Assembly (NCBI RefSeq): GCF_003234855.1
Contig: NZ_QKTO01000003.1
Span: forward strand, 248,001 to 312,000
Direction: 5' to 3'
DNA length: 64,000 nt
Origin: Curtobacterium sp. MCBD17_032
GTDB lineage: Bacteria; Actinomycetota; Actinomycetes; Actinomycetales; Microbacteriaceae
The position numbers were made by a program, and so were the translations under genes. Of the stretch, positions 1 to 64,000 are shown in pieces. Position 1 is the first letter of the stretch. The number at the start of each line of letters is the position of its first letter. Under the pieces are notes generated by a model, which made no database searches, had not been told where the DNA came from, and saw only the letters and a program-made list of their open reading frames with translations.

Positions 1-122
1 GTGCCGACGGCGCCGGCGCGCTTGGCCATGTCCAGCGCGAACGAGATGAACGCGATGACGTAGACCGCCATCGCGGAGTACGTCAGGACCACCGAGTAGG
101 TGGCGAGTGTGGTCGTGTTCAC
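1..122 (-). CDS. ccsB: CcsA/CcsB-type cytochrome c assembly protein, N-terminal fragment
   Basis: Only the first 40 codons lie in the window; the gene starts with GTG at 122 and runs off the left edge. The visible part begins VNTTTLATYSVVL and contains a hydrophobic stretch (TYSAMAVYVIAFISFAL), as expected for the first membrane helix of this multi-helix family. With ResB the protein forms the System II cytochrome c synthetase, which moves heme across the membrane and attaches it to apocytochromes. The GTG overlaps the resB stop by four bases (119-122), so translation is probably coupled. The call rests mostly on position, as last gene of the phosphatase-thioredoxin-ccdA-resB-ccsB order also found in mycobacteria. 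Confidence 0.75.
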   Translation of the reverse strand, partial: MNTTTLATYSVVLTYSAMAVYVIAFISFALDMAKRAGAVG

Positions 123-1942
123 TGGGCGATCCTAACTCCGAGGTCCGACATGTGCCGCTGGGCGATATCCGCAACCGCCCGCTCGAGGTTCGGGTCCTCG
201 CCGCGGGCCAGACCCGCGTACTCGAGGTCGAACTCCCCGTGCTCCGCCCCGGTCCGGCGCACGGCCTTGACCCACACGCGTCGACGCGGGACGAACAGCG
301 AGGTGAGCAGGCCGAGCACCGACAGGATCGCGAACGCGGCGACCCAGAGCTGCGACGGGTCGTGGTGCACGTCGAGCGAGACGTACCGCTTCACACCGTC
401 GAACGTGATCGAGCCGGCGCCGTCCGGGAGCTGCTTCGTCTCGCCGGGCTTCATCGAGATGCTCGGGGCGTCCGACTGCCGACCGGCGATCTGCGTCAGG
501 CCCTTCGTCGAGAGCTGGTACACGCTCTGCGGCACACCGTCGTCGAGCCCGAGGTCGCCGGTGTACACCTGCAGCGACAGCATCGGGTTCTCGGTGTCCG
601 GGTAGGCCGACGCGAACGCACCGGAGCCCTGCTTGACCGCGGTCGGGTAGAAGAAGCCGATCATGCCGAGCTGGTCGGGCGACGCGTCCGGGACCTTGAT
701 GACACCCGTCGAGGTGTAGTTCGCGTCCTCGGGCAGGAACGGCACGACGTCCTGGAACGCCACGTCGCCCTCGCCGTCGCGCACGGTGACCTGCATCGCG
801 TAGCCGTTGCCGAGCAGGTACACGTTCGTCCCGCCGATCGCGAGCGGTTCGTTCACGCCGAGCCGGCTCGTCTCCTCCGCACCGTCCTGCGTCCGTGCGG
901 TCACGGTCGCCGAGTAGTCGGTGGCCTGTCCGAGCGCGTCGAGGTTGGTCTCCTCGTACTTCGTCTCGAAGTCGTCGAGCGTCAGGTTGTAGCCCTGGAG
1001 GTCCGACTGCGAGAACCAACGACCGGGGTTGAAGGAGTCGTAGGAGCCGAGGACGTTCGTGAAGGTCTGCCCCTCGACGAGCAGGCGCTGCCCGGTGTAG
1101 CTGAAGCCGCCGCCGAGGCCGACGGCCAGGAGCACACCCACGAGGGCCGCGTGGAACACCAGGTTGCCGGTCTCGCGCAGGTACCCGCGCTCGGCGCTGA
1201 CGGAGTCCCCGAACCGCTCGACGCGGTAGCCGGAGCGCTTCAGCTGCACCATCGCGCTCGTCACGGCGTGGTCGACGGACGGGAGGCCCGGGGTCGGGTC
1301 CGCCCCGCCGGTCGCGGAGTCCTCACGGGCACCGCGGTCCGTCCCGCCGGTCGTGGTGTTCCCGGCGGCACCGGCGTCCGTCACGCCGGTCGCGGTGTCC
1401 GCGCGGGCACCGACGGTCTCGGGGGTCACCGCCACCGAGTGGAACCCGGCGAGACGACCGAGGCGCGCCGGCGTCCTCGGGGGACGCGTCCGCAGCGCCT
1501 GCCAGTGGTGGCGGGTCCGCGGCACGATGCAGCCGATGAGCGACACGAAGAGCAGCAGGTAGATCGCCGAGAACCAGACCGACGTGTAGGTGTCGAACAC
1601 CTGCAGCTTGTCGAGGACCGGGAACAGCGCCGGGTGGTCGTTCTCGTACTGCACGACACCGTTCGGGTCCGCCTGCCGCTGCGGCACGAGCGAGCCCGGG
1701 ATGGCCGCGAGCGCGAGCAGCATGAGCAGGAAGAGCGCCGTCCGCATGCTCGTCAGCTGCCGCCAGGCGAAGCGGAGGTACCCGACGACCCCGAGCTTCG
1801 GCTGCGCGATGCCGTCGTCCGGTGCGCTCGACGCGACCGGGGTGCCGTCGACGTGGTCGGACGGTCGCTGGGGGTCCGACGACCGGTCGACCCCGGTCTC
1901 GTCGACCACGTCGTCCTCGTTCCTGTCAGACCGCGGGGACAA
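119..1942 (-). CDS. resB: cytochrome c biogenesis protein ResB
   Basis: This 607-residue protein matches the ResB (Ccs1) family, the partner of CcsB in System II heme attachment. Hydrophobic helices appear near residues 66-88, 120-141, 260-280 and 530-550; the long stretch between the last two would form the extracytoplasmic domain seen in ResB. The N-terminal 50 residues are acidic and disordered-looking. Residues about 176-218 are a Thr/Gly/Ala-rich low-complexity insert between helices two and three, encoded by GC-rich near-repeats, which is unusual for the family. The start overlaps the end of ccdA by 17 bases and the stop overlaps ccsB by four, so it belongs to the same transcript. Confidence 0.9.
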   Translation of the reverse strand: MSPRSDRNEDDVVDETGVDRSSDPQRPSDHVDGTPVASSAPDDGIAQPKLGVVGYLRFAWRQLTSMRTALFLLMLLALAAIPGSLVPQRQADPNGVVQYENDHPALFPVLDKLQVFDTYTSVWFSAIYLLLFVSLIGCIVPRTRHHWQALRTRPPRTPARLGRLAGFHSVAVTPETVGARADTATGVTDAGAAGNTTTGGTDRGAREDSATGGADPTPGLPSVDHAVTSAMVQLKRSGYRVERFGDSVSAERGYLRETGNLVFHAALVGVLLAVGLGGGFSYTGQRLLVEGQTFTNVLGSYDSFNPGRWFSQSDLQGYNLTLDDFETKYEETNLDALGQATDYSATVTARTQDGAEETSRLGVNEPLAIGGTNVYLLGNGYAMQVTVRDGEGDVAFQDVVPFLPEDANYTSTGVIKVPDASPDQLGMIGFFYPTAVKQGSGAFASAYPDTENPMLSLQVYTGDLGLDDGVPQSVYQLSTKGLTQIAGRQSDAPSISMKPGETKQLPDGAGSITFDGVKRYVSLDVHHDPSQLWVAAFAILSVLGLLTSLFVPRRRVWVKAVRRTGAEHGEFDLEYAGLARGEDPNLERAVADIAQRHMSDLGVRIAQ

Positions 1943-2672
1943 AGCTCTGGATCACCGCCCCGACGCTCGACATGACGGCCGACCAGATGCCGGTGACCAT
2001 GAGCAGACCGATGACGATCAGGATCGCTCCTCCGATGATGTTGACGGTGCGCATGTGCCGCTTGACGACGCCGATCGCACCCGAGGCCCACCCGGCGCCG
2101 AGCGCGACGAGCAGGAACGGGACGCCGAGCCCGACGCAGTACGCGATGCCGAGCACGACGCCCTGCCAGGCGCTGCCGGACTGGAAGCTGATGAGGTTGA
2201 TCGCCGCGAGGGTCGGGCCGATGCAGGGCGTCCACCCGAGCGCGAACACGATGCCGAGCAACGGCGCACCGAGCAACCCGGTACGTGGGGTGAAGGAGGA
2301 CTTGACGGTCCGCTGCAGGAACGTGAACCGTCCGATGAACACCAGTCCCATCGCGATCACGACGATGCCCATGAGCTGGACGATGAGGTCGCGCCAGCGC
2401 ACGAGCCAGAAGCCGACCGCGCCCGCCGCCGCCGACCCCAGGACGAAGACGACCGTGAAGCCCAGCACGAACAGGAGCACGCCGAGGAGCACGCGCCCGC
2501 GGGAGTGCCGCGAGCCGTCGGCGATCCCGCCCACGTACCCGAGGTACCCCGGCACGAGGGGCAGCACGCAGGGCGAGAGGAACGAGACGAGCCCGGCGAG
2601 CGCCGCGACGGGCAGCCCGACCAGGAGCTGCCCGCTGAAGATCGCGTCGGCGAAGGGGTTGCCGCTGGTCAC
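1926..2672 (-). CDS. ccdA: thiol-disulfide transport protein CcdA
   Basis: CcdA passes electrons from cytoplasmic thioredoxin across the membrane to extracytoplasmic thiol proteins, here probably the TlpA-like protein encoded just upstream. The 248 residues form about six hydrophobic helices. The two redox cysteines sit in the family motifs SPCVLPLVPGYLGY (near residue 34) and GWTPCIGP (near residue 148). The length is normal for bacterial CcdA. It starts three bases after the stop of the TlpA-like gene and runs into resB, so the electron donor, its membrane partner and the heme-attachment proteins are made together. Confidence 0.93.
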   Translation of the reverse strand: MTSGNPFADAIFSGQLLVGLPVAALAGLVSFLSPCVLPLVPGYLGYVGGIADGSRHSRGRVLLGVLLFVLGFTVVFVLGSAAAGAVGFWLVRWRDLIVQLMGIVVIAMGLVFIGRFTFLQRTVKSSFTPRTGLLGAPLLGIVFALGWTPCIGPTLAAINLISFQSGSAWQGVVLGIAYCVGLGVPFLLVALGAGWASGAIGVVKRHMRTVNIIGGAILIVIGLLMVTGIWSAVMSSVGAVIQSFVPAV

Positions 2673-2675
2673 CGG

Positions 2676-3293
2676 TCAGGACGCCTTGCCGGACAGTTCG
2701 TCGTCGACCAGGGTGGTGAGGATGCCCGGGCCGTCGACGGCGCCGAGGACGCGCGCGGCGACGCGGCCCTGCTCGTCGAGGACGATCGTCGTCGGCACGG
2801 CGTTCGGGGCGATCTCGCCGGAGAGCGCGAGCTGCATGGTGCCGGTCTCGGCGTCGAGCACCGTCGGGTAGTCGACGCCGAACTTCCGCTCGAAGGCCTT
2901 CGCGGTGCCGGCCTCGTCGCGGACGTTGACGCCGATGAACTGCACGTCGTCGTCGGCGAACCGCTCGTGCACGGTGTTGAGGTGCTTCGCCTCGGCTCGG
3001 CACGGCGGGCACCCGGCGTACCAGAAGTTGATGACGACCACGTCGCCGCGCATGGCCTTCGACGACACCTCGTCCCCCGTGATCGTCTCCGCGGTGAAGT
3101 CGATCGGGTCGGAGCGGTCCGCGGCGGCGACCTCGGTGACGGCGCCGGTCCCGGAGATGTAGTTCTGGGTGCTGCCGTTGCCGTACTGCTTCGACAGGGA
3201 GTCGTTGCTCGAGGAGCACCCGACGAGGACGAGTGCCGTCGCGATCACGATCGCTGCGGCCCCGGCGGTCCGGGTGCGGGTGGTGCGCGTCAC
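2676..3293 (-). CDS. TlpA-family thioredoxin lipoprotein (ResA/CcsX-like)
   Basis: This is a predicted 205-residue membrane-anchored thioredoxin that would reduce the CXXC heme-binding site of apocytochrome c. A basic start (VTRTTRTRT) is followed by a hydrophobic helix and a lipobox ending LVLVGCSSS, so Cys about 25 is probably lipidated. The thioredoxin fold carries the active site NFWYAGCPPCR, with the cysteines as CPPC, and a later VPTTIVLDEQGRV segment holds the cis-proline region. I chose the GTG at 3293 because it gives a proper signal peptide and overlaps the stop of the upstream phosphatase as GTGA; a longer open frame upstream lacks sense. Confidence 0.92.
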   Translation of the reverse strand: MTRTTRTRTAGAAAIVIATALVLVGCSSSNDSLSKQYGNGSTQNYISGTGAVTEVAAADRSDPIDFTAETITGDEVSSKAMRGDVVVINFWYAGCPPCRAEAKHLNTVHERFADDDVQFIGVNVRDEAGTAKAFERKFGVDYPTVLDAETGTMQLALSGEIAPNAVPTTIVLDEQGRVAARVLGAVDGPGILTTLVDDELSGKAS

Positions 3294-3946
3294 ACTGCTC
3301 CTTCGTCGATGGCCGTGGCACGGAGCTCGGCCGCGGGGTCCGCGTACCCGACCTCGGTGAACCGGACGGCCGTGGTGTCGGGGGTCCGCACGAGGGTCGT
3401 GATGCTCGAGAGGTCGCACCGGCGCTTCCGCGGGTCGTGCCAGAGCGGCTCCCCCGCGAGCCGGCGGTGCACCATCCAGATCGGCAGCTGGTGGCTCACG
3501 AGGACGACGTCGCCGTCGTCGACGCTCTCCCACGCGGTCGTGACGGCGGCGAGCATCCGGTTGGCGATCGACTCGTACGCCTCGCCCCAGCTCGGGCGCA
3601 GCGGGTTCGCGATCCACGGCCACTCGGCCGGACGCCGGACTGAGCGCTTGGTGAACCCGGGCGGCTGACCCTCGTACCGGTTGGTCGGCTCGATGAGCCG
3701 TTCGTCGAGGCGGACGTCGAGGTCGTAGGCCGCTGCCCAGGGCGCTGCCGACTCCTGGGTGCGCTGCAACGGGGAGGCGACGATCGCCCGGACGTCGATG
3801 CCGGCGTCCTTCCAGGCGGTGGCCGAGGCCTGCGCCATCCGGGTGCCGAGCTCGCTCAGACCGAAGCCCGGGAGCCGCCCGTAGAGGACACGGTCGGGGT
3901 TGTGGACCTCGCCGTGCCGCACGAGGTGGATCTTGGTCGCGGGCAT
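3290..3946 (-). CDS. histidine phosphatase family protein (phosphoglycerate mutase-like)
   Basis: The 218-residue product has the branch-defining motif HLVRHGEVHNP near the N-terminus, with the phospho-accepting histidine, and a later VLVSHQLPIWMV with the second catalytic histidine. These are the hallmarks of the histidine phosphatase clan. The substrate is not known. The gene heads the cytochrome c maturation genes in the same order as Rv0525 in mycobacteria, where it is also conserved, which hints at a link to this pathway without proving one. The ATG lies 7 bases after a TACACT box (3954-3959), so the mRNA is probably leaderless. Confidence 0.9.
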   Translation of the reverse strand: MPATKIHLVRHGEVHNPDRVLYGRLPGFGLSELGTRMAQASATAWKDAGIDVRAIVASPLQRTQESAAPWAAAYDLDVRLDERLIEPTNRYEGQPPGFTKRSVRRPAEWPWIANPLRPSWGEAYESIANRMLAAVTTAWESVDDGDVVLVSHQLPIWMVHRRLAGEPLWHDPRKRRCDLSSITTLVRTPDTTAVRFTEVGYADPAAELRATAIDEGAV

Positions 3947-3953
3947 GGGTTCC

Positions 3954-3959
3954 AGTGTA
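3954..3959 (-). promoter_or_regulatory. -10 box of the cytochrome c maturation operon
   Basis: TACACT on the minus strand, 7 bases before the ATG at 3946. The spacing places the transcript start at or next to the start codon, so the operon mRNA should be leaderless. Confidence 0.6.
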
Positions 3960-4014
3960 GGTCGGTCATGCCCGTCCACCGGCCCCACAGCGGATCCACG
4001 GACTTCGGGACCGT

Positions 4015-5505
4015 TCAGTCGAGGTGACCGGACAGGCGGCCGTGCAACGCGGTCGAACCGGTGTTCAGGTTGACCACCTCGACCGTGGAGCCGTGCTTCG
4101 CGAACCGCTGCTCGATGCCGTCCAGGGCGGCGACGGTGCTCGCGTCGAAGACGTGCGCCTCGGACATGTCGACGACGACGTGCTCGGGGTCCTCGGCGTA
4201 GGAGAACCGGTTGACGAGGTCGTTCGAGGACGCGAAGAACAGTGCCCCGCGCACCCGGTAGCGGACCGTGCGCTCGTCGACCGGTTCGCGCACGACCTCG
4301 ACGACGTGCGCGACCCGGCGGGCGAACACCAGCGCGGCGACGACGACCCCGACGAGGACCCCGGTGGCGAGGTTCTCGGTCGCCACGACGACCAGCACGG
4401 TGATGACCATGACGGCCGTCTCGCCGAGGGGCATGCGGCGGAGGGTGCGCGGCCGGATGCTGTGCCAGTCGAACGTGGCGACGCAGACCATGAGCATCAC
4501 CGCGGTGAGGGCCGCCATCGGGATCTGTGCGACCAGGTCGTGCAGGACGATCGTCAGCACGAGCACCGCCGCGCCGGCCGTGAACGTGGACACCCTGGTG
4601 CGGGCGCCGGCGGTCTTCACGTTGATGACCGTCTGCCCGATCATGGCGCACCCGCCCGTGCCGCCGAAGAAGCCCGACGCGATGTTCGCGATGCCCTGGC
4701 CCCACGACTCCCGCCAGGCGCTCGAGCGCGTCTCGGTGACGGCGTCGACGAGCTGCGCGGTGAGCAGCGTCTCGATGAGGCCGACGATCGCCACCCCGAA
4801 CGCGTAAGGCGCGATGATCCGCAGCGTGTCCAGGGTGACGGGCACCGTGATGCCGCCGAATCCGGGGAGGGCCGTGGGGAGGGCACCCTCGTCGCCGACG
4901 GTGGGGACGGCGATGCCGAAGAGCATCGTGATCCCCGTCACGACGACGACGGCGATGAGCGGCGCCGGGACCGCCTTGGTGAGGAACGGGACGCCGACGA
5001 TGAGCGCGATGCCGAGCGCGGTGAGCGGCCACACCACGACCGGCACGTCGTCGCCGAGGAGGTTCGGCAGCTGTGCGGTGAAGATGAGGATCGCGAGCGC
5101 GTTGACGAAGGCGAGGTTGACGCTCCGCGGGATGAAGCGCATCAGCCGTGCAACGCCGAGGAACCCGAGCACGAGTTGGAACACCCCGCCGAGCACGATC
5201 GCCGGGACGAGGTACGCGACGCCGTGGTCCCGCACGAGGGGTGCGATGACGAGCGCGACCGAACCGGCAGCAGCCGAGATCATGGCGGGTCGGCCGCCGA
5301 CGACCGAGATGACGACCGCGAAGACGACGCTCGAGAAGAGGCCGACCGCGGGGTCCACCCCGGCGACCACGGAGAACGAGATCGCCTCCGGGATCAGGGC
5401 GAGCGCTGTCACGACACCGGCCAGGACCTCCCGCGTGAGGAGGCGCGGGGACCGCAGTGCGGCGAGGACGCTCGGTGTGGCAGGAGCAGCGGTGGAGGTC
5501 GACAT
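4015..5505 (-). CDS. SulP family anion transporter with STAS domain
   Basis: The 496-residue protein is a SulP (SLC26) secondary transporter, whose members carry sulfate, bicarbonate or other anions; the substrate cannot be told from sequence. Some 10-12 hydrophobic segments fill residues 20-395, including the family region LIPEAISFSVVAGVDPAVGLF and an internal GFFGGTGGCAMIGQT. Residues about 400-495 form a cytoplasmic STAS domain (VVVDMSEAHVFDASTVAALD). The ATG at 5505 is preceded by TAGGGT at 8 bases, suggesting a leaderless transcript; that box lies inside the 5515-5538 palindrome, so the divergent MerR protein probably controls the gene. Confidence 0.92.
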   Translation of the reverse strand: MSTSTAAPATPSVLAALRSPRLLTREVLAGVVTALALIPEAISFSVVAGVDPAVGLFSSVVFAVVISVVGGRPAMISAAAGSVALVIAPLVRDHGVAYLVPAIVLGGVFQLVLGFLGVARLMRFIPRSVNLAFVNALAILIFTAQLPNLLGDDVPVVVWPLTALGIALIVGVPFLTKAVPAPLIAVVVVTGITMLFGIAVPTVGDEGALPTALPGFGGITVPVTLDTLRIIAPYAFGVAIVGLIETLLTAQLVDAVTETRSSAWRESWGQGIANIASGFFGGTGGCAMIGQTVINVKTAGARTRVSTFTAGAAVLVLTIVLHDLVAQIPMAALTAVMLMVCVATFDWHSIRPRTLRRMPLGETAVMVITVLVVVATENLATGVLVGVVVAALVFARRVAHVVEVVREPVDERTVRYRVRGALFFASSNDLVNRFSYAEDPEHVVVDMSEAHVFDASTVAALDGIEQRFAKHGSTVEVVNLNTGSTALHGRLSGHLD

Positions 5506-5514
5506 CGGGGGCAA

Positions 5515-5538
5515 CCCTACCCTCACGTGAGGGTAGGG
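5515..5538. promoter_or_regulatory. perfect 24-bp palindrome between sulP and merR (candidate MerR operator)
   Basis: The two halves CCCTACCCTCAC and GTGAGGGTAGGG are exact reverse complements. The site lies between the divergent transporter and MerR-family genes and overlaps the probable -10 box (TAGGGT, 5514-5519 minus strand) of the transporter. This is the expected place for a MerR-type regulator site. Confidence 0.75.
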
Positions 5539-5608
5539 ATGCACGCGTGCGAGGGTGAGCGGGCACTGCTCGACACACTCAGCCCCGTGCGGCTCGCGCT
5601 CTGCCACG

Positions 5609-6019
5609 ATGACGGACATGACCGATCCGGACGTCCCAGCGACCATGCACATCGGGGAGCTCGCGGAGCGCACCGGGATGTCGCTCCGGTCCATCCGGCA
5701 CTACGACGAGGTCGGGTTGCTCGTGCCGAGCGGCCGCACGACCGGCGGGTTCCGCGTCTACACGGCCGGCGACCTGGAGCGCTTGCTCGTCATCCGTCGG
5801 ATGAAGCCGCTCGGGTTCACGCTCGAGGAGATGGCGGGACTCCTCCGCGTGGTCGACGGTCTGACGGCCGGGGACCCCGATGAGGCACCCGCCCTCGCCG
5901 CGCAGCTCGACGCGTTCCTCGAGGACGCGACGGCCCGCCACGCGAAGCTGTTGGAACGGGCCGCGATGGCCGAGGAGTTCATCGGCACCCTGGGGTCGTT
6001 GCGCGCGTCGTTGCCCTGA
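5609..6019 (+). CDS. MerR family transcriptional regulator
   Basis: The 136-residue product has the N-terminal MerR winged helix: MHIGELAERTGMSLRSIRHY, then DEVGLLVPSGRTTGGFRVY and a wing/linker reaching DLERLLVIRRMKPLGFTLEEM. A dimerization helix follows (residues 75-130). It contains no cysteine, so it is neither a SoxR-type iron-sulfur sensor nor a CueR-like metal thiolate sensor; the inducer is unknown. Start choice is uncertain: ATG at 5609, 5618 and 5645 are all in frame and no clear ribosome site is visible. Divergence from the SulP gene across a perfect palindrome suggests it regulates that transporter and itself. Confidence 0.88.
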   Translation: MTDMTDPDVPATMHIGELAERTGMSLRSIRHYDEVGLLVPSGRTTGGFRVYTAGDLERLLVIRRMKPLGFTLEEMAGLLRVVDGLTAGDPDEAPALAAQLDAFLEDATARHAKLLERAAMAEEFIGTLGSLRASLP

Positions 6020-6311
6020 ACCGGCGCCCCTCCTTGCTCGCCGCTCGGCCGCCCTCCGCACTCTGTCTCCCCCTCGCGGTCATGGCGTGACCAGGCCGCA
6101 GCACCCCTCCGGACCCTCCGTCATGGGTACCGCCCCGTTCGTCCTGCGACCTGGCCACGACGACGACGCTACGGATGCGGCGGGGCCGCCGCGGGCCTCC
6201 CGGCCGGACTGTGGACAGCCGGCGAACCAGCGGTGGCTGTGGAGACTTGCCGTGGGCTGGAACCGGGTTCTCCACAGGCGACGCCGTTCGCGCGCCCGGC
6301 CGGTAGACTCG
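6020..6311. other. intergenic region before aspS
   Basis: No gene found. The region holds an inverted repeat of nine bases (CTGTGGAGA at 6237-6245 and TCTCCACAG at 6269-6277) and one copy of the GGGCCTCCCG word (near 6193). A TAGACT box (6304-6309) lies just before the aspS start region. Confidence 0.5.
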
Positions 6312-7658
6312 ATGACCGTGATCGAACGCACCCGCATCGCCGACCTGGCAAGCCTCCCCGACGGCCCCGTCTCCGTGGCCGGATGGGTCGAGACCGTCCG
6401 CGATCAGAAGAAGGTGCAGTTCGTCGTGCTGCGCGACGAGACCGGCGCCGTCCAGCTCGTGAACCCGGCGACGCGCGAAGCCGCTGAGGGCGACGACGCA
6501 TCGGCCGCTGCGCTCGCGACCACCGAGACGATCTCCGGGCTCGCGCACGGTTCGTTCATCCACGTCGCGGGCACGCTCAAGGCCGACGAGCGCGTGAAGC
6601 TCGGTGGGCTCGAGGTCAAGGTCGGGGAGCTGACCGTCGTGAGTGCCGCGATCCCGGAGACCCCGATCGCCGACGACTCCTCGCTGGACAAGCGTCTCGA
6701 CTGGCGCTTCCTCGACCTGCGCAACCGCAAGCAGAACCTGATCTTCCGCATCCAGACCACCCTCGAGCACGCGTTCCGCACCTACTGGGTCGAGCGGGAC
6801 TACATCGAGATCCACACCCCGAAGCTCATGGCCTCGGCGTCGGAGTCGCGCGCCGAACTCTTCCAGCTCGAGTACTTCGAGACCACGGCGTATCTCGCGC
6901 AGTCGCCGCAGAACTTCAAGCAGATGGCGCAGCCCGCTGGCTTCGGCGCCGTCTTCGAGATCGCCGACGCGTTCCGCGCCGACCCCTCCTTCACGAGCCG
7001 GCACGCCACCGAGTTCACCAGCGTCGACGCCGAGTTCTCGTGGATCGAGTCGCACGCGGACGTCATGGCGATGCACGAGGAGGTCCTCGTCGCCGGCATC
7101 ACGGCCGTCAAGGAGAAGTACGGCACCGCGATCGAAGAGGTCTTCGGCTTCGAGCTGCAGGTCCCGACGACGCCGTTCCCCCGGGTCACCCTCGCCGAGG
7201 CGCGCAAGATCGTCGCCGACAGCGGCTACGAGGTCGTCCGTGCGGACGGCGACCTCGACCCCGAGGGCGAGCGCCGTGTCTCCGCATGGGCGAAGGAGCA
7301 CCACGGCTCCGAGTTCGTCTTCGTCACCGACTACGACGCGTCGATCCGCCCGTACTACCACATGCGTCACGCCGACGACCCGACGCTCACGAACAGCTAC
7401 GACCTGCTGTTCAACGGCGCCGAGATCTCCACGGGCGCGCAGCGTGAGCACCGCGTCGACGTCCTCACCGCGCAGGCGGAGGAGAAGGGCCTGGACCCGG
7501 CGGAGCTCGGCTGGTACCTCGACTTCTTCCGGTACGGGGTGCCGCCGCACGGTGGGTTCGGCATGGGCCTGGCGCGCGTGCTCATGCTCATGCTCGGCGA
7601 GCCGTCCATCCGCGAGGTCACGTACCTCTTCCGCGGCCCGACCCGCCTCACGCCGTAG
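6312..7658 (+). CDS. aspS: aspartate--tRNA ligase, archaeal/eukaryotic-type
   Basis: This class II aminoacyl-tRNA synthetase charges tRNA with aspartate. The 448 residues comprise an N-terminal OB-fold (VSVAGWVETVRDQKKVQFVV) and a catalytic core with motif 2 (FEIADAFRADPSFTSRHATE) and motif 3 (GGFGMGLARVLMLML). At about 440 residues it lacks the large GAD insertion of typical bacterial AspRS (about 590 residues), so it is the short type, which is often non-discriminating and also charges tRNA-Asn; discrimination cannot be judged here. TAGACT (6304-6309) lies too close to the ATG at 6312; if it is the -10 box, the GTG at 6318 would be a leaderless start. Confidence 0.93.
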   Translation: MTVIERTRIADLASLPDGPVSVAGWVETVRDQKKVQFVVLRDETGAVQLVNPATREAAEGDDASAAALATTETISGLAHGSFIHVAGTLKADERVKLGGLEVKVGELTVVSAAIPETPIADDSSLDKRLDWRFLDLRNRKQNLIFRIQTTLEHAFRTYWVERDYIEIHTPKLMASASESRAELFQLEYFETTAYLAQSPQNFKQMAQPAGFGAVFEIADAFRADPSFTSRHATEFTSVDAEFSWIESHADVMAMHEEVLVAGITAVKEKYGTAIEEVFGFELQVPTTPFPRVTLAEARKIVADSGYEVVRADGDLDPEGERRVSAWAKEHHGSEFVFVTDYDASIRPYYHMRHADDPTLTNSYDLLFNGAEISTGAQREHRVDVLTAQAEEKGLDPAELGWYLDFFRYGVPPHGGFGMGLARVLMLMLGEPSIREVTYLFRGPTRLTP

Positions 7659-7958
7659 GTCGCCCCCTCCCCCGGGCGGCGGACCGGGTCGGTGGATCGC
7701 TCCGGCGCGCCCGGCGCCGACTGCCGCGGTGCCGACCGCCATGGTGCCGACTGGCGCGGTGCCGACCGCCGCGGCACCGACCGCCGCGGCACCGACCGGC
7801 ACCGCACAACGAGAACCGGCTCGAACCACGGACGTCCGTGGTTCGAGCCGGTTCCCGTTGTGCTCGTCCGCGTCGCGCCGGTCGCGCTCGTCCGGATCCC
7901 ACCGGTCCCGCTCGTCCGGGTCGCGCCGGTCGTGCGCGATGCTCGGCCTGCCGCCGGC
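7659..7958. other. intergenic region with minisatellites around a long inverted repeat
   Basis: No gene found. Before the inverted repeat at 7805-7862 there are about five copies of a 15-bp unit resembling GGTGCCGACCGCCGC (about 7727-7800). After it are three looser copies of a unit like CTCGTCCGGGTCGCGCCGGT (about 7863-7935). The region separates the 3' ends of convergent aspS and the Dabb gene. Confidence 0.55.
7805..7862. repeat. 58-bp inverted repeat, 29-bp arms, no loop
   Basis: Arms 7805-7833 and 7834-7862 are reverse complements with one mismatch, centred on GGACGTCC. It lies between convergent genes and could be a bidirectional terminator, but it has no T tract and is far longer than usual. 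Confidence 0.7.
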
Positions 7959-8252
7959 TCAGTCCTGCCAGTCGATGGCCGCGCGGCTCGTGACCATCGC
8001 GCGGATCTCGGCGGCGGCGGCCTGGTGCTCCGGGTGGAACTGGTACTCGTCGAGCCCGGCGAGGTCGTCGAACGTCGCCACGACCGCCAGGTCCTGGTTC
8101 TTCCCCGGGTAGGCGACGTTCTCGACGACCTCGAGCGAGCGGATCGAGTCGACGACACCGACGAGACCGGTCAACAGCTCGCGCACGCGGGCGACGGACG
8201 CCGCGCGATCGAGGTCCTCGCGGAGCGTCCAGGAGACCACGTGACGGATCAT
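7959..8252 (-). CDS. Dabb family protein (stress-responsive A/B barrel)
   Basis: The 97-residue product starts MIRHVVSWTLRED and contains NVAYPGKNQDLAVVATFDDL and EYQFHPEHQ, the pattern of the Dabb ferredoxin-like fold, which forms dimeric barrels. Roles range from plant stress proteins to polyketide cyclases; none can be assigned here. It overlaps the upstream glutaredoxin-like gene by four bases, so the two form a coupled pair. Confidence 0.85.
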   Translation of the reverse strand: MIRHVVSWTLREDLDRAASVARVRELLTGLVGVVDSIRSLEVVENVAYPGKNQDLAVVATFDDLAGLDEYQFHPEHQAAAAEIRAMVTSRAAIDWQD

Positions 8253-8503
8253 GCGCGAGCCTCCGCGAGATCGAGCGCCCGGGCGAGTCGTTCGGCGTCG
8301 ACGTGCCAGTTACTGTGCACGCGGCCGTCGACGAGCACGACGGGGATGTCCTCCGCGTACTCGAGGCGGAGGGCGTCGTCGTCGAGGATCGACCGTTCCT
8401 CGAGGGTGACGCCGGGCCGGTCGGCGACGACGCGCTCGACGATCGGACGGGCGTCGTCGCAGAGGTGGCATCCGGGCTTGGTCAGGAGCGTCACGGCTGT
8501 CAT
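8249..8503 (-). CDS. glutaredoxin family protein
   Basis: The 84-residue protein is a minimal thioredoxin-fold redox protein of the YruB/DUF836-like type. It begins with a strand and the active site TKPGCHLCDDA (CHLC) and has the conserved IPVVLVDGR segment with the cis-proline near residue 54. Actinobacteria use such proteins as mycoredoxin-like or general thiol reductants, but the usual mycoredoxin CxxC context is not clear, so I do not name it so. TAGCCT at 8510-8515 lies six bases before the ATG, indicating a leaderless mRNA that continues into the Dabb gene. Confidence 0.88.
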   Translation of the reverse strand: MTAVTLLTKPGCHLCDDARPIVERVVADRPGVTLEERSILDDDALRLEYAEDIPVVLVDGRVHSNWHVDAERLARALDLAEARA

Positions 8504-8509
8504 GCGACC

Positions 8510-8515
8510 AGGCTA
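8510..8515 (-). promoter_or_regulatory. -10 box of the glutaredoxin-Dabb pair
   Basis: TAGCCT on the minus strand, six bases before the ATG at 8503, consistent with a leaderless transcript. Confidence 0.6.
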
Positions 8516-8653
8516 CCCGCGCCGGTGCGGGCGCTCCCGAGGCGCTCGCGAGCGTCGTCGCCAGCTGCAGCCCGGCCAGGCGGTGGGCCGGGCGGGGTAG
8601 GAGGACGGGGCCGACCCGACGCGGTTCGACCGTGTCGGCTCCACCCCGGAAAC

Positions 8654-8683
8654 GCAAGAGCCCCGGCGGACCGGGGCTCTTGC
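8654..8683 (-). terminator. hairpin terminator after bS22
   Basis: Perfect 13-bp arms (8654-8666 and 8671-8683) around a four-base loop, 15 bases downstream of the bS22 stop. The minus strand continues GTTTC, a weak T run. Confidence 0.8.
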
Positions 8684-8698
8684 TGCGGGTCTCTCGAC

Positions 8699-8797
8699 CT
8701 ACTTCTTGTTGCGACGCTGGTGGCGCGTCTTGCGAAGGAGCTTGCGGTGCTTCTTCTTCGCCATGCGCTTGCGACGCTTCTTGATGACAGAACCCAT
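8699..8797 (-). CDS. small ribosomal protein bS22 (AURKAIP1/COX24 domain)
   Basis: A 32-codon gene read as [20 protein letters not shown] then [12 protein letters not shown]. This is almost identical to the 33-residue mycobacterial small-subunit protein bS22 (Rv0500B type; annotated by NCBI as AURKAIP1/COX24 domain protein). More than half the residues are Lys, Arg or His. It would bind rRNA in the small subunit. It lies beside the small HTH gene 8945-9139 on the same strand, the same neighbour as in mycobacteria, and is followed by a strong hairpin. It is easily missed because of its length. Confidence 0.92.
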
Positions 8798-8944
8798 GTG
8801 GACCTCGCTCGGACTGATGCTGATGTACGGACACCGGGCCGATGAAGCCGCGGAAAATCAACCTGCCCGAGTCTACCGGCTGGCTGCTGCGATGTCGAAC
8901 GGCGTCGGATCGGGCGGCGACGGTCGGAGATGCGAGCGTCGGGG

Positions 8945-9139
8945 TCAGCCGACGTCGGCGATGCCGCCACGCAGGAGTTCCGCGACCGCCGACTCCGGCA
9001 CCCGGAACGACCGGCCGAAGCGGATCGCCGGGAGCTCACCCGCGTGGACCATGCGGTAGACCGTCATCTTGGAGACGCGCATCATCTCGGCGACCTCCGC
9101 GACGGTGAGGAAGCGCACGTCGTCGAAACTGCCGGTCAT
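8945..9139 (-). CDS. small excisionase-type helix-turn-helix DNA-binding protein
   Basis: The 64-residue product is almost wholly a MerR-like winged helix of the excisionase family: FLTVAEVAEMMRVSKMTVYR, then MVHAGELPAIRFGRSFRVPE. Despite the family name it is a chromosomal gene conserved across Actinobacteria (Rv0500A type) next to bS22; nothing phage-like surrounds it. The related BldC proteins bind DNA cooperatively as developmental regulators, so a regulatory or nucleoid role is likely, but the target is unknown. ATG at 9139 was chosen because the fold starts about eight residues later. Confidence 0.88.
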   Translation of the reverse strand: MTGSFDDVRFLTVAEVAEMMRVSKMTVYRMVHAGELPAIRFGRSFRVPESAVAELLRGGIADVG

Positions 9140-9225
9140 GGTCCGCCTTCGGGCTGGCTGGTGGTGTGACCTGTGTGGTCCCTGGTCACTGTAGGGGCGC
9201 GCGCAGCCCGGTGTCCAGCAGCGGT

Positions 9226-9741
9226 TCAGTCGTCCTCGGACCGCTTCGTGAAGCGGCGCCGGCTGCGGTCGACGACCCGCTCCCATCCCTGCTGGGCACC
9301 GGTGATCGCCACCGTCGCGCGGTGCGACGCTTCGGCCATCACACGGCCGAGTTCGGTGCCGACCTCGACGGTCGCCGTGCCGGCCGCGCCGCTCCTGCGG
9401 ACCGACACCGGCTGCCCGTCCGGCGTCCACGACGTGGTGGCCGGCGCCCCGTCCGCGTCCACGGCACGGGTGAACGGGGCGATCCACTCCTCGATGCCGA
9501 GCAGTGGCTCCGGGTCGAGCCGGTAGTAGCGGTGCTGCCCCTCCTCGCGGCTGGTCACGAGTCCGATGTCGCGGAGGACGCGGAGGTGCTTCGACACGGT
9601 CGGCTGGCTGACCCCGAGCCGCAGGACGAGCTGCCCGACGCTCAACTCGCCGCCGGTCGCGTCGGCCCCGAGGGCGGTGAGGAGCTCGCCCAGCAGCGCA
9701 CGCCGCGTCGGGTCCGCGACGACGCTGAAGATGTCGGCCAT
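9226..9741 (-). CDS. ArsR family transcriptional regulator
   Basis: The first 85 residues form an ArsR winged helix (MADIFSVVADPTRRALLGEL, then LGVSQPTVSKHLRVLRDIGL and a wing REEGQHRYYRLD). No CxC or similar metal-thiolate motif is present, so a metal sensor role is not supported. The 85-residue C-terminal part (residues 86-171) is not a known sensory domain to me and ends with a basic-acidic tail (RRRFTKRSEDD). It diverges from trkH across 73 bases; control of potassium uptake is possible but unproven. TAGCCT (9748-9753) sits six bases before the ATG, so the mRNA is probably leaderless. Confidence 0.88.
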   Translation of the reverse strand: MADIFSVVADPTRRALLGELLTALGADATGGELSVGQLVLRLGVSQPTVSKHLRVLRDIGLVTSREEGQHRYYRLDPEPLLGIEEWIAPFTRAVDADGAPATTSWTPDGQPVSVRRSGAAGTATVEVGTELGRVMAEASHRATVAITGAQQGWERVVDRSRRRFTKRSEDD

Positions 9742-9747
9742 GCGGCA

Positions 9748-9753
9748 AGGCTA
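9748..9753 (-). promoter_or_regulatory. -10 box of the arsR-like gene
   Basis: TAGCCT on the minus strand, six bases before the ATG at 9741. The divergent trkH promoter (TACCAT, 9771-9776 plus strand) lies about 20 bases away. Confidence 0.55.
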
Positions 9754-9814
9754 ACGGCGGCCGTGCGGATGTACCATGACGAACCGTCCCGCCCCATGTC
9801 CCCGGAGGCATACG

Positions 9815-11251
9815 ATGCTCGACCGCACCGAGCCGGTCCCGACCGTCGGGGACCTGTCGGGTCAGCGCCGCCCGGGGAAGCTCGTGACCGCCCTGCGCTC
9901 GTCACCCTCCCGGCTGGCGATCCTCGTCTTCATCGTGCTCATCTTCCTGTTCACGGCGCTGTTCATGACCCCGATGGCGTCGGCGGACGGGACCGTGACG
10001 CACTTCTCCGACGCCCTGTTCACCGCGGCGAGCGTCGTCTGTGTCACCGGCCTGGCGACGGTCGACATGGCGACGCACTGGTCGGTGTTCGGCAAGGTCC
10101 TCGTCGTCATCGGGACGCAGATCGGTGCGCTCGGCGTGCTCACCTTCGCGTCGATCCTCGGGCTCGTGGTCACCCGCCGCCTCGGGCTGCGCGCCAAGCT
10201 CATCGCGGCCGGGGACTCGAACCCGCTGCGCACGCACCACGGCGCCGTGCCGGAGGGCCAGGCGGTCCGTCTCGGCGACGTCGGCACGCTGCTGCTCACC
10301 GTCGCGGTGAGCACGCTGACGATCGAGGTCGTCATCGGCCTGCTGCTCCTGCCGAGCGTGCTCGTCACCGGTGTGCCCTTCTGGACGGCGGTCGGCGACT
10401 CCTTCTACTACTCGGCGATGGCCTTCACGAACACGGGCTTCGCTCCGAACGCCGACGGGCTCGACCCCTACGCGCACGACTACTGGTTCCTCACCCTCCT
10501 GATGATCGGCGTCGTCGCGGGTTCGATCGGGTTCCCGGTCATCCGGACCCTGACCAAGCAGCTCCGCTCCCCGCGCCGGTGGCCGATCCACGTCAAGCTC
10601 ACGCTCGCGACCAGCCTCGTCCTGCTCCTCGGCGGCACGGCCGCCTACATCGCACTCGAGGCGTCGAACCCCGAGACCTTCGGCCAGGAGGGCGCCGGAC
10701 GCACCGCCTTCCAGGCCCTGTTCCTGTCGACCATGACGCGCTCCGGCGGGTTCTCGCTCGTCGACTTCGACGAGCTGAACGGCTCGAGCCTGCTCGTGAC
10801 GGACATGCTCATGTTCATCGGTGGCGGCTCCGCCTCCACCGCCGGCGGCATCAAGGTCACGACGCTGGCCGTGCTCTTCCTCGCGGCCGTCGCGGAGGCC
10901 CGTGGTCGGCAGAGCATGGAGGCGTTCGGCCGGCGGATCCCGAGCGACGTCCTCCGCGTGGCGGTCGCGATCGTCCTGTGGGGTGCGACCATCGTCGCCG
11001 TCGCCACCGTCGTGCTGCTGCAGATCACCCACGAGCCGCTCGACCGCGTCCTGTTCGAGGTGATCTCGGCGTTCGCGACCTGCGGGCTGTCGTCCGGGGT
11101 GTCGGCCGACCTGCCGGAGTCCGGCAAGTACGTACTCGCGGCCACGATGTTCCTCGGTCGTGTCGGTACAGTGACCATCGCCGCCGCGCTCGCCGCCAGT
11201 CAGAGCCGGCAGCTGTTCCGCCGTCCCGAGGAGAGGCCGATCGTTGGCTGA
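9815..11251 (+). CDS. TrkH/KtrB-type potassium uptake channel subunit
   Basis: This 478-residue membrane protein forms the pore of a K+ (or Na+-coupled K+) uptake system. The four pore-loop repeats of the family are visible: TAASVVCVTGLATVD (near residue 70), YSAMAFTNTGFAPN, TMTRSGGFSLVD and SAFATCGLSSGVS, each with the selectivity-filter glycine. About eight main helices alternate with the loops. Start 9815 is decided by GGAGG at 9804-9808, six bases upstream; an ATG at 9776 is upstream of a clear ribosome site and is less likely. The TrkA gene overlaps its end by eight bases. Confidence 0.93.
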   Translation: MLDRTEPVPTVGDLSGQRRPGKLVTALRSSPSRLAILVFIVLIFLFTALFMTPMASADGTVTHFSDALFTAASVVCVTGLATVDMATHWSVFGKVLVVIGTQIGALGVLTFASILGLVVTRRLGLRAKLIAAGDSNPLRTHHGAVPEGQAVRLGDVGTLLLTVAVSTLTIEVVIGLLLLPSVLVTGVPFWTAVGDSFYYSAMAFTNTGFAPNADGLDPYAHDYWFLTLLMIGVVAGSIGFPVIRTLTKQLRSPRRWPIHVKLTLATSLVLLLGGTAAYIALEASNPETFGQEGAGRTAFQALFLSTMTRSGGFSLVDFDELNGSSLLVTDMLMFIGGGSASTAGGIKVTTLAVLFLAAVAEARGRQSMEAFGRRIPSDVLRVAVAIVLWGATIVAVATVVLLQITHEPLDRVLFEVISAFATCGLSSGVSADLPESGKYVLAATMFLGRVGTVTIAAALAASQSRQLFRRPEERPIVG

Positions 11252-11939
11252 CCGACACCGTCCGCACGCCCAGCAGGGTCCCGTCAGCCACGACGCCCCG
11301 GTCCTCGTGATCGGTCTCGGGCGGTTCGGTGCTGCGACCGCCGGGCAGCTCGAACGGCAGGGGCGCGACGTCCTGGTCGTGGACACGGACGCCGCCCTCG
11401 TGCAGAAGTGGTCGGACCGGGTGACGCACGCCGTCCAGGCCGACGCGACCGACATGGACGCGCTCAAGCAGATCGGCGCGCAGGACTTCGCCATCGCGGT
11501 CGTCGGCACCGGTTCGGACCTGGAGTCGAGCGTGCTCATCACGGCCAACCTGGTCGACCTCGGCGTCCCGCAGATCTGGGCGAAGGCGATCAGCCGGTCA
11601 CACGGCACGATCCTGAGCCGCATCGGCGCGAACCACGTGGTCTACCCGGAGCGCGAGGCCGGCGAGCGGACCGCGCACCTGGTGTCCGGACGGATGCTCG
11701 ACTTCATCGAGTTCGACGACGACTTCGCCGTGGTGAAGATGTTCCCGCCGCGGGCCGTCCGCGGCCGCGACCTCGCGACGACGGTCATCCGGACGCGCCA
11801 CGGCCTGACGGTGCTCGGCATCAAGCCGCCCGGTCAGGCGTTCGTGCCGGCGACGCCGGACAGTGTCATCGGCGAGGACGACGTCATCATCGTCTCGGGC
11901 ACGGAGACGGACCTCGAACGGTTCGCGGCGCTCGAGTAG
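11244..11939 (+). CDS. TrkA-family potassium uptake regulatory protein
   Basis: The 231-residue cytosolic protein is the RCK/KTN gating ring for the TrkH channel. An RCK_N Rossmann domain begins APVLVIGLGRFGAATAGQLE (GxGxFG nucleotide loop, acidic residue at VVDTD), and a TrkA_C domain spans about residues 145-231 (RGRDLATTVIRTRHGLTVLG). Such proteins bind ATP/ADP or NAD(H) and c-di-AMP in some Actinobacteria; which ligand applies here is not visible. Start is TTG at 11244, supported by the purine-rich GAGGAGAGG at 11228-11236 and by the eight-base overlap with trkH; no other start codon fits before the Rossmann domain. Confidence 0.93.
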   Translation: MADRHRPHAQQGPVSHDAPVLVIGLGRFGAATAGQLERQGRDVLVVDTDAALVQKWSDRVTHAVQADATDMDALKQIGAQDFAIAVVGTGSDLESSVLITANLVDLGVPQIWAKAISRSHGTILSRIGANHVVYPEREAGERTAHLVSGRMLDFIEFDDDFAVVKMFPPRAVRGRDLATTVIRTRHGLTVLGIKPPGQAFVPATPDSVIGEDDVIIVSGTETDLERFAALE

Positions 11940-11957
11940 CCCCGCCGGGGGTCGGGC

Positions 11958-12788
11958 TCAGAGCCGCGACAGCTCCTCGGCCCTGGCCATCGCTGCCCGG
12001 GCGGCGTGTTCGAGCACGTCGGCCAGGTCGGCGTCCTGCAGCACGGCCACGGCACGCTCGGTCGTGCCCTTCGGGCTGGTCACCGCGCGGCGCAGGTCGG
12101 CCGGCTCGCTGCCGGACCGCGCGAGGAGCTCGACCGCCCCGCGGACCGTGCCCTGCACCATCGTCCGTGCCTGGTCGGGGCTGAACCCGAGCGCCTCCGC
12201 GGACCGCTGCCACTGCTCGACGAACAGGAAGACGTAAGCGGGGCCCGACCCGGACACCGCGGACAGCGCGTCGAGCTGCGCCTCCGGGACGTCGAGGACG
12301 TCCCCGGACACGGCGAACACGGACGATGCGAGGGCGACCGCCTCGGCGTCGGCCGACGCGCCGGCACTGATCCCGGTGACCCCGAGGCCGACCCCGATCG
12401 GCGTGTTCGGGAGGGCACGGACGACACGGACGCCGGCAGGCACGTGGGCCTCCATGGAGGCGGTGGTCACGCCGACGGCGACGCTCACGACGACCGCGTC
12501 CGGCTGGAGGTCGGCGGCGACCTCGTCGAGCAGGTCCGCGACGCCGAAGGGCTTCACGCCGAGCACCACGACGCCGGCCCCGCGCACGGCGGCCCGGTTC
12601 GCGTCCGGGTCCACCTCGGACGCGACGGCGTGCAGCCCGGCGGACCGGTGTGCCGACGCGGACGCCTCGGACCGGGTGGTGACGGCCACGGAGTCCGGCG
12701 ACACCCCGGCGGCGAGGAGCCCCTGCAGGACCGCGCCGGACATGGAACCGACGCCGAGCATGGCGACGCGGGGCAGTGCGATGGTCAT
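11958..12788 (-). CDS. proC: pyrroline-5-carboxylate reductase
   Basis: ProC makes the last step of proline synthesis, reducing pyrroline-5-carboxylate with NAD(P)H. The 276 residues start with the Rossmann loop VAMLGVGSMSGAVLQGLL and end with the signature region AVSGSGPAYVFLFVEQW and RAVTSPKGTTERAVAVL, which form the dimer and substrate site. Length is normal. The neighbourhood of proC with the small HTH and bS22 genes recalls mycobacteria (Rv0500, 0500A, 0500B), here with the trk genes between them. TAGGGT (12795-12800) lies six bases before the ATG, so the mRNA is probably leaderless. Confidence 0.95.
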   Translation of the reverse strand: MTIALPRVAMLGVGSMSGAVLQGLLAAGVSPDSVAVTTRSEASASAHRSAGLHAVASEVDPDANRAAVRGAGVVVLGVKPFGVADLLDEVAADLQPDAVVVSVAVGVTTASMEAHVPAGVRVVRALPNTPIGVGLGVTGISAGASADAEAVALASSVFAVSGDVLDVPEAQLDALSAVSGSGPAYVFLFVEQWQRSAEALGFSPDQARTMVQGTVRGAVELLARSGSEPADLRRAVTSPKGTTERAVAVLQDADLADVLEHAARAAMARAEELSRL

Positions 12789-12794
12789 GGCCCG

Positions 12795-12800
12795 ACCCTA
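12795..12800 (-). promoter_or_regulatory. -10 box of proC
   Basis: TAGGGT on the minus strand, six bases before the ATG at 12788. Confidence 0.6.
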
Positions 12801-12879
12801 CCGACGACCGGGACCGTCCCGACGGCCGGCGGCCCAGTATCGTGGTCGAGGTCGGTACGAGAAGGGGTCGGACAGCCAC

Positions 12880-13836
12880 ATGAGCGCTTCCGGAGGGACC
12901 AAGGCGATCGTCGCCGCACTCGGTGCGAACGTCGGGATCGCGATCGTGAAGTTCGTCGCGGCGGCGATCAGCGGGTCCGCGTCGATGCTCGCGGAGGGCG
13001 TGCACTCCCTCGCCGACTCCGCGAACCAGCTGCTCCTGCTGCTCGGCGGCCGGCGGGCGAGGAAGGCCGCCGACGAGGAGCACCCGTTCGGTCACGGCCG
13101 TGAGCGGTACGTGTACGCCTTCGTCGTCTCGATCGTGCTGTTCTCGGTCGGCGGCGTGTTCTCGCTGTACGAGGGCATCGAGAAGTTCGCGCACCCGCAC
13201 CCGCTCGAGAACTGGTGGCTGCCGATGACCGTGCTCGTCATCGCGATCGGGCTCGAGGGCTTCTCGCTCCGCACGGCCCTGAAGGAGGCGCGGCCGCACA
13301 AGGGCGACCAGTCCTGGGTGCAGTTCGTCCGCCGGGCGAAGGCACCGGAGCTGCCGGTCGTGATGCTCGAGGACACCGCTGCCCTGACCGGCCTCGTCTT
13401 CGCGTTCTTCGGCGTCGGCCTGACGGTCGTCACCGGCAACGGGGTCTTCGACGCGATCGGCACGGTGCTCATCGCGGTGCTGCTCATCGCCGTCGCGCTC
13501 GTGCTCGGTGTCGAGACGAAGAGCCTGCTCGTCGGCGAGGGCGCCAGCTCCGGTGACGTCGCCCGGATCAAGCAAGCCGTGCTCGACGGCCCCGAGGTCG
13601 ACTCGGTGATCCACCTGAAGACCCTGTACCTGGGTCCGGACGAGCTCATGGTCGGCGTCAAGGTGGCGGTCGACGGCGACCGTCGTCTCGGGGACGTCGC
13701 CGCCGGCATCGACACGGTCGAAGAGCGCGTGCGCGCCGCGGTGCCGATCGCCCGGGTCATCTACATCGAGCCGGACGTCCGACGGGACGGGCCGCACCCG
13801 TCGACCGAGGCGATCGTGCTCCGCGCCGCCGACTGA
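12880..13836 (+). CDS. cation diffusion facilitator family transporter
   Basis: The 318-residue protein is a CDF-type proton-coupled metal efflux transporter. Six hydrophobic helices occupy residues 1-215; the metal-site motif in helix two reads EGVHSLADSANQ (HxxxD), and its partner in helix five is MLEDTAALTGL, where a glutamate-aspartate pair replaces the usual HxxxD. A cytoplasmic C-terminal domain (residues 220-318) ends with a region containing the usual beta-alpha-beta pattern. This variant pattern resembles the subgroup of Fe/Co/Zn exporters; the metal cannot be assigned. The start has AGAAGGGG about 12 bases upstream and a possible -10 box (TATCGT) near 12838. Confidence 0.9.
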   Translation: MSASGGTKAIVAALGANVGIAIVKFVAAAISGSASMLAEGVHSLADSANQLLLLLGGRRARKAADEEHPFGHGRERYVYAFVVSIVLFSVGGVFSLYEGIEKFAHPHPLENWWLPMTVLVIAIGLEGFSLRTALKEARPHKGDQSWVQFVRRAKAPELPVVMLEDTAALTGLVFAFFGVGLTVVTGNGVFDAIGTVLIAVLLIAVALVLGVETKSLLVGEGASSGDVARIKQAVLDGPEVDSVIHLKTLYLGPDELMVGVKVAVDGDRRLGDVAAGIDTVEERVRAAVPIARVIYIEPDVRRDGPHPSTEAIVLRAAD

Positions 13837-13886
13837 CGGACCGGTCCCGGCGGGCGGTCGGGCTCCTCAGCGGGCGCCCGGGCTCG

Positions 13887-14354
13887 TCAGCGGCGCCCGG
13901 CGAAGAAGGCGTCGAGGAGCGTCGCGCAGTCCTGCTCGAGCACCCCGGCGACGACCTCGGCGCGGTGTGGGAGCCGACGATCACGGGCGATGTCGTAGAC
14001 GCTGCCGCTCGCTCCGGCCTTGGGGTCCCACGCGCCGAACACGATCCGGGGGACGCGCGCGGCGAGCAGCGCCCCGGCGCACATCGGGCACGGCTCGAGC
14101 GTGACGACGAGCGTGTGCGCGGTCAGGTGCCAGTCCCCCGTGACCGCGGCGGCCGCGCGCAACGCCAGGACCTCGGCGTGCGCGGTCGGGTCCTGACGGG
14201 CCTCCCGTTCGTTGCGACCCACGGCGACGACGTCCCCCGCGGCGTCGAGCACGACGGCACCGACCGGGACGTCGCCGGTGGCCAGGCACGCCCGCGCCTC
14301 GGCCAGCGCCAGCTTCATGGCGGGGACGAACGGTCGTCCGGCCGGGTGCTCCAC
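13887..14354 (-). CDS. tadA: tRNA-specific adenosine deaminase
   Basis: TadA converts adenosine-34 of tRNA-Arg(ACG) to inosine. The 155-residue product has the cytidine deaminase zinc motifs TAHAEVLAL (His and catalytic Glu) and [12 protein letters not shown] (two Cys), plus [10 protein letters not shown] near the N-terminus. I favour the GTG at 14354 because TadA proteins have about ten residues before the first conserved helix; the ATG at 14318 would leave that helix exposed at residue 1. Upp is divergent across 70 bases. Confidence 0.9.
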
Positions 14355-14411
14355 ACGTCCTCCACCCCGACGCCGACGACGGCCGCGACCGCCGGTCGGG
14401 GTGCGGCGCGG

Positions 14412-14417
14412 TACGCT
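14412..14417 (+). promoter_or_regulatory. -10 box of upp
   Basis: TACGCT seven bases before the upp ATG at 14425, consistent with a leaderless mRNA. Confidence 0.6.
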
Positions 14418-14424
14418 CGACCCT

Positions 14425-15060
14425 ATGCGAGTCCATGTCGCCGACCACCCGCTCATCACCCACAAGCTCTCGGTGCTCCGCGACCGGACCACTCCCTCCC
14501 CCACGTTCCGTGCCCTGACCGAGGAGCTCGTCACGCTCCTCGCGTACGAGGCCACGCGCAACGTCCGGGTCACGGCGACGCCGATCAGCACGCCGGTCGC
14601 GCAGACCATGGGCGTGGCCATCGCGAAACCCCGTCCGCTCGTCGTGCCGATCCTCCGCGCCGGACTCGGCATGCTCGAGGGCATGGTCAAGCTCGTCCCC
14701 ACGGCCGAGGTCGGCTTCCTCGGCATGGCCCGCGACGAGGAGACCTTCGAGCCGCAGACCTACGCCGAGCGGCTGCCGGACGACCTGTCGAACCGCCAGT
14801 GCTTCGTGCTCGACCCGATGCTCGCGACCGGTGGGACCCTCGCCGCAGCGATCGAGTTCCTCTTCGACCGCGGTGCGGTCGACGTCACGTGCGTCTGCAT
14901 CCTCGGCGCGCCCGAGGGCCTCGCCGCTCTCGAGAAGGCGGTCGGCGACCGTGACGTCACGATCGTCCTCGGCGCGCTCGACGAGCGCCTCGACGAGAAC
15001 GGGTACATCGTGCCCGGGCTCGGCGACGCCGGTGACCGGCTCTACGGCCTCGCCGACTAG
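14425..15060 (+). CDS. upp: uracil phosphoribosyltransferase
   Basis: Upp salvages uracil with PRPP to give UMP. The 211-residue protein opens [20 protein letters not shown], typical of the family, and has [15 protein letters not shown], the PRPP-binding loop [18 protein letters not shown], and the uracil-binding C-terminus [12 protein letters not shown]. Length and motifs are standard. It is a single-gene unit: a leaderless start after TACGCT and a strong hairpin directly after the stop. Confidence 0.96.
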
Positions 15061-15076
15061 CGACCGCGCCACCCCC

Positions 15077-15119
15077 GGACGGGAGGCTGCCCACCGGACC
15101 GGTGGGCAGCCTCCCGTCC
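15077..15119 (+). terminator. perfect hairpin after upp
   Basis: 21-base arms (15077-15097 and 15099-15119), exact complements, starting 16 bases after the upp stop. The outer part carries the GGACGGGAGG word shared with other hairpins in the window. There is no T run. Confidence 0.8.
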
Positions 15120-15150
15120 GTCGTCATGTCGGGACTGTCCGCTCTCGTGA

Positions 15151-15196
15151 CCGTCCGAGCGGACGGTTGACACGGCGTTGGTATACCGCCGATACT
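15151..15196 (+). promoter_or_regulatory. strong promoter with inverted repeat abutting the -35 box
   Basis: TTGACA at 15167-15172 and GATACT at 15191-15196 are 18 bases apart, the best sigma-70-like promoter I see in the window. Immediately upstream is an inverted repeat, CCGTCCG-AG-CGGACGG (15151-15166), placed like an operator. The predicted start of transcription falls on the ATG at 15203. Confidence 0.7.
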
Positions 15197-15202
15197 CGGA
15201 CC

Positions 15203-15304
15203 ATGACTGCAACCCCGTCCACCCGAGCCCTCCGCGAGGCCAAGGGGACCGTCGGCATCATGATGCCGACCACGGCGGTCATGCGTTGTCGAATGTGTGC
15301 CTGA
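15203..15304 (+). CDS. leaderless 33-codon small ORF, Met/Cys-rich C-terminus
   Basis: A short ORF begins six bases after a near-consensus -10 box, so its ATG should be the 5' end of the mRNA and be translated. The product begins MTATPSTRALREAKGTVG and ends IMMPTTAVMRCRMCA; four of the last 14 residues are Met and two are Cys. I do not recognise a family. It lies 244 bases before the winged-helix gene at 15549 in the same direction. Possible roles are a cis-acting leader peptide that senses sulfur amino acids, as known for Cys-rich leaderless ORFs in mycobacteria, or a small protein in its own right. Confidence 0.5.
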   Translation: MTATPSTRALREAKGTVGIMMPTTAVMRCRMCA

Positions 15305-15548
15305 TCGGTACCCGTTCCAGCCGGATCCCCCGCGACACCACCCCCGTCGCGCGAGCGTGATCCCCCGGTGACGACCCCGTCGACGACGCGCACCACCGTC
15401 ACGAGGTCGGATCCCGTTCCCCCGGACGAGCCCCGTTCCCGCGCAGGGACCGCAGGGCGCCTCGGCGTACGCCGATCCGGGCCGACGCATTCGACACCGG
15501 CCGATGCCCCACCACCCTGGCTCGGCCGCCCCTCCCGGAGACCGCACC

Positions 15549-16370
15549 ATGTCGCTCACCATCACCCAGCCCCGCACCGACCTGACCGACCCCGCCCGTG
15601 ACCGGACCGCACCGGGCCTCCGGACGGCAGCGCCTGCACCCACCGACCTCGGCAGCGTGACGCCGATCCGAGCACGCCGTGTGCCGACCGCACAGCCTGT
15701 CCGTCCCGTGGCCGACGCCACCGCCGTGCCCACCAGCCCCGCCGTCGCGCCGCAGCGCAACCGTGGCCTGCCGGAGGGGACCGAGGCGCGCGGCTTCGCG
15801 CTGTACGTCGGGCTCGACGAAGCCGCGGCCGCAGCGGCCGGCACGACCCTGGCGGCCGTCGTGGAGCAGCTGAAGGCCCTGACCGCGCAGCTCGTGCCCT
15901 CCGCCGAGACCTACGCCGCGGTCGCCGTCGCCGCGGAGGGGTCCGGCGGACGGGACGTCGACGTGGTCCGGCTGGCGCTGCAGGACCGGTCGGCGGTCGC
16001 CGCGCGCAAGCAGACCGAGAAGCCCGAACCGGAGGAGACCGGGGTCGTCATCGACATCTCGCGCAAGCGCGTCGTCCTCGACGGAGAGCCGGCGCCCCTG
16101 ACGTTCAAGGAGTTCGAGCTGCTGCAGTTCCTCGTCCTCCGCGAAGGACGGACGGTGGACCGCTCGGCGATCATCGAGGGCCTCTGGTCGGCCGGCGACG
16201 ACGAGACCCCGAACGAACGCACCATCGACGTGCACGTCCGCCGCCTGCGCGCGAAGCTCGGCGCGTTCGAGGAGATCGTCCGCACGGTCCGCGGGGTCGG
16301 GTACCGGTTCGACCGGCATGCCGACGTCTCGGTGCGCTACGCGTCCACGCCCTCGCCCGACCTCTTCTGA
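15549..16370 (+). CDS. winged helix-turn-helix DNA-binding protein (OmpR-type effector domain, no receiver)
   Basis: The 273-residue protein has a disordered Pro/Ala/Arg-rich start (residues 1-75), a middle domain (about 78-140, RGFALYVGLDEAAAAAAGTT onward) I cannot assign, a charged linker, and a C-terminal Trans_Reg_C winged helix (residues about 170-262: VVLDGEPAPLTFKEFELLQF, then ERTIDVHVRRLRAKLG and RTVRGVGYRFD). There is no phosphorylatable receiver domain, so it is not a normal two-component regulator. GGAG at 15537-15540 supports the ATG at 15549. It probably shares the promoter at 15167-15196, giving a 346-base leader that contains the small ORF. Confidence 0.85.
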   Translation: MSLTITQPRTDLTDPARDRTAPGLRTAAPAPTDLGSVTPIRARRVPTAQPVRPVADATAVPTSPAVAPQRNRGLPEGTEARGFALYVGLDEAAAAAAGTTLAAVVEQLKALTAQLVPSAETYAAVAVAAEGSGGRDVDVVRLALQDRSAVAARKQTEKPEPEETGVVIDISRKRVVLDGEPAPLTFKEFELLQFLVLREGRTVDRSAIIEGLWSAGDDETPNERTIDVHVRRLRAKLGAFEEIVRTVRGVGYRFDRHADVSVRYASTPSPDLF

Positions 16371-16452
16371 ACCGGCTCTCGTCCGGCGCTCGGGCAACTC
16401 GCAGGAACAGCCGGCGTGGCCGCCTTCCCTGGCGTTACCGCTTCGTTATACA

Positions 16453-16560
16453 GTCGGTGGTGCAGTCGGTGTTTGCTGTGGCATCGGCTGTGGAATGTGA
16501 TTGCAGGAATCTCCCGGTGCAAGGGAGCGGGCCGGTCGTCCACTCGGACGGCCGGCCCGC
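16453..16560 (+). ncRNA. candidate small RNA ending in a hairpin terminator
   Basis: No ORF fits this stretch, yet it is clearly less GC-rich than its surroundings and is bounded by a TATACA box (16447-16452) and a terminator hairpin at 16527-16560 followed by GTTCTTCCTC. A direct repeat CAGTCGGTG occurs at 16451 and 16463. It could instead be the 3' end of the winged-helix mRNA. No known RNA family is recognised. Confidence 0.35.
16527..16560 (+). terminator. hairpin terminator with T-rich tail
   Basis: 15-base arms (16527-16541 and 16546-16560) with one G-U pair around a four-base loop, followed by GTTCTTCCTC. It ends either the winged-helix transcript or a small RNA. Confidence 0.75.
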
Positions 16561-16617
16561 GTTCTTCCTCGGTGCCCCTCGGTAGGGTGGGGGTCCACCG
16601 ACCGGAGGGACACACCC

Positions 16618-17121
16618 GTGAGCGATCACCGCAGCGAGAAGGCCACAGCGGTGGCGGCGTGGGAGTCCCTGTTCCGGGCCCAGGTCACCGTGATGCGGAA
16701 CCTCAACGCCGAGTTCCCGACGGCCGAGATCTCGTTCAACGAGTACGACGTCTGTTTCAACCTCTCGACCCAGCCCGGTCGCCGGTGCCGGATGCGCGAC
16801 CTGACGGGGCACCTCCTCCTGACCCAGCCGAGCGTCAGTCGCCTGGTCGACCGCCTCGCGTCGAAGGGCATCGTCGAGAAACAGCCCGACCCGACCGATG
16901 CCCGCGGGGTCATCGTCGCCCTCACCGCGCACGGCTACGACGTCTACCGCGCCGTCGCCGTGCAGCACGCCTCCACCATCGCGGCGCAGGTCGGCGCGGG
17001 ACTCGACGACACCGAACTGCGGACACTCACCGAGCTCTGCACGAAGCTCCGGGTCGCCACGGCGGCGACACCCGCGACCCGTCGGTCGGTCGCGACGGTG
17101 CCGGATCGGGCCTCGGCATGA
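16618..17121 (+). CDS. MarR family transcriptional regulator
   Basis: The 167-residue product has the MarR winged helix in the middle (MRDLTGHLLLTQPSVSRLVD, then KGIVEKQPDPTDARGVIVAL) flanked by dimerization helices. Start GTG 16618 is supported by GGAGGG at 16604-16609. Its stop overlaps the phrB start as ATGA, so regulator, photolyase and serine hydrolase form one translationally coupled operon; the regulator may control its own operon. The inducer is unknown. A TAGGGT box lies at 16583-16588. Confidence 0.9.
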   Translation: MSDHRSEKATAVAAWESLFRAQVTVMRNLNAEFPTAEISFNEYDVCFNLSTQPGRRCRMRDLTGHLLLTQPSVSRLVDRLASKGIVEKQPDPTDARGVIVALTAHGYDVYRAVAVQHASTIAAQVGAGLDDTELRTLTELCTKLRVATAATPATRRSVATVPDRASA

Positions 17122-18467
17122 GCGGCTCGGTCGTCTGGTTGCGCGACGACCTCCGGATCGCCGACAACCCCGCGCTGCGCTCGGCGGTCGACCGCGGAGG
17201 CCCCGTCACCGTGGTGTACGTGCTCGACGAGCAGAGCGAGGGGATCCGTCCCCACGGCGCGGCCGCCCGCTGGTGGCTCCACCAGTCCCTGGCCGCGCTC
17301 GACGCCGACCTCCGCGCACACGGCACCGCGCTCGTCCTCCGACGGGGTGCAGCGGCCGACGTCATCGCCGACCTCGTCGAGGAGTCCGGTGCGGACGCCG
17401 TGTTCTGGAACCGGCGGTACGGCCGGGTCGAGCGGGAGATCGACGCGGGCATCAAGGCCGGCCTCGTCGCCGCGGGCATCGAGGCGCACAGCTCCGCCGG
17501 CACCCTGCTCTGGGAGCCGTGGACCGTCCTGACCGGCAAGGGTGAGCCGTTCAAGGTCTTCACGCCGTTCTGGCGCGCCGCGCAGGCGTTGCCGGAGCCG
17601 CGGCACCCCTGGCCCGAGCCGGAGACGATCGCCCCGCCGGCGGACGTGACGTCGGACGCGCTCGACGACTGGGCGCTCCTGCCCACCACCCCGGACTGGG
17701 CCGGCGGGATGCGGGACGCCTGGACGCCCGGCGAGCACGGCGCCTGGGACCGCATGGAGCGGTTCATCGACGAGGCCCTCGCCGACTACGACCAGCGGGA
17801 CGAGCCCGCGCAGGCGGCGACGAGCAGCCTCTCCCCCCACCTGCGCTGGGGCGAGATCAGCCCGTACCAGGTCTGGCACCGCCTGCACGAGACCCTCGAA
17901 CCCGACCAGCGCCGTGCCGCGCCGGCGTTCCTCCGGCAGCTCGCCTGGCGCGAGTTCAACTGGAACGAGTACTTCCACTGCGACGACATCGCCCGGACGA
18001 ACGTGCGGCGGGAGTTCGACGCGTTCCCGTGGCGGGAGGTGTCCGAGGACGAACTCGACCGGTGGCGTCACGGCACGACCGGGTTCGACCTCGTCGACGC
18101 CGGCATGCGCGAGCTCTGGCACACGGGCGCGATGCACAACCGGGTGCGCCTGGCGACGGCGAGCTTCCTCGTGAAGAACATGCTCGTGGACTGGCGCGTC
18201 GGTGAGCAGTGGTTCTGGGACACGCTGGTGGACGCCGACGCGGCGAACAACGCGGCCAACTGGCAGTGGGTCGCCGGCTCGGGCTTCGACGCCGCCCCGT
18301 ACTTCCGCGTGTTCAACCCCGACCGGCAGCTCGAACGCTTCGACCCCCACCGGGAGTACGTGCGCCGGTGGGTGCCTGCCGACGAGGACCGACCGGAGCC
18401 GATGCTCGACCTGAAGACGAGTCGGCAGCGGGCACTCGACGCGTACGCCGAGATGCGGCGCGTATGA
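17118..18467 (+). CDS. phrB: cryptochrome/deoxyribodipyrimidine photolyase
   Basis: This 449-residue flavoprotein would use blue light to split cyclobutane pyrimidine dimers. An N-terminal antenna domain starts SVVWLRDDLRIADNPAL; the C-terminal helical FAD domain has LSPHLRWGEISP, FLRQLAWREFNWNEYF, HNRVRLATASFLVKNM and DADAANNAANWQWVAGSG, the FAD and DNA-binding signatures of class I CPD photolyases. Length is typical. It overlaps both marR (ATGA at 17118) and the serine hydrolase gene (ATGA at 18464). A light-exposed habitat such as leaf surfaces would fit, but that is inference. Confidence 0.95.
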   Translation: MSGSVVWLRDDLRIADNPALRSAVDRGGPVTVVYVLDEQSEGIRPHGAAARWWLHQSLAALDADLRAHGTALVLRRGAAADVIADLVEESGADAVFWNRRYGRVEREIDAGIKAGLVAAGIEAHSSAGTLLWEPWTVLTGKGEPFKVFTPFWRAAQALPEPRHPWPEPETIAPPADVTSDALDDWALLPTTPDWAGGMRDAWTPGEHGAWDRMERFIDEALADYDQRDEPAQAATSSLSPHLRWGEISPYQVWHRLHETLEPDQRRAAPAFLRQLAWREFNWNEYFHCDDIARTNVRREFDAFPWREVSEDELDRWRHGTTGFDLVDAGMRELWHTGAMHNRVRLATASFLVKNMLVDWRVGEQWFWDTLVDADAANNAANWQWVAGSGFDAAPYFRVFNPDRQLERFDPHREYVRRWVPADEDRPEPMLDLKTSRQRALDAYAEMRRV

Positions 18468-20020
18468 GGCGGCCGAGCCCGGAGGTGCTCGACGCCGTCG
18501 ACTCCCTGCACCGGCGGCGGGTGCTGGACGGCACCGCGCCGAGCAGCGTCTGGGGCGTCTTCGACCGGCACGGGCTCGTCGCCTCCGGCGGGCACGGGGA
18601 CCGCGGTGACGGTGCTGCCCCCGACGCCGACACGGTGTTCCGCATCGCGTCGTGCACGAAGAGCGTCACCGCCGCGACCCTGCTCGGCCTCGTCGCGGAC
18701 GGCCTGGTGTCCCTCGACGCCCCGATCACCGCGTTCGTGCCGGCGTTCGAGGCGGTCCGGCTGCCCACGGCGGACTCCCCCGTGCCGACCCTCCGCATGC
18801 TCCTGACGATGTCCGCGGGCTTCCCCACGGACGACCCGTGGGCGGACCGGCAGGAGTCGATCACCGACCAGGACCTCGACGACGTACTGCGCGCCGGCCT
18901 GCTGTTCGACTCCGTGCCGGGCACCGGGTTCGCCTACTCGAACCTCGGGTACGCGCTGCTCGGTCGAGCGGTGTCGTTCGTCGCCGGGGCGCCCTTCCCG
19001 ACGGTCGCGACGGACCGTGTGCTCCGACCGCTCGGGCTCGACGCCACCGTGTTCGCCGCCGCCGACGCCCGCGGCCACGTCGTCACCGGCCATCGACAGG
19101 TCGATGACGGCTGGGAGGCACTCCCGACGACCGGTCCGGGCGCGTTCTCGCCGATCGGCGGCCTGTTCTCGACCGTGCGCGACCTGGCCCGGTGGGGCGG
19201 TTGGCTCGCCGCGGCCTTCGCCGACACCGCTGCACCCTTCCCGGTCGCGGGCGATGCCGCCACCGGCGCCGGGCCCCTCACGACGACGGACCGCCGCGCG
19301 ATGCAGCAGGGGACGCGGATCATCCCGCCCGGAACGCTCCCCGGCTCGACGCGGACCTCGGGCTACGGGTTCGGGCTGTTCGTCGAGCACGACCCCGACG
19401 TCGGTCCGATCGTGTCACACTCCGGCGGGTACCCGGGGTTCTCCGCGCACATGCGCTGGTCGACGTCGACCGGACTCGGGGTCGTCGCCTTCGAGAACGC
19501 CACGCAGGCGAAGGTGTCCGCGGTCGCGACCCGCGCCCTCGACCTCCTCCTGGCGGACGCCCGGTCGACTGCCGCGACGTCGGTCGTGTCGGTCAGCAGC
19601 CCGGTCACCCCGGCGACCGAGCAGCGGGACGACGAGCGGTCACCGGGCAGCGAACCCGTCCTGCCGGCAACACGTGCTGCGCAGCGTTCGGTGACCCGTC
19701 TGCTGACGGACTGGTCCGACGCAGCGGCTGCGGCGATCTGTGCCGAGAACGTCCCGATGGACATCCCCTGGACGCGTCGTCGGGTGGCGATCGCCGACGC
19801 GCTCGGATCCGTCGGCGCCGACCTGTCGGCTCCGCCGGTGGCCGAGCGGTCCGGTGCCCCCACGCACCTGCGCTGGTGGGTGCCGGGCGCTCGAGGCCGG
19901 CTCCGCGTGGAGATCCGTCTCGCTCCGCTCGCGTCCGGGCTCGTCCAGACCCTCGTCGTCCGTGCCGAACCGGCCCTGACGTCCCCCGCGTCGACGACGC
20001 CCCCGGAGCACCTGGCCTGA
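18464..20020 (+). CDS. serine hydrolase, beta-lactamase/penicillin-binding-protein-like
   Basis: The 518-residue protein belongs to the class C beta-lactamase-like serine hydrolases. The catalytic SxxK is in FRIASCTKSVTAATLL (near residue 66), the YxN in GFAYSNLGYALLGR, and an HSGG motif at VSHSGGYPGFSAHMR. Such enzymes hydrolyse peptidoglycan-like amides or esters; specificity is unknown. No signal peptide is visible, so it is probably cytoplasmic. Residues about 370-518 form an extra C-terminal region without a family I recognise. It is coupled to phrB by an ATGA overlap. Confidence 0.9.
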   Translation: MRRPSPEVLDAVDSLHRRRVLDGTAPSSVWGVFDRHGLVASGGHGDRGDGAAPDADTVFRIASCTKSVTAATLLGLVADGLVSLDAPITAFVPAFEAVRLPTADSPVPTLRMLLTMSAGFPTDDPWADRQESITDQDLDDVLRAGLLFDSVPGTGFAYSNLGYALLGRAVSFVAGAPFPTVATDRVLRPLGLDATVFAAADARGHVVTGHRQVDDGWEALPTTGPGAFSPIGGLFSTVRDLARWGGWLAAAFADTAAPFPVAGDAATGAGPLTTTDRRAMQQGTRIIPPGTLPGSTRTSGYGFGLFVEHDPDVGPIVSHSGGYPGFSAHMRWSTSTGLGVVAFENATQAKVSAVATRALDLLLADARSTAATSVVSVSSPVTPATEQRDDERSPGSEPVLPATRAAQRSVTRLLTDWSDAAAAAICAENVPMDIPWTRRRVAIADALGSVGADLSAPPVAERSGAPTHLRWWVPGARGRLRVEIRLAPLASGLVQTLVVRAEPALTSPASTTPPEHLA

Positions 20021-20112
20021 TCGAGCGGAGCCATCCCGTCAGCTGTCCGGTAACATGCTGCATGTCCGCTCGTGTGGCGGTCGTCAGCCTGTTCCTCGCT
20101 CGGGAGAGACCC

Positions 20113-20754
20113 ATGCCTCGTCAACCGGACCCGTCCCTGAAGCCGGCGATCGTCGCGAAGGTCACGGAGCACCTGCGCGGGACCTGTCTCGAGGACGTGT
20201 CCGTCCGGAGCCTCGGCCGTGTCCTCGGGACGAGCGCGTACCCGATCGTCTACCACTTCGGGTCGCGGGACGGCCTCATCGACGCCGTGGTCGAGCACCT
20301 CAGCCGGCACGCCGGCCGCGTGCACCTCGACCCGGACGCCGACGAACAGGCGTTGACGAGGTACCTGGTCGCCGTCTTCGGCGGCCTGGACGACCCGGAC
20401 CGGTTCCTCGCGGCGCGGCTGACGTTCGAGCTCGGCGCCGTGGAACCCCTGACGGGTCACGACCGCCACCGCTGCCAGCACCGGGCGCAGATCGAGACCC
20501 TCGCGGCCTGGTGTCGGGCGCGGGGAGCAGACGCCTGCACGGCGCTGCGCGCCGCGCAGGCGGCGGTCCTCGCCTGTCGTGGCGCGCAGTGGGGCGCCGT
20601 CCTCGACGGCGACGTCACCCCTGTGGAGGGGACGCTCCGGGACGTCGCCCGGCGCCTGGCCGCCGAGATCGGCGCCGCCTGCCCCGCGGACGTCCGCGAC
20701 GACCCGGCCGGTGTCGTCCCGGTCGCGTCCGAGCTCGGCGTGAGCGACCGCTGA
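20113..20754 (+). CDS. TetR-like transcriptional regulator
   Basis: The 213-residue product has a TetR-type HTH near the N-terminus: KPAIVAKVTEHLRG, then VSVRSLGRVLGTSAYPIVYH and FGSRDGLIDAVVEHL. The ligand domain is helical and unassigned. GGGAGAG at 20102-20108 supports the ATG at 20113; an in-frame ATG at 20062 lies five bases after TAACAT and would be an alternative leaderless start. The target is unknown. A long palindromic hairpin follows the gene. Confidence 0.85.
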   Translation: MPRQPDPSLKPAIVAKVTEHLRGTCLEDVSVRSLGRVLGTSAYPIVYHFGSRDGLIDAVVEHLSRHAGRVHLDPDADEQALTRYLVAVFGGLDDPDRFLAARLTFELGAVEPLTGHDRHRCQHRAQIETLAAWCRARGADACTALRAAQAAVLACRGAQWGAVLDGDVTPVEGTLRDVARRLAAEIGAACPADVRDDPAGVVPVASELGVSDR

Positions 20755-20780
20755 CGAACGTCCGGTGTGCTGGTGGACGA

Positions 20781-20824
20781 CGGACGGGAGGCCCGGTACC
20801 AGCTGGTACCGGGCCTCCCGTCCG
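20781..20824. terminator. perfect 44-bp palindrome between convergent tetR and sodA
   Basis: Arms 20781-20802 and 20803-20824 are exact complements, with the GGACGGGAGGCCCG word on the left. It sits between convergent genes and probably ends both transcripts, though no T run follows. Confidence 0.75.
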
Positions 20825-20905
20825 TCCGTGGACCGCGTTCCGCGACCCGCGCCGTCACGCGAGCACGGGGCTCACGAGGTCTCGGCGCTCACCATCGCAT
20901 GGGGC

Positions 20906-21520
20906 TCAGAGCGTGACGAAGCTCTGCGACTTGGCGTTCTCGAAACGGGCGGCGACGTTCTCCCAGTCGACGATGTTCCACACGGCCTTCACGTAGTCCG
21001 CCTTGACGTTGAGGTAGTCGAGGTAGAAGGCGTGCTCCCACATGTCGAGCATGAAGATCGGGACGAGGCCGAACGGGATGTTGCCCTGCTGGTCGAACAG
21101 CTGGAAGGTGGTCAGCTTCTGGCCGACGACGTCCCAGGCCAGGACGGACCATCCGGAGCCCTGGATGCCGTTGGCGACCGCGGCGAACTGCGCCTGGAAC
21201 TTCTCGAACGAGCCGAAGAACTCGTCGATCGCGCTCGCGAGCTCGCCCTCCGGGACCTTCGTGTCCGGGCCGAGGTTGGTCCAGAAGATCGAGTGGTTGA
21301 CGTGGCCACCGAGGTGGAACGCGAGGTCCTTCTCGAGCTTGTTGACGTTCGCGAAGTTGCCGGACTCGCGCGCCTCGCCGAGCTGCTGCAGCGCGGTGTT
21401 GGCACCGGTCACGTAGGCCTGGTGGTGCTTGTCGTGGTGCAGCTGCATGATCTTGCCGCTGATGTGCGGCTCGAGGGCGGCGTAGTCGTAGGGGAGCTCG
21501 GGCAGGGTGTACTCAGCCAT
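20906..21520 (-). CDS. sodA: superoxide dismutase (Mn/Fe family)
   Basis: The 204-residue enzyme converts superoxide to peroxide and oxygen. The metal ligands are visible: the first His in MQLHHDKHHQAYV, the second in GGHVNHSIFW, and the Asp/His pair in DMWEHAFYLDY. The sequence after the second ligand (QGSGWSVLAWD) and the overall pattern resemble Mn-type actinobacterial enzymes, but the metal cannot be fixed by eye. No signal peptide, so cytosolic. AAAGGA eight bases before the ATG at 21520 is a good ribosome site. Confidence 0.95.
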   Translation of the reverse strand: MAEYTLPELPYDYAALEPHISGKIMQLHHDKHHQAYVTGANTALQQLGEARESGNFANVNKLEKDLAFHLGGHVNHSIFWTNLGPDTKVPEGELASAIDEFFGSFEKFQAQFAAVANGIQGSGWSVLAWDVVGQKLTTFQLFDQQGNIPFGLVPIFMLDMWEHAFYLDYLNVKADYVKAVWNIVDWENVAARFENAKSQSFVTL

Positions 21521-21565
21521 GTGCGGTCCTTTCGATCGGTGATGTGCGGTGCGGGGTCCCGCGGC

Positions 21566-22099
21566 TCACGAGAGCCGGGAACGATCGGTCAGGGAGTGGA
21601 ATTCCCGGTTGTGGTAGACCAGCGGCTCACCGCGGTCGAGACCGACGACGATGTCGAGCACCTCGGCGACGACGACGGTCGAACTGCCGATCGGGGTCGT
21701 CGACAGCGGCCGACAGCGCAGGGCGCTCGCAGCGTCGGGCAGGTAGCGGTCGCCGCTCGGCAGCGCCCCCCAGATCGGGTCGTCCGCGGCGGGGCTGCCG
21801 GTCGAGGCGAAGCGCTTGGCCAGCGCGACCCCGCGGGCGTCCATGAGGTGCACCACGAAGAGCGGGGCCCCGAGGACGACCCCGGCGGACCCGGAGTTCG
21901 TGGACAGCGAGAAGACGAGGACGGGTGGGTCGACCGCGACGGAGGCGACGCTCGAGGCGGTGAGCCCGGTCGGTCCGTCCGGGCCCTCCGCGGTGATGAC
22001 CGCGACGCCCGCGGGGTGTCCACGGAAGGCCGCCTTGTAGGCGGCGGCCATGTCGGCCTGGGGGACGTCTGCCTGCGGGAGATCGGCGGCGTCGGGCAT
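21566..22099 (-). CDS. flavin reductase family protein
   Basis: The 177-residue product is an FMN-binding split-barrel flavin reductase, as found with two-component monooxygenases. Key stretches are AFRGHPAGVAVITAEGPDGP, TGLTASSVASVAVDPPVLVF and the C-terminal LVYHNREFHSL. No monooxygenase partner is adjacent (sodA is downstream), so the partner is unknown. The start could be the ATG at 22099 or at 22051 (MAAAYKAAF); no decisive ribosome site is seen. A TACGTT box about 60 bases upstream may be the promoter. Confidence 0.88.
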   Translation of the reverse strand: MPDAADLPQADVPQADMAAAYKAAFRGHPAGVAVITAEGPDGPTGLTASSVASVAVDPPVLVFSLSTNSGSAGVVLGAPLFVVHLMDARGVALAKRFASTGSPAADDPIWGALPSGDRYLPDAASALRCRPLSTTPIGSSTVVVAEVLDIVVGLDRGEPLVYHNREFHSLTDRSRLS

Positions 22100-22265
22100 G
22101 TCAGTCGTGGTCGTTCCTCGTTCGTGGGGACGGCCGCGGTCGTCGCGGCCACCTCCCAACGTAGGACCTGCGGCATGGTGCGGGTCCATGATTCACAGGT
22201 TCGGCCCATCCCGGGCGTGCCGTCCCGCCGTCGAGCACGCCCTGGTCGGCACGCCGGCTGTCGGC

Positions 22266-23789
22266 TCAGTGACGCCGGAGCATCACGACCGCGCCCGCCG
22301 CCGCGACGAGCATGAGCGCCGCGGCGACCCCGGCCGTCGTGGTGACGCCGGAGTCGAACGCCGCCCGCGCGGACTCGAGCAGGGCTTGACCCGCCGGTCC
22401 GCCGAGCTCGGCTGCAGCGGCGACCGCCCCGCCGAGGGTCTCCCCCGCCGCGGTGTGTGCGGTGGACGACAGTCCGTCGGGGACGACGACGTTCGCCCGG
22501 TACGCCGACGCGAGGATGGTGCCGAGCACGGCGGTCCCGAGCACGGCGCCGATCTCGTACGCGGTCTCCGAGATCGCGGATGCCGCTCCGGCCTTGTCCG
22601 CCGGCGCCGTCGAGATGATGAGGTCGTTCGTGACCGTCTCGGACGCGCCGATGCCGATGCCGAGCAGCACGAACGCGAACGCCAGCGCAGCGATCGTCGC
22701 GTGGTGGCCGAGCCCCGCCACGAGGGCGTACGCCACCGCGGAGAACAGCAGGGACACCGAGACGACCCAGCGCGGTGCGACCCGGGCGACGACCGGCACG
22801 ACGACGAGCCCGGCGACGATGGTGAGCACCGCACCCGGCACGAGGACCAAGCCGCTGGCGAACGGGTCCAGCCCAGCGACGAGCTGCAGGTGCTGGGCGA
22901 TGAAGAACAGGAAGCCGGTGAGCGAGAACATCGCGGCCATGTTCATGAGCACGCTGCCGGTGAAGGCCGTGCTGCGGAAGAGCCGCATGTCGAGCATGGG
23001 CGTCCGGGTGCGGAGCTGCCGTCGGACGAACGCGATGCCGCAGAGCACGCCGACCGCGACCATGGCGACGGCCAGCCCGCGCTCCTCCGGGTGCACGAGC
23101 GACTTGATGGCCCAGACGAGCGGGCCGAGCGCACCGAGGGAGAGCAGCATGCTCGGGACGTCCACGGGACCGGGCTCGGGGTCGCGGGACTCCGGCACGC
23201 AGAACGGCACGGCGACGAGCATGACGACGAGGATCGGCACGGCGACGAGGAACACGCTGCCCCAGTGGAAGTGCGCGAGCAGGACGCCGCCGACGAGCGG
23301 CCCGAGGGCATTGCCGGCGGCGAACATGGTCGACCAGACGGCGAGCGCGAGGCGCCGCTCCCCCGCGTCCGGGAAGACGTTCCGGATGATGGAGAGCGTG
23401 GCGGGCATGAGCATCGCGCCGAACACGCCCATCGCGAGCCGGGCGGCGACGAGCATCCAGGCCTCGGTCGCGAACGCGGCGGCCGCGGAGAGCACCGCGA
23501 ACCCGGTCGCGCCGACCACGAGGATCCGACGGCGTCCGATGCGGTCCCCGATGCTGCCCATGACGACGAGCAGACCGGCGAGGACGAGCGGGTACGCGTC
23601 GACGATCCAGAGCTGCGTGGTCGCGTCGGGGTGCAGCGCGCGGGCGATGGAGGGCAACGCGAAGCTCAGGACGGTGTTGTCGACCGAGATGAGCAGCACC
23701 GGCAACATGAGCACCGCGAGCGCGGCGAACCGCGAAGTGCGGCTCGCGGTCACCCGGGTGGCGACGGGGCTGGTGAGCAGTGCGGACAT
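22266..23789 (-). CDS. MFS transporter, DHA2 (EmrB/QacA) family
   Basis: The 507-residue protein has about 14 hydrophobic helices and motifs of the proton-driven DHA2 drug exporters: DNTVLSFALPSIARAL in helix 1, GSIGDRIGRRRILVVGATGF (motif A) and GNALGPLVGGVL (motif C). It resembles the SmvA/QacA group that exports cationic biocides, but substrate assignment would need experiment. The promoter region (23893-23930) carries two palindromes, suggesting tight repression by a TetR-type protein. GGAG upstream of the ATG at 23789 supports the start. Confidence 0.92.
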   Translation of the reverse strand: MSALLTSPVATRVTASRTSRFAALAVLMLPVLLISVDNTVLSFALPSIARALHPDATTQLWIVDAYPLVLAGLLVVMGSIGDRIGRRRILVVGATGFAVLSAAAAFATEAWMLVAARLAMGVFGAMLMPATLSIIRNVFPDAGERRLALAVWSTMFAAGNALGPLVGGVLLAHFHWGSVFLVAVPILVVMLVAVPFCVPESRDPEPGPVDVPSMLLSLGALGPLVWAIKSLVHPEERGLAVAMVAVGVLCGIAFVRRQLRTRTPMLDMRLFRSTAFTGSVLMNMAAMFSLTGFLFFIAQHLQLVAGLDPFASGLVLVPGAVLTIVAGLVVVPVVARVAPRWVVSVSLLFSAVAYALVAGLGHHATIAALAFAFVLLGIGIGASETVTNDLIISTAPADKAGAASAISETAYEIGAVLGTAVLGTILASAYRANVVVPDGLSSTAHTAAGETLGGAVAAAAELGGPAGQALLESARAAFDSGVTTTAGVAAALMLVAAAGAVVMLRRH

Positions 23790-23892
23790 GGCGGACTCCA
23801 GGACTTCGAGCGTGTCGCGCCGCTGGCCCTCCCGGGCCGGGGCAGACGAGACGGGACGCGGAAGTCGTCACGCGTCCCGTCAGGGTCCCGTT

Positions 23893-23930
23893 AGTGTACC
23901 GTCCGGACGGTCACGGTTGCAAATGCAACC
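23893..23930 (-). promoter_or_regulatory. promoter of the DHA2 transporter with two operator-like palindromes
   Basis: Minus strand: TTGCAA (23917-23922) and TACACT (23893-23898) are 18 bases apart. The spacer contains the perfect 14-bp palindrome ACCGTCCGGACGGT (23898-23911). The -35 box lies in a second inverted repeat, GGTTGCA-2-TGCAACC (23915-23930). A repressor bound here would cover the whole promoter. Confidence 0.7.
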
Positions 23931-24012
23931 AATCGCGGCCTGGAGGCGCTGCTCCCGCCCGATCCGGGCCTCCCGCCCGGCGCACGGCTGCGTCGGACGG
24001 GTCAGCGTCCCG

Positions 24013-25101
24013 TCAGCGCGCGCCGGCCGGGGAGGACCCGGCAGGACGCGCCTCGAACGGGTAGCGCAGCCCGATCGCTGCACGCCAGCGGTCGAGGGTC
24101 CGCGCCGTCGCCAGGGTCTCGTCCGTCGTCATCTGCGGAGCGTCGACGCGGCCGGCGCGGAGGGCGTCGACGGTGGCCGCGGCTTCGAGCCCGTAGGGCG
24201 CTGCGTCCGGGAAGGACCGCTCCTCGGGCGCCGCGTCGACGGTCTGGACGACGATGACCGGTTCCCCGCCGATGGTCCACGGGTCCCGGAGCGTGATGGT
24301 GCCCCGGCTCCCGTGCACGACGACGGCGTTCGGGTCCTCGACGCGGATGCCGGTGCGGAGGCTCGCGGTGATCCCCGATGCGTAGGTCGCGCTCGCCACC
24401 GTCCACTCGTCGACGCCGGTCGGTCCGATCGTCCCCGTGGCGGTGAGCTCCACCGGCTCGGCGACGGCGGTCCCGGTGGCGGCCTGCACGATCGCCGCGG
24501 TCATCGTCACCGGGTAGCACCCGACGTCGAGGATGCCGCCGCCGGCGGTGTCGACGTCGAACAGGCGCCCGGAGCGCTCCTCGACCCGGAATGCGAACGC
24601 GGCGTCGACGTGCGTGACCGTGCCGACCACGCCGTCCCGGACGAGGTCGAGCAGCGCCGCCGTCTGCGGGTGGAAGCGGTACATGAAGGCCTCGACGAGC
24701 GGCAGCCCCGCCCGACGCGCGGCGTCGACGAGCGTCGCGGTCGTGTCGTGGTCCGGCGTGAGCGGCTTCTCGCACAGCACGGCCTTGCCGGCCCGTAGCG
24801 CTGCGAGGACGAGGTCGGCGTGCCCGGTGTGCACGGTCGCGATGTACACGGCGTCGACACGGGGGTCGGCGAGGACCTCGTCGTAGGTGCCGGCGGTCAC
24901 GTCCGCGAAGCCGTGCCCCCCGGCCTCGGCGGCGAACGCCCGGGCACGCTCGACGGAGGAACTCCCTGCGGCGACGAGCACACCGTCGCTCGCGGACAAC
25001 TGGGCCAGGAAGCGTCGGGCGATGTCGCCCGGACCGAGGACGGCCCATCCGGGGCTCGCGGGCGGGGTGGTGCTCGGGGTGGTCGCGGTCTGCGCTGACA
25101 T
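24013..25101 (-). CDS. Gfo/Idh/MocA family oxidoreductase
   Basis: The 362-residue enzyme is an NAD(P)-dependent dehydrogenase of the sugar/inositol family. An N-terminal Rossmann domain (GWAVLGPGDIARRFLAQL) leads to the family motif AVLCEKPLTPDHD (EKP with the catalytic lysine) and a C-terminal alpha/beta domain with GGGILDVGCYPVTM. The substrate is unknown. AGGAG four bases before the ATG at 25101 is a good ribosome site; that site lies inside a 50-bp tandem duplication (25102-25206), so a second copy of the site lies further upstream without a start codon. Confidence 0.92.
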   Translation of the reverse strand: MSAQTATTPSTTPPASPGWAVLGPGDIARRFLAQLSASDGVLVAAGSSSVERARAFAAEAGGHGFADVTAGTYDEVLADPRVDAVYIATVHTGHADLVLAALRAGKAVLCEKPLTPDHDTTATLVDAARRAGLPLVEAFMYRFHPQTAALLDLVRDGVVGTVTHVDAAFAFRVEERSGRLFDVDTAGGGILDVGCYPVTMTAAIVQAATGTAVAEPVELTATGTIGPTGVDEWTVASATYASGITASLRTGIRVEDPNAVVVHGSRGTITLRDPWTIGGEPVIVVQTVDAAPEERSFPDAAPYGLEAAATVDALRAGRVDAPQMTTDETLATARTLDRWRAAIGLRYPFEARPAGSSPAGAR

Positions 25102-25206
25102 GCGGCTCCTGTTCGTCGGTGACCTCGACGGTCTCGGTGAGGCTAGCCCGCGCGGCTCCTGTTCGTCGGTGACCTCGACGGTCTCGGTGAGGCTAGCCCG
25201 CGCGGC
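25102..25206. repeat. exact 50-bp tandem duplication in the divergent control region
   Basis: Positions 25102-25151 are repeated exactly at 25152-25201, followed by five more matching bases. Each copy contains an AGGAG ribosome site and a TAGCCT box in minus orientation. Exact identity implies a recent event or an assembly artefact. Confidence 0.95.
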
Positions 25207-25263
25207 ACCGGCACGGCCACGACACCTCGCCGTCACCGGACGCCGTGGAGGGCCGGGGGTCCC

Positions 25264-25269
25264 TAGACT
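25264..25269 (+). promoter_or_regulatory. -10 box of the tetR gene
   Basis: TAGACT six bases before the ATG at 25276, consistent with a leaderless transcript. Confidence 0.6.
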
Positions 25270-25275
25270 CAGCGC

Positions 25276-25824
25276 ATGGCCAGTGCTCGCGACCGCGTCC
25301 TCGACAGCTTCGTCGCCATCGTGTGCGAGGAGGGCGAACGTCCCGCGACGCTCGACGCCGTCGCCGCACGCGCGGGTGTCTCGAAGGGCGGACTCCTGTA
25401 CCACTTCGGGTCGAAGGCCGCGCTGGTCGAGGGGTTGTGCGAGCGACTCGCGGACCTCTCCGCACTCGACGTCGAGCGCATGCGCGCGGCCGAGGACGGA
25501 CCGGCCCGGTACTTCGTGGAGAACTGCCAGTTCGTCGGCAGCGAGCTCGACCTCGCGCTGTTGGCCGCGTCCCGCCTCCAGCAGGCCGGGTACGAGGAAG
25601 CCGGTCGGACCCTCGACGAGACCGAGAACGCGTGGCTCGCCACCCTCGTCGACGCCCTCGGCGACGTGCCCACCGCGCAGGCCGTCAAACTGCTCGGTGA
25701 CGGGCTCTACCACGCGGCGTCACTCGGGGCTGCGAGCGAGGTCCGACCGGACCGCGGCACCGTCGACATGGCCGCCCTGCTCGAGGTCGTCGACCGCCTG
25801 ATCGCGACGAAACCGTCCCGGTGA
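25276..25824 (+). CDS. TetR family transcriptional regulator
   Basis: The 182-residue product has a standard TetR HTH: ARDRVLDSFVAIVCEEGERP, then TLDAVAARAGVSKGGLLYHF and GSKAALVEGLCERLADL. The C-terminal ligand domain (residues 75-182) resembles the TetR_C group seen in regulators of small drug exporters. It is divergent from the oxidoreductase gene across a duplicated segment and about 1.5 kb from the DHA2 exporter, so it could control either; no experiment or obvious matched operator settles this. Confidence 0.92.
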   Translation: MASARDRVLDSFVAIVCEEGERPATLDAVAARAGVSKGGLLYHFGSKAALVEGLCERLADLSALDVERMRAAEDGPARYFVENCQFVGSELDLALLAASRLQQAGYEEAGRTLDETENAWLATLVDALGDVPTAQAVKLLGDGLYHAASLGAASEVRPDRGTVDMAALLEVVDRLIATKPSR

Positions 25825-25890
25825 ACGGTCGCGCCCGGTCCTGGGGATAGACTGAGGACGATCCACCCGCTGATTCCCGGAGGTACCACC

Positions 25891-26061
25891 GTGGGCCGCG
25901 TCCTCGCCGCTGTTTTCTCGATCCTGCTGCTGCTGGTGTCGATGTACCTGTTCGGGTTCGCGTTCCAGGTCGACTCCGGCCAAGGCTTCGTGTTCGTCGC
26001 CGGTGTGCTCCTGATGAGCCTCTCGTTCTTCCTGCCGATCCACGTCTTCGGCAAGCGGTAG
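25891..26061 (+). CDS. small two-helix membrane protein, unknown function
   Basis: A 56-codon gene starting GTG at 25891 with GGAGG seven bases upstream. The product has two hydrophobic helices, VLAAVFSILLLLVSMYLFGF and FVFVAGVLLMSLSFFLPIHV, separated by a short polar loop (QVDSGQG) and ending FGKR. I recognise no family. The good ribosome site, the lack of stops and the terminator directly after it argue that it is real. It stands alone between the tetR gene and the riboflavin operon. Confidence 0.75.
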   Translation: MGRVLAAVFSILLLLVSMYLFGFAFQVDSGQGFVFVAGVLLMSLSFFLPIHVFGKR

Positions 26062-26068
26062 TCACCTC

Positions 26069-26121
26069 CCGCACGCAGGACGGCCCCGCACCTGACCGGT
26101 GCGGGGCCGTTCTGCGTGCGG
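26069..26121. terminator. long hairpin between the small membrane gene and ribH
   Basis: 24-base arms (26069-26092 and 26098-26121) with a single G-T mismatch and a five-base loop, starting seven bases after the stop of the small gene. It can serve both convergent transcripts. Confidence 0.88.
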
Positions 26122-26142
26122 TGCCTCGTCCGCAGGGTGGGT

Positions 26143-26622
26143 CTAGGCCCGGGCGCGCAGGCTGCGCAGGGTGACCGCCGTGGTGACGGCGGCGTGCGCG
26201 GCCTCGGCACCCTTGTCCTCCTTCGACCCGGGCAGCCCGGCGCGGTCGATGCCCTGCTGCTCGTCGTCGAGGGTGAGCACGCCGAAGCCGACGGGCTTGC
26301 CGGTGTCGATCGCGACCCGGGTCAAGCCGCTCGTCGCCGCGTCGGACACGTACTCAAAGTGCGGGGTCCCGCCCCGGATGATGACCCCGAGGGCGACCAC
26401 GGCGTCGAAGCCCGACTCGAGGGCGACCTTCGCGACGACCGGGAGCTCGAAGCTGCCCGGGACCGGTACGACCTCTGCCGAGGCGCCGAGGCGCTCGATC
26501 TCGCGCTCCGCTCCGGCGAGCAGCCCGCCCGCGATCACGTCGTGCCACTGCCCGGCGACGATCGCGACCCGGATGCCGCTGCCGTCGACGTGCTCGCGCT
26601 CCGCCGCTCCTGCTCCGCTCAT
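26143..26622 (-). CDS. ribH: 6,7-dimethyl-8-ribityllumazine synthase
   Basis: RibH condenses the ribityl-pyrimidine with the four-carbon phosphate made by RibB to give lumazine, the penultimate step to riboflavin. The 159 residues show [53 protein letters not shown] (with the catalytic His) and [18 protein letters not shown]. Its ATG overlaps the ribB stop (ATGA, 26619-26622), so it is the third gene of the riboswitch-led operon. Confidence 0.96.
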
Positions 26623-27305
26623 GCGTGGTTCCCTTCGGTGTGGGCGGCGTCGGCCGTCCGGTCGGCCGCGTCCAGCCAAGCTGCCAACGCGGCGATGGTG
26701 ATGACGGGCACGCCCTCGCGTGCCCCGAGGGCGACGAGCTGCGGGAGGCGCATCATGTCCCCGCGCTCGTCGACGATCTCGCAGATCGCCGCGGCCGGCC
26801 GCAGCCCCGCGGCCGTGACGAGGTCGATCGCGGCCTCGGTGTGTCCTGCGCGCTCCCGGACCCCGCCCGGTCGGGCACGGAGCGGGACGATGTGCCCGGG
26901 GCGGTGCAGGTCCTCCCGCACGGAGCCCGGGTCGGCGAGCACCCGGAGCGTCCGGGCCCGGTCGTGTGCGCTGATGCCCGTGGTGACCCCGACGGCAGCG
27001 TCCACGGTCACTGTGTAGGCCGTGCCGCGGACGTCCTCGTTGTGCTCGACCATCGGCGGCAGGTCGAGGGCGTCGGCGATCACGGCACTGACCGGGGCGC
27101 AGATGAAGCCGGACGAGTGCGCCACCGTCCAGGCGATCCACTCCGGGGACGCGAGCTCTGCAGCGAGGACGACGTCCCCCTCGTTCTCGCGGCGCTCGTC
27201 GTCGGCGACGATGACCGGCCGTCCGGTGGCGATCGCGGCGAGGGCGTCCTCGACGGTGGACAGCCCGGTGGTGTCAGTCGTGGTGGGGGCGGTCTCGGCG
27301 GCCAT
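26619..27305 (-). CDS. ribB: 3,4-dihydroxy-2-butanone 4-phosphate synthase (stand-alone RibB)
   Basis: The 228-residue enzyme turns ribulose 5-phosphate into the four-carbon unit for lumazine. The RibB signature is clear: [20 protein letters not shown] near residue 30 and later [11 protein letters not shown] and [19 protein letters not shown]. Actinobacteria usually carry a bifunctional RibBA fused to GTP cyclohydrolase II; here the protein stops after RibB, and no RibA domain is found in this operon. The ATG at 27305 shares one base with the ribE stop. Confidence 0.94.
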
Positions 27306-27964
27306 CACCGGGCCTCCGTCGCGGAGCCGACCGCGGTCGGGGTACCGGCAGCCGCGTCGAGGCGCAGCATGCGGCGGACGTGTCGCGCCAGGACGTCGGT
27401 CTCGACGTTGACCCGGTCGCCGGGCGTCCGTGCGCCGAGGGTCGTCGCGGCGAGCGTCTCGGGGATGAGACTGACCTCGAACCAGGCGGCGTCGGGCGCG
27501 ACCGACTCCGGGGACACCGCACTGACGGTGAGCGAGACACCGTCGATCGCGATCGAGCCCTTGTCGACCACGAGCGGGCTCAGCTCCGGCGTCAGGGCGA
27601 ACCGCACCCGTCGCCATCCGTCGCCGTCGTCGGTCGCGAGCACCGTCGCCGTGCCGTCGATGTGCCCCTGCACGATGTGCCCGCCGAGCCGGTCCCCCAC
27701 CGAAGCAGCTCGCTCCAGGTTGACGCGGTCGCCGGCTCGGAGCGACCCGTGCGCGCTCATGTCGAGCGTCTGTCTCATGACGAACGCCGTGAAGGTCTCC
27801 GGGGTCTGCTCGACCACGGTCAGGCAGACGCCCGAGACCGAGATCGAGTCGCCGTGCCGTGCGTCGGAGACGACGAGCGGACCGCGGACGGTCAGGGCGA
27901 CGGAGTCGCCGCGCTCGTCGACGGCGGTGACGGTGCCGAGTTCCTCGATGATGCCGGTGAACAC
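27305..27964 (-). CDS. ribE: riboflavin synthase alpha chain
   Basis: Riboflavin synthase dismutates two lumazines to riboflavin. The 219-residue protein shows the expected internal duplication: [12 protein letters not shown] with [20 protein letters not shown] in the first half, and [13 protein letters not shown] with [17 protein letters not shown] in the second. The start is GTG at 27964, with GAGAGG six bases upstream. It is the first gene of the operon behind the FMN riboswitch, which probably controls access to this ribosome site. Confidence 0.95.
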
Positions 27965-28049
27965 TGGTGTCCTCTCAACGGGACTCCGGGTGCGCGCGAC
28001 GGTCGGCAGCGGACGGGAGGCAGGGTCACGGGACGACCGTCACCTTCCG

Positions 28050-28190
28050 TCAGCGCTTCCTCCCATCCGGACTTTCACCGTCGGTCCTGGGATCGCACCA
28101 GGTCAACCCCGAACCGGGCGGACCCGCTTCGGCGCTCGTGGACTGTCACCACCGGTTCGGACTTGCACCGACCCCGGAGCGCTTGCGTGC
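28050..28190 (-). promoter_or_regulatory. FMN riboswitch (RFN element)
   Basis: On the minus strand the conserved RFN blocks are seen in order: CGGGGTCGGTGCAAGTCCGA, ACCGGTGGTGACAGTCCACG, and near the 3' end GGACCGACGGTGAAAGTCCG followed by GATGGGAGGAAGCGC, which closes the P1 stem with AAGCGCTCC at the 5' end. It binds FMN and shuts off riboflavin synthesis. The roughly 85 bases between it and the ribE GTG can form a hairpin, so control is by termination or by hiding the ribosome site; I cannot tell which. Confidence 0.93.
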
Positions 28191-28195
28191 CTCCG

Positions 28196-28201
28196 ACGAT
28201 A
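28196..28201 (-). promoter_or_regulatory. -10 box of the riboflavin operon
   Basis: TATCGT on the minus strand, about seven bases before the first bases of the FMN riboswitch, matching the expected start of the leader RNA. Confidence 0.55.
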
Positions 28202-28412
28202 CCCCAGGCCCCCGATCGTCGCGTCCGACGCTGCACCGGACGTCACACGGCGTCGCGCGGCGGTGGCCAGCCCGGACACGGGTCGGCGACGGGACGAGTC
28301 GGTGGCGCCGGTCCGGCGGGCCGAGGAGCGCTGGTGAGCGGCGCGTCCGGGCAGGCGGGCGCGGAGCGCCGGTCTCCCGGCACTCCGCACCGCGTCCCTT
28401 CCGGACCGCCCG

Positions 28413-30530
28413 TCAGTGGCGGCGCCGCAGGGTCAGCGTCCCCAGACCGGCGAGCAGCAGCAGGACCGCCGCCAGTGCCGGGAGCGCCGGGCTGCCCGCA
28501 CCCGTGTACGCGAGGGTGCCGGCGGTGCCCACCGTCGCCGGTGCACCGGTCGCTGCGCGTGCTGCCGGGGCGGAGGACGCGAGGGTCGCGGTCGACCGGG
28601 CCACGTCCGCCGTCACGACCGGGATCGTGCCGGCATCGACGAGCGGGGTGGTGCCAGCACTCGGGATCACGCCGACGATCGGGACCGTGCCGGTGCCCGG
28701 GGTGCTGCCGGTGCCACCGGGCGTGGTGCCGTTGTCCGGCGTCGAGCCCGGGTCGGTGTCCGGCGTCGAGCCCGGGTCGGTGCCGGGGTCCGTGCCGGGC
28801 GTGGTGCCGGGGTCCGTGCCGGGGTCGGTGCCGGGCGTGGTGCCCGGCGTGGTGCCGGTGGCCGGGGTCGTGGTGCCGTCACCGATGATGCCGATGCCGT
28901 TGTCGCCGACCGTGACCGGGACGTTCACCACCGGGACGATCTGCGTCCCCGAACCGATGCCGCCCCCACCCGAGGTCGTGCCACCGGCCACGGGAGCGGT
29001 GCCGGTCCCGGTCGCCGGGGTCGTGCCCGCCGTCGAACCACCGGTGCTCGTGCCGTCACCGACGACACCGATCCCGTTGCCACCGACCGTCACCGGAACC
29101 CTCACCACCGGGACGATCTGCGTCCCAGACCCGATCCCGTCCTCACCCGAGGTCGTGCCGCCCGCTGTCGGAGCGGTGCCGGTCCCCGTCGCCGGGGTCG
29201 TGCCCGCCGTGGCGCCACCGGTGCTCGTGCCGTCACCGACGACACCGATCCCGTTGCCACCGACCGTCACCGGGATCGACACCACCGGCGACACCTGCGT
29301 GCCGGAACCGATGCCGTCCTCACCCGAGGTCGTCCCACCCGCTGTCGGAGCGGTGCCGGTCCCCGTCGCCGGGGTCGCGCCCACCGTCGAGCCACCGGTG
29401 CTCGTGCCGTCACCGACGACACCGATCCCGTTGCCACCGACCGTCACCGGGACGTTCACCACCGGGACCATCTGCGTCCCCGAACCGATGCCGTCCTCAC
29501 CCGAGGTCGTCCCACCGGCCACGGGAGCGGTGCCGGTCCCGGTCGCCGGGGTCGTACCCGCCGTCGAGCCACCGGTGCTCGTGCCATCACCGACGACACC
29601 GATCCCGTTGCCCGTCACCGTGATCGGGACCGAGACGGTGCCGAGCAACTGCGTGCCGGAGATGAGTCCGTCCGACCCGGAGGTCGAACCGCTCGTCGAC
29701 CCACCCGTCGGTGCGACCGGCGACGCGGCGTGTCCGGTCGCCGTTCCGTCCCCGAGGACGCCGATCCCGTTGCCCGAGACCGTGATGGGGACCGTGACGT
29801 CCGGCAGGACCTGGGTGCCCGAGAGCACACCGTCCGACCCGGACGTCGTCCCGCTCGACCCGCTCGACCCGCTCGTCCCGCTCGACCCGCTCGTCTGGGC
29901 ACCGGCCGGAGCAGCCGGAGCCGGGGACGACCCGGGCGTGGTCGCGACGGCGTCGCCGAGGACGCCGGCGGCGTTGCCGGTCGCGGTGACCGGAGCGTCG
30001 ACCGTTCCCGCGACCTGGGTGCCGGAGAGCAGCCCGTCCTCGCCGGACGTCGCCGGCGCAGGGGCCGGAGGCGCCGGAGCAGGCGCAGGAACCGGAGCCG
30101 CAGGCGCAGGCGCAGGAGCAGGAGCAGGCGCAGCCGGAGCCGCAGGGGCCGGTGCGGCCACCGCGTCACCGACGACACCGACGGCGTTGCCGGTCACCGC
30201 GACGGGAGCGCTGACGTCGGGCACGACCTGCGTGCCGGAGGCAAGACCGTCGGTCCCGCTGGTGGTGGGAGCAGGTGCCGCCGGTGCCGCCGGTGCAGGC
30301 GGTGCCGGGGCCGGGGCCGGGGTGGCCGCGGTCGCGACCGCGTCACCGACGATGCCGAAGGCGTTGCGGGTGACGGAAACGGGCGCGTCGACGGTCGGCG
30401 CGACCTGGGTTCCGGAGGCGGTGCCGTCCTCGCCGGTGGTCGTCGCCGCGTTCGCCGCGACGGCTCCGCCGAAGGTCAGCCCGCCCACGCAGAGGGCGAA
30501 CCACAGCCCCCGGGAGACGTTCTTGTTCAT
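28413..30530 (-). CDS. secreted protein with nine chaplin-like repeats and LAYTG sorting signal
   Basis: The 705-residue protein has a signal peptide (MNKNVSRGLWFALCVGGLTF, cleavage after AANA near residue 28), then nine repeats of about 32 residues, starting near 33, 92, 162, 231, 286, 343, 402, 461 and 520. A typical repeat reads SGTQVVPDVSAPVAVTGNAV and ends GVVGDA. This matches the strand pattern of Streptomyces chaplin domains, without their cysteines. The last four units have an exact 59-residue period. A Thr/Pro/Asp-rich stretch (553-610) could span the wall; LAYTG (673-677), a hydrophobic helix and RRRH form a sorting signal of the LAXTG type used by class E sortases. Role inferred: wall-anchored, possibly amyloid-forming surface protein. 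Confidence 0.88.
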   Translation of the reverse strand: MNKNVSRGLWFALCVGGLTFGGAVAANAATTTGEDGTASGTQVAPTVDAPVSVTRNAFGIVGDAVATAATPAPAPAPPAPAAPAAPAPTTSGTDGLASGTQVVPDVSAPVAVTGNAVGVVGDAVAAPAPAAPAAPAPAPAPAPAAPVPAPAPAPPAPAPATSGEDGLLSGTQVAGTVDAPVTATGNAAGVLGDAVATTPGSSPAPAAPAGAQTSGSSGTSGSSGSSGTTSGSDGVLSGTQVLPDVTVPITVSGNGIGVLGDGTATGHAASPVAPTGGSTSGSTSGSDGLISGTQLLGTVSVPITVTGNGIGVVGDGTSTGGSTAGTTPATGTGTAPVAGGTTSGEDGIGSGTQMVPVVNVPVTVGGNGIGVVGDGTSTGGSTVGATPATGTGTAPTAGGTTSGEDGIGSGTQVSPVVSIPVTVGGNGIGVVGDGTSTGGATAGTTPATGTGTAPTAGGTTSGEDGIGSGTQIVPVVRVPVTVGGNGIGVVGDGTSTGGSTAGTTPATGTGTAPVAGGTTSGGGGIGSGTQIVPVVNVPVTVGDNGIGIIGDGTTTPATGTTPGTTPGTDPGTDPGTTPGTDPGTDPGSTPDTDPGSTPDNGTTPGGTGSTPGTGTVPIVGVIPSAGTTPLVDAGTIPVVTADVARSTATLASSAPAARAATGAPATVGTAGTLAYTGAGSPALPALAAVLLLLAGLGTLTLRRRH

Positions 30531-30619
30531 GGTCGTTCACTCCTGATCGAGATGGATGGTCGACCGCACACAGAGGCGGTCGGAGGCGCGTCCTGCCGTG
30601 ACGGGCAGGTGCGCCGATC

Positions 30620-32107
30620 TCAATCGGGAGCGACGTCGTGGTCACCGACGAGCGAAGCCGGGACGGCATCGTCGGTGACCGGACCGCGGAGGCCCGCGGC
30701 GAGGGGGGAGGTCTGCACCTCGGCACCGACGGTACCGAGGACGTTCGCGCCGGCGGAGCCACCCGCGGCCGAGCCGCCGACGGTGCCTCCGGTCGCGCTG
30801 TCGAACGGCAGCCGGATGGGGGCGCCGCCGTCCGGGAGGACGAGGGCCACGCCGCCGAGCGTGGCCACCGCGGGGACCGGGCTGAGCACGTCGGTCGTGA
30901 CCGGCTCGGCGGTCGTCCGGGACGCGACGTCCGCCGTGGTCGTCGCGCGGCGGTCTGCGCCAGCGGAGGTCGTCGGTGCGTCGTCCGTCGTCAGGCGTGC
31001 GTCCGCCCCGAGGCCCCGACCGTCCTCGGGGAGGACGACGACCTCGCGGTCGACCGGCAGCACCGGGGTCCCGGGGAGCTGCGGCCCGACGACCGGGACC
31101 TCGGGCAGCGCGGAGCCGGAGCCGGGGAGCACCGGGCCGACGGGGAGGTCGACGACGGGGAGCGGGCCTCCCGGCAGGACGCCACCGACGGACGGCAGCC
31201 CGCCGATGACCCCGGGCACCTCGGCGACCGCGTCCGGCACGTCGGCGACGACGTCGCCGACCGTGCCGAGGGTCCCGTCGACCACGTCGGTCAGCGGATC
31301 CGTGAGGCCACCGACGGTGTCGTCACCGAGCAGCGCACCGACGACCGGGAGGCTCCCGACCACCCGGTCGACGGTGGCCACGATCGAGGCCACCGGACCG
31401 CCGGCAGTGATCGCCTGCGCGGTCCCGGTGACGGGGACCAGGCCCCCGGAGACGGCGTCGGTGACCGGCCGGGAGGCGTCAGCCGCGCCCGACACGATGC
31501 CGTCGATGAGCGGCGTGTCCGGGCGGGTCAAGGGCTCCGCGGGAGCGCTGGTCGAGGGGCCGACGTATGCGGGCCGGGGGTCGCTCGCCGCGGGATCGGA
31601 GGGCGTCGGAGCCGTCGGTGCCGGGCCCGCGGGTGCCGGGGCGGCGGGCGCCGAGCCGGCGGAGGCCGCCGGGGCCGAGGCGACCGGTGCCGGTGCGACA
31701 GGCGCAGGTGCGACGGGGGCAGGCGCCGGTGCGACCGGGGCAGGTGCGACGGGGGCAGGTGCCGGGGCGACAGGGGCAGGTGCCGGGGCGACCGGCCGCA
31801 GAGCAGGCGCAGCGGGGGCAGGCACAGCACTGCGGACCGGCGCCACGGCACGGTCCACCACGTCGCCGACGCCGCTCGTGACCCGCTGGGCAGCGCCTCC
31901 GACACCGGAGACGACGCCGCCGACCAGCCCGTCGGACCGCGGTGCGACCGCCGTCGACGACCCGGCCCCGAGCAGGGGACCACCGGCTGCCGCCGCAGGG
32001 CGTGCGCCGAGCAGGACCGAGAGCAGCACGACTGCTGCGCCGGTCCCGCAGGCGATGAGCGCCCACCGGAGGACCGCGCGCCAGGGTGCACGCATCGTCG
32101 CGTCCAT
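30620..32107 (-). CDS. secreted Pro/Ala-rich protein, unknown function
   Basis: The 495-residue product starts at an ATG with a strong ribosome site (AGGAGGTGAG) and has a signal sequence (LRWALIACGTGAAVVLLSVL, cleavage near ARPAAA, residue 42). Residues about 95-150 are tandem PAPVA units; the middle is rich in short Val/Gly/Leu stretches ending in D or G (VVGSLPVVGALLGDDTVGG), and the end is low-complexity without a membrane anchor or sorting signal. No family recognised. It precedes the chaplin-like gene by 89 bases on the same strand, so the two are probably one surface operon. Confidence 0.8.
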   Translation of the reverse strand: MDATMRAPWRAVLRWALIACGTGAAVVLLSVLLGARPAAAAGGPLLGAGSSTAVAPRSDGLVGGVVSGVGGAAQRVTSGVGDVVDRAVAPVRSAVPAPAAPALRPVAPAPAPVAPAPAPVAPAPVAPAPAPVAPAPVAPAPVASAPAASAGSAPAAPAPAGPAPTAPTPSDPAASDPRPAYVGPSTSAPAEPLTRPDTPLIDGIVSGAADASRPVTDAVSGGLVPVTGTAQAITAGGPVASIVATVDRVVGSLPVVGALLGDDTVGGLTDPLTDVVDGTLGTVGDVVADVPDAVAEVPGVIGGLPSVGGVLPGGPLPVVDLPVGPVLPGSGSALPEVPVVGPQLPGTPVLPVDREVVVLPEDGRGLGADARLTTDDAPTTSAGADRRATTTADVASRTTAEPVTTDVLSPVPAVATLGGVALVLPDGGAPIRLPFDSATGGTVGGSAAGGSAGANVLGTVGAEVQTSPLAAGLRGPVTDDAVPASLVGDHDVAPD

Positions 32108-32211
32108 GCGCTCACCTCCTGATCTCGGCTGCGCACGTAGAGTGGTTGACCGGCACGGTACGCCAGGACCGCTGCCGTGCTCCTCATTCACAAAGAACAG
32201 TCAGGAACGGC

Positions 32212-32643
32212 GTGACCTCGACCTTCAGTGCCCCCACTCGCAACCTCGACGTCGTCACCCTGCACGAGATCCTCCGCCTGCGGCAGGACGTGTTCGTGGT
32301 CGAGCAGGAGTGCGCCTACCCGGACATCGACGGCCGCGACCTGGAGCCGGGCACGCTGCAGTTCTGGGCCGGGACCGGGTCCGTCGACGCGACGCTGCGA
32401 CTCCTCCGCGAGCCCGACGGCACCGAGCGCATCGGCCGGGTCGCGACCGCCGCGCACGCCCGCGGCAAGGGTCTCGGCGCTGCGCTCATGACGGCCGCGA
32501 TCGCCGAGAGCCGGTCACCGCGCATCGCGATCAACGCGCAGGCACACCTCGGCGAGTGGTACGGACAGTTCGGCTTCGTCCGCTCCGGGGAGGACTTCCT
32601 CGAGGACGCGATCCCGCACACCCCGATGGTCCGCACGCGCTGA
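32212..32643 (+). CDS. GNAT family acetyltransferase, ElaA-like
   Basis: The 143-residue protein has the ElaA pattern: LRLRQDVFVVEQECAYPDID and GRDLEPGTLQF near the N-terminus, then acetyl-CoA motif A (RIGRVATAAHARGKGLGAAL) and AQAHLGEWYGQFGFVRSGED at the end. ElaA proteins are N-acetyltransferases of unknown substrate. Start GTG 32212 is chosen from AGGAA five bases upstream and because the family starts about here. It is divergent from the surface-protein genes. Confidence 0.9.
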   Translation: MTSTFSAPTRNLDVVTLHEILRLRQDVFVVEQECAYPDIDGRDLEPGTLQFWAGTGSVDATLRLLREPDGTERIGRVATAAHARGKGLGAALMTAAIAESRSPRIAINAQAHLGEWYGQFGFVRSGEDFLEDAIPHTPMVRTR

Positions 32644-32722
32644 GCCGACGGCTGCGGCGCCGACTGGGGCTGCGGGCTGCGGCCCGGCCTGCCATCGGCT
32701 GCCGCTGTGGCTGTGGCTGTGG

Positions 32723-33250
32723 CTAGGCCTGCCAGCGGCGCAGTTCGCCGTACGAGCGGGCCTGGTGCTCCCGGTCGGCGACCAACCGTTCGAACACGAT
32801 CGAGGTCTGTGTCGTCGCGACCGAGGGGTCCCCGCTCAGCTCGTCCGCGACGAAGTCCCGCAGCTGCTCCGTCGACGTGCAGGCGATGTGCACGAGGAAG
32901 TCCTTGTCGCCGGCCAGGAACGACACGTCGAGCACCACGGGCACCCGGAGCAGGCGTTTCGCGAACTCCCGCAACTCGTGTCGGGCGGCGGCGTGCACGC
33001 GGACGGACACCATCGCCTCGATCGAGAACCCGAGTCGGGCGATGTCCACGTCGGCCCGGTAGCCCGCGATGACGCCGGCGTCCTCGAGGGCGCGGACCCG
33101 GACCAGGCACGTCGACGGAGCGATGCCGACGGCCGCCGCCAGACGGTTGTTCGGGATCCGGGCGTCGGACGCCAGCACCCACAGGATCCGCTCGTCGACC
33201 TCGTCGAGTCGGGGCGACGGGCCGGCGGGGCGGACGATGCGGTCGGACAC
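32723..33250 (-). CDS. Lrp/AsnC family transcriptional regulator
   Basis: The 175-residue regulator has the AsnC HTH (LDEVDERILWVLASDARIPN, then NRLAAAVGIAPSTCLVRVRA) and a RAM ligand domain (VSFLAGDKDFLVHIACTSTE). Proteins of this group sense amino acids; no catabolic or transport partner is adjacent. The GTG at 33250 lies six bases after TACGGT, so the mRNA is probably leaderless. Confidence 0.92.
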   Translation of the reverse strand: MSDRIVRPAGPSPRLDEVDERILWVLASDARIPNNRLAAAVGIAPSTCLVRVRALEDAGVIAGYRADVDIARLGFSIEAMVSVRVHAAARHELREFAKRLLRVPVVLDVSFLAGDKDFLVHIACTSTEQLRDFVADELSGDPSVATTQTSIVFERLVADREHQARSYGELRRWQA

Positions 33251-33256
33251 AGGACC

Positions 33257-33262
33257 ACCGTA
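33257..33262 (-). promoter_or_regulatory. -10 box of the Lrp-like gene
   Basis: TACGGT on the minus strand, six bases before the GTG at 33250. Confidence 0.55.
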
Positions 33263-33309
33263 ACGCCGGGGCCCCGGGCTTCGGAGTCCCGGGTCCGTCG
33301 CCGGCGGCG

Positions 33310-33819
33310 TCACATCGCCAGGGTCATCCCGACCACGGCGACGGTCATCGCGAACACCTCGCCGCTGCGCACGGCGCGCCGGTCCTCCCGGGCCGACTCG
33401 TACCGGAGCAGCCAGCCGCTGAAGGCGCAGTACCCGATCACCCCGGCGCCGAGCACCGCGGTCAGGACGAGTGCGTGCGCGTGCACCGCCCCACCGACGA
33501 GTCCGGCAGCGTGCCCCATGAAGAGCATGCCGGCCATCACGACCGCCGAGAGCGCCCGGTGGACGTCCATCGGCTCCGCCCGGCGCCCGTCACCGCGCCG
33601 CCGGCGGACGACGGGCAGCGGCGCGAGGAACAGCAGCAGCGCCGCGGCGAGGATCGTCCACGACGGCCCGGCCTGGACCACGGGCATGAGCATGGCGACG
33701 AACATGACCGCGGCGGGCACGATGACGCCGGGCCGTGGCCGGTACCGGTCCCCGACGATGCAGCAGACCGACGCGAACTGGGGCACGACGAGCACGGCGT
33801 CGGCGACGGTCGCGTGCAT
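33310..33819 (-). CDS. membrane protein of unknown function
   Basis: The 169-residue product has five or so hydrophobic segments (for example GVIVPAAVMFVAMLMPVVQA, TILAAALLLFLAPLPVV, ALVLTAVLGAGVIGYCAFSG and VFAMTVAVVGMTLAM) with a basic loop (RRRRGDGRR) after the third. Several internal histidines lie in the region HAAGLVGGAVHAHALVL. I recognise no family. It begins eight bases after the end of the DUF5997 gene on the same strand and may be cotranscribed with it. Confidence 0.75.
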   Translation of the reverse strand: MHATVADAVLVVPQFASVCCIVGDRYRPRPGVIVPAAVMFVAMLMPVVQAGPSWTILAAALLLFLAPLPVVRRRRGDGRRAEPMDVHRALSAVVMAGMLFMGHAAGLVGGAVHAHALVLTAVLGAGVIGYCAFSGWLLRYESAREDRRAVRSGEVFAMTVAVVGMTLAM

Positions 33820-33826
33820 CCGGGTG

Positions 33827-34204
33827 TCAGCCCTCGGTGCGGGCGGCGCGCTCCTGCTTCACGCGCACGTTCTCGGAACGGACCGCGGCCTGGGTCGAAC
33901 GCTCGCGGACGAGCCACTCCGGCATCTCCTGCAGGAGCTGCTTGATCTGCTCCGTGGTGAGGACGTCGTCGACGCCGGCACGGGCCAGTCCGGAGATCGA
34001 GACACCGAGCCGAGCGGCCACGACCGGGCGCGGGTGCGGTCCGTCGCGACGGAGGTCCTGCAGCCACGTCGGCGGCTCGCTCTGCAGCTCGTCGAACGTC
34101 GTGCGAGCGATCGGGCCCGCGCGGAACGACTCGGGCGTCGCCGAGAGGAGGATGCCGAGCTTCTTGGCAGCGGTCTCGGGCTTCATGGTCTGTTCCTGGG
34201 CCAT
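33827..34204 (-). CDS. DUF5997 family protein
   Basis: The 125-residue product starts MAQEQTMKPETAAKKLGILL and continues PATPESF-like (SATPESFRAGPIARTTFDEL), the pattern of DUF5997, a small actinobacterial family of unknown function. Residues 60-85 (RPVVAARLGVSISGLARAGV) look like a helix-turn-helix, so DNA binding is possible. It is divergent from a gene for a LysR effector-like domain lacking its own HTH; the two could act together. A TACCCT box seven bases before the ATG suggests a leaderless mRNA. Confidence 0.85.
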   Translation of the reverse strand: MAQEQTMKPETAAKKLGILLSATPESFRAGPIARTTFDELQSEPPTWLQDLRRDGPHPRPVVAARLGVSISGLARAGVDDVLTTEQIKQLLQEMPEWLVRERSTQAAVRSENVRVKQERAARTEG

Positions 34205-34211
34205 GGTGACA

Positions 34212-34230
34212 AGGGTACGGCCCCTATGCT
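34212..34230. promoter_or_regulatory. back-to-back -10 boxes for two divergent leaderless genes
   Basis: TACCCT (34212-34217, minus) lies seven bases before the DUF5997 ATG and TATGCT (34225-34230, plus) lies seven bases before the ATG at 34238. Only seven bases separate the two boxes. Confidence 0.65.
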
Positions 34231-34237
34231 CGGGTGC

Positions 34238-34999
34238 ATGACCGCGCTCTCCATCGCCTTCGTACCCGGGGTCTCCCCCGCCAAGTGGGTGCGGGTGTGG
34301 CGGGAGCGTCGTCCGGACGTCGACCTGGTGCTCCTGCCCGTGGACGCCGAGGGCGTCACCGCGGCGATCGAGGGCGACGCGGACATGGTGTTCGCCCGGA
34401 TGCCCGTGCCCGAGCAGCACCACGCGATCCCGCTCTGGACCGAGACCGCGGTCGTCGCGGCCCCGAAGGACTCCCCGCTCGCCGAGCTCGACGAGGTGAC
34501 CGAGGCGGACCTCGCGGGCGTCACCGTCCTCGACGCCGGGCCGGTCCCGCCGGACGTGTCCGCTGCGCTCGACCTGGTCGAGGCGAACGTGGGCGTCGTG
34601 GTCCTGCCGCAGTCGCTCTTCCGCGCGGCGAGCCGGAAGGACCTGGTGTCCCGGCCGCTCGCCGGCTCCCCCGGCACCCGGGTCGCCCTGGTCTGGCGCG
34701 ATGAGGACGCCTCGGAGCTGACCGAGGAGTTCATCGGCGTGGTCCGGGGCCGGACCGCGAACAGCTCCCGGAGCCAGGCGGACCAGCCGGGAGGCCCGGA
34801 TCCGGACACCGGCGACCGGTCCCGTCCGGCGAAGGGCGGCGGCAAGGCGACGGCGTCGAACGCCAAGACGGTCGCCAAGCGGAGCGCGACGAAGGGCACC
34901 GGCGCGAAGAGCGGCGGCGGGAAGAACTCGTCCGGCCGCGGCAGGTCACCGCGCGGCATGTCCGGCAAGCCGAAGCGCGGCTCGAAGGGCAACCGGTGA
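34238..34999 (+). CDS. LysR substrate-binding-domain-like protein without HTH, basic C-terminal tail
   Basis: The 253-residue protein begins ALSIAFVPGVSPAKWVRVWR and continues with the periplasmic-binding-like fold of LysR effector domains (AIEGDADMVFARMPVPEQHH, then DLVEANVGVVVLPQSLFRAA). The usual N-terminal LysR HTH is absent. Residues about 175-253 are a disordered tail rich in Lys, Gly, Ser and Thr (AKGGGKATASNAKTVAKRSA) that could bind nucleic acid. The neighbouring divergent DUF5997 protein has an HTH-like stretch, so the DNA-binding part may be supplied in trans; this is inference. Confidence 0.85.
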   Translation: MTALSIAFVPGVSPAKWVRVWRERRPDVDLVLLPVDAEGVTAAIEGDADMVFARMPVPEQHHAIPLWTETAVVAAPKDSPLAELDEVTEADLAGVTVLDAGPVPPDVSAALDLVEANVGVVVLPQSLFRAASRKDLVSRPLAGSPGTRVALVWRDEDASELTEEFIGVVRGRTANSSRSQADQPGGPDPDTGDRSRPAKGGGKATASNAKTVAKRSATKGTGAKSGGGKNSSGRGRSPRGMSGKPKRGSKGNR

Positions 35000-35469
35000 G
35001 CAGCGCCGTCCGCCTCGTGCCGATGCCCGCGGACCGGCTCCCCGGCTGGCTCGACCGGTCGATGGCGGAGTACGTCGCGTCCCGGATGCGGTCCGGCGAG
35101 AGCCGTGAGCAGGCCGAGGCGAACAAGCAGCGCTCCCTCGACACCTGGTTCCCGGGCGGTTCGCCCGCGGCCGGGCACCACGTGTGGGAGCTGACCGAGG
35201 CGGACGACACCGTCGTCGGACACCTCTGGATCGGCCCGTTCACCCCGGGCAGCAGCGACTGGTGGGTGTTCGACATCGAGGTCGGCCCGGACCACCGGCG
35301 GCAGGGGCATGCTCGTCGTGCCTTCGAGCTCGCCCACGGAGTCGCGCGCAGCGAGGGTGCGACGAGCATCGGGCTCAACGTCTTCGGGTACAACACCGGC
35401 GCCCGGGAGCTCTACGAACAGCTCGGGTACGAGGTCGCCTCGCTGCAGATGCGGCTCCCGCTCACCTGA
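34996..35469 (+). CDS. GNAT family N-acetyltransferase
   Basis: The 157-residue product has GNAT motif A at FDIEVGPDHRRQGHARRAFE and the later NVFGYNTGARELYEQLGYEV typical of Rim-like acetyltransferases. The substrate is unknown. The GTG start at 34996 overlaps the preceding stop as GTGA, so translation is coupled to the LysR-like gene. Confidence 0.92.
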   Translation: MSSAVRLVPMPADRLPGWLDRSMAEYVASRMRSGESREQAEANKQRSLDTWFPGGSPAAGHHVWELTEADDTVVGHLWIGPFTPGSSDWWVFDIEVGPDHRRQGHARRAFELAHGVARSEGATSIGLNVFGYNTGARELYEQLGYEVASLQMRLPLT

Positions 35470-35489
35470 CCGCCGGGGTCCAGGACCGG

Positions 35490-36083
35490 TCAGTCCGGCC
35501 AGACGCCCGACGTCCCCCGGCGGTGGCTCCCGACCAGGTGCGTGTCGACGATCCCCAGCGCCTCCATGAGCGCGTGCAAGGTGGTCGGCCCGACGAAGGC
35601 GAACCCGCGCTTCCGCAGGGCCTTCGACAGCGCGGTCGACTCCGGGCTGGTGGTCGGGACCTCGGCGGCGGTCCGTGGCCGCGGGGTGTCGTCGGGCCGG
35701 AAGGACCAGACGAAGTCCGCCAGCCCGCCGTCGGCCCGCAGTGCGATCGTCGCCCCGGCGTTCGTGATCGTCGCGGCGATCTTGGCCCGGTTGCGGACGA
35801 TCCCGGCGTCGCCGAGCAGCCGTGCGACGTCGTCCTCCCCGAAGCCGGCGACGACGTCCGGGTCGAAGTCGGCGAAGGCGGACCGGAAGGCCGCGCGCTT
35901 GGCCAGGATCGTCCGCCAGGACAGGCCGGACTGGAACGCCTCGAGTGACAGGCGCTCGAAGACGCCCCGCTCGTCGCGGACGGGCATCCCCCACTCGGTG
36001 TCGTAGTACTCACGCAGCATCGGGTCGACCGATGCCCACAGCGGTCGGGCGCGGCCGTCCTCCCCCGTCACGAGATCCGTCAT
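35490..36083 (-). CDS. tag: DNA-3-methyladenine glycosylase I, zinc ligands replaced
   Basis: Tag removes 3-methyladenine from alkylated DNA. The 197-residue protein aligns along its length with E. coli Tag: EYYDTEWGMPVRDERGVFER, LEAFQSGLSWRTILAKRAAF (catalytic Glu and the base-stacking Trp), DAGIVRNRAKIAATITNA and LSKALRKRGFAFVGPTTLHA. The zinc-snap residues of E. coli Tag are not kept: Cys4 aligns with Pro (RARPLW), His17 with Tyr (YYD) and Cys179 with Ser (VGSH), and Tyr13 aligns with Leu. So the fold should be held without zinc. The ATG at 36083 is preferred over 36116. Confidence 0.9.
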   Translation of the reverse strand: MTDLVTGEDGRARPLWASVDPMLREYYDTEWGMPVRDERGVFERLSLEAFQSGLSWRTILAKRAAFRSAFADFDPDVVAGFGEDDVARLLGDAGIVRNRAKIAATITNAGATIALRADGGLADFVWSFRPDDTPRPRTAAEVPTTSPESTALSKALRKRGFAFVGPTTLHALMEALGIVDTHLVGSHRRGTSGVWPD

Positions 36084-36189
36084 CGTCCCATCCTGGCGGA
36101 CGCCCCTCCGCAACACGTCACGTCGGCGACTCCTCGCAGCGCTCCTCCGTTGCGAGGAACCACCCGGGTTGCCTCTTGCGACGGGTGGG

Positions 36190-36606
36190 TCAGTCGGCGT
36201 GTGGGCCCTCCTCGGCGGCGGCCGGGTCCATCCAGACGTACTCCCAGCGGTGGCCGTCCGGGTCGACGAAGCTCCGCTGGAACATGAAGCCGAGGTCCAT
36301 CTCCGGTCGGTCCTCGGTGCCGCCGGCCTCGACCGCGGCGTCGACGATCCGGTGGACCTCGTCCTTCGTCTCGGCGCTGAGGGAGTTGATGACCTCGATC
36401 GTGTCCGGCGTGGCGATCGTCTTGTCCGTGAACTCGGCGAACTTCGCGTGCGTGAGGAGCATCACGTACACGGTGTCGCTGATCACGATGCTCGAGGCGG
36501 TGTCGTCGCTGAACACCGGGTTCAGCGGGTAGCCGAGTGCCTGGTAGAACGTGGTGGCCCGGTCCAGATCGGAGACGGGCAGGTTGATGAACACCATGGT
36601 CGACAT
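36190..36606 (-). CDS. VOC family (glyoxalase-like) protein
   Basis: The 138-residue protein starts MSTMVFINLPVSDLDRATTF and repeats a beta-alpha-beta-beta-beta module, with DPDGHRWEYVWMDP at the end carrying the usual metal-ligand glutamate. It resembles the YP_ and PhnB-like extradiol/glyoxalase group; activity is unknown. AAGGGA seven bases before the ATG at 36606 supports the start. A longer upstream frame runs through the 130-bp repeats and is not used. Confidence 0.9.
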   Translation of the reverse strand: MSTMVFINLPVSDLDRATTFYQALGYPLNPVFSDDTASSIVISDTVYVMLLTHAKFAEFTDKTIATPDTIEVINSLSAETKDEVHRIVDAAVEAGGTEDRPEMDLGFMFQRSFVDPDGHRWEYVWMDPAAAEEGPHAD

Positions 36607-36705
36607 GTGGGGTCCCTTCGTCGAGACCGACCCTGACCCCTCGTCCGCGCTCGCGCAACCGTTCCGTGGCGGAACCGCCCGAGCGACGCTCGCACGCTTG
36701 CTCGC

Positions 36706-36711
36706 TAGGCT
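36706..36711 (+). promoter_or_regulatory. -10 box of aroQ
   Basis: TAGGCT six bases before the ATG at 36718, consistent with a leaderless mRNA. Confidence 0.6.
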
Positions 36712-36717
36712 CGGGGC

Positions 36718-37152
36718 ATGCGCATCCTCGTCCTCAACGGCCCGAATCTGGACATCCTCGGCCGCCGGGACCCGGACCAGTACGGCACGGTGACGCTCGC
36801 CGAGATCGAGGCGATCGTCCACACCGAGGCCGCCGTGCACGGGCTCGAGGCCGACTTCCGACAGAGCAACCGCGAGGGCGAGCTCGTCGAGTGGCTGCAC
36901 GAGGCGATCGACGACTTCGCGGGCGTCGTCGTCAACCCCGCCGCGTACGCGCACACCTCGGTCGCGCTGCACGACGCCGTCGAGGCGCTCAGCGTCCCGG
37001 TCGTCGAGGTGCACCTGTCGAACACGTGGAAGCGCGAGCCGTTCCGGCACGTCGACCACGTCGCGACGGCCGCCACCGCCGTCATCGTCGGCGCGGGTGC
37101 CGACGGGTACCGGCTGGCCGTGGCGCACCTCGCGTCGCTGCTCCCCCGCTGA
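36718..37152 (+). CDS. aroQ: type II 3-dehydroquinate dehydratase
   Basis: AroQ carries out the third step of the shikimate pathway. The 144 residues contain ILVLNGPNLDILGRRDPDQY (catalytic Tyr), FRQSNREGELVEWLHEAIDD (catalytic Arg), VVNPAAYAHTSVALHDAVEA (the NPAAYTHTS-type motif) and VVEVHLSNTWKREPFRH. All are standard for the small dodecameric type II enzyme. It is a single gene followed by the tandem repeat array. Confidence 0.95.
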   Translation: MRILVLNGPNLDILGRRDPDQYGTVTLAEIEAIVHTEAAVHGLEADFRQSNREGELVEWLHEAIDDFAGVVVNPAAYAHTSVALHDAVEALSVPVVEVHLSNTWKREPFRHVDHVATAATAVIVGAGADGYRLAVAHLASLLPR

Positions 37153-37705
37153 CGGCGGCGCGGCGGCAGACGCCGGCGTCCGGCTGAGACACCCCCAGCA
37201 CGTCGAGACGCCGCCACATCCGGCGGCGTCTCGACGACAGCGCGGCGTCCAGTGCAGACAGGGGCGTCTCGGAAGCCACGAGCCGCGCGTACCCGCAGAC
37301 ACTGGCGTCCACGCCGAGACTCCCCCAGCACGTCGAGACGCCGCCACATCCGGCGGCGTCTCGACGACAGCGCGGCGTCCAGTGCAGACAGGGGCGTCTC
37401 GGAAGCCACGAGCCGCGCGTACCCGCAGACGACGGCGTCTGGCCGAAACACCCCCAGCACGCCGAGACGCCGCCACATCCGGCGGTGTCTCCGCGACAGC
37501 GCGGCGTCCAGTGCAGACAGGGGCGTTCCGGAAGCCACGAGCCGCGCGGACCCACAGACACCGGCGTCCATGCCGAGACACCTTCAGCACGCCGAGACGC
37601 CGCCACCTCCGGCGACGTCTCGACGTGGGCGCGGCGTTCGGCGCAGACGGGGGCGTTCGGCGCAGACGGGGGCGTTCGGCGCGGCCGGGGCGGCCGGGAG
37701 GCCCG
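37153..37705. other. 553-bp gene-free region holding the 130-bp repeat array
   Basis: No gene is supported between the convergent aroQ and FMN reductase genes. Frames are open on both strands because the repeat has no stop codons in several frames, but the 130-bp period is not a multiple of three, so no frame keeps one protein repeat. After the array come three copies of an 18-bp unit resembling GGGGGCGTTCGGCGCAGAC (37630-37680) and then GGCCGGGAGGCCCG. Confidence 0.7.
37164..37640. repeat. tandem array of about 3.5 copies of a 130-bp repeat, each with a hairpin
   Basis: Unit borders by the CCCCCAGCA word are 37191, 37321, 37450 and 37580 (spacing 130, 129, 130). Copies one and two are almost identical; copy three and the partial copy four diverge. 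Each carries an inverted repeat of up to 15-base arms with loop ACATCC (copy one 37201-37215 and 37222-37236) and the constant blocks GTCCAGTGCAGACAGGGGCG and GAAGCCACGAGCCGCGCG. Confidence 0.92.
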
Positions 37706-38302
37706 TCAGAAGTCCGCGGGCCGCCGCACGTCGTCGACGCCGGCAGCCACGAACCCGCCGCGGATGATCGGCAGCGCCCGACGGACGGCCTGGTCGATCC
37801 GCAGCTCGAGGTCGACGCTCGCGATGTCGTAGCCGCCGACCCGCTTCGTGAAGTCGCGCTCGTTCCCGAACACCGCGAGCGGCAGCGTCGTCGACTGGAA
37901 GAACCCGAACAGCGGGCGCATCTGGTGCTCGACGAGCAGCGCGTGGCGGTCGCTGCCACCGGTGGCCGTGAGCAGCACCGGGGTGTCGACGAGGTCGTAC
38001 TGGCCGATCCAGTCGAAGAACAGCTTGAACGCACCCGAGTAGGCGGCACGGAACGCGGGGCTCCCGACGACCAGGACGTCCGCGGCCTCGACCGCCGCCA
38101 GCGCGTCCTGCGTCCGGGCGGACATCTGCTCCCGCCCGGCGGCGGCACCGAGGTCGGCCAGGAGCGGCCCGATCTCGACGACCTGCGACTCGGCGTCCGG
38201 CAGTTCGGCCACGAGCCGCTCCACCGTCGCCCCGACCAGCGTCGAGGTCCGGGACGGGTCCGAAGGGCTGCCGCTGACTCCGACGACGAGGGTTCCGCTC
38301 AT
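37706..38302 (-). CDS. NADPH-dependent FMN reductase family protein
   Basis: The 198-residue flavodoxin-fold protein begins LVVGVSGSPSDPSRTSTLVG (FMN phosphate loop) and has ADVLVVGSPAFRAAYSGAFK and LLTATGGSDRHALLVEHQMR, as in the MsuE/SsuE-like reductases that supply reduced FMN to alkanesulfonate monooxygenases. No sulfonate genes are adjacent, so the role is unknown. The ATG at 38302 is the only one that starts at the flavodoxin fold. Confidence 0.9.
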   Translation of the reverse strand: MSGTLVVGVSGSPSDPSRTSTLVGATVERLVAELPDAESQVVEIGPLLADLGAAAGREQMSARTQDALAAVEAADVLVVGSPAFRAAYSGAFKLFFDWIGQYDLVDTPVLLTATGGSDRHALLVEHQMRPLFGFFQSTTLPLAVFGNERDFTKRVGGYDIASVDLELRIDQAVRRALPIIRGGFVAAGVDDVRRPADF

Positions 38303-38377
38303 GCAGTCGATGCTCACACGTGTCCGCGGAGCACGGTGCCGTTGTGACGACTTGTGTCGGTTCCCGGCCCGCCGGCG

Positions 38378-38383
38378 TACCGT
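38378..38383 (+). promoter_or_regulatory. -10 box of the MSMEG_6728-like gene
   Basis: TACCGT seven bases before the ATG at 38391. Confidence 0.55.
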
Positions 38384-38390
38384 CCGACAG

Positions 38391-38855
38391 ATGCAGACCT
38401 TCCTGCCGTTCGCCGACTTCCGCGCTTCCGCCGAGGTGCTCGACGACAAGCGCCTCGGCAAGCAACGGGTCGAGACGCTGCAGGTGATGCGTGCGCTGAC
38501 GCTCCCCGACTACGGCTGGCAGCACCACCCGGTCACGGCGATGTGGCGGGGCTTCCGGCCGGCGTTGATGGCGTACCAGGACGCCACGTGCCGGGTCTGG
38601 CTCGAGCGTGGGCACGCCGACACGTGCCTCGAGAAGACCCTGGCGGACCTGGCACGCGTGCCGGAGGACCTGGTGGCGTACGAGCGCGGGGACTTCGAGG
38701 TCCCGTCGTGGAACACCGACGAGCGCGTGCACCTGTCGCACCGCTCGAAGCTCGTGCAGAAGGCACCCGAGCACTACCGTCCGCTGTTCCCCGACGTGCC
38801 GGACGACCTCGACTACCACTGGCCCGGCACGGTGGAGCACCGCACCTCGGCCTGA
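38391..38855 (+). CDS. MSMEG_6728 family protein (pyrimidine dimer glycosylase-like)
   Basis: The 154-residue protein starts MQTFLPFADFRASAEVLDDK and RLGKQRVETLQVMRAL, followed by HHPVTAMWRGFRPALMAY, the pattern of the actinobacterial MSMEG_6728 family related to DUF1722/T4 endonuclease V-like proteins. The DKRLGKQR stretch and conserved His and Trp residues are in place. Function is unproven; DNA repair is suggested only by distant family resemblance. It is divergent from the FMN reductase gene and probably leaderless. Confidence 0.85.
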   Translation: MQTFLPFADFRASAEVLDDKRLGKQRVETLQVMRALTLPDYGWQHHPVTAMWRGFRPALMAYQDATCRVWLERGHADTCLEKTLADLARVPEDLVAYERGDFEVPSWNTDERVHLSHRSKLVQKAPEHYRPLFPDVPDDLDYHWPGTVEHRTSA

Positions 38856-38903
38856 CCCGAGTCGACGGGGCCGGACCCGACGGGCCGGACCCGACGGGCC
38901 GGA

Positions 38904-38970
38904 CCCGCCACGGATCTCAGGGGAACGGGAACGATCGTTCAGGGGTCGATCGTCCCGGATCCGTGGCGGG
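38904..38970. terminator. long imperfect hairpin between convergent genes
   Basis: Outer arms CCCGCCACGGAT (38904-38915) and ATCCGTGGCGGG (38959-38970) are exact complements; inner arms around CGATCG (38931-38937 and 38947-38953) extend the stem. Just before it are three copies of GGGCCGGACCCGAC-like sequence (38868-38907). Confidence 0.6.
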
Positions 38971-39077
38971 GCCGGTCGTTCCGGGAGCCCGGCAGGGGCC
39001 GGCGTCCCGGCCGGACGCAGATCAGGGGTGCGTCCGGTCCAGCGCACCGCCGTTCCGACGGTGCAGACCTCGGGTGC

Positions 39078-39341
39078 TCAGGGGTGGAGCCGGCCCTCCC
39101 GGTACCGGTCGGCCTCCGCCGGTGCCGCCATCGCCCGTCCCGCCCGGGCCAGGTGTGCCGGCAGCAGGGCGCTCGCGAGGGTGGCGAGGGCGCCGACGAC
39201 GGCGATGACGCCGAGCGGCAGCGCTCCGAGGCCGTGCGTGGCACCGACGGCGAGCGCGAGGACCGTGGCCGGCGCGGGCAGGAGCTGGACCGCGCGGAAG
39301 CGGTCGTCCTGCGGCACCGGTCGGATCGTCACGTTGGCCAT
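39078..39341 (-). CDS. small membrane protein, unknown function
   Basis: The 87-residue product has two hydrophobic helices (LPAPATVLALAVGATHGLGA and LPLGVIAVVGALATLASALL) after a polar start (MANVTIRPVPQDDRFRAVQL) and ends with an acidic-basic tail. No family recognised. The ATG at 39341 has a weak CAGAGT box six bases upstream. It lies downstream of the NAD operon in the same direction, 83 bases after the cysteine desulfurase stop, and could be read from it. Confidence 0.65.
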   Translation of the reverse strand: MANVTIRPVPQDDRFRAVQLLPAPATVLALAVGATHGLGALPLGVIAVVGALATLASALLPAHLARAGRAMAAPAEADRYREGRLHP

Positions 39342-39423
39342 GAGTCCACTCTGCCGGACACCGCCTGTCCGCAGAAGGGGGGACTCGGCCCCAGAGATGG
39401 AGTAGAACGTCTAGTACATGCTC

Positions 39424-40563
39424 TCAGCCCATCGCCCGGACGGTCGAGACCGCCGCCACGAGCGCGTCGACCACGCGCTCGGCGTCCGCCCGGGTGAGCG
39501 TCTCGTCGAAGGTCAACCGGACGGCGGACCGTGCCACGTCCTCGGCCAGCCCGAGCGCGGTCAGCACGTGCGAGGCCTCGGTGCTGCCCGCGGCGCAGGC
39601 GCTCCCCGACGACGACACGACGTCCCGACGTTCGAGTTCGAGCAACACGGTCTCCCCGTGCACGCCCGGGAAACAGAACGACGCGTGCCCCGGCAGCCGG
39701 TGGTCCCGCGACCCGGTGAGCACGGCGCCGGGGACCCGGTCGAGCACCCCGGCCACGAGGGCGTCCCGGACGGCGGTGGCCGTCGCAGCAGCGGCGTCCC
39801 GTCCGGCGAGGACGCCCCGCCACGCGGCAGCCAGTCCGACCGCGCCCGCGACGTCCTCGGTGCCCGAGCGTCGGCCGCGCTCCTGTCCGCCACCGTGCAG
39901 CAGGGGCTCGAGCGTGACCCCGGCCCGGACCGCCAGCGCCCCGGTGCCCTTCGTCGCGCCGAGCTTGTGCCCCGACACCGACACCGCGTCCACGCCGAGC
40001 GCGTCGAGCCCGACCGGCAGCCACGGCGCGGACTGCACGGCGTCGGTGTGGAACCGGGCGCCGACGGCGTGCGCGACCGCGGCGAGTGCCCGCACGTCCT
40101 GCACCGTGCCGATCTCGTTGTCCGCGTGCGCGACGGAGACGAGGGTCGTGTCCGGACGGAGCGCGGCACGCAGGGCCTCGGGCAGGACGCTGCCGTCCGG
40201 TGTCACCGGCACCACCGTGACCGTGAAGCCGTGGTGTCGTTCCAGGTACCGGCAGCTCTCGAGGACGGCCTCGTGCTCGATGGCGCTCGTCACCACGTGC
40301 CGCCCGCGTGGTGTGGCGAGGGCGATGCCCTTCACCGCCGTGTTCGCCCCCTCGGTGCCACCGCTCGTGAACACGACCTCGCCGGGTCGGCAGCCGAGGG
40401 CGCGGGCGACCACCGTGCGCGCGTCCGCCAGACCCCGGGCCGCAGCGTGCCCGACCTCGTGGGTGGACGAGGGGTTGCCGAACGTCCCGGTCAGGTAGGG
40501 CCACATCGCCTCGAGGACCTCACGGCGCACGGGTGTCGTCGCGGCACGGTCGAGGTAGGACAC
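39424..40563 (-). CDS. cysteine desulfurase, NifS/IscS-like
   Basis: The 379-residue PLP enzyme takes sulfur from cysteine for Fe-S clusters. It starts SYLDRAATTPVRREVLEAMW and shows the PLP-lysine motif SVSGHKLGATKGTGAL and the sulfur-carrying Cys in SSSGSACAAGSTEASHVL. Its position as last gene of nrtR-nadA-nadB-nadC suggests it builds the 4Fe-4S cluster of quinolinate synthase NadA, as the NifS-like gene beside nadB does in Bacillus. The start is GTG at 40563, four bases after the nadC stop. Confidence 0.94.
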   Translation of the reverse strand: MSYLDRAATTPVRREVLEAMWPYLTGTFGNPSSTHEVGHAAARGLADARTVVARALGCRPGEVVFTSGGTEGANTAVKGIALATPRGRHVVTSAIEHEAVLESCRYLERHHGFTVTVVPVTPDGSVLPEALRAALRPDTTLVSVAHADNEIGTVQDVRALAAVAHAVGARFHTDAVQSAPWLPVGLDALGVDAVSVSGHKLGATKGTGALAVRAGVTLEPLLHGGGQERGRRSGTEDVAGAVGLAAAWRGVLAGRDAAAATATAVRDALVAGVLDRVPGAVLTGSRDHRLPGHASFCFPGVHGETVLLELERRDVVSSSGSACAAGSTEASHVLTALGLAEDVARSAVRLTFDETLTRADAERVVDALVAAVSTVRAMG

Positions 40564-40567
40564 GGCG

Positions 40568-41500
40568 TCAGACCGGACGGACGTCGACGTCGAGCCCGAG
40601 GTCGAGCGCCCGCGCCGAGTGTGTGAGGGCGCCGACGGACACGAGGTCGACCCCGGTCGCGGCGATGGCGGCCACGGTGTCGAGGGTGACTCCGCCCGAG
40701 GCCTCGACGAGCGCGCGACCCGCCACGAGTGCCACACCCTCCTCGAGCATCGGCACGGTGAAGTTGTCGAGCATGACCGTGTCGACGCCCGCGCTGACGA
40801 CGGGTTCGACCTGGTCGAGGCGGTCCACCTCGACCTCGAGGTGCACGGTGTGCCCCAGGCGCTGCCGCGCAGCCCGGATCGCGTCCCCGACGTCCGTCCC
40901 GCCGGCGAGGAGCACCGCCAGGTGGTTGTCCTTCGCCAGCACGGCGTCCGACAGGGACGTCCGGTGGTTGTGGCCGCCCCCGCAGCGCACCGCGTGCCGT
41001 TCGAGGGCGCGGAGGCCCGGCGTGGTCTTCCGCGTGTCGACGATCCGGGTGCCGGTCCCGGCGACGGCGTCGACGTACCGGGCGGTGAGGGTCGCGATCC
41101 CGGACATCCGCTGCACGAGGTTGAGGGCGACGCGCTCGGCGCGGAGCACCGACCGGGCCGACCCGGTGACGCTCGCGAGGACGTCCCCCGCGGCGAACGC
41201 GTGTCCGTCCCGGAGCGCGACGGACACGGCGAGGCCGGGGTCGACGGCGTGCATCACGGCGACGAAGACCGCACCGCCGGCGAGCACGCCGGGCTCGCGC
41301 GCCGCGAGGGTCGCGGTCGCGGTGGCCGCGGCGGGGATGAGCGTCTCGCTCGTGACGTCGCCCCACGGCGCGTCCTCCTCGAGCGCCGTCTCGATCACCC
41401 GGCGCAGCACGTGCGGCGGGACGGCCCCGGGGTCGACGACGGCGGGTGCAACGGCAGCGACGGCAGCGACGGGCGTGGCTGGAGCGGTCCGGACGGTCAT
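40568..41500 (-). CDS. nadC: nicotinate-nucleotide pyrophosphorylase (carboxylating)
   Basis: NadC turns quinolinate and PRPP into nicotinate mononucleotide. The 310-residue protein has RIVDTRKTTPGLRALERHAV, RCGGGHNHRTSLSDAVLAKD and VDTVMLDNFTVPML, the standard quinolinate and PRPP-site motifs. The first 25 residues are an Ala/Val/Pro-rich extension. The ATG at 41500 overlaps the nadB stop as ATGA. Confidence 0.96.
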   Translation of the reverse strand: MTVRTAPATPVAAVAAVAPAVVDPGAVPPHVLRRVIETALEEDAPWGDVTSETLIPAAATATATLAAREPGVLAGGAVFVAVMHAVDPGLAVSVALRDGHAFAAGDVLASVTGSARSVLRAERVALNLVQRMSGIATLTARYVDAVAGTGTRIVDTRKTTPGLRALERHAVRCGGGHNHRTSLSDAVLAKDNHLAVLLAGGTDVGDAIRAARQRLGHTVHLEVEVDRLDQVEPVVSAGVDTVMLDNFTVPMLEEGVALVAGRALVEASGGVTLDTVAAIAATGVDLVSVGALTHSARALDLGLDVDVRPV

Positions 41501-43167
41501 GTGAGTGCCTCCTGCAGGACGGTGGGTGGAGCGTCGGCGGGGTCCGCGGGACGAGCCCGGACCCAGGCGATCGACGGCGGCGCGGACGGGTCGGGGTCCG
41601 GGTGGTCGGTGCGGGCGTGCGCGCCGCGGGACTCGGTCCGGGCGTCGGCGGCCAGGACCGTCACGCGGGCCAGGTCGAGCAGTGCCCGGTCCTCGGCGTC
41701 GCGCACGGTCGTCGGGGTCGGCAGCGGCAGCGCGGCGAGCACCCGACGGGCCGCGGCGAGTCTGCCGGCGTCGCGCAGCAGGCCGACGTGCTCGGTCATC
41801 GCCGACTGGACCACGTGGCGGACGGCGGCACCGGGCCCGACGCGACCCGGGCCTCCCGGCCGGACCCCGACCGGCGGGCGCGCGCCGGACACCGGACGGG
41901 AGGCCCGCCTGTCGTCGGAGGCGTCGGTCACGACCGTCGGTGCGAGCGTCGCGTCCCCGCGCAGCCGCAGCCGGGCCGGGCGCGGTGTGCCGAGGGCGTC
42001 GGCCGCCCGGACCGCGAAGACGAGCCCCTCGAGCAGCGAGTTCGAGGCGAGGCGGTTCGCACCGTGCACACCGGTGCAGGCGACCTCGCCCACGGCCGAG
42101 AGCCCGGGCAGACTGGTGCGACCCTCGGTGTCGGTCGCGACGCCGCCCATGGCGTAGTGCGCGGCGGGTGCGACCGGGACGCCCTCCCGGGTCCAGTCGG
42201 AGCCGGCCGCGCGGGTGGCCCGGGTGAGGCCGGGGAACCTGGCGCGCAGGAACGCGGGGTCGAGCCCGGTCGCGTCGAGGAGCACGGGCCGTCCACCCTG
42301 GGCACGCATGGCGCTCGCGATCCCTCGCGCGACGACGTCCCGCGGGGCGAGCTCGGCGTCCGGGTGCACGTCGCGCATGAAGCGGTGCCCGCGCTCGTCC
42401 CGCAGGACGGCTCCCTCACCGCGGACGGCCTCGGAGACCAGCCCGCCGCCGGGGACGGCGAGACGCGTCGGGTGGAACTGGACGAACTCGAGGTCTGCGA
42501 GCACGGCGCCGGCCCGCCAGGCCGCGGCGGCGCCGTCCCCGGTCGCGACGAGCGGATTGGTGGTGTCACGGTAGAGGTGGCCCGCTCCCCCGGATGCGAG
42601 CAGGACCGCGTCCGCCTCGATCCGCCGCGGTTCGCCGAGCAGGTCGAGGACGTCCACGCCGACGACCTGTCCGTGGCGGACGACGAGGTCGGTGAGGCAG
42701 GTCCGCTCGAGGATGGTGACGTGCCGGCGGTGCAGGGCGGCGACGAGGGTCCGTTCGACCGCGGCCCCGGTCGCGTCGCCGCCCGCGTGCAGGACGCGCC
42801 AGCGCCCGTGGGCGGCCTCGCGCCCCCGCGCCAGGTCGTCGCCGTACCGGTCGAGTGCGGCCGCGTCCGCCGTCCGGTCGAACGGCACCCCGAGGGCGAG
42901 CAGGTCGCGCACGCGGGCCGGACCGTCGGTGCAGAGGACGTCGACGGCGCGGGCGTCCGCCGTGCCCGCGGCCGCGACGTGCGTGTCGTGCTGGTGGAGG
43001 GCGGCGGTGTCGTCGGCCCCCAGGGCGACCGCGATGCCACCCTGCGCGGACGCCGTGGCGCCGTCGGTCAGGGTGCCCTTCGTGACGAGGGTGACGTCGT
43101 GCTCGGTGCTCGCGCGGATCGCGGCGGTCAGCCCGGCGATGCCCGACCCGACGACGACGACGTGCAT
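41497..43167 (-). CDS. nadB: L-aspartate oxidase
   Basis: NadB oxidizes aspartate to iminoaspartate, the first step of de novo NAD synthesis. The 556-residue flavoprotein starts MHVVVVGSGIAGLTAAIRAS (FAD Rossmann loop) and has TDGATASAQGGIAVAL, LASGGAGHLYRDTTNP, EFVQFHPTRLAVPGGGLVSE and GEVACTGVHGANRLASNSLL. The region around residues 415-440, between the FAD and C-terminal helical domains, is a Pro/Gly/Arg linker encoded by an inverted repeat (41848-41907) of the GGGCCTCCCG type found in hairpins elsewhere. The ATG shares one base with the nadA stop. Confidence 0.95.
   Translation of the reverse strand: MHVVVVGSGIAGLTAAIRASTEHDVTLVTKGTLTDGATASAQGGIAVALGADDTAALHQHDTHVAAAGTADARAVDVLCTDGPARVRDLLALGVPFDRTADAAALDRYGDDLARGREAAHGRWRVLHAGGDATGAAVERTLVAALHRRHVTILERTCLTDLVVRHGQVVGVDVLDLLGEPRRIEADAVLLASGGAGHLYRDTTNPLVATGDGAAAAWRAGAVLADLEFVQFHPTRLAVPGGGLVSEAVRGEGAVLRDERGHRFMRDVHPDAELAPRDVVARGIASAMRAQGGRPVLLDATGLDPAFLRARFPGLTRATRAAGSDWTREGVPVAPAAHYAMGGVATDTEGRTSLPGLSAVGEVACTGVHGANRLASNSLLEGLVFAVRAADALGTPRPARLRLRGDATLAPTVVTDASDDRRASRPVSGARPPVGVRPGGPGRVGPGAAVRHVVQSAMTEHVGLLRDAGRLAAARRVLAALPLPTPTTVRDAEDRALLDLARVTVLAADARTESRGAHARTDHPDPDPSAPPSIAWVRARPADPADAPPTVLQEALT
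41848..41907. repeat. inverted repeat of the GGGCCTCCCG family inside nadB
   Basis: Arms 41848-41863 (CGGGCCTCCCGGCCGG) and 41892-41907 (CCGGACGGGAGGCCCG) are complementary with one mismatch. The sequence is in frame and encodes a low-complexity linker in NadB. The same word occurs in intergenic hairpins at 20781 and 48552. Confidence 0.8.
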
Positions 43168-44453
43168 CAGGCCCGGGTCCCCAGCGGGCGGGGCTTCGCG
43201 GCGAGCATGCGTTCCAGTGCGACCTTCGCGTCGACCTGGACGTCGGCGGGGACCACGATCTCGTTGAGCACGACACCGTCCACGAGCGCCTCGAGCACCC
43301 ACGCCAGGTAGCCGGGGTGGATGCGGTACATGGTCGAGCACGGGCACACCACCGGGTCGAGGCACGTGATCGTGTGCTGCGGGAACTCGGCGGCGAGCCG
43401 GTTGACCATGTTGACCTCGGTGCCGATCGCGAACGACGTCGGCTCGGTGGCCGCGGCGACGGTCTTCCGGATGAGGTCGGTGCTGCCGGCGACGTCCGCG
43501 GCGTCGACCACGGCCATCGGGCACTCCGGGTGCACGATCACGCGCACGTCGGGGTCCTCGCGGCGGGCCTGCTCGATCTGGTCGACCGTGAAGCGGCGGT
43601 GGACGGAGCAGAAACCGTGCCACAGGACCACCTGGGCGTCGAGCAGCTCGGCGGCGTTGTTGCCGCCCCTGGCAAGGCGCGGGTTCCACATCGGCATCCG
43701 GTCGGTGCTGATCCCCATCGCCTTCGCGGTGTTCCGGCCCAGGTGCTGGTCGGGGAAGAACAGCACGCGCTGCCCCCGCTCGAACGCCCACTCGAGCACC
43801 GTCGCGGCGTTCGACGACGTGCACACGATCCCGCCGTTCCGACCACAGAACGCCTTGAGGTCCGCGGCGGAGTTCATGTACGTGACCGGGATGACCGGGA
43901 CACGGCCGTCGGCGTCGGGCTCGGAGCCGTACAGCGCGGTCAGCTCCGCCCAGGCTGCCTCGACGCTGTCGATGTCGGCCATGTCCGCCATCGAGCACCC
44001 GGCTGCCAGGTTCGGCAGGATGACGCGCTGGTCGTCCCGCGCCAGGATGTCCGCCGTCTCGGCCATGAAGTGCACACCGCAGAACACGATGGCCTCGGCG
44101 TCGGGCTTGGTCAGGGCGGCGTTCGCGAGCTGGAACGAGTCGCCGAGGAAGTCCGCGTGGCGCACGACCTCGTCCCGCTGGTAGAAGTGCCCGAGGACGA
44201 CCACCCGGTCGCCGAGGGTGGCCTTCGCCCGCTCGATCCGCTCGTGCAACTCCTCGTCGGGCGCGTGCTTGTACTCGTCCGGCAGCACACCCTGGCGGGG
44301 CGCGGTCGTCAGGATGACGTCGGACATCGACGACCCGGGGCCGTACCCGGGCACGGCGTCGAAGTCCCAGGTGGGAGCGGCGAGGTCGGGCGTACAGGTG
44401 GTGCCGGCCGCCCGGCCGTTCGAGATCAGTTCGATGGTGGTCGCGATGGACAC
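43167..44453 (-). CDS. nadA: quinolinate synthase
   Basis: NadA condenses iminoaspartate and dihydroxyacetone phosphate to quinolinate and needs a 4Fe-4S cluster. The 428-residue protein has VVVLGHFYQRDEVVRHADFL, and the three cluster cysteines appear in EAIVFCGVHFMAETADIL, GGIVCTSSNAATVLEWAF and LDPVVCPCSTMYRIHPGYLA. The N-terminal 70 residues are an extension relative to short NadA proteins, as usual in Actinobacteria. The start is GTG at 44453, 15 bases after the nrtR stop. Confidence 0.96.
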   Translation of the reverse strand: MSIATTIELISNGRAAGTTCTPDLAAPTWDFDAVPGYGPGSSMSDVILTTAPRQGVLPDEYKHAPDEELHERIERAKATLGDRVVVLGHFYQRDEVVRHADFLGDSFQLANAALTKPDAEAIVFCGVHFMAETADILARDDQRVILPNLAAGCSMADMADIDSVEAAWAELTALYGSEPDADGRVPVIPVTYMNSAADLKAFCGRNGGIVCTSSNAATVLEWAFERGQRVLFFPDQHLGRNTAKAMGISTDRMPMWNPRLARGGNNAAELLDAQVVLWHGFCSVHRRFTVDQIEQARREDPDVRVIVHPECPMAVVDAADVAGSTDLIRKTVAAATEPTSFAIGTEVNMVNRLAAEFPQHTITCLDPVVCPCSTMYRIHPGYLAWVLEALVDGVVLNEIVVPADVQVDAKVALERMLAAKPRPLGTRA

Positions 44454-44467
44454 GGTTCCGTCCCCGT

Positions 44468-45163
44468 TCAGTGCGCGGTGGGTGGTCGGGTCGTCAGCGG
44501 GCCGTTGTCCGCGTACGACAGGTCGGGGTTCGAGCGGTACAGGCGGGCCGGTCGGTGCCGGTCGCCGCTCGTGGTCTCGTCGGTGGGCAGGACCGCGTCG
44601 CCCTGCGCGACCTGCCGCCGGAAGTTCGCCGGGTCGAGCGTCCGGCCGAGCACGGCCTCGTAGACACCGCGGAGCTCGGCGAGGGTGAACCGGTCGCCGA
44701 GGAACGCCTGCGCGATCCGGGAGTACGACACCTTGTTCCGGAGCCGCCAGAGGGCGTACTCCACGATGCGGTCGTGGTCGAACGCGAGCGGCGGGTGCTC
44801 GTCGGCGAGGAACCACCGGACGTTCCAGTCGTCGGGCACGACGTTCGCCTCGTCCGGGTGCACCAGCGCCCAGTACACGACCGACACGACGCGGTCCGGG
44901 GAACGACCGACGTCCCCGAACGCGTAGAGCTGCTCGAGGTACCGCGGCTGGACCTTCGTCGTCTCGCGGAGGCGTGCGGCCGCGGAGTCGTCGAGGCCCT
45001 CGTCGGCGCCGACCCATCCGCCCGGCAGCGCCCACGAGCCCTCGTGCGGCTCGGTCACACGGCGCACGAGCGGCATCCAGAGCGCAGGCACGCCGGTGTC
45101 GGGGTGGGGCCGCAGCGCCACGATGACGGTCGACACGGCGACGCGGATCCCCTGGTCGGACAT
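44468..45163 (-). CDS. nrtR: NrtR-type Nudix transcriptional regulator of NAD synthesis
   Basis: The 231-residue protein joins an N-terminal Nudix-like domain (GSWALPGGWVGADEGLDDSA) to a C-terminal winged helix (about residues 150-215, ALWRLRNKVSYSRIAQAFLG and FTLAELRGVYEAVLG). The Nudix box is degenerate: REUxEE reads ARLRETT, so hydrolase activity is probably lost and the domain should sense ADP-ribose, as in known NrtR repressors. It is the first gene of the nad operon, so it most likely represses its own operon. GGAGG upstream of the ATG at 45163 supports the start. Confidence 0.93.
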   Translation of the reverse strand: MSDQGIRVAVSTVIVALRPHPDTGVPALWMPLVRRVTEPHEGSWALPGGWVGADEGLDDSAAARLRETTKVQPRYLEQLYAFGDVGRSPDRVVSVVYWALVHPDEANVVPDDWNVRWFLADEHPPLAFDHDRIVEYALWRLRNKVSYSRIAQAFLGDRFTLAELRGVYEAVLGRTLDPANFRRQVAQGDAVLPTDETTSGDRHRPARLYRSNPDLSYADNGPLTTRPPTAH

Positions 45164-45194
45164 CTCCGCGCCTCCTCGTCTTCTGGTCATGCTG

Positions 45195-45224
45195 ACCCGA
45201 AGTGTTCGGGTACAGCTGACCGTA
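45195..45224 (-). promoter_or_regulatory. candidate NrtR operator and -10 box of the NAD operon
   Basis: ACCCGAA-GTG-TTCGGGT (45195-45211) is a perfect inverted repeat with a three-base centre, flanked by GCTG and CAGC. It lies just downstream of a TACGGT box (45219-45224, minus strand) and 32 bases before nrtR, the expected place for autorepression. The site sequence itself is not matched to a known NrtR motif. Confidence 0.6.
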
Positions 45225-45280
45225 TCACGGTGGTCACCGGACCGGAACGCTGTCGGAACGCCGGGGAAACACGCCGCGCC

Positions 45281-45286
45281 TAGCAT
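45281..45286 (+). promoter_or_regulatory. -10 box of acyP
   Basis: TAGCAT seven bases before the ATG at 45294. Confidence 0.6.
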
Positions 45287-45293
45287 CGGCGGC

Positions 45294-45578
45294 ATGAGCA
45301 GCGCGACCACGAGGAAGCACGCCGTCGTCAGTGGCACGGTGCAGGGCGTCGGGTTCCGGTGGTGGACCGCGCGGAAGGCCGACGGACTCGAGCTCGCCGG
45401 GTACGCCCGGAACCTGTTCGACGGCACCGTCGAGGTCGAGGCCGAGGGACCCGCCCCCGCGGTCGACGCGCTGGTCGTCATGCTCCGCTCCGGCCCGCCC
45501 TCGGCGAGCGTCACCGACGTGGCCGTGCGGGAGGTCGAGCCGCACGGCGACGAGGACGGCTTCCGCATCCTGCACTGA
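45294..45578 (+). CDS. acyP: acylphosphatase
   Basis: The 94-residue enzyme hydrolyses acyl phosphates. The family signature is exact: HAVVSGTVQGVGFRWWTARK with the catalytic Arg, then GYARNLFDGTVEVEAEGPAP with the catalytic Asn. The length is standard. Probably a leaderless single gene. Confidence 0.95.
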   Translation: MSSATTRKHAVVSGTVQGVGFRWWTARKADGLELAGYARNLFDGTVEVEAEGPAPAVDALVVMLRSGPPSASVTDVAVREVEPHGDEDGFRILH

Positions 45579-45701
45579 CCGTCCACACGCCGTTCCACCC
45601 GAGGTTCCCCGGCTCGGGAATGATCGGGACCCGTCAGTGCTTCCAGCCTCGGTACCCGTCCGTCCGGGTGCGCGCCACACCACGATCCTCCAGGAGCCCT
45701 C

Positions 45702-47180
45702 TTGACCCAGGCCGTCGACTCCGCGCCCCGTACCGGGAGCCTCGAAGCCCCCTCCCCCGCCGGAACGCGACTCGTGATCGGGCTGCTGCTCGTCTCCGCG
45801 TTCGTCGTCATCCTCAACGAGACGATCATGGGTGTGGCGCTGCCGCGGCTCATGGACGACCTCGGCATCAGCGCCGCCACCGGCCAGTGGCTCACCACCG
45901 GCTTCCTCCTGACGATGGCCGTGGTCATCCCGGTCACCGGCTACCTGCTGCAGCGGTTCGACACCCGCCCGGTGTTCGTCTGGGCGATGAGCCTGTTCTC
46001 CGCGGGCACGCTCATCGCGCTGCTCGCGCAGGGCTTCACGATGCTGCTCGTCGGGCGCATCGTGCAGGCCAGCGGGACCGCGATCATGATGCCGCTGCTC
46101 ATGACCACCGTCCTCACCCTCATCGAGCCCGCGCACCGCGGCCGCGTCATGGGCAACATCTCGATCGTCATCTCGGTCGCCCCGGCGATCGGGCCGACGA
46201 TCTCGGGCCTCATCCTCAACGCCTTCTCGTGGCGCTGGCTGTTCGGCTTCGTGCTCCCGATCGCGCTCGCCGCGCTCGTGCTCGGCATGGTCAAGGTGCG
46301 CAACGTCTCGACGCCCCGCAAGTCGGCCATCGACGTGGCCTCGGTCATCCTGTCGGCCTTCGCGTTCGGCGGGATCGTCTACGGCCTGTCGAGCATCGGC
46401 GAGAGCGGCACCACCGGCCCGGCGCTGCCGATCGCCTCGCTCGTCGTCGGGTTCGCAGCCCTCGCGGTGTTCATCGTCCGCCAGACCCGACTGCAGCGTC
46501 GCGACGCCGCCCTGCTCGACCTCCGCACCTTCAGCACGAAGGGCTTCACGATCCCGATCGTCGCGATGGCGATCAGCTTCATGGCGATGTTCGGCACGCT
46601 CATCCTGCTGCCGATCTACCTCGAGCGCGTGCTCGGTCTCGAGGTCCTCAGCGTCGGCCTGCTGCTGCTCCCGGGTGGGCTGCTCATGGGCCTGCTGTCC
46701 CCGATCGTCGGTCGCATCTACGACCGCCACGGACCGCGCGTCCTGCTCGTCCCGGGCTCGGTGATCATCAGCGCCGTGCTCTGGGCGCTCTCGACCGTCA
46801 CGGCGGACACCAGCGTGTGGTTCGTGCTCGGCGCCCACGTCGTGCTGAGCCTCGGCCTCGCGCTCACCTTCACGCCGCTGTTCACCTCGGCGCTCGGCGG
46901 ACTCCCGCCGCGGCTGTACTCGCACGGCAGCGCAGTGCTCGGTACCGCCCAGCAGCTCGCGGGCGCCGCGGGCACGGCACTGTTCGTCACGCTCCTCACG
47001 ATCGGGGCCACCAGCGCGGCCACGAGCGGTGACGCCGCAGACACGGCGACGGCCACCGCGTCCGGTGTGCACCTGGCGTTCCTGGTCGGCGCGGTGATCT
47101 CCCTTTTCGGGATCGTCGCCTCGTCGATGGTCCGGAAGCCCGTCACCCCCGAGGGCGCCCCGGCACCCGTCATGCACTGA
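45702..47180 (+). CDS. MFS transporter, DHA2 (EmrB/QacA) family
   Basis: The 492-residue protein has about 14 membrane helices and DHA2 features: VVILNETIMGVALPRLMDDL, LTTGFLLTMAVVIPVTGYLL and SIVISVAPAIGPTISGLIL (motif C). It differs from the 22266 transporter throughout and is closer to the Lmr/Mdr-type exporters; the substrate is unknown. The start is TTG at 45702 with AGGAG eight bases upstream (45689-45693); no ATG or GTG fits better. A perfect hairpin follows. Confidence 0.92.
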   Translation: MTQAVDSAPRTGSLEAPSPAGTRLVIGLLLVSAFVVILNETIMGVALPRLMDDLGISAATGQWLTTGFLLTMAVVIPVTGYLLQRFDTRPVFVWAMSLFSAGTLIALLAQGFTMLLVGRIVQASGTAIMMPLLMTTVLTLIEPAHRGRVMGNISIVISVAPAIGPTISGLILNAFSWRWLFGFVLPIALAALVLGMVKVRNVSTPRKSAIDVASVILSAFAFGGIVYGLSSIGESGTTGPALPIASLVVGFAALAVFIVRQTRLQRRDAALLDLRTFSTKGFTIPIVAMAISFMAMFGTLILLPIYLERVLGLEVLSVGLLLLPGGLLMGLLSPIVGRIYDRHGPRVLLVPGSVIISAVLWALSTVTADTSVWFVLGAHVVLSLGLALTFTPLFTSALGGLPPRLYSHGSAVLGTAQQLAGAAGTALFVTLLTIGATSAATSGDAADTATATASGVHLAFLVGAVISLFGIVASSMVRKPVTPEGAPAPVMH

Positions 47181-47219
47181 CGCTCTCCACCGCACACGAG
47201 GCGCACCACGCGCCCCGGC

Positions 47220-47259
47220 ACGCACATCGCGCCCCGTCCCGACGGGGCGCGATGTGCGT
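47220..47259. terminator. perfect hairpin after the DHA2 transporter
   Basis: 19-base arms (47220-47238 and 47241-47259) with a two-base centre, 40 bases after the stop. No T run. Confidence 0.75.
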
Positions 47260-47301
47260 CCGGGGGCGCGAGCCCGGGTCACGCCGTGGCATCGTGGGCG
47301 C

Positions 47302-48549
47302 ATGCGGTCGACGACGAGCGAGCTGAACTGGTCCGGCACGGTCACCTACACGGCCGAGCGCGTCGTCCGACCGACCTCGCTGGACGACGTCGCCGACCTC
47401 GTCGCCCGCAGCCCGCGCGTCCACGGACTCGGCACACGGCACTCGTTCAACGACGTCGCGGACACCCCCGGCGTCCTGCTCGACCTCACCGCCGTGCCCA
47501 CCGACCTCGTCGTCGCCGAGGACCGCCGCACGGCCACCATGGGCGCCGGCACCCGGTACGGCGTCGTCGCACCCGACCTGGACGCCGCCGGGGTCGCCCT
47601 GCACAACGAGGGCTCCCTCCCGCACATCTCGCTCGGCGGTGCGATCGCCACCGGGACACACGGCTCCGGCACGACGCTCGGGTCGCTCAGCTCCGCGGTC
47701 GCCGCCCTCGAGGTCGTCGGGCCGGACGGCGCCACGAGCACGATCCGCCGCGGCGACCCGGCGATGCAGGGCGCCGCGATCCACCTCGGCCTGCTCGGCG
47801 TCGTGACGCGGGTCACCGTCGACGTGCAGCCGTCGTACCGGATGCGGCAGGACACGTACGGCCCGATCGCCTGGGACACGTTCACGGCCCGCGCCGCCGA
47901 GGTCTTCGCGGCCGGGTACTCGGTCTGCGCGTACACGGTGTTCGGCGACACCGTCTCCGAGGTGCTCGTGAAGTCCCGCGTGCCGGACGGCGCCGACGAC
48001 GTCGCGGTCCCCCCGGATCTCCTCGGCGCCCCGCGGCTGCCGGGTACGCCGGGGAACGGCCACCACACCGCGCGGGACGGCTCGGTCGGGCCGTGGTGGG
48101 ACCGCCTGCCGCACTTCCCGATCGAGGCCGTGCCGTCCGTCGGCTCCGAGGTGCAGAGCGAGCACTTCGTCCCACTCCGGCACGCCGCGGCCGCGCTCGA
48201 CGCCCTGCGCGGACTCGCCGACCGGATCCAGCCGCACCTGCACGTGTCGGAGCTCCGCACCATGGCCGCCGACGACCTCTGGCTCAGCCCGACGCAGGGC
48301 GAGGACGTGCTCTGCATCGCCTTCACCTGGAAGAAGCACCCCGACCAGGTGGCCGCCCTGCTGCCCGACCTGGAGGCGCGACTCGCCCCGTTCGGCGGTC
48401 GCCCGCACTGGGGCAAGATGAGTTCCCTCGACGCCACGGCGGTCGCCGCCCTGTACCCGCGACTGCCGGACTTCCGCGACCTGGTGGCGACCCGGGACCC
48501 GGAGCGGAAGTTCGCGTCCGCGTTCGGCGAGCGGGTGCTCGGGACCTGA
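47302..48549 (+). CDS. FAD-linked alditol oxidase-like protein (VAO family)
   Basis: The 415-residue protein resembles bacterial alditol/xylitol oxidases and arabinono-lactone oxidases. RVHGLGTRHSFNDVADTPGV contains the histidine that carries FAD covalently in AldO, and GGAIATGTHGSGTTLGSLSS is the second FAD-binding signature. The C-terminal half has PHWGKMSSLDATAVAALYPR and ERKFASAFGERVL as in AldO. It would oxidize polyols with oxygen to give an aldose and peroxide; the exact substrate is unknown. The ATG at 47302 is six bases after a CATCGT box. Confidence 0.88.
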   Translation: MRSTTSELNWSGTVTYTAERVVRPTSLDDVADLVARSPRVHGLGTRHSFNDVADTPGVLLDLTAVPTDLVVAEDRRTATMGAGTRYGVVAPDLDAAGVALHNEGSLPHISLGGAIATGTHGSGTTLGSLSSAVAALEVVGPDGATSTIRRGDPAMQGAAIHLGLLGVVTRVTVDVQPSYRMRQDTYGPIAWDTFTARAAEVFAAGYSVCAYTVFGDTVSEVLVKSRVPDGADDVAVPPDLLGAPRLPGTPGNGHHTARDGSVGPWWDRLPHFPIEAVPSVGSEVQSEHFVPLRHAAAALDALRGLADRIQPHLHVSELRTMAADDLWLSPTQGEDVLCIAFTWKKHPDQVAALLPDLEARLAPFGGRPHWGKMSSLDATAVAALYPRLPDFRDLVATRDPERKFASAFGERVLGT

Positions 48550-48551
48550 GG

Positions 48552-48571
48552 CGGGCCTCCCGGGAGGCCCG
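48552..48571 (+). terminator. 20-bp palindrome right after the oxidase stop
   Basis: CGGGCCTCCCGGGAGGCCCG is a perfect palindrome starting two bases after the stop. It is one more copy of the GGGCCTCCCG word. Confidence 0.6.
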
Positions 48572-48630
48572 TGGCGCGTCCGGCACCCCCGGTGCGTCCG
48601 GTGCGACCGGCGCGTCGACGGCTGGCCGTG

Positions 48631-49128
48631 TCAGCCGACGGCGGTGACCGTCTTCGTCTCCCCGTCCCAGTGACGCACCCCCGCGACACTGAGCTCCTCG
48701 GGGAGCGGCACGGCCGCGAGCACCTCGAGCATCCGGGGCAGGTCGACGTCCCGCGGGTGCCGGGCGAGCGTCAGGTGCGGTGCCCACCGCCCGGGCAGCG
48801 AGGTGTCGACGCCGCCGGGGGCCACGCGGTGCACCGCCTCGTGGAAGGCGGCGAGCGCGCGGTCCACCACGACGCCGATCCCGAGCACGTGCCGACCGGG
48901 ACCGGCCGGGAAGAGCAGGAGCCCGGCAGGTCGGACGGTCGTCGGCACTGGCGCGTCGATGCCGACCGGTACGGGCAGGGCCTGCCCCGCCGCGAGCGTG
49001 ACGTGTGGTGCGTTCGTCGCCGCGGTGTGCCGACCCAGGCTCGGCAAGTCCGCGGCGACCAGGGCGTCCCACGCGGCGCGGACCGCCCGCTCGGCGGCCG
49101 GATCGAGGACGAGTTCGATGCTGCGCAC
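48631..49128 (-). CDS. 2'-5' RNA ligase family (2H phosphoesterase) protein
   Basis: The 165-residue protein has two HxTL motifs, NAPHVTLAAG and WAPHLTLARH, which form the twin-histidine active site of 2H phosphoesterases such as ThpR. The substrate is unknown; RNA cyclic phosphates are typical. The GTG at 49128 starts six bases after CAGGCT and fits the first strand (RSIELVLDPAAERAV); longer starts add a basic non-conserved stretch. Confidence 0.87.
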   Translation of the reverse strand: MRSIELVLDPAAERAVRAAWDALVAADLPSLGRHTAATNAPHVTLAAGQALPVPVGIDAPVPTTVRPAGLLLFPAGPGRHVLGIGVVVDRALAAFHEAVHRVAPGGVDTSLPGRWAPHLTLARHPRDVDLPRMLEVLAAVPLPEELSVAGVRHWDGETKTVTAVG

Positions 49129-49295
49129 ACCCCGAGCCTGCCCGCCGAGGACGCCGCCCGTAACACTGCGGAACGCGAATCGACCACGTCGGGGCCCGGC
49201 GTGCACACTCGTGGAGTCCCGTCGGGCCACCCCCCGGCGTCGGACCCCACAGCACCGTCCCTGCCACCAGGGCGACCCCTTCTCGAGGAGCACCC

Positions 49296-50258
49296 ATGAC
49301 CGCCGCACCCGTCCTGCCCGACCGTCCGAAGCGCAAGCGCCCCATCGGGTGGATCGTCGCGGCCGCAGTCGTCGTCGTCGCGATCGTCGTCGCCCTCGTG
49401 GTCGTCGCCGTCCGCGGTGGCGGCTCCGAGCAGGCCGGTGCCGCCGGGTCCGGGTCCGACCGGAAGGCCCAGACCGTCACCATCGGCGTCGCGGACAAGG
49501 CGCTGCCCTACTGGAAGACGTACACCGAGCTCGCGAAGGAACGGTTGAACGTCACCGTCGAGCTGACGAACTTCGCCGACTACTCGCTGCCGAACCCCGC
49601 GCTGAAGGACGGGCAGGTCGACATCAACCAGTTCCAGCACATCCAGTACCTGGCGAACTACAACGTGACCTCGGACGACGACCTGCAGCCGATCGGCTCC
49701 ACCGCCGTCTACCCGCTCCCGCTGTACGCGACGAAGGTCGACGAGCCGTCCGACCTGCCCGAGGGCGCGAAGGTCGCCATCCCGAACGACGCCATCAACG
49801 AAGCCCGCGCCCTGCTCGTGCTGCAGGCCGCGGAGCTGCTCGAGTTGCAGGACGGCGGCAGCGCCTTCTCCACCACGGACGACATCGAGTCGGCGAAGGT
49901 CGACGTGCAGCCGCTCGACGCCTCGCAGACCGCGAACGCCCTGCAGCAGGGTTCCGTGCAGGCCGCGGTCGTGAACAACAACTTCGCGACCGCCGCCGGA
50001 CTCCCCGCGTCGGACAAGGTCTTCACCGACGACCCGACGAGCTCCTCCGCCGCCCCGTACGTGAACGTCTTCGCGGTCCGCAACGAGGACAAGACGAACA
50101 CGACGTACCGCGAACTGGCCGAGCTGTTCCAGGACGAGGCCGTGCAGAAGGCGTTCAAGCAGGACTACCCGGACGCGGTCTCCCGCGACCAGGACGCCGA
50201 GGAGCTGCAGGACGAGCTCGCCACGGTCGAGCAGGACGCGAAGGCGGCAGCGGAGTAG
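49296..50258 (+). CDS. metQ: MetQ/NlpA family methionine-binding protein, membrane-anchored
   Basis: The 320-residue protein is the substrate-binding part of the MetNIQ methionine importer. After a basic start (PDRPKRKRPIGWIVAA) a hydrophobic helix (residues 18-40) anchors it; there is no lipobox cysteine, unlike most MetQ proteins of this group. The binding domain starts QTVTIGVADKALPYWKTYTE and includes VDINQFQHIQYLANYN and VAIPNDAINEARALLVLQA, as in MetQ. The ATG has GAGGAG seven bases upstream. No SAM riboswitch is visible in the roughly 130-base leader. Confidence 0.93.
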   Translation: MTAAPVLPDRPKRKRPIGWIVAAAVVVVAIVVALVVVAVRGGGSEQAGAAGSGSDRKAQTVTIGVADKALPYWKTYTELAKERLNVTVELTNFADYSLPNPALKDGQVDINQFQHIQYLANYNVTSDDDLQPIGSTAVYPLPLYATKVDEPSDLPEGAKVAIPNDAINEARALLVLQAAELLELQDGGSAFSTTDDIESAKVDVQPLDASQTANALQQGSVQAAVVNNNFATAAGLPASDKVFTDDPTSSSAAPYVNVFAVRNEDKTNTTYRELAELFQDEAVQKAFKQDYPDAVSRDQDAEELQDELATVEQDAKAAAE

Positions 50259-51295
50259 TGGCCGCCCTCGTCGAGCTCCGCGGCGTCACCAAGAGCTACC
50301 GCCGCGCCGACACCGGAGAGACCGTCACCGCGGTCGAGGGTGTCGACCTCGACGTCCACCAGGGAGAGGTCCTCGGCGTCATCGGGTACTCCGGTGCCGG
50401 CAAGTCCACCCTGGTCCGGCTCGTCAACGCACTCGAGCTGCCCACCTCGGGCACGGTCACGGTCGCCGGTCAGGAACTCACCGCGATCCCCGAGCGCGAC
50501 CGGCGCACCGCACGTCGCCGGATCGGGATGGTCTTCCAGCAGTTCAACCTGTTCCGCTCCCGCACCATCGCGGGCAACGTGGCGTACCCGCTCAAGGTCG
50601 CCGGCGTGCCGAAGGCGGAACGGGACCGCCGGGTGGCCGAGCTGCTCGACTTCGTCGGCCTGCTCGACCGCGCGCACGCCTACCCGGAGCAGCTGTCCGG
50701 CGGGCAGAAGCAGCGCGTCGGCATCGCCCGGGCGCTCGCGTCGAACCCCGAGCTGCTGCTCGCCGACGAGGCCACGAGCGCCCTCGACCCGGAGACCACG
50801 TCCGAGGTGCTCGCGCTCCTCCGCCGCGTGAACCGCGAGCTCGGGGTGACGATCATCGTCATCACGCACGAGATGGACGCCGTCCGCCGGATCGCCGACC
50901 GGGTCGCCGTGATGGAGCAGGGTCGTGTGGTCGAGGTCGGGGACGTGTACGACGTGTTCTCCGCACCGACCACCGGCGCCGCCCAGCGCTTCGTGCGCAC
51001 CGCACTCCACGACCGTCCGTCGGCCGAGACCGTGACGAGGCTGCGCGAGCGCCACCCCGGACGGCTCGTGTCCGTCCGGATCACCGACGAGACCGGGCTG
51101 CAGGCGCGTATCGACCAGGCGTTCCGCGACGCCGGTGTCACCGCGGAGCTCGTGTTCGGCGGGGTCACCGAGATCCGGGAGCGCCGCATCGGCTCGCTCA
51201 CGTACGAACTCGGCGGATCGGACACCGCCACGGAGCGGGCCGTCGCCGCATTGCGAGCCGGTGGCATCACCGTCGACGAGGAGGCACGCGCATGA
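50258..51295 (+). CDS. metN: methionine ABC transporter ATP-binding protein
   Basis: The 345-residue ATPase has Walker A (GYSGAGKSTLVRLV), Q-loop (GMVFQQFNLF), signature (LSGGQKQRVGIARAL), Walker B (LLLADEATSALD) and H-loop (VITHEMDAV). Residues about 265-345 form a C-terminal NIL domain (VSVRITDETGLQARIDQAFR) that binds methionine and inhibits transport when the cell has enough. The GTG at 50258 shares one base with the metQ stop; metI follows with an ATGA overlap. Confidence 0.95.
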   Translation: MAALVELRGVTKSYRRADTGETVTAVEGVDLDVHQGEVLGVIGYSGAGKSTLVRLVNALELPTSGTVTVAGQELTAIPERDRRTARRRIGMVFQQFNLFRSRTIAGNVAYPLKVAGVPKAERDRRVAELLDFVGLLDRAHAYPEQLSGGQKQRVGIARALASNPELLLADEATSALDPETTSEVLALLRRVNRELGVTIIVITHEMDAVRRIADRVAVMEQGRVVEVGDVYDVFSAPTTGAAQRFVRTALHDRPSAETVTRLRERHPGRLVSVRITDETGLQARIDQAFRDAGVTAELVFGGVTEIRERRIGSLTYELGGSDTATERAVAALRAGGITVDEEARA

Positions 51296-51963
51296 ACAAC
51301 TCGTTCCAGAGCGTCATCGACACCTTCGACGTGTTCCTCGCCGCGATCCGCGACACGATCGTCATGTCCCTCGTGTCGCTCGTCATCGCCGGCGTCATCG
51401 GCCTCGCGCTCGGCCTGCTGCTCTACGCCACCCGACCGGGCAACCTGCTCGGCAACCGCGGCGCGTACACGGCCATCAACCTGGTCGTGAACCTAGTGCG
51501 ACCGATCCCGTTCGTGATCTTCCTCGCCGCGATCGCGCCGCTCTCGCGCGTGGTCGTGCAGACGACGATCGGTGTCCCCGCGGTGACGTTCGCGATCTCT
51601 CTCGCCGCGGCGTTCGCGGTGTCCCGCATCGTCGAGCAGAACCTGCTGGCGGTCGACCCCGGCGTGGTCGAGGCGGCACGGGCCTCCGGAGCGCACCCGG
51701 TGTCGATCCTGCTGACCGTGCTCATCCCCGAGGGCCTCGGGCCGCTCATCCTCGGCTACACGTTCATCTACATCGGCATCGTCGACATGACCGCGCAGGG
51801 TGCGCTCGTCGGTGGCGGTGGCCTCGGTGAGTACGCGATCACGTACGGGTCGCAGCGGTACGACTGGTGGGTCGTCTACGTGTCCGTCGCGGCGATCGTC
51901 GTGATCGTGCAGCTCGGGCAGTTCGTCGGCAACCGCCTTGCCCGGGCGACGCTCCGCCGCTGA
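51292..51963 (+). CDS. metI: methionine ABC transporter permease
   Basis: The 223-residue membrane protein has five or six helices and the EAA-type loop contacting MetN at EQNLLAVDPGVVEAARASGA, followed by HPVSILLTVLIPEGLGPLIL. It belongs to the MetI branch of BPD permeases. It is last in the coupled metQ-metN-metI operon. Confidence 0.94.
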   Translation: MNNSFQSVIDTFDVFLAAIRDTIVMSLVSLVIAGVIGLALGLLLYATRPGNLLGNRGAYTAINLVVNLVRPIPFVIFLAAIAPLSRVVVQTTIGVPAVTFAISLAAAFAVSRIVEQNLLAVDPGVVEAARASGAHPVSILLTVLIPEGLGPLILGYTFIYIGIVDMTAQGALVGGGGLGEYAITYGSQRYDWWVVYVSVAAIVVIVQLGQFVGNRLARATLRR

Positions 51964-51980
51964 CCTCCGCCTAGCGGTCA

Positions 51981-52105
51981 CGACCTGTCGTTCCGCGCGC
52001 ACCAGAGCGACGGAACGTGACCGGTCGGCGCCGGCCTGTCCGCCGCCGAGCGGACACGATCCGTCGTTCCGCACCCACCGGAGCGACGGAACGCGACCGG
52101 TCGAC
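51981..52105 (+). repeat. two direct repeats after metI
   Basis: A unit of about 49 bp at 51981-52029 returns at 52057-52105 (offset 76) with about 85 percent identity, judged by eye. Each has TCGTTCCG and CGACGGAACG, which can pair as a short stem. It may terminate metQNI transcription. Confidence 0.7.
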
Positions 52106-52223
52106 ACGGGCCGAGCGGGGTGTCGTGACCGCTCGACGTGGATGGCCGGAGCAGGAGCAGGGCGGCAGCGGGTCGTCCGACGTCCGCGGGCGCCGGGCGG
52201 ACGGCCGCCGAGGTCGTGGGCGG

Positions 52224-53000
52224 CTACGCGGCGGGCGCGTCCTCCGTGGCCGGGGCGCCAGCCGCGGCGGGCTCCTCGTAGTCCGCGCGGACGAGGATCG
52301 GGCGGTGGTCGGAGATGCCCGCCGGCAGGGTCTCGACACCGGCGATGTGCAGGCCGACGCTCGTGGCGAAGTCGAAGTGGCCGGTGAACTTGCGGTACCG
52401 CAGGTACGTCGGCTGGTCGGAGAGCGACAGCGCGAAGCCGGACTCCTCGATCTTCCGGCGCAGGTTCGTCTGGAACCAGGGGTAGTTGAAGTCACCGACC
52501 ATGATCGCGGGCGCCTCGCTCGACAGGTCGCGGACGAAGTCGTGCGCAGCCTCGATCTGCTTGCGGCGCAACGAGTTCGTCGCCGTCAGGGGCGAGGCGT
52601 GGAAGGAGGCGACGATGACCTCGGTCTCGGCCTGGTTGTCGTAGAGGTGCATCGCGATGAGTCGCTCGTGCGCGGGCGAGAGCACGCGGTCGTGCAGCGA
52701 CTTCTGCAGCGAGTGGATGCCGAGGTCGCGGACCTCGAAGCGGTCGTCGCGCTTGTAGATGGCGAGACCGAGGCGGTTCGCCTGGGTGGACGCGGCGAGG
52801 GTCAGTCCGCCGACGGAGGTGGCGAGGTCGGTGCTGTCGCACTCCTGCACGCAGAGCACGTCGGCCTGCGACGACTCGGCGAGTGCGGCGAGTTCGCTGT
52901 TCGCGGTGTGCTCGCGGAGGTTGTAGCTCACGACACGCAGGGCGGCCTGCCGGACCTCGGTGGTCGAGTCTGTCGTTGCCTGTTCCTGTGGCGCCGCCAT
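52224..53000 (-). CDS. endonuclease/exonuclease/phosphatase family protein
   Basis: The 258-residue protein has the EEP-fold metal-dependent hydrolase motifs: LRVVSYNLREH, ADVLCVQECD (metal-binding Glu), AIMVGDFNYPW (DxN) and GISDHRPILVRADY (SDH). Substrates in the family range from DNA to phospholipids and sugars. It lacks a signal peptide. GGAAGG before the ATG at 53000 supports this start; an in-frame GTG at 53021 with AGGAGAGAGG upstream is an alternative. Confidence 0.9.
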   Translation of the reverse strand: MAAPQEQATTDSTTEVRQAALRVVSYNLREHTANSELAALAESSQADVLCVQECDSTDLATSVGGLTLAASTQANRLGLAIYKRDDRFEVRDLGIHSLQKSLHDRVLSPAHERLIAMHLYDNQAETEVIVASFHASPLTATNSLRRKQIEAAHDFVRDLSSEAPAIMVGDFNYPWFQTNLRRKIEESGFALSLSDQPTYLRYRKFTGHFDFATSVGLHIAGVETLPAGISDHRPILVRADYEEPAAAGAPATEDAPAA

Positions 53001-53197
53001 GCTGCCTTCCGTTCCGGGCACTGATCGGCCCTCTCTCCTGCGGCGGTCACGGTACTCGGACACCGCAGCAGGTAGCTGAGACTGTAGCGCGGTGCGGATC
53101 GCGGACACGTGACCCGGGGATGGACGATCGGTGACGAGCCGACCGCGGCGCGTCCGACCCGATGCCGGATCCGGTCCCCGGGCCCGGACGCCGCCCC

Positions 53198-54622
53198 TCA
53201 GCGGCCAGCCGACGCCCGCGCGCGACGGACCGGGCGGACCGTCTCGCCCGCGGTCCGGCTCATGAGCAGCCCCTCGACGCAGGCGACGAGGAGCAGGACC
53301 GCGATCACACCGAAGGCCACCGCGTACGGGGCGGTCCCGGCGAGCCCGTCCCCGCCGACACCCGACGCAGCGCGGAGCACGACGGCGACGACGGCGACCC
53401 CGAACCCGGCCGCGGTCTGCTGCAGCGTCGAGGACAGGGTGTTCGCGGCCGTCATGTCCGGCTGTTCCACGTCGGCGAACGCGATGGTGTTGTACGCGGT
53501 GAAGCCCACCGACCGAGCCGCACCGCTGACGACGAGGAGGACGGCGAGCAGCCAGAAGGGTGTCTCCGGCGTGAGGAACACCATCGCGACGACGGACAGC
53601 GCCGCGAGCGCCGAGGACACCACGATGACCGGCCGGTACCCCCACCAGCGCAGGAACGGCGTCGTCGCGGGCTTGATGCCGAGGTTGCCGACGAAGACCC
53701 AGAGGACGGCGGACCCGGCCTCGAGGGCGGTCCAACCCCAAGCGTCCTGGAAGAGCAGCGGCAACACGAACGGCACCGCGGACACCGCCAGCCGGAACAG
53801 ACTGCCGCCGGCGTGCGAGACCCGGAACGTCTCGAGCCGGAACGCGTCCAACCCCATGATGGGGTGCGGAGCCCGACGGAAGTGCCGGATCGCGAGCCAG
53901 GTGCAGAGCGCGCCGACGACCCCGGCGAGCACGGCCGGCAGGACGGGCACGGTCTCGAGGGCGAGCAGCGACGCCATCACGACGAGCGCGCCGAGCCCGA
54001 GGCAGGCGAGCACCGACCCGCGCCAGTCGAACGGCACGCGCTCGGGCGCACGCTCCTGCGGGACGAGGACGAGCGCCGCGACGAGCGCCACGACCCCGAG
54101 CGGGATGTTCACGAGGAAGATCCAGTGCCAGGACAGGGTGTCGACGAGCACGCCGCCGAGGAAGGGCGCGATGATCGGCGCCGCGAGCGCCGGCCACGTC
54201 AGGATGGCGATCGCCGTGACGAGTTGGTCGCGACCGGCGCTCCTGAGCACCACGAGCCTCCCGACCGGCACCATGAGCGCCCCGCCGAGACCCTGCAGGA
54301 TCCGCCACAGCGTCAGCTCGACGAGCCCGGTCGAGGCGGCGCAGAGCGCCGACGCGACGGTGAACAGCGCGATCGCACCCACGAAGACCGTGCGGGACCC
54401 GACGCGGTCGGTGATCCACCCGCTGACCGGGATGAACACCGCCAGGGTGACGAGGTAGGCGGTGATCGCGACGCCGACGGCGGCGGAGTCGACGCCGAGG
54501 TCGCGCCCCATCGCCGGCGCGGCCGTGGCCAGGATCGTGCCGTCCAGGAGCTCCATGAAGAAGGTGCCCGCCACGAGCACGGCGACCGCCGTGCTGCTCG
54601 TCCGTCGTGTCGTCGTCGTCAT
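53198..54622 (-). CDS. MFS transporter, DHA2 family
   Basis: The 474-residue protein has about 14 hydrophobic helices with DHA2 motifs (MELLDGTILATAAPAMGRDL in helix 1, GWITDRVGSRTVFVGAIALF as motif A, and ALAAPIIAPFLGGVLVDT in place of motif C). It is the third DHA2-type exporter in the window. Substrate unknown. The ATG at 54622 lies eight bases after a TAGCAT box and also has GGAG just before it, so the mode of initiation is unclear. Confidence 0.92.
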   Translation of the reverse strand: MTTTTRRTSSTAVAVLVAGTFFMELLDGTILATAAPAMGRDLGVDSAAVGVAITAYLVTLAVFIPVSGWITDRVGSRTVFVGAIALFTVASALCAASTGLVELTLWRILQGLGGALMVPVGRLVVLRSAGRDQLVTAIAILTWPALAAPIIAPFLGGVLVDTLSWHWIFLVNIPLGVVALVAALVLVPQERAPERVPFDWRGSVLACLGLGALVVMASLLALETVPVLPAVLAGVVGALCTWLAIRHFRRAPHPIMGLDAFRLETFRVSHAGGSLFRLAVSAVPFVLPLLFQDAWGWTALEAGSAVLWVFVGNLGIKPATTPFLRWWGYRPVIVVSSALAALSVVAMVFLTPETPFWLLAVLLVVSGAARSVGFTAYNTIAFADVEQPDMTAANTLSSTLQQTAAGFGVAVVAVVLRAASGVGGDGLAGTAPYAVAFGVIAVLLLVACVEGLLMSRTAGETVRPVRRARASAGR

Positions 54623-54752
54623 CGCTCCGGATGCTAGTCGGCCGCACGGCGTGCGCGACACGGAGGTCCTGCGGCACCGCGATGCGGAGGCCGTGCGGCG
54701 ACACGCAGGTGTCCGCGACGCGAGGCGGGCCAGGTCCCCAGCGAGCGACGAC

Positions 54753-54758
54753 TAGCGT
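54753..54758 (+). promoter_or_regulatory. -10 box before the 13-codon leader ORF
   Basis: TAGCGT, six bases before a GTG at 54765 rather than before the transferase ATG at 54803. Confidence 0.5.
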
Positions 54759-54764
54759 GGAGCC

Positions 54765-54806
54765 GTGCCGGCTGCCCACCTCGACCCCTGCGGACCGCGC
54801 GCATGA
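54765..54806 (+). CDS. possible leaderless 13-codon ORF coupled to the transferase gene
   Basis: The sequence reads MPAAHLDPCGPRA and stop (GTG start). It begins six bases after TAGCGT, as leaderless genes do here, and its TGA overlaps the ATG of the following gene as ATGA. A ribosome finishing the short ORF would be in place to start the transferase, which has no clear ribosome site of its own. Could also be chance. Confidence 0.35.
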   Translation: MPAAHLDPCGPRA

Positions 54807-56044
54807 GCCGCCTGGACGGGGTCCTCACCGGCTCGGTCGCCGCGGGTCGTCGTCGCGTGGTCGACACGGTCGTCAGTCTGCCCGCGTGGTCGGCGGTGCT
54901 GCTGCTCTGGACCGTCGGACGGCTCGTGTCGACGATGTGGCTGATGGTCGTCTACCCGCTCGTCTCCCGCGTGCAGCCCGACAACGCGATCTGGGGCAAC
55001 GACCACGGCTTCACGGCGTTCCTCACCTCGTGGGACGGGCAGTACTACGAGGCGATCTCGCTGCACGGGTACCCCTCGGTCCTGCCGCTCGACGCGACCG
55101 GGCACGTCGCGCAGAACGCCTGGGCCTTCCTGCCCGCGTTCCCGTTCACCATCCGGCTCCTCACCGTGTCGACCGGGCTGCCGTTCACGATCGGCGCCCC
55201 GACCGTGGCGATCCTCGCCGGCCTCGTCGCCACCTTCCTGCTCCACCGCCTCGTCCAGGAGCACGCCGGCGCGACGGCCGCACTGTGGGCGGTCTTCTTC
55301 TTCACGTGCGGTCCGCTGTCGTTCCTCCTGCAGGTCGGGTACGCCGAGACCGCCTTCCTGGCGCTGACGTTCGGGGCGCTGCTCGCGATGGAACGACGGC
55401 GGTACGGGCTGCTCACCGTGCTCGGGGTCGTCGCCGCGTTCACCCGGCCGGGCGCACTCGCCATCCCGCTGACCCTCGGCGTGCTCGCGCTCCTCCGGTA
55501 CGTCGCGGCTCGGCGGTCGGGCTCCCGGTCGTTCGACGAGTTCCCGGTCGCGGAGCGGGTCAAGGTCGTCGTCGCCGGGCTCGTGATGGCAGCGGCGGGG
55601 TCCGCGTGGCCGGTCATCGCGGCGTGGGCGACCGGACGACCCGACGCGTACCTCGCCACCGAGATGTCCTGGTGGGTGAACTTCATCGGCCGGGTGCACT
55701 TCGTCCCGCTGTCGCCGTGGTTCCTCACCACCGCGAAGTGGCTCGGCGTCGGCGGCGTGCTCCTCGTCGTGCTGTTGCTCGTGCTCTACCCGCTGTGGTT
55801 GTCCCGCCGCTCGACCCGGCTGCTCGGTCCGACCACGGTCGTGTTCGCCGCGGGGTACGCGCTGTACGTCTTCGCGGTGTCGCTGCCGATGGCGTCCACG
55901 CCCCGGTTGCTCATGCCGCTCGCACCCCTCATGGGGTCGCCGGAGCTGGTCGCGAAGCCGGCACTGCGGTGGACGCTCGTGACCGGCGCCCTGGTGCTGC
56001 AGCCGGTGTTCGTCGCGCTCCTCTGGCTGCTCGGCCCACCCTGA
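54803..56044 (+). CDS. GT-C-like membrane glycosyltransferase (mannosyltransferase family)
   Basis: The 413-residue protein has about ten hydrophobic helices. After helix one an extracytoplasmic loop carries TSWDGQYYEAISLHGYP, the WDGxxY motif of GT-C and PIG-V-like mannosyltransferases, and the next loop has WAFLPAFPF. Such enzymes use polyprenyl-phosphate sugars to extend lipid or wall glycans outside the membrane. The exact product is unknown. It is divergent from the DHA2 gene and may be coupled to a short leader ORF. Confidence 0.87.
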   Translation: MSRLDGVLTGSVAAGRRRVVDTVVSLPAWSAVLLLWTVGRLVSTMWLMVVYPLVSRVQPDNAIWGNDHGFTAFLTSWDGQYYEAISLHGYPSVLPLDATGHVAQNAWAFLPAFPFTIRLLTVSTGLPFTIGAPTVAILAGLVATFLLHRLVQEHAGATAALWAVFFFTCGPLSFLLQVGYAETAFLALTFGALLAMERRRYGLLTVLGVVAAFTRPGALAIPLTLGVLALLRYVAARRSGSRSFDEFPVAERVKVVVAGLVMAAAGSAWPVIAAWATGRPDAYLATEMSWWVNFIGRVHFVPLSPWFLTTAKWLGVGGVLLVVLLLVLYPLWLSRRSTRLLGPTTVVFAAGYALYVFAVSLPMASTPRLLMPLAPLMGSPELVAKPALRWTLVTGALVLQPVFVALLWLLGPP

Positions 56045-56171
56045 CGACGACCGGCCCGCCGGGCCCGGCCCGGCCCGGCCTGCCCGACGGACCCGGCGCG
56101 CCGTGAGGACCCGGCGCCGCCGCCGCCCGGGTCCGCGACAAGCACGGCCGGGCGGCGACGGGTCCGACGGA

Positions 56172-56228
56172 GAGGGGCTCGGCGGCGAGGGTCCGGCGGC
56201 GAGGGTTCGGCGGCGAGGGTTCGGCGGC
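56172..56228. repeat. 14-bp minisatellite (GAGGGTTCGGCGGC), about four copies
   Basis: Units at 56172 (15 bp), 56187, 56201 and 56215; the last two are identical. The array abuts the 3' end of the PPOX-like gene, in a GC-only stretch (56045-56236) without a gene. Confidence 0.8.
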
Positions 56229-56236
56229 GACGACCG

Positions 56237-56728
56237 TCAGACCTCGACGGTGCCGTGGCTGCCGACGTCCGGCTGCGACTGGTGCCCGAGCGCGGCCTTG
56301 AGGGTCTGCACGAGGCTCCCCACGGGTCCGGTGTCCTGCGTCCAGTACTCGACCGACACCCCCTGCACGGTGAGCAGACGGATCGACGGGTCGTCACGCC
56401 CGTCCGGGAACCACGCCTCGGCGAACGGCGACCAGAGTTCGTCGACGACGGCGCGGTCCTCGGTGACGGTGGCGGTGCCGGCGATCGAGAGGTACCCGCC
56501 CTGCGACTCGATGGCGACGTTGACGTGCGGGTTGCGGGCGATGTCCTCGACCTTCTCGCTGCCGTCCTGCACGAGGAACCGCAGCGTCCCGTGGAACGAC
56601 TTGTCCTGCACGGCGAGGGGTCGGGCGTGTAGCTGGCCGTCCTCGCTCACGGTGGTGAGCAGCGCGGTCCGGGCGCCGTGGACGATGTCCGAGATGGCGG
56701 CGCGGTGGTCGGTCTGGGTGTCGGTCAT
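56237..56728 (-). CDS. pyridoxamine 5'-phosphate oxidase family (general stress) protein
   Basis: The 163-residue split-barrel protein begins with RAAISDIVHGARTALLTTVS and has GQLHARPLAVQDKSFHGTLR and HVNVAIESQGGYLSIAGTAT. This is the general-stress-26-like PPOX group, which binds FMN or F420 rather than acting in B6 synthesis. Role unknown. AAGGAG five bases before the ATG at 56728 is a good ribosome site. Confidence 0.9.
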   Translation of the reverse strand: MTDTQTDHRAAISDIVHGARTALLTTVSEDGQLHARPLAVQDKSFHGTLRFLVQDGSEKVEDIARNPHVNVAIESQGGYLSIAGTATVTEDRAVVDELWSPFAEAWFPDGRDDPSIRLLTVQGVSVEYWTQDTGPVGSLVQTLKAALGHQSQPDVGSHGTVEV

Positions 56729-57024
56729 GATGCTCCTTTGCGTCGTGCGTCCCGACGGCCGACACGGGGGCCGGCACCGGGACGCGAACCGTTGCCTCCC
56801 AGTGTGCTCCGATCGGCTCGGGATCCGCGAGGGGCACCTGCCGGGAGGCGCGCCCTCCGTCCGCCACGGAGCGGACCGGGCGCGCCACGGAGCGGGCCGG
56901 GCACGCCGAGGCTCGGCCGGGCACGAGGCTCGGCCGGGCGGACGCCGTGCGGCCCTCCGGCGGCGAGGGTCGTCCGCCACGCCGAGGCTCGGGCAGGTCG
57001 GCCCACCGGCGGCGGGGCCGGCGG
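56729..57024. other. gene-free region with GC-rich short repeats
   Basis: No gene found in 296 bases. Partial repeats of GCCACGGAGCGGGCCGGGC and CGAGGCTCGGCCGGGC (56868-56945, again near 56980) fill most of it. It holds the promoter region of the PPOX-like gene near 56760. Confidence 0.5.
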
Positions 57025-57648
57025 TCAGGCGCGCTCGCGGATCGTCGTCTCGACGTCGACGACCTGCGGGACCTTCGGCAGCGACGCGAACCCGAACCGC
57101 ACGGGCGGGTCCAGGGGCGCGAGGTCCCCGAGCGGCTCCCCCGCCCAGGTACCGCGGACACCGACGACGTCGTGCGCTCCGGTGACGCCGTAGTACTCGC
57201 GGCGGCCGTTGCCCGCGGTGCCGGCGGTCCCGGCTCCGGGAGCGACGAGCTTCGCGACCGGGTCGATCACGGTGAGCCAACGCGGGTCGCGGGCGATGCG
57301 CTTCGGCACGATGCGGAGCACCCGCCCGAGCGGTGAGATCATGCCGACGTCGACCGAGGCGACGAGGGGCCCGGCGTCGAGCTCGAGGCCGCGGGCGGTG
57401 CGCCGGGCGCTGATGTCGACGACGGAGACCGCGTCGAACCGGTAGGTGCCGGACACGTACGCGGCGACGATCTCGTCGGGCGCGAGGAGCACGCTCGACC
57501 CGTCCGGCAACTCGACGAACACGTCGGTGAAGGCGCCGAACGGGGACGACTCCCACATGCCGACGACGAACCGGACGCCGGAGGTGCTCCCGGCGCCGAG
57601 GATCCGCCCGCGGAACCGTCGTTCGGTGGTCTCGTTGCTCGACGACAT
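57025..57648 (-). CDS. hypothetical protein, soluble, beta-rich
   Basis: The 207-residue product starts MSSSNETTERRFRGRILGAG and has no signal peptide or membrane helix. A central segment VDVGMISPLGRVLRIVPKRI and ARDPRWLTVIDPVAKLVAPG suggests a folded protein with alternating strands; I recognise no family. A short Gly/Ala/Thr-rich linker (GTAGTAGNG) splits it near residue 145. TACCGT seven bases before the ATG and clean codon use support a real, probably leaderless gene. Confidence 0.75.
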   Translation of the reverse strand: MSSSNETTERRFRGRILGAGSTSGVRFVVGMWESSPFGAFTDVFVELPDGSSVLLAPDEIVAAYVSGTYRFDAVSVVDISARRTARGLELDAGPLVASVDVGMISPLGRVLRIVPKRIARDPRWLTVIDPVAKLVAPGAGTAGTAGNGRREYYGVTGAHDVVGVRGTWAGEPLGDLAPLDPPVRFGFASLPKVPQVVDVETTIRERA

Positions 57649-57655
57649 GCGCCCG

Positions 57656-57661
57656 ACGGTA
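57656..57661 (-). promoter_or_regulatory. -10 box of the 57025-57648 gene
   Basis: TACCGT on the minus strand, seven bases before the ATG at 57648. Confidence 0.55.
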
Positions 57662-57711
57662 CGCGGGGCAGCCCGGGAACCGCCGGACGCGGAGCTCCGT
57701 CCGTCGCCGGG

Positions 57712-58821
57712 TCAGGGGACGGGGACCGGCTCCGCCAGCAGTTCACGGACCCTCGGTGCGACCCGGGTGCCGTACAGCTCGATGGACCGCATCATGTCCT
57801 CGTGGGGCAGGCGACCCGTCGCGTACCGCATGTCGAACCGGGTGACGCCGAGGATGCGCATGTTCCGCGCGATCTTCCGCGCCACGGTCTCCGGCGATCC
57901 GACGTAGAGCGACCCGCCCGCGGAGAGCCCGGCGCGGTAGCCCGCCTGGTCGAGGGGCGGCCAGCCACGCTCCCGGCCGAGCTGGTCGGTGACGGCCTTG
58001 TGGAACGGCCAGTAGCGCTCGGCGGCTTCCTCGTCGGTCTCCGCGACGAACCCGGGCGAGTGCATCGCGATCGGCTGCTGCGGGAGCTCGAGCTGGTCGA
58101 GGGCCTGGCGGTAGAGCCGGGCGTACGGGGCGAACTGCGCCGGCTGCCCACCGATGATCGCGAGGAACAGCGGCATGCCGTACGACGCGGCACGGATCAC
58201 CGACTGCGGGGACCCGCCCACGCCGATCCACGTCGGGATGGGGCCGTGCTCGAGCTTCGGGAAGACGTCCTGCTCGACGAGCGGGGCGCGCTTCGTGCCC
58301 TGCCACGTGACGGTGTCGCCGCTGCGGAGGGCGCTCCAGAGCTGCAGCTTCTCCTCGAAGAGCGCCTCGTAGTCCTGCAGGTCGAAGCCGAACAGCGGGA
58401 AGGACTCGGTGAAGGACCCACGACCGAGGACGACCTCGGCGCGCCCGTCCGAGATCGCGTCGACGGTGGCGAAGCGCTCGTACACGCGCACCGGGTCGTC
58501 CGAGGACAGCACGGTGACGGCGGAGCCCATCCGGATGCGCTCCGTCCGGGCGGCGATCGCGGCGAGGACGACCTCGGGCGCGCTCACCGAGTAGTCGGCC
58601 CGGTGGTGCTCGCCGACGCCGATGAAGTCGATGCCCACCTGGTCGGCGAGGACGGCCTCGTCGAGCAGGTTCCGCAGCGTGTGCGCGTGCGTCAGCGGAC
58701 TGCCGTCGGGGCCGTCGGTGACGTCGCCGAACGTGTCGAGGCCGAGCTGCACGGGGCCGATCCGGTCGGGTGCGGGCGGCGGAACGTCCGAGGGGCGGTC
58801 GGTGCCGAAGGCGTTGCTCAT
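57712..58821 (-). CDS. LLM class flavin-dependent oxidoreductase
   Basis: The 369-residue protein is a luciferase-like monooxygenase: IGPVQLGLDTFGDVTDGPDG at the start, DFIGVGEHHRADYSVSAPEV, and GRAEVVLGRGSFTESFPLFG with the flavin-binding region. It belongs to the FMN-dependent LLM group often annotated with CE1758 domains. The substrate is unknown. AGGAGG before the ATG at 58821 is a strong ribosome site. A GTATGCATAC palindrome lies 32 bases upstream. Confidence 0.92.
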   Translation of the reverse strand: MSNAFGTDRPSDVPPPAPDRIGPVQLGLDTFGDVTDGPDGSPLTHAHTLRNLLDEAVLADQVGIDFIGVGEHHRADYSVSAPEVVLAAIAARTERIRMGSAVTVLSSDDPVRVYERFATVDAISDGRAEVVLGRGSFTESFPLFGFDLQDYEALFEEKLQLWSALRSGDTVTWQGTKRAPLVEQDVFPKLEHGPIPTWIGVGGSPQSVIRAASYGMPLFLAIIGGQPAQFAPYARLYRQALDQLELPQQPIAMHSPGFVAETDEEAAERYWPFHKAVTDQLGRERGWPPLDQAGYRAGLSAGGSLYVGSPETVARKIARNMRILGVTRFDMRYATGRLPHEDMMRSIELYGTRVAPRVRELLAEPVPVP

Positions 58822-58852
58822 GGGGACCCTCCTGGGATCGCGCAATCAATGC

Positions 58853-58862
58853 GTATGCATAC
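58853..58862. promoter_or_regulatory. AT-rich palindrome GTATGCATAC between divergent LLM and SDR genes
   Basis: A perfect 10-bp palindrome in a short AT-rich island (about 58843-58866) within GC-rich DNA, 32 bases before the LLM oxidoreductase and 55 before the dehydrogenase gene. Candidate operator for one or both. Confidence 0.5.
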
Positions 58863-58903
58863 AACCTAGCACGGGAGGCGCGGCGCGGCCCAGTTCCGCT
58901 GTG

Positions 58904-58909
58904 TACGGT
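58904..58909 (+). promoter_or_regulatory. -10 box of the SDR gene
   Basis: TACGGT seven bases before the ATG at 58917. Confidence 0.55.
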
Positions 58910-58916
58910 CCACCCC

Positions 58917-59834
58917 ATGGTGCAGCCCGCGACCCTCCCCGACCAGACCGGCCGACGCATCGTCGTCACCGGGTCCAACAGCGGCACCGGCAAGGAGGCC
59001 GCCCGCCGGCTCGCCGGAGCCGGCGCGAGCGTCGTGCTCGCGGTCCGCACCCCGTCGAAGGGCGAGGACGCGGCCGCGGAGATCCGTCGCGAGCACCCCG
59101 ACGCCGACCTCCAGGTCCGACAGCTCGACCTCGCCGACATGACGAGCGTGCACCGCTTCGCCGAGGGGATCATCGCCGACGACCGACCGCTCGACGTCCT
59201 CGTCAACAACGCCGGCGTGATGGCCCCGCGGCAGCGCTTCGAGACCGCCGACGGCTTCGAACTGCAGTTCGGGACCAACTACCTGGGCCCGTTCGCCCTG
59301 ACGAACCTGCTCCTGCCGACGCTCCTCCGCGCCGAGGCACCACGCGTCGCGACGATGTCGAGCATCGCGGCCGTGCCCGGGAAGATCCACTTCGACGACC
59401 TGCAGTGGCAGCGGGGCTACCAGCCGTGGCTCGCCTACGCGCAGTCGAAGCTCGCCGACCTGCTGCTCGGCCTGCACCTGCACCAGGTCGCCGTCACGCG
59501 CGACTGGCACCTCGCCTCGACGATCGCGCACCCCGGGTACACCCGCACGAACCTGCAGTCCGCCGGGCGCTCCCTCGGCCGTGACCGCCCGGTGACGACG
59601 AGCGACCGCGCGCTGCCGTTCACCCAGGACGTCGAGCAGGGCACGGAGCCCCTGCTCTACGCGGCCGTCGGGCGGAACGCCGCCTCCGGCGCGTACTACG
59701 GGCCCGCCGGCCTGTTCGGCATCACGGGACCGACGACGCTCGCCACGGTGCCCCGTTCGGCCCGCGGAGTCGACCTGGCGCGCTCGCTCTGGGCCGTCGC
59801 CGAGGACCTGACGGGGACCCGTCTGCCGGACTGA
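58917..59834 (+). CDS. short-chain dehydrogenase/reductase family oxidoreductase
   Basis: The 305-residue protein has the SDR cofactor loop RIVVTGSNSGTGKEAARRLA (TGxxxGxG), NNAG at LVNNAGVMAPRQ, the catalytic Ser at VATMSSIAAVPG and YAQSK (YxxxK). The overall pattern resembles the retinol-dehydrogenase-like/WWOX-type SDRs common in Actinobacteria. Substrate unknown. Probably leaderless and divergent from the LLM gene. Confidence 0.92.
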   Translation: MVQPATLPDQTGRRIVVTGSNSGTGKEAARRLAGAGASVVLAVRTPSKGEDAAAEIRREHPDADLQVRQLDLADMTSVHRFAEGIIADDRPLDVLVNNAGVMAPRQRFETADGFELQFGTNYLGPFALTNLLLPTLLRAEAPRVATMSSIAAVPGKIHFDDLQWQRGYQPWLAYAQSKLADLLLGLHLHQVAVTRDWHLASTIAHPGYTRTNLQSAGRSLGRDRPVTTSDRALPFTQDVEQGTEPLLYAAVGRNAASGAYYGPAGLFGITGPTTLATVPRSARGVDLARSLWAVAEDLTGTRLPD

Positions 59835-59852
59835 GACCGGTCTGCGCGACGC

Positions 59853-59908
59853 GGGACGGGCCTCCCGACCGGACAGGACACCTGCGGGCCGGAGGGGCAG
59901 CCCGTCCG
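59853..59908. terminator. imperfect hairpin between convergent SDR and NRDE genes
   Basis: GGACGGGC (59854-59861) pairs with GCCCGTCC (59899-59906), with further partial pairing inward. It includes a GGGCCTCCCG word. It lies between convergent stops. Confidence 0.5.
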
Positions 59909-59912
59909 ACGC

Positions 59913-60701
59913 CTACGCGTGGTCGTGCGTCAGCGGACCGTGCAGGACACCGGGCTGCGCGAGCCGGGTGTGGCGCAGCACCGTCCGGTCCGGGCCGACC
60001 GCCGCGGCGACGATCGAGAGGGTGGCGACGTGTCCCTCCGGCTCGACCGTGTCCCGCAGGATCGCGTCCGGGTCGTCGGCGGGCACGGTGGCCGAGCCCT
60101 CGAGCACGCCGAACCACGGTCCCCATCCGTCAGGGTCCGGAGCCGACCCCGTCGCGCCGACCGCGTCGGACGGGTCCCGTGGAGGCGGCCCCGCAGGGGC
60201 GGGCACGGCCCGGAAGGCCCCGAGCCACCGGCCGACCCGAGGTGCGGCCGGGTCGTCGGGCTCGCCGTGCGTGACCATGTGCACGCCGGGTCCGAGCGCC
60301 GTCGTGCGGACGGTCGTCCCGTCCCAGGTGACGACCTCGGCCCCGCCGGCGGTCGCGCGCACCAGGTTGAACGCCCGGCTGGTCGGCGCCGTGCCGTCCG
60401 CACCCGGCAGCAGGCCGTCCACCACCGCGTCGAGCGGCAGCGTCCCGCGGGTGGTCCAGGCGCCGTCGACGCCGGGGGTGGACTCCCACCGGTTCAGCAC
60501 GACCGCGAGTCCGCCGCGGTCCGACGCCGCCAGCCACGCTCCGCCGGCCTGCTGGTCGCGGACGCCACGGACGTCCGGGTCGCGGTCCGGCCACCACGCC
60601 GCCGGCGGGTCCCAGGGCCGCTCCGGCGACTCGTCCCGCAGCGCGAGCATCGTCACGGGCCAGGCAGCGGCGGGATCGACACGGACGACGACGGTGCACA
60701 T
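59913..60701 (-). CDS. NRDE family protein
   Basis: The 262-residue product starts MCTVVVRV with a Cys at position two, the probable N-terminal nucleophile, and continues LRDESPERPWDPPAAWWPDR, GGAWLAASDRGGLAVVLNR and FNLVRATAGGAEVVTWDG. This matches the NRDE (TANGO2-like) family, with LRDE in place of NRDE. Function is unproven; Ntn-hydrolase activity and heme handling have been suggested for relatives. The ATG at 60701 places the conserved Cys at residue 2. Confidence 0.87.
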   Translation of the reverse strand: MCTVVVRVDPAAAWPVTMLALRDESPERPWDPPAAWWPDRDPDVRGVRDQQAGGAWLAASDRGGLAVVLNRWESTPGVDGAWTTRGTLPLDAVVDGLLPGADGTAPTSRAFNLVRATAGGAEVVTWDGTTVRTTALGPGVHMVTHGEPDDPAAPRVGRWLGAFRAVPAPAGPPPRDPSDAVGATGSAPDPDGWGPWFGVLEGSATVPADDPDAILRDTVEPEGHVATLSIVAAAVGPDRTVLRHTRLAQPGVLHGPLTHDHA

Positions 60702-60801
60702 GACGGCGATCCTGCCACCCGGGGCCGACGCTCCACGCCACCGCGGCACCGGCATCCCGGCCGCGGCGTCCGGTCACCGTCGCGGCCCCGGAGGCGCCGG
60801 G

Positions 60802-60807
60802 TAGCGT
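60802..60807 (+). promoter_or_regulatory. -10 box of coaBC
   Basis: TAGCGT seven bases before the GTG at 60815. It overlaps the upstream in-frame GTG at 60806 and so argues against that start. Confidence 0.6.
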
Positions 60808-60814
60808 GAGCGTC

Positions 60815-62131
60815 GTGAACGACGCAGCCCCGCAGTCCGCCCGTCCCCGCACCGTCGTCGTCGGCATCACCGGCGGGATCGCCGCGTACAAGGCCGTCGG
60901 CGTGGTCCGCGACCTCGTCAAGCGCGGGCACGACGTGCACGTGGTCCCGACCGAGGGCGCGCTCCGCTTCGTGGGGCTGCCCACCCTGGAGGCCCTCAGC
61001 CGCAACCCCGTCTCCACGAGCGTCTGGGACGACGTCGCCGAGGTCCGGCACGTCGCCCTCGGTCGTCGTGCGGACCTCGTGGTGATCGCCCCGGCGACCG
61101 CGGACAGCCTCGCGAAGATGGCGGCCGGCCTCGCGGGCGACCTGCTCGGCACCACGCTGCTCGCGACCGAGGCGCCGGTCGTCGTCGCGCCGGCGATGCA
61201 CCCGCAGATGTGGGAGCACCCGGCGACCCGCACCAACCTCGCCACCCTGCGCTCCCGCGGGGTGCACGTCGTCGGTCCCGTCGTGGGGGCGCTCACCGGG
61301 GACGACGCCGGCATCGGCCGGATGTCCGAGCCCGAGGACATCGTCCGCGCCGCGCTCGCCGTGCTGGACGGCACGGACGCCGTGACGACCGACGCGGCCG
61401 GCACGACCGCCGCGCCGCACCCGACCGCCGACCCGCACACCGGCGCGCGCGGCGAGCAGGGCGACCTGGCCGGCGTCCGGGTCGTCGTCAGCGCCGGCGG
61501 GACCCGCGAGCCGCTCGACCCGGTGCGGTTCGTCGGCAACCGCTCGAGCGGTCGTCAGGGTGTCGCGCTGGCCGCGGAGGCAGCCCGGCGGGGCGCCGAC
61601 GTGACCCTCGTCGCGGCGAACACCGACCCGGGGCTCACCGCGGACCTGCCGGTCGAGGTCGTCCGCGTCGGGTCGGCACAGGAACTCGCCGCGGCCATGC
61701 ACGCCGCCGCGCCCGAGGCCGACGTCCTCGTGATGACCGCGGCGGTGGCCGACTACCGGCCGGCCGAGGTGCTCGACGCCAAGATCAAGAAGGAGCAGCA
61801 GGGCGACCGGATGACGCTCGAGCTCGTCCGGAACCCCGACGTCCTGGCCGAGCTCGTCGCCGCTCGGCGGGTCGGCCAGGTCATCGTCGGCTTCGCCGCG
61901 GAGACCGAACCCGACCGCGCGGCCCGCATCGAGCTCGGCCGCGCCAAGATCGCCCGGAAGCCGGCCGACCTGCTCGTCGTGAACCACGTCGGCTGGTCGC
62001 ACGGGTTCGAACGCGAGGAGAACGCGATCGAGGTCCTCGTGCCCGGCGGCGAGGTCGTCCGCGAGACCTCCGGGTCGAAGGCGGACGTCGCCACCGCCGT
62101 CCTCGACCTGGTCGCGACCGCCCTGACTTGA
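60815..62131 (+). CDS. coaBC: bifunctional phosphopantothenoylcysteine decarboxylase/synthetase
   Basis: CoaBC performs two steps of coenzyme A synthesis: coupling phosphopantothenate with cysteine (CoaB) and decarboxylating the product (CoaC). The 438 residues begin with the flavodoxin-like CoaC domain (VVVGITGGIAAYKAVGVVRD, APAMHPQMWEHPATRTNL) and continue with CoaB (VVVSAGGTREPLDPVRFVGN, RSSGRQGVALAAEAARRGAD and the dimer-loop KIKKEQ). An Ala/Thr-rich linker (residues about 190-220) joins them. GTG 60815 is preferred because the -10 box at 60802-60807 would give a leaderless mRNA there. Confidence 0.95.
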   Translation: MNDAAPQSARPRTVVVGITGGIAAYKAVGVVRDLVKRGHDVHVVPTEGALRFVGLPTLEALSRNPVSTSVWDDVAEVRHVALGRRADLVVIAPATADSLAKMAAGLAGDLLGTTLLATEAPVVVAPAMHPQMWEHPATRTNLATLRSRGVHVVGPVVGALTGDDAGIGRMSEPEDIVRAALAVLDGTDAVTTDAAGTTAAPHPTADPHTGARGEQGDLAGVRVVVSAGGTREPLDPVRFVGNRSSGRQGVALAAEAARRGADVTLVAANTDPGLTADLPVEVVRVGSAQELAAAMHAAAPEADVLVMTAAVADYRPAEVLDAKIKKEQQGDRMTLELVRNPDVLAELVAARRVGQVIVGFAAETEPDRAARIELGRAKIARKPADLLVVNHVGWSHGFEREENAIEVLVPGGEVVRETSGSKADVATAVLDLVATALT

Positions 62132-62235
62132 ACGGTGGTGCTGACCTGACCGGTGGTGCTGACCTGACCGGTGGTGCTGGTCTGAGCGGTGGCGCTGCCC
62201 CGAGCGGTGGTGTGGACCGGGGCGGTGGTGCGGAC
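62128..62235 (+). repeat. 18-bp tandem repeat, six copies, starting at the coaBC stop
   Basis: Six consecutive 18-bp units resembling CTGACCGGTGGTGCTGAC; the first contains the coaBC stop codon and units two and three are almost identical. It fills most of the gap before the DoxX-like gene. In frame the units would not extend coaBC. Confidence 0.9.
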
Positions 62236-62283
62236 CGGGTTCGACCTGGGTGTCCGCCGGAGTACGACGGGCACGATGGGGCG

Positions 62284-62685
62284 ATGCGACGGCGGACCAG
62301 ACGTGCACGACGGGCGACGAGGACGGCCTCGGCCCTCGCCCTCCTCCTCGGTGGTGCGGGCGTGACGCACTTCCTCCGGCCGCGCGGCTACGACCGCATC
62401 GTGCCGGACGCCCTCCCACCGCGGACGACGACCCTCGGGTCGGGCATCGCCGAACTCGGCATCGCCGCCGGACTGCTCGTGCCGCCCACCCGGCGTGCCG
62501 CCGGGTGGGCGGCTGCCGCGCTCTTCGTCGCGGTCTTCCCCGCCAACCTGAAGATGGCGGAGGACCTGCTCGACAGCCCCCGCTCCGGTCGGGTGGCGCG
62601 CCTGGTCGCGGTCCTCCGTCTGCCCCTGCAGCTCCCGCTCGTCGCCTGGGCGGTACGGGTCGCCCGACACGCCCCGCGCCGATGA
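62284..62685 (+). CDS. DoxX-like membrane protein
   Basis: The 133-residue protein has three or four helices after a very basic start (MRRRTRRARRATRTASALAL). GGAGVTHFLRPRGYDRIVPD and GIAELGIAAGLLVPPTRRAA, then FPANLKMAEDLLDSPRS, match the DoxX/DUF4267-like family of small quinone-linked or unknown membrane proteins. It is coupled to the next gene by an ATGA overlap. CACGAT six bases before the ATG may be a weak -10 box. Confidence 0.85.
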   Translation: MRRRTRRARRATRTASALALLLGGAGVTHFLRPRGYDRIVPDALPPRTTTLGSGIAELGIAAGLLVPPTRRAAGWAAAALFVAVFPANLKMAEDLLDSPRSGRVARLVAVLRLPLQLPLVAWAVRVARHAPRR

Positions 62686-63506
62686 GCGAAGCGGCCCCCA
62701 CACCTGCGCCCGGACGGGGCGCTCCCCGGACCCGGGCCTCCGTCGCGCTGCTGCACCGCCCGGTGACGGTGCACGCCTGGGACGACATCGTCTTCGCACA
62801 CTGGCGCTGCGAGCCCGAGACGCTCGCACGTCTGGTGCCGCGCGGCACCCGCCCGGACATCGTCGACGGCAGCGCGTGGGTCGGGCTCGTCGCGTACGTG
62901 TTCCGCGAGACGCAGGTCCCGCCGTTCCCGCCGTCCACCCGACTCGGCTCGATGACCGAGGTCACGATCGAGGTCCTCACGGTCGACGACGCCGGCCGTC
63001 GCGGGATCGCCTACCTGACCGTGGACACGCCGAACGTGCCCGCCATCGTCGCCGCCCACGCGCTGCTCGGGGTGCCGTACACGTTCGCCCGGGCGGGCTC
63101 CCGTCGTCGCGGCGAGGTCGTCGCGCACCGGTCCGTCCGGCACCCGGGACGCGTCCGGCACCCGATCCGCACGGTCCGGCTGGCGCGGACGGCCCGTCGG
63201 ACAGGAGGCCCGTCCGGCGCCCGTCACGCCGCCTCGGTCCGTGCCGTGGCCGGTGCGGTCGACCGCTCACCGCTCGCCGCCGAGCTGACCACCCGCGCCG
63301 GGATCCACGCGCGGCTGCTCGCCCAGACGCTGTTCTGGCAACGCCAGCACCCACCGCTCACCGTGCGGAGCGCCCGACTCGAACGGCTCGAGGGCGACCT
63401 GCCCGAGGCGGTCGGGCTGCCGGGCCTGTTCGACCGGGCGCCCGACTCGGTGCTCGTCGTCGACGGCACGACGGTCCGGTACGCCTGGGGGGACGTCGTC
63501 CGATGA
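62682..63506 (+). CDS. DUF2071 (YqjF-like) family protein
   Basis: The 274-residue product has the DUF2071 pattern: DDIVFAHWRCEPETLARLVP at the start, GSAWVGLVAYVFRETQVPPF and SMTEVTIEVLTVDDAGRRGI. The family is of unknown function with a acetoacetate-decarboxylase-like beta barrel. It lies between the DoxX-like and DUF1810 genes with ATGA overlaps on both sides, so the three are one coupled unit. A GGAGGCCCGTCCGG word occurs inside the gene near 63204. Confidence 0.88.
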   Translation: MSEAAPTPAPGRGAPRTRASVALLHRPVTVHAWDDIVFAHWRCEPETLARLVPRGTRPDIVDGSAWVGLVAYVFRETQVPPFPPSTRLGSMTEVTIEVLTVDDAGRRGIAYLTVDTPNVPAIVAAHALLGVPYTFARAGSRRRGEVVAHRSVRHPGRVRHPIRTVRLARTARRTGGPSGARHAASVRAVAGAVDRSPLAAELTTRAGIHARLLAQTLFWQRQHPPLTVRSARLERLEGDLPEAVGLPGLFDRAPDSVLVVDGTTVRYAWGDVVR

Positions 63507-63958
63507 GCACGGCGTCCGCGGCTCCGGACGGTGACGACCCGTTCGACCTCGCCCGGTTCGTGGCCGCCCAGCGCGGTGTGCACGAGACCGCGCTCGCCGA
63601 GCTCCGGGCCGGGCGGAAGCGCTCGCACTGGATGTGGTTCGTGTTCCCGCAGGTCAGCGGGCTCGGTCGCAGCGCCACGGCGCAGCACTACGCGGTGTCG
63701 GGCCTGCCGGAAGCCCGCGCGTACCTCGCGCACCCGGTGCTCAGACCGCGACTGCTCGAGGCCGCTGCCGCGGCCCGCGACGCGCCCGCCCGCTCGGCCG
63801 AGGAGCTGTTCGGCGGCATCGACGCGGTGAAGGCCCGGTCGTCGATGACCCTGTTCGCCCGCGCCGCCGACGCCCCGGCCCCGTTCCGGTCCGTCCTCGA
63901 GCGCTGGTTCGGCGGGGTCGAGGACCCGGCGACGCTGCGCCTGCTCGGCCCGAGCTGA
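63503..63958 (+). CDS. DUF1810 family protein
   Basis: The 151-residue product has the full DUF1810 pattern: DPFDLARFVAAQRGVHETAL, RKRSHWMWFVFPQVSGLGRS, ATAQHYAVSGLPEARAYLAH and GGIDAVKARSSMTLFARAA. The family is helical and of unknown function. It overlaps the DUF2071 gene by ATGA. The last 42 bases of the window after its stop contain TACGGT near the end and may be the promoter of the next gene. Confidence 0.92.
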   Translation: MSTASAAPDGDDPFDLARFVAAQRGVHETALAELRAGRKRSHWMWFVFPQVSGLGRSATAQHYAVSGLPEARAYLAHPVLRPRLLEAAAAARDAPARSAEELFGGIDAVKARSSMTLFARAADAPAPFRSVLERWFGGVEDPATLRLLGPS

Positions 63959-64000
63959 GCGGCGCATCCTGCCGGTAGCACATCAGGTACGGTGAGGGGG

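Follow-up and report, generated by a model that had tools for sequence, protein, structure and literature searches.

Introduction

Chaplins are known mainly from the aerial growth of filamentous actinomycetes, and Curtobacterium has a non-filamentous life form. What would a chaplin-like, wall-sorted protein be doing in such an organism, and on what might its production depend? The question arises from an earlier note on a 64,000-nucleotide stretch of Curtobacterium sp. MCBD17_032 (the whole of which we call the window), which described a single gene for a nine-repeat surface protein. That account had the gene right; it overlooked a partner gene upstream, an RNA element between the two, and a second cassette in the same genome.

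Results

The Repeat Gene and Its Product

The repeat gene occupies exactly the coordinates given in the earlier note (which did not give the strand), and the signal peptide, Thr/Pro/Asp spacer, LAYTG, helix and RRRH claimed for its product were all found (Table 1). The nine SGTQ starts fall at residues 39, 98, 169, 237, 291, 350, 409, 468 and 527, with spacings of 59, 71, 68, 54, 59, 59, 59 and 59, so that the exact 59-residue period claimed for four repeats is that of the last four intervals. The claim of cysteine-free repeats also held: the single Cys is residue 14, inside the signal peptide, and the mature part contains none. A second cassette lies on another contig of the same genome, and its repeat gene has 12 repeats to the nine in the window. 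For comparison we used named relatives, the best 80 of 256 stretches encoding a relative; by script count, the repeat number runs from 3 to 10 in 74 of these (best 80 of 256).

Table 1. Features of the cassette in the window (DNA positions are those of the window; residues are those of the repeat protein).
Feature	Position	Strand	Description
Repeat gene	28413..30530	minus	705 aa, ATG start
Signal peptide of repeat protein	residues about 1-28
Nine cysteine-free chaplin-type repeats	SGTQ starts within aa 39-527
Thr/Pro/Asp spacer	residues about 557-670
C-terminus of repeat protein	helix 682-704		LAYTG sorting signal, then the helix, then RRRH
Intercistronic RNA element	30531..30632	minus	stem P1 around hairpins P2 and P3
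P1 3' arm	30540..30553	minus	ATCTCGATCAGGAG; holds the Shine-Dalgarno AGGAG (30540-30544) of the repeat gene
Hairpin P3	30561..30582	minus	CGACCGC/GCGGTCG
Hairpin P2	30585..30615	minus	outer GGCGC/GCGCC, inner CCTGCC/GGCAGG, short 3' bulge
P1 5' arm	30617..30630	minus	CTCCCGATTGAGAT; last codons of the partner, its stop and three bases
Last codon (Asp GAT) and stop (TGA) of partner	30623-30625; 30620-30622	minus	both in the P1 5' arm
Partner gene	30620..32107	minus	495 aa counted from the ATG at 32107

Relationship to the Chaplins

Against the whole repeat protein, the Pfam model ChpA-C (PF03777) scored 69.5 bits (E 2.1e-19; curated cut-off 21), so that the profile check proposed in the earlier note came out in favor of kinship. 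At a permissive threshold the model picks out nine stretches of the protein, of which two alone pass E 0.001, and in a search of its own genome the single repeats of the window gene reached at most 23.7 bits. All 27 members of our alignment A1 match ChpA-C at E 0.001, although this is no independent test since most of them came to light through that model or are related to proteins it had found. A weak motif present in nine copies accumulates score, and single repeats and profiles were therefore tested as well. A chaplin model was built from 23 chaplin domains taken from loci in large genomes of one genus (presumably Streptomyces). It gave at least 12.4 bits with all 75 repeat proteins tested (that of the window and 74 named relatives from the best 80 of 256) and at most 6.0 bits with 1500 shuffled proteins; the extraction pattern was not used on the repeat proteins in this test, but the 23-domain model itself rests on such a pattern. 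In the comparison by hhalign, the profile of the repeats matched that of the chaplin domains at 96.7% (E 3.5e-10) over 32 gap-free columns, as against 9.4% for the best of 200 column-permuted controls, with the reservation that the 468 repeat units and the 23 domains had been pulled out by motif patterns, which favors agreement. The shuffled proteins and the column permutations together rule out chance or a composition artefact.

The aligned part spans SPGV.SGN.VQ.PV..PVNVCGN.V.VVG. The following segment of the chaplin domain, NPAFGN.C, which carries the third GN and the second Cys, has no counterpart in the repeats in the profile alignment, and the first Cys is replaced; we therefore regard the repeats as shortened, cysteine-free chaplin domains. 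All 468 units measure 38 residues, a length mostly imposed by the extraction pattern, and Cys occurs in two of the 468 (from 75 proteins). The window repeats have SGTQ at the first GN position and GN (once RN, once DN) at the second, while the third is absent. A chaplin in the strict sense has three GN per domain, of which the repeats keep two positions, and two cysteines per domain (with known exceptions), of which they keep neither. The likeness to chaplins in the alternation around GN, which had been read directly from the sequence, is thus borne out as homology of profiles, yet it lacks the third GN and both cysteines. On this evidence the repeat protein is homologous to chaplins and is no chaplin in the strict sense.

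The long chaplins ChpA-C of Streptomyces (PF03777) share with the window protein a signal peptide, repeated chaplin-type domains (SGN..Q.PV..PV.V.GN.V.V.G), a spacer and a sorting signal of the LAXTG type, which class E sortases recognize (PMC5148588). They are described with two domains, whereas the cassette family here has 3 to 12 repeats by script count; unlike them, the window protein has neither a Cys in its mature part nor the third GN, and it comes with an upstream partner and an RNA element. Domains in the Streptomyces-like loci carry Cys (an exception being the second domain of L058) and the NPAFGN.C segment. Chaplin domains without the cysteine pair are known from the second domain of ChpB (PMC13251363) and from ChpE (PMC7766987), and in this the window repeats resemble both, as well as the second domain of L058. 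The latter keeps its full length, whereas the window repeats are shortened, and the passages concerned do not describe the cysteine-less domains as long arrays (PMC13251363; PMC7766987), which is the form they take in the window. CwpA and CwpB of Actinoplanes missouriensis are likewise hydrophobic surface proteins that depend on a class E sortase, but the authors conclude, in the part of the article that deals with them, that they have no chaplin domains (PMC13251363).

Sorting Signal, Sortases and Predicted Structure

The protein has what is expected of a class E sortase substrate, namely LAYTG, a hydrophobic helix and a basic tail, and the genome encodes two class E sortases (NF033747 at 227 and 214.3 bits; cut-off 160), where the earlier note had asked for at least one. 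An LA-x-[TS]-G ending was found by script in 64 of the 72 named relatives with a complete C-terminus (from the best 80 of 256), and a wider pattern fits 67 of the 72. The NCBIfam model Microco_LAVTG (NF058582) gave 18.5 bits with the repeat protein, below its cut-off of 27. The gene adjoining the second class E sortase passes the same model at 28.7 bits. At E 1e-10, 227 of 249 Microbacteriaceae genomes have a class E sortase, including, on comparison of the lists by eye, all 54 that match ChpA-C at E 0.001; this co-occurrence supports the pairing weakly, as 173 of the 195 other genomes have the enzyme too.

AlphaFold2 predicted short strands in the repeats of the window protein at low confidence (mean pLDDT 50.9, pTM 0.48): 121 of the 705 residues reached a pLDDT of 70 or more, 388 fell below 50, and most linkers appeared disordered. 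The blocks predicted with more confidence lie within repeats, if one leaves aside the signal peptide and the C-terminal helix. Foldseek with this model against the PDB gave no match at E 0.001 or better, and a search of solved structures by sequence yielded no convincing hit (best E 0.072).

The Partner Gene

Directly upstream of the repeat gene, on the same strand, lies a gene for a low-complexity protein of secreted type, rich in Val, Pro and Ala, that consists of a signal peptide, a Val/Pro-rich segment, a Pro/Ala/Ser/Gly-rich spacer and a conserved tail, TDDAVPASLVGDHDVAPD. It had no match in Pfam and none above cut-off in NCBIfam. The partner is directly upstream in all 42 loci that we fetched (the window, its second copy, 20 of the same genus, 19 of other Microbacteriaceae genera and one outside that family) and was found in 78 of the 80 named loci (best 80 of 256). 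Of these 78, 74 were found by script and L140 and L164 by hand; L171 has it as a short open frame with the tail, and in L200 the tail ends in PG. The remaining two loci, L145 and L162, are truncated too near the place to allow a verdict. One genome contributes both L135 and L139, for which the figures are identical. A model of the tail matched once per genome, at E 1e-5 or better, in 150 genomes of the family and twice only in that of the window, where there are two cassettes; below that level, matches up to E 0.1 lie scattered. The idea that the tail is a general sorting signal is unsupported, since its model matches once per genome.

The scripts sought open reading frames ending in PD, so the final PD is there by construction; the Pro at position -13 of the tail was not imposed by them and is present in 74 of the 74 script-found loci. 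The codons tell these two positions apart. Of 65 unique tails, 50 use CCT for the last Pro, while CCT stands at Pro -13 in three of 65, CCG and CCC being preferred there. Moreover, in L261 and L262, of one genus, the final Asp is replaced by Gly and the Shine-Dalgarno arm carries the corresponding change. We therefore mostly reject the invariant final Pro-Asp as a protein motif and regard the last residues of the partner as constrained as RNA. Third positions vary in the upstream part of the tail, D/DxLPxS, which looks constrained as protein in Microbacteriaceae, to judge from its codons; in the loci seen for a second family of the order it is missing.

An RNA Element Between the Two Genes

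The gap from the partner's stop to the repeat gene is 89 nt in the window and mostly 75-125 nt across loci. Its length is not constant modulo 3, and on this ground we reject a programmed frameshift or a readthrough fusion of the two genes. Folding was tested on 72 loci, made up of the window's own and 71 of the 74 named loci found by script (best 80 of 256), after removal of three in which the start of the repeat gene was miscalled. Across these 72 loci the intergenic region folds very stably (median z -2.83). Stem P1, formed by the end of the partner's reading frame and the Shine-Dalgarno region of the repeat gene, had at least five pairs in 69 of the 72 minimum-energy folds and at least 10 pairs in 93% of them, as compared with 18% when the 5' arm was shuffled (1440 folds) and 73% when it was replaced by the arm of another locus. 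The descriptor of P2 fits 54 of the 72 loci, whereas shuffled sequences fit it in 16.3% of 3600 cases. Evidence for one more hairpin, within the codons of the signal peptide, is weak (20 of 61 at p below 0.05).

An alignment by MAFFT with RNAalifold gave no common structure and no pairs, and a structure-based alignment was needed. A first covariance model, made from 21 Curtobacterium sequences and run over 63 loci (851 kb), had its 15 best matches (to E 0.039) all at the junction, 12 of them outside the training set and including other genera and one other family; its weaker matches include many off the junction. A second model, searched against 82 loci, produced 84 matches with E values of 0.5 or less; apart from three (E 0.013, 0.081 and 0.29), these lie at the junction on either strand. 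For the covariation alignment we picked 35 sources with clear sense-strand matches, all 35 at the junction. In this alignment 90.3% of cells are paired, against 64.7% in shuffled controls. Compensatory changes on both sides occur in 30 of 32 pairs, a count inflated by the fact that the alignment was fitted to the structure; the same fitting applies to the covariation score of 0.608, which compares with 0.161 for shuffled and 0.05-0.08 for slid controls.

Over the 80 named loci (best 80 of 256; 27 of them in its training set), the final model gave 69 sense matches at the junction, 11 matches on the opposite strand in the same places and none elsewhere at E 0.01; 11 of the 80 were without a sense match. 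Across 249 genomes of the family, it matched 42 times in 41 genomes, twice only in that of the window, a lower bound since the filters of this search were stricter. We inspected 36 of the 42 (30 loci, five more and the second copy), and all lie between a partner tail and a gene of secreted type; the other six directly follow a match to the tail model by coordinates. The element also occurs in another family of the order (L121, L234 and L236). In several genomes (L245, L254, L258 and L273-L275) the gene behind the RNA keeps a signal peptide and has another body without recognizable repeats, so the RNA module is broader than the chaplin-type repeats. Rfam had no match up to E 1 in window positions 30500-30660 and none at the junction up to E 0.5 in three relatives, where two weak matches lay elsewhere.

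The wobble pairs bear on the strand. In P2 and P3, G.U pairs outnumber A.C mismatches (27 to 13), while in P1 the A.C mismatches prevail (54 against 19 G.U pairs), 31 of the 54 falling at the three codon third positions; wobble thus favors the sense strand in P2 and P3, and does not in P1.

Distribution

Within Curtobacterium, 57 of 60 genomes (that of the window included) match ChpA-C at E 0.01, 36 of the 60 above the cut-off. Across Microbacteriaceae, a match at E 0.001 was found in 54 of 249 genomes and 25 of 85 genera. This count is an underestimate: of 15 partner-tail loci in genomes without a ChpA-C hit, seven show a repeat gene behind the partner by script (the remaining places being unresolved, different or without a gene found). 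The named relatives (best 80 of 256) include Microbacterium, Agromyces, Agreia, Leifsonia, Herbiconiux, Okibacterium, Frigoribacterium and others. At the level of the order, matches came from 31 of 347 genomes, of which 13 do not belong to Microbacteriaceae; in a sample of the phylum, 12 of 296 match, eight from a Streptomyces-like genus, three from Microbacteriaceae and one from another family of the order. Most of the Microbacteriaceae genera with the cassette are not known to grow aerially, and some members of the family, such as Agromyces, branch.

Discussion

We consider it probable (at roughly 0.6, on what the sequences tell us) that the repeat protein forms the surface subunit of a cassette of two genes, a wall-anchored, cysteine-free protein of the chaplin type whose translation depends on that of its partner. 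A class E sortase would link the protein to the wall, and the repeats, in the manner of chaplins, may join into a hydrophobic or adhesive layer by way of their short hydrophobic strands, both in one molecule and from one molecule to the next. The partner would be translated first, its terminating ribosomes opening P1, so that the repeat protein would be made only with or after a partner that may serve as escort, nucleator or spacer for the layer.

Coupling of this kind has a precedent. Translation of an upstream gene is thought to open an RNA structure that hides the downstream ribosome-binding site, as in rpmI-rplT of Escherichia coli (+52 nt; PMC12548453), and in our loci a conserved structure both covers the downstream ribosome-binding site and overlaps the upstream coding sequence. 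Here, as distinct from the rpmI-rplT type, the coupling is putative, the gap is long, and the RNA is a covarying three-helix element that is found in many genera of one family and beyond and is attached to a cassette for a surface protein. Coupling is most efficient at short gaps (PMC12548453), which counts against strong coupling over about 90 nt unless unfolding is the mechanism.

Each half of our preferred reading can be read in another way. The repeats could be mere flexible, low-complexity wall spacers or adhesin stalks, their likeness to chaplins an old relic and no ordered layer being formed. The share of residues predicted with a pLDDT below 50 would agree with such a role, as would the Pro/Ala/Thr/Gly-rich linkers and a repeat number that differs between the two copies in one genome and among the named relatives. 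A simple stalk would leave less reason for a repeat core conserved across genera (even allowing for the imposed unit length), for a profile homology far above its controls, or for better-predicted blocks that sit in the repeats, and we think this explanation unlikely, although it deserves to be kept in mind.

As to the RNA, hairpins stacked between two cistrons often determine how much of each message is present, and the element could be a site of processing or stability (an RNase III site that separates or stabilizes the messages, for example) and no translational coupler. The length of P1 and the great stability of the intergenic folds fit this; but a processing site would not need one arm on the last codons and stop of the partner and the other on the Shine-Dalgarno sequence of the repeat gene, and this placement makes processing the doubtful choice of the two. 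A regulated switch, in which P1 would respond to temperature, a ligand or an RNA-binding protein independently of the translation of the partner, has on its side the conserved multibranch shape with covarying stems and a riboswitch-like size (about 100 nt). We think it highly improbable, since no conserved unpaired stretch like a ligand pocket was noticed in the alignments by eye, Rfam had no match at the junction, and the overlap with the partner's stop fits control by ribosomes more simply.

Beyond the reading that we prefer, of translation dependent on the partner, lies a more far-reaching and tentative one, which we would not call likely: that the whole is an RNA-gated assembly cassette, in which the cysteine-free chaplin polyrepeat protein would be a wall-anchored functional-amyloid coat or adhesin of unicellular Actinomycetota, the new RNA would see to it that a dedicated, secreted nucleator or escort is translated first, and chaplins would form part of a more ancient machinery for attachment.

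A literature search (titles and the beginnings of abstracts, with subscription journals outside its scope) found no description of the protein family, the partner or the RNA. The pertinent section of a 2013 review reports chaplin-like genes from a small number of genera with complex development, as well as one from Arthrobacter chlorophenolicus, and cites the latter gene, among other things, for its suggestion that attachment might have come before aerial growth (PMC4255298). The genome list of that review included strains of Clavibacter, Leifsonia and Microbacterium, for which no chaplin is named in that section (PMC4255298). The gene of A. chlorophenolicus is the nearest parallel in life form, its host being a non-sporulating rod-coccus; it is known by reciprocal BLAST alone, and neither a partner nor an RNA is mentioned in the passage concerned (PMC4255298), whereas the cassette here has both.

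The cassette thus places proteins of the chaplin type across Microbacteriaceae, so that the question of whether attachment came before aerial growth becomes testable. The RNA element, supported by covariation and without a match in Rfam, offers a testable case of possible translational coupling over a long gap and suggests that a chaplin-type coat has a partner protein of its own. If the RNA-gated reading were true, the coat that Streptomyces uses in aerial growth would derive from an older attachment machinery with chaplins.

Other Proteins Downstream of the Conserved Tail and RNA Element

At six of the loci fetched (L245, L254, L258, L273, L274, and L275), the partner tail and the RNA element are unchanged in kind and the body of the downstream protein is different; this secreted-type protein retains its signal peptide, and no chaplin-type repeats were recognizable in the part of it that is visible. 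L171, a Curtobacterium flaccumfaciens record, shows the partner only as a tail-bearing 95-aa frame and its repeat gene loses the frame about 180 codons in, as either decay of this copy or an error in sequencing would produce.

Signals Within and Around the Gene Pair

An extra hairpin is possible within the signal-peptide codons of the repeat gene, where 29 of 70 unique sequences use AGA at codon 7; the signal is weak, with 20 of 61 falling below p = 0.05 against synonymous resampling. The roughly 50 nt preceding the partner ATG are almost unchanging when the window is compared with 19 Curtobacterium-type rows (GGTCAACCACTCTACGTGCGCAGCC.AGATCAGGAGGTGAGCGC); they are preceded by a −10-like TACCGT/TACATT and are possibly a conserved promoter plus leader. 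Downstream of the repeat gene, an FMN riboswitch lies upstream of a gene (27305–27964) that, judged by eye, looks like a riboflavin synthase, an ordinary arrangement.

Features listed by position and strand
Feature	Position	Strand	Basis
Candidate additional hairpin (repeat gene codons 5–18)	30477–30518	minus	synonymous resampling
Near-invariant stretch before partner ATG	32108 to about 32160	minus	row comparison
FMN riboswitch	28051–28184	minus	85.2 bits
916-aa repeat protein gene, then second class E sortase gene	L013:3463–6213, 6210–7229	plus	genome of the window

The Second Class E Sortase Locus

Elsewhere in the same genome (L013), the second class E sortase is directly preceded by an Ala/Ser-rich repeat protein with LAFTG, which passes the Microco_LAVTG cut-off.
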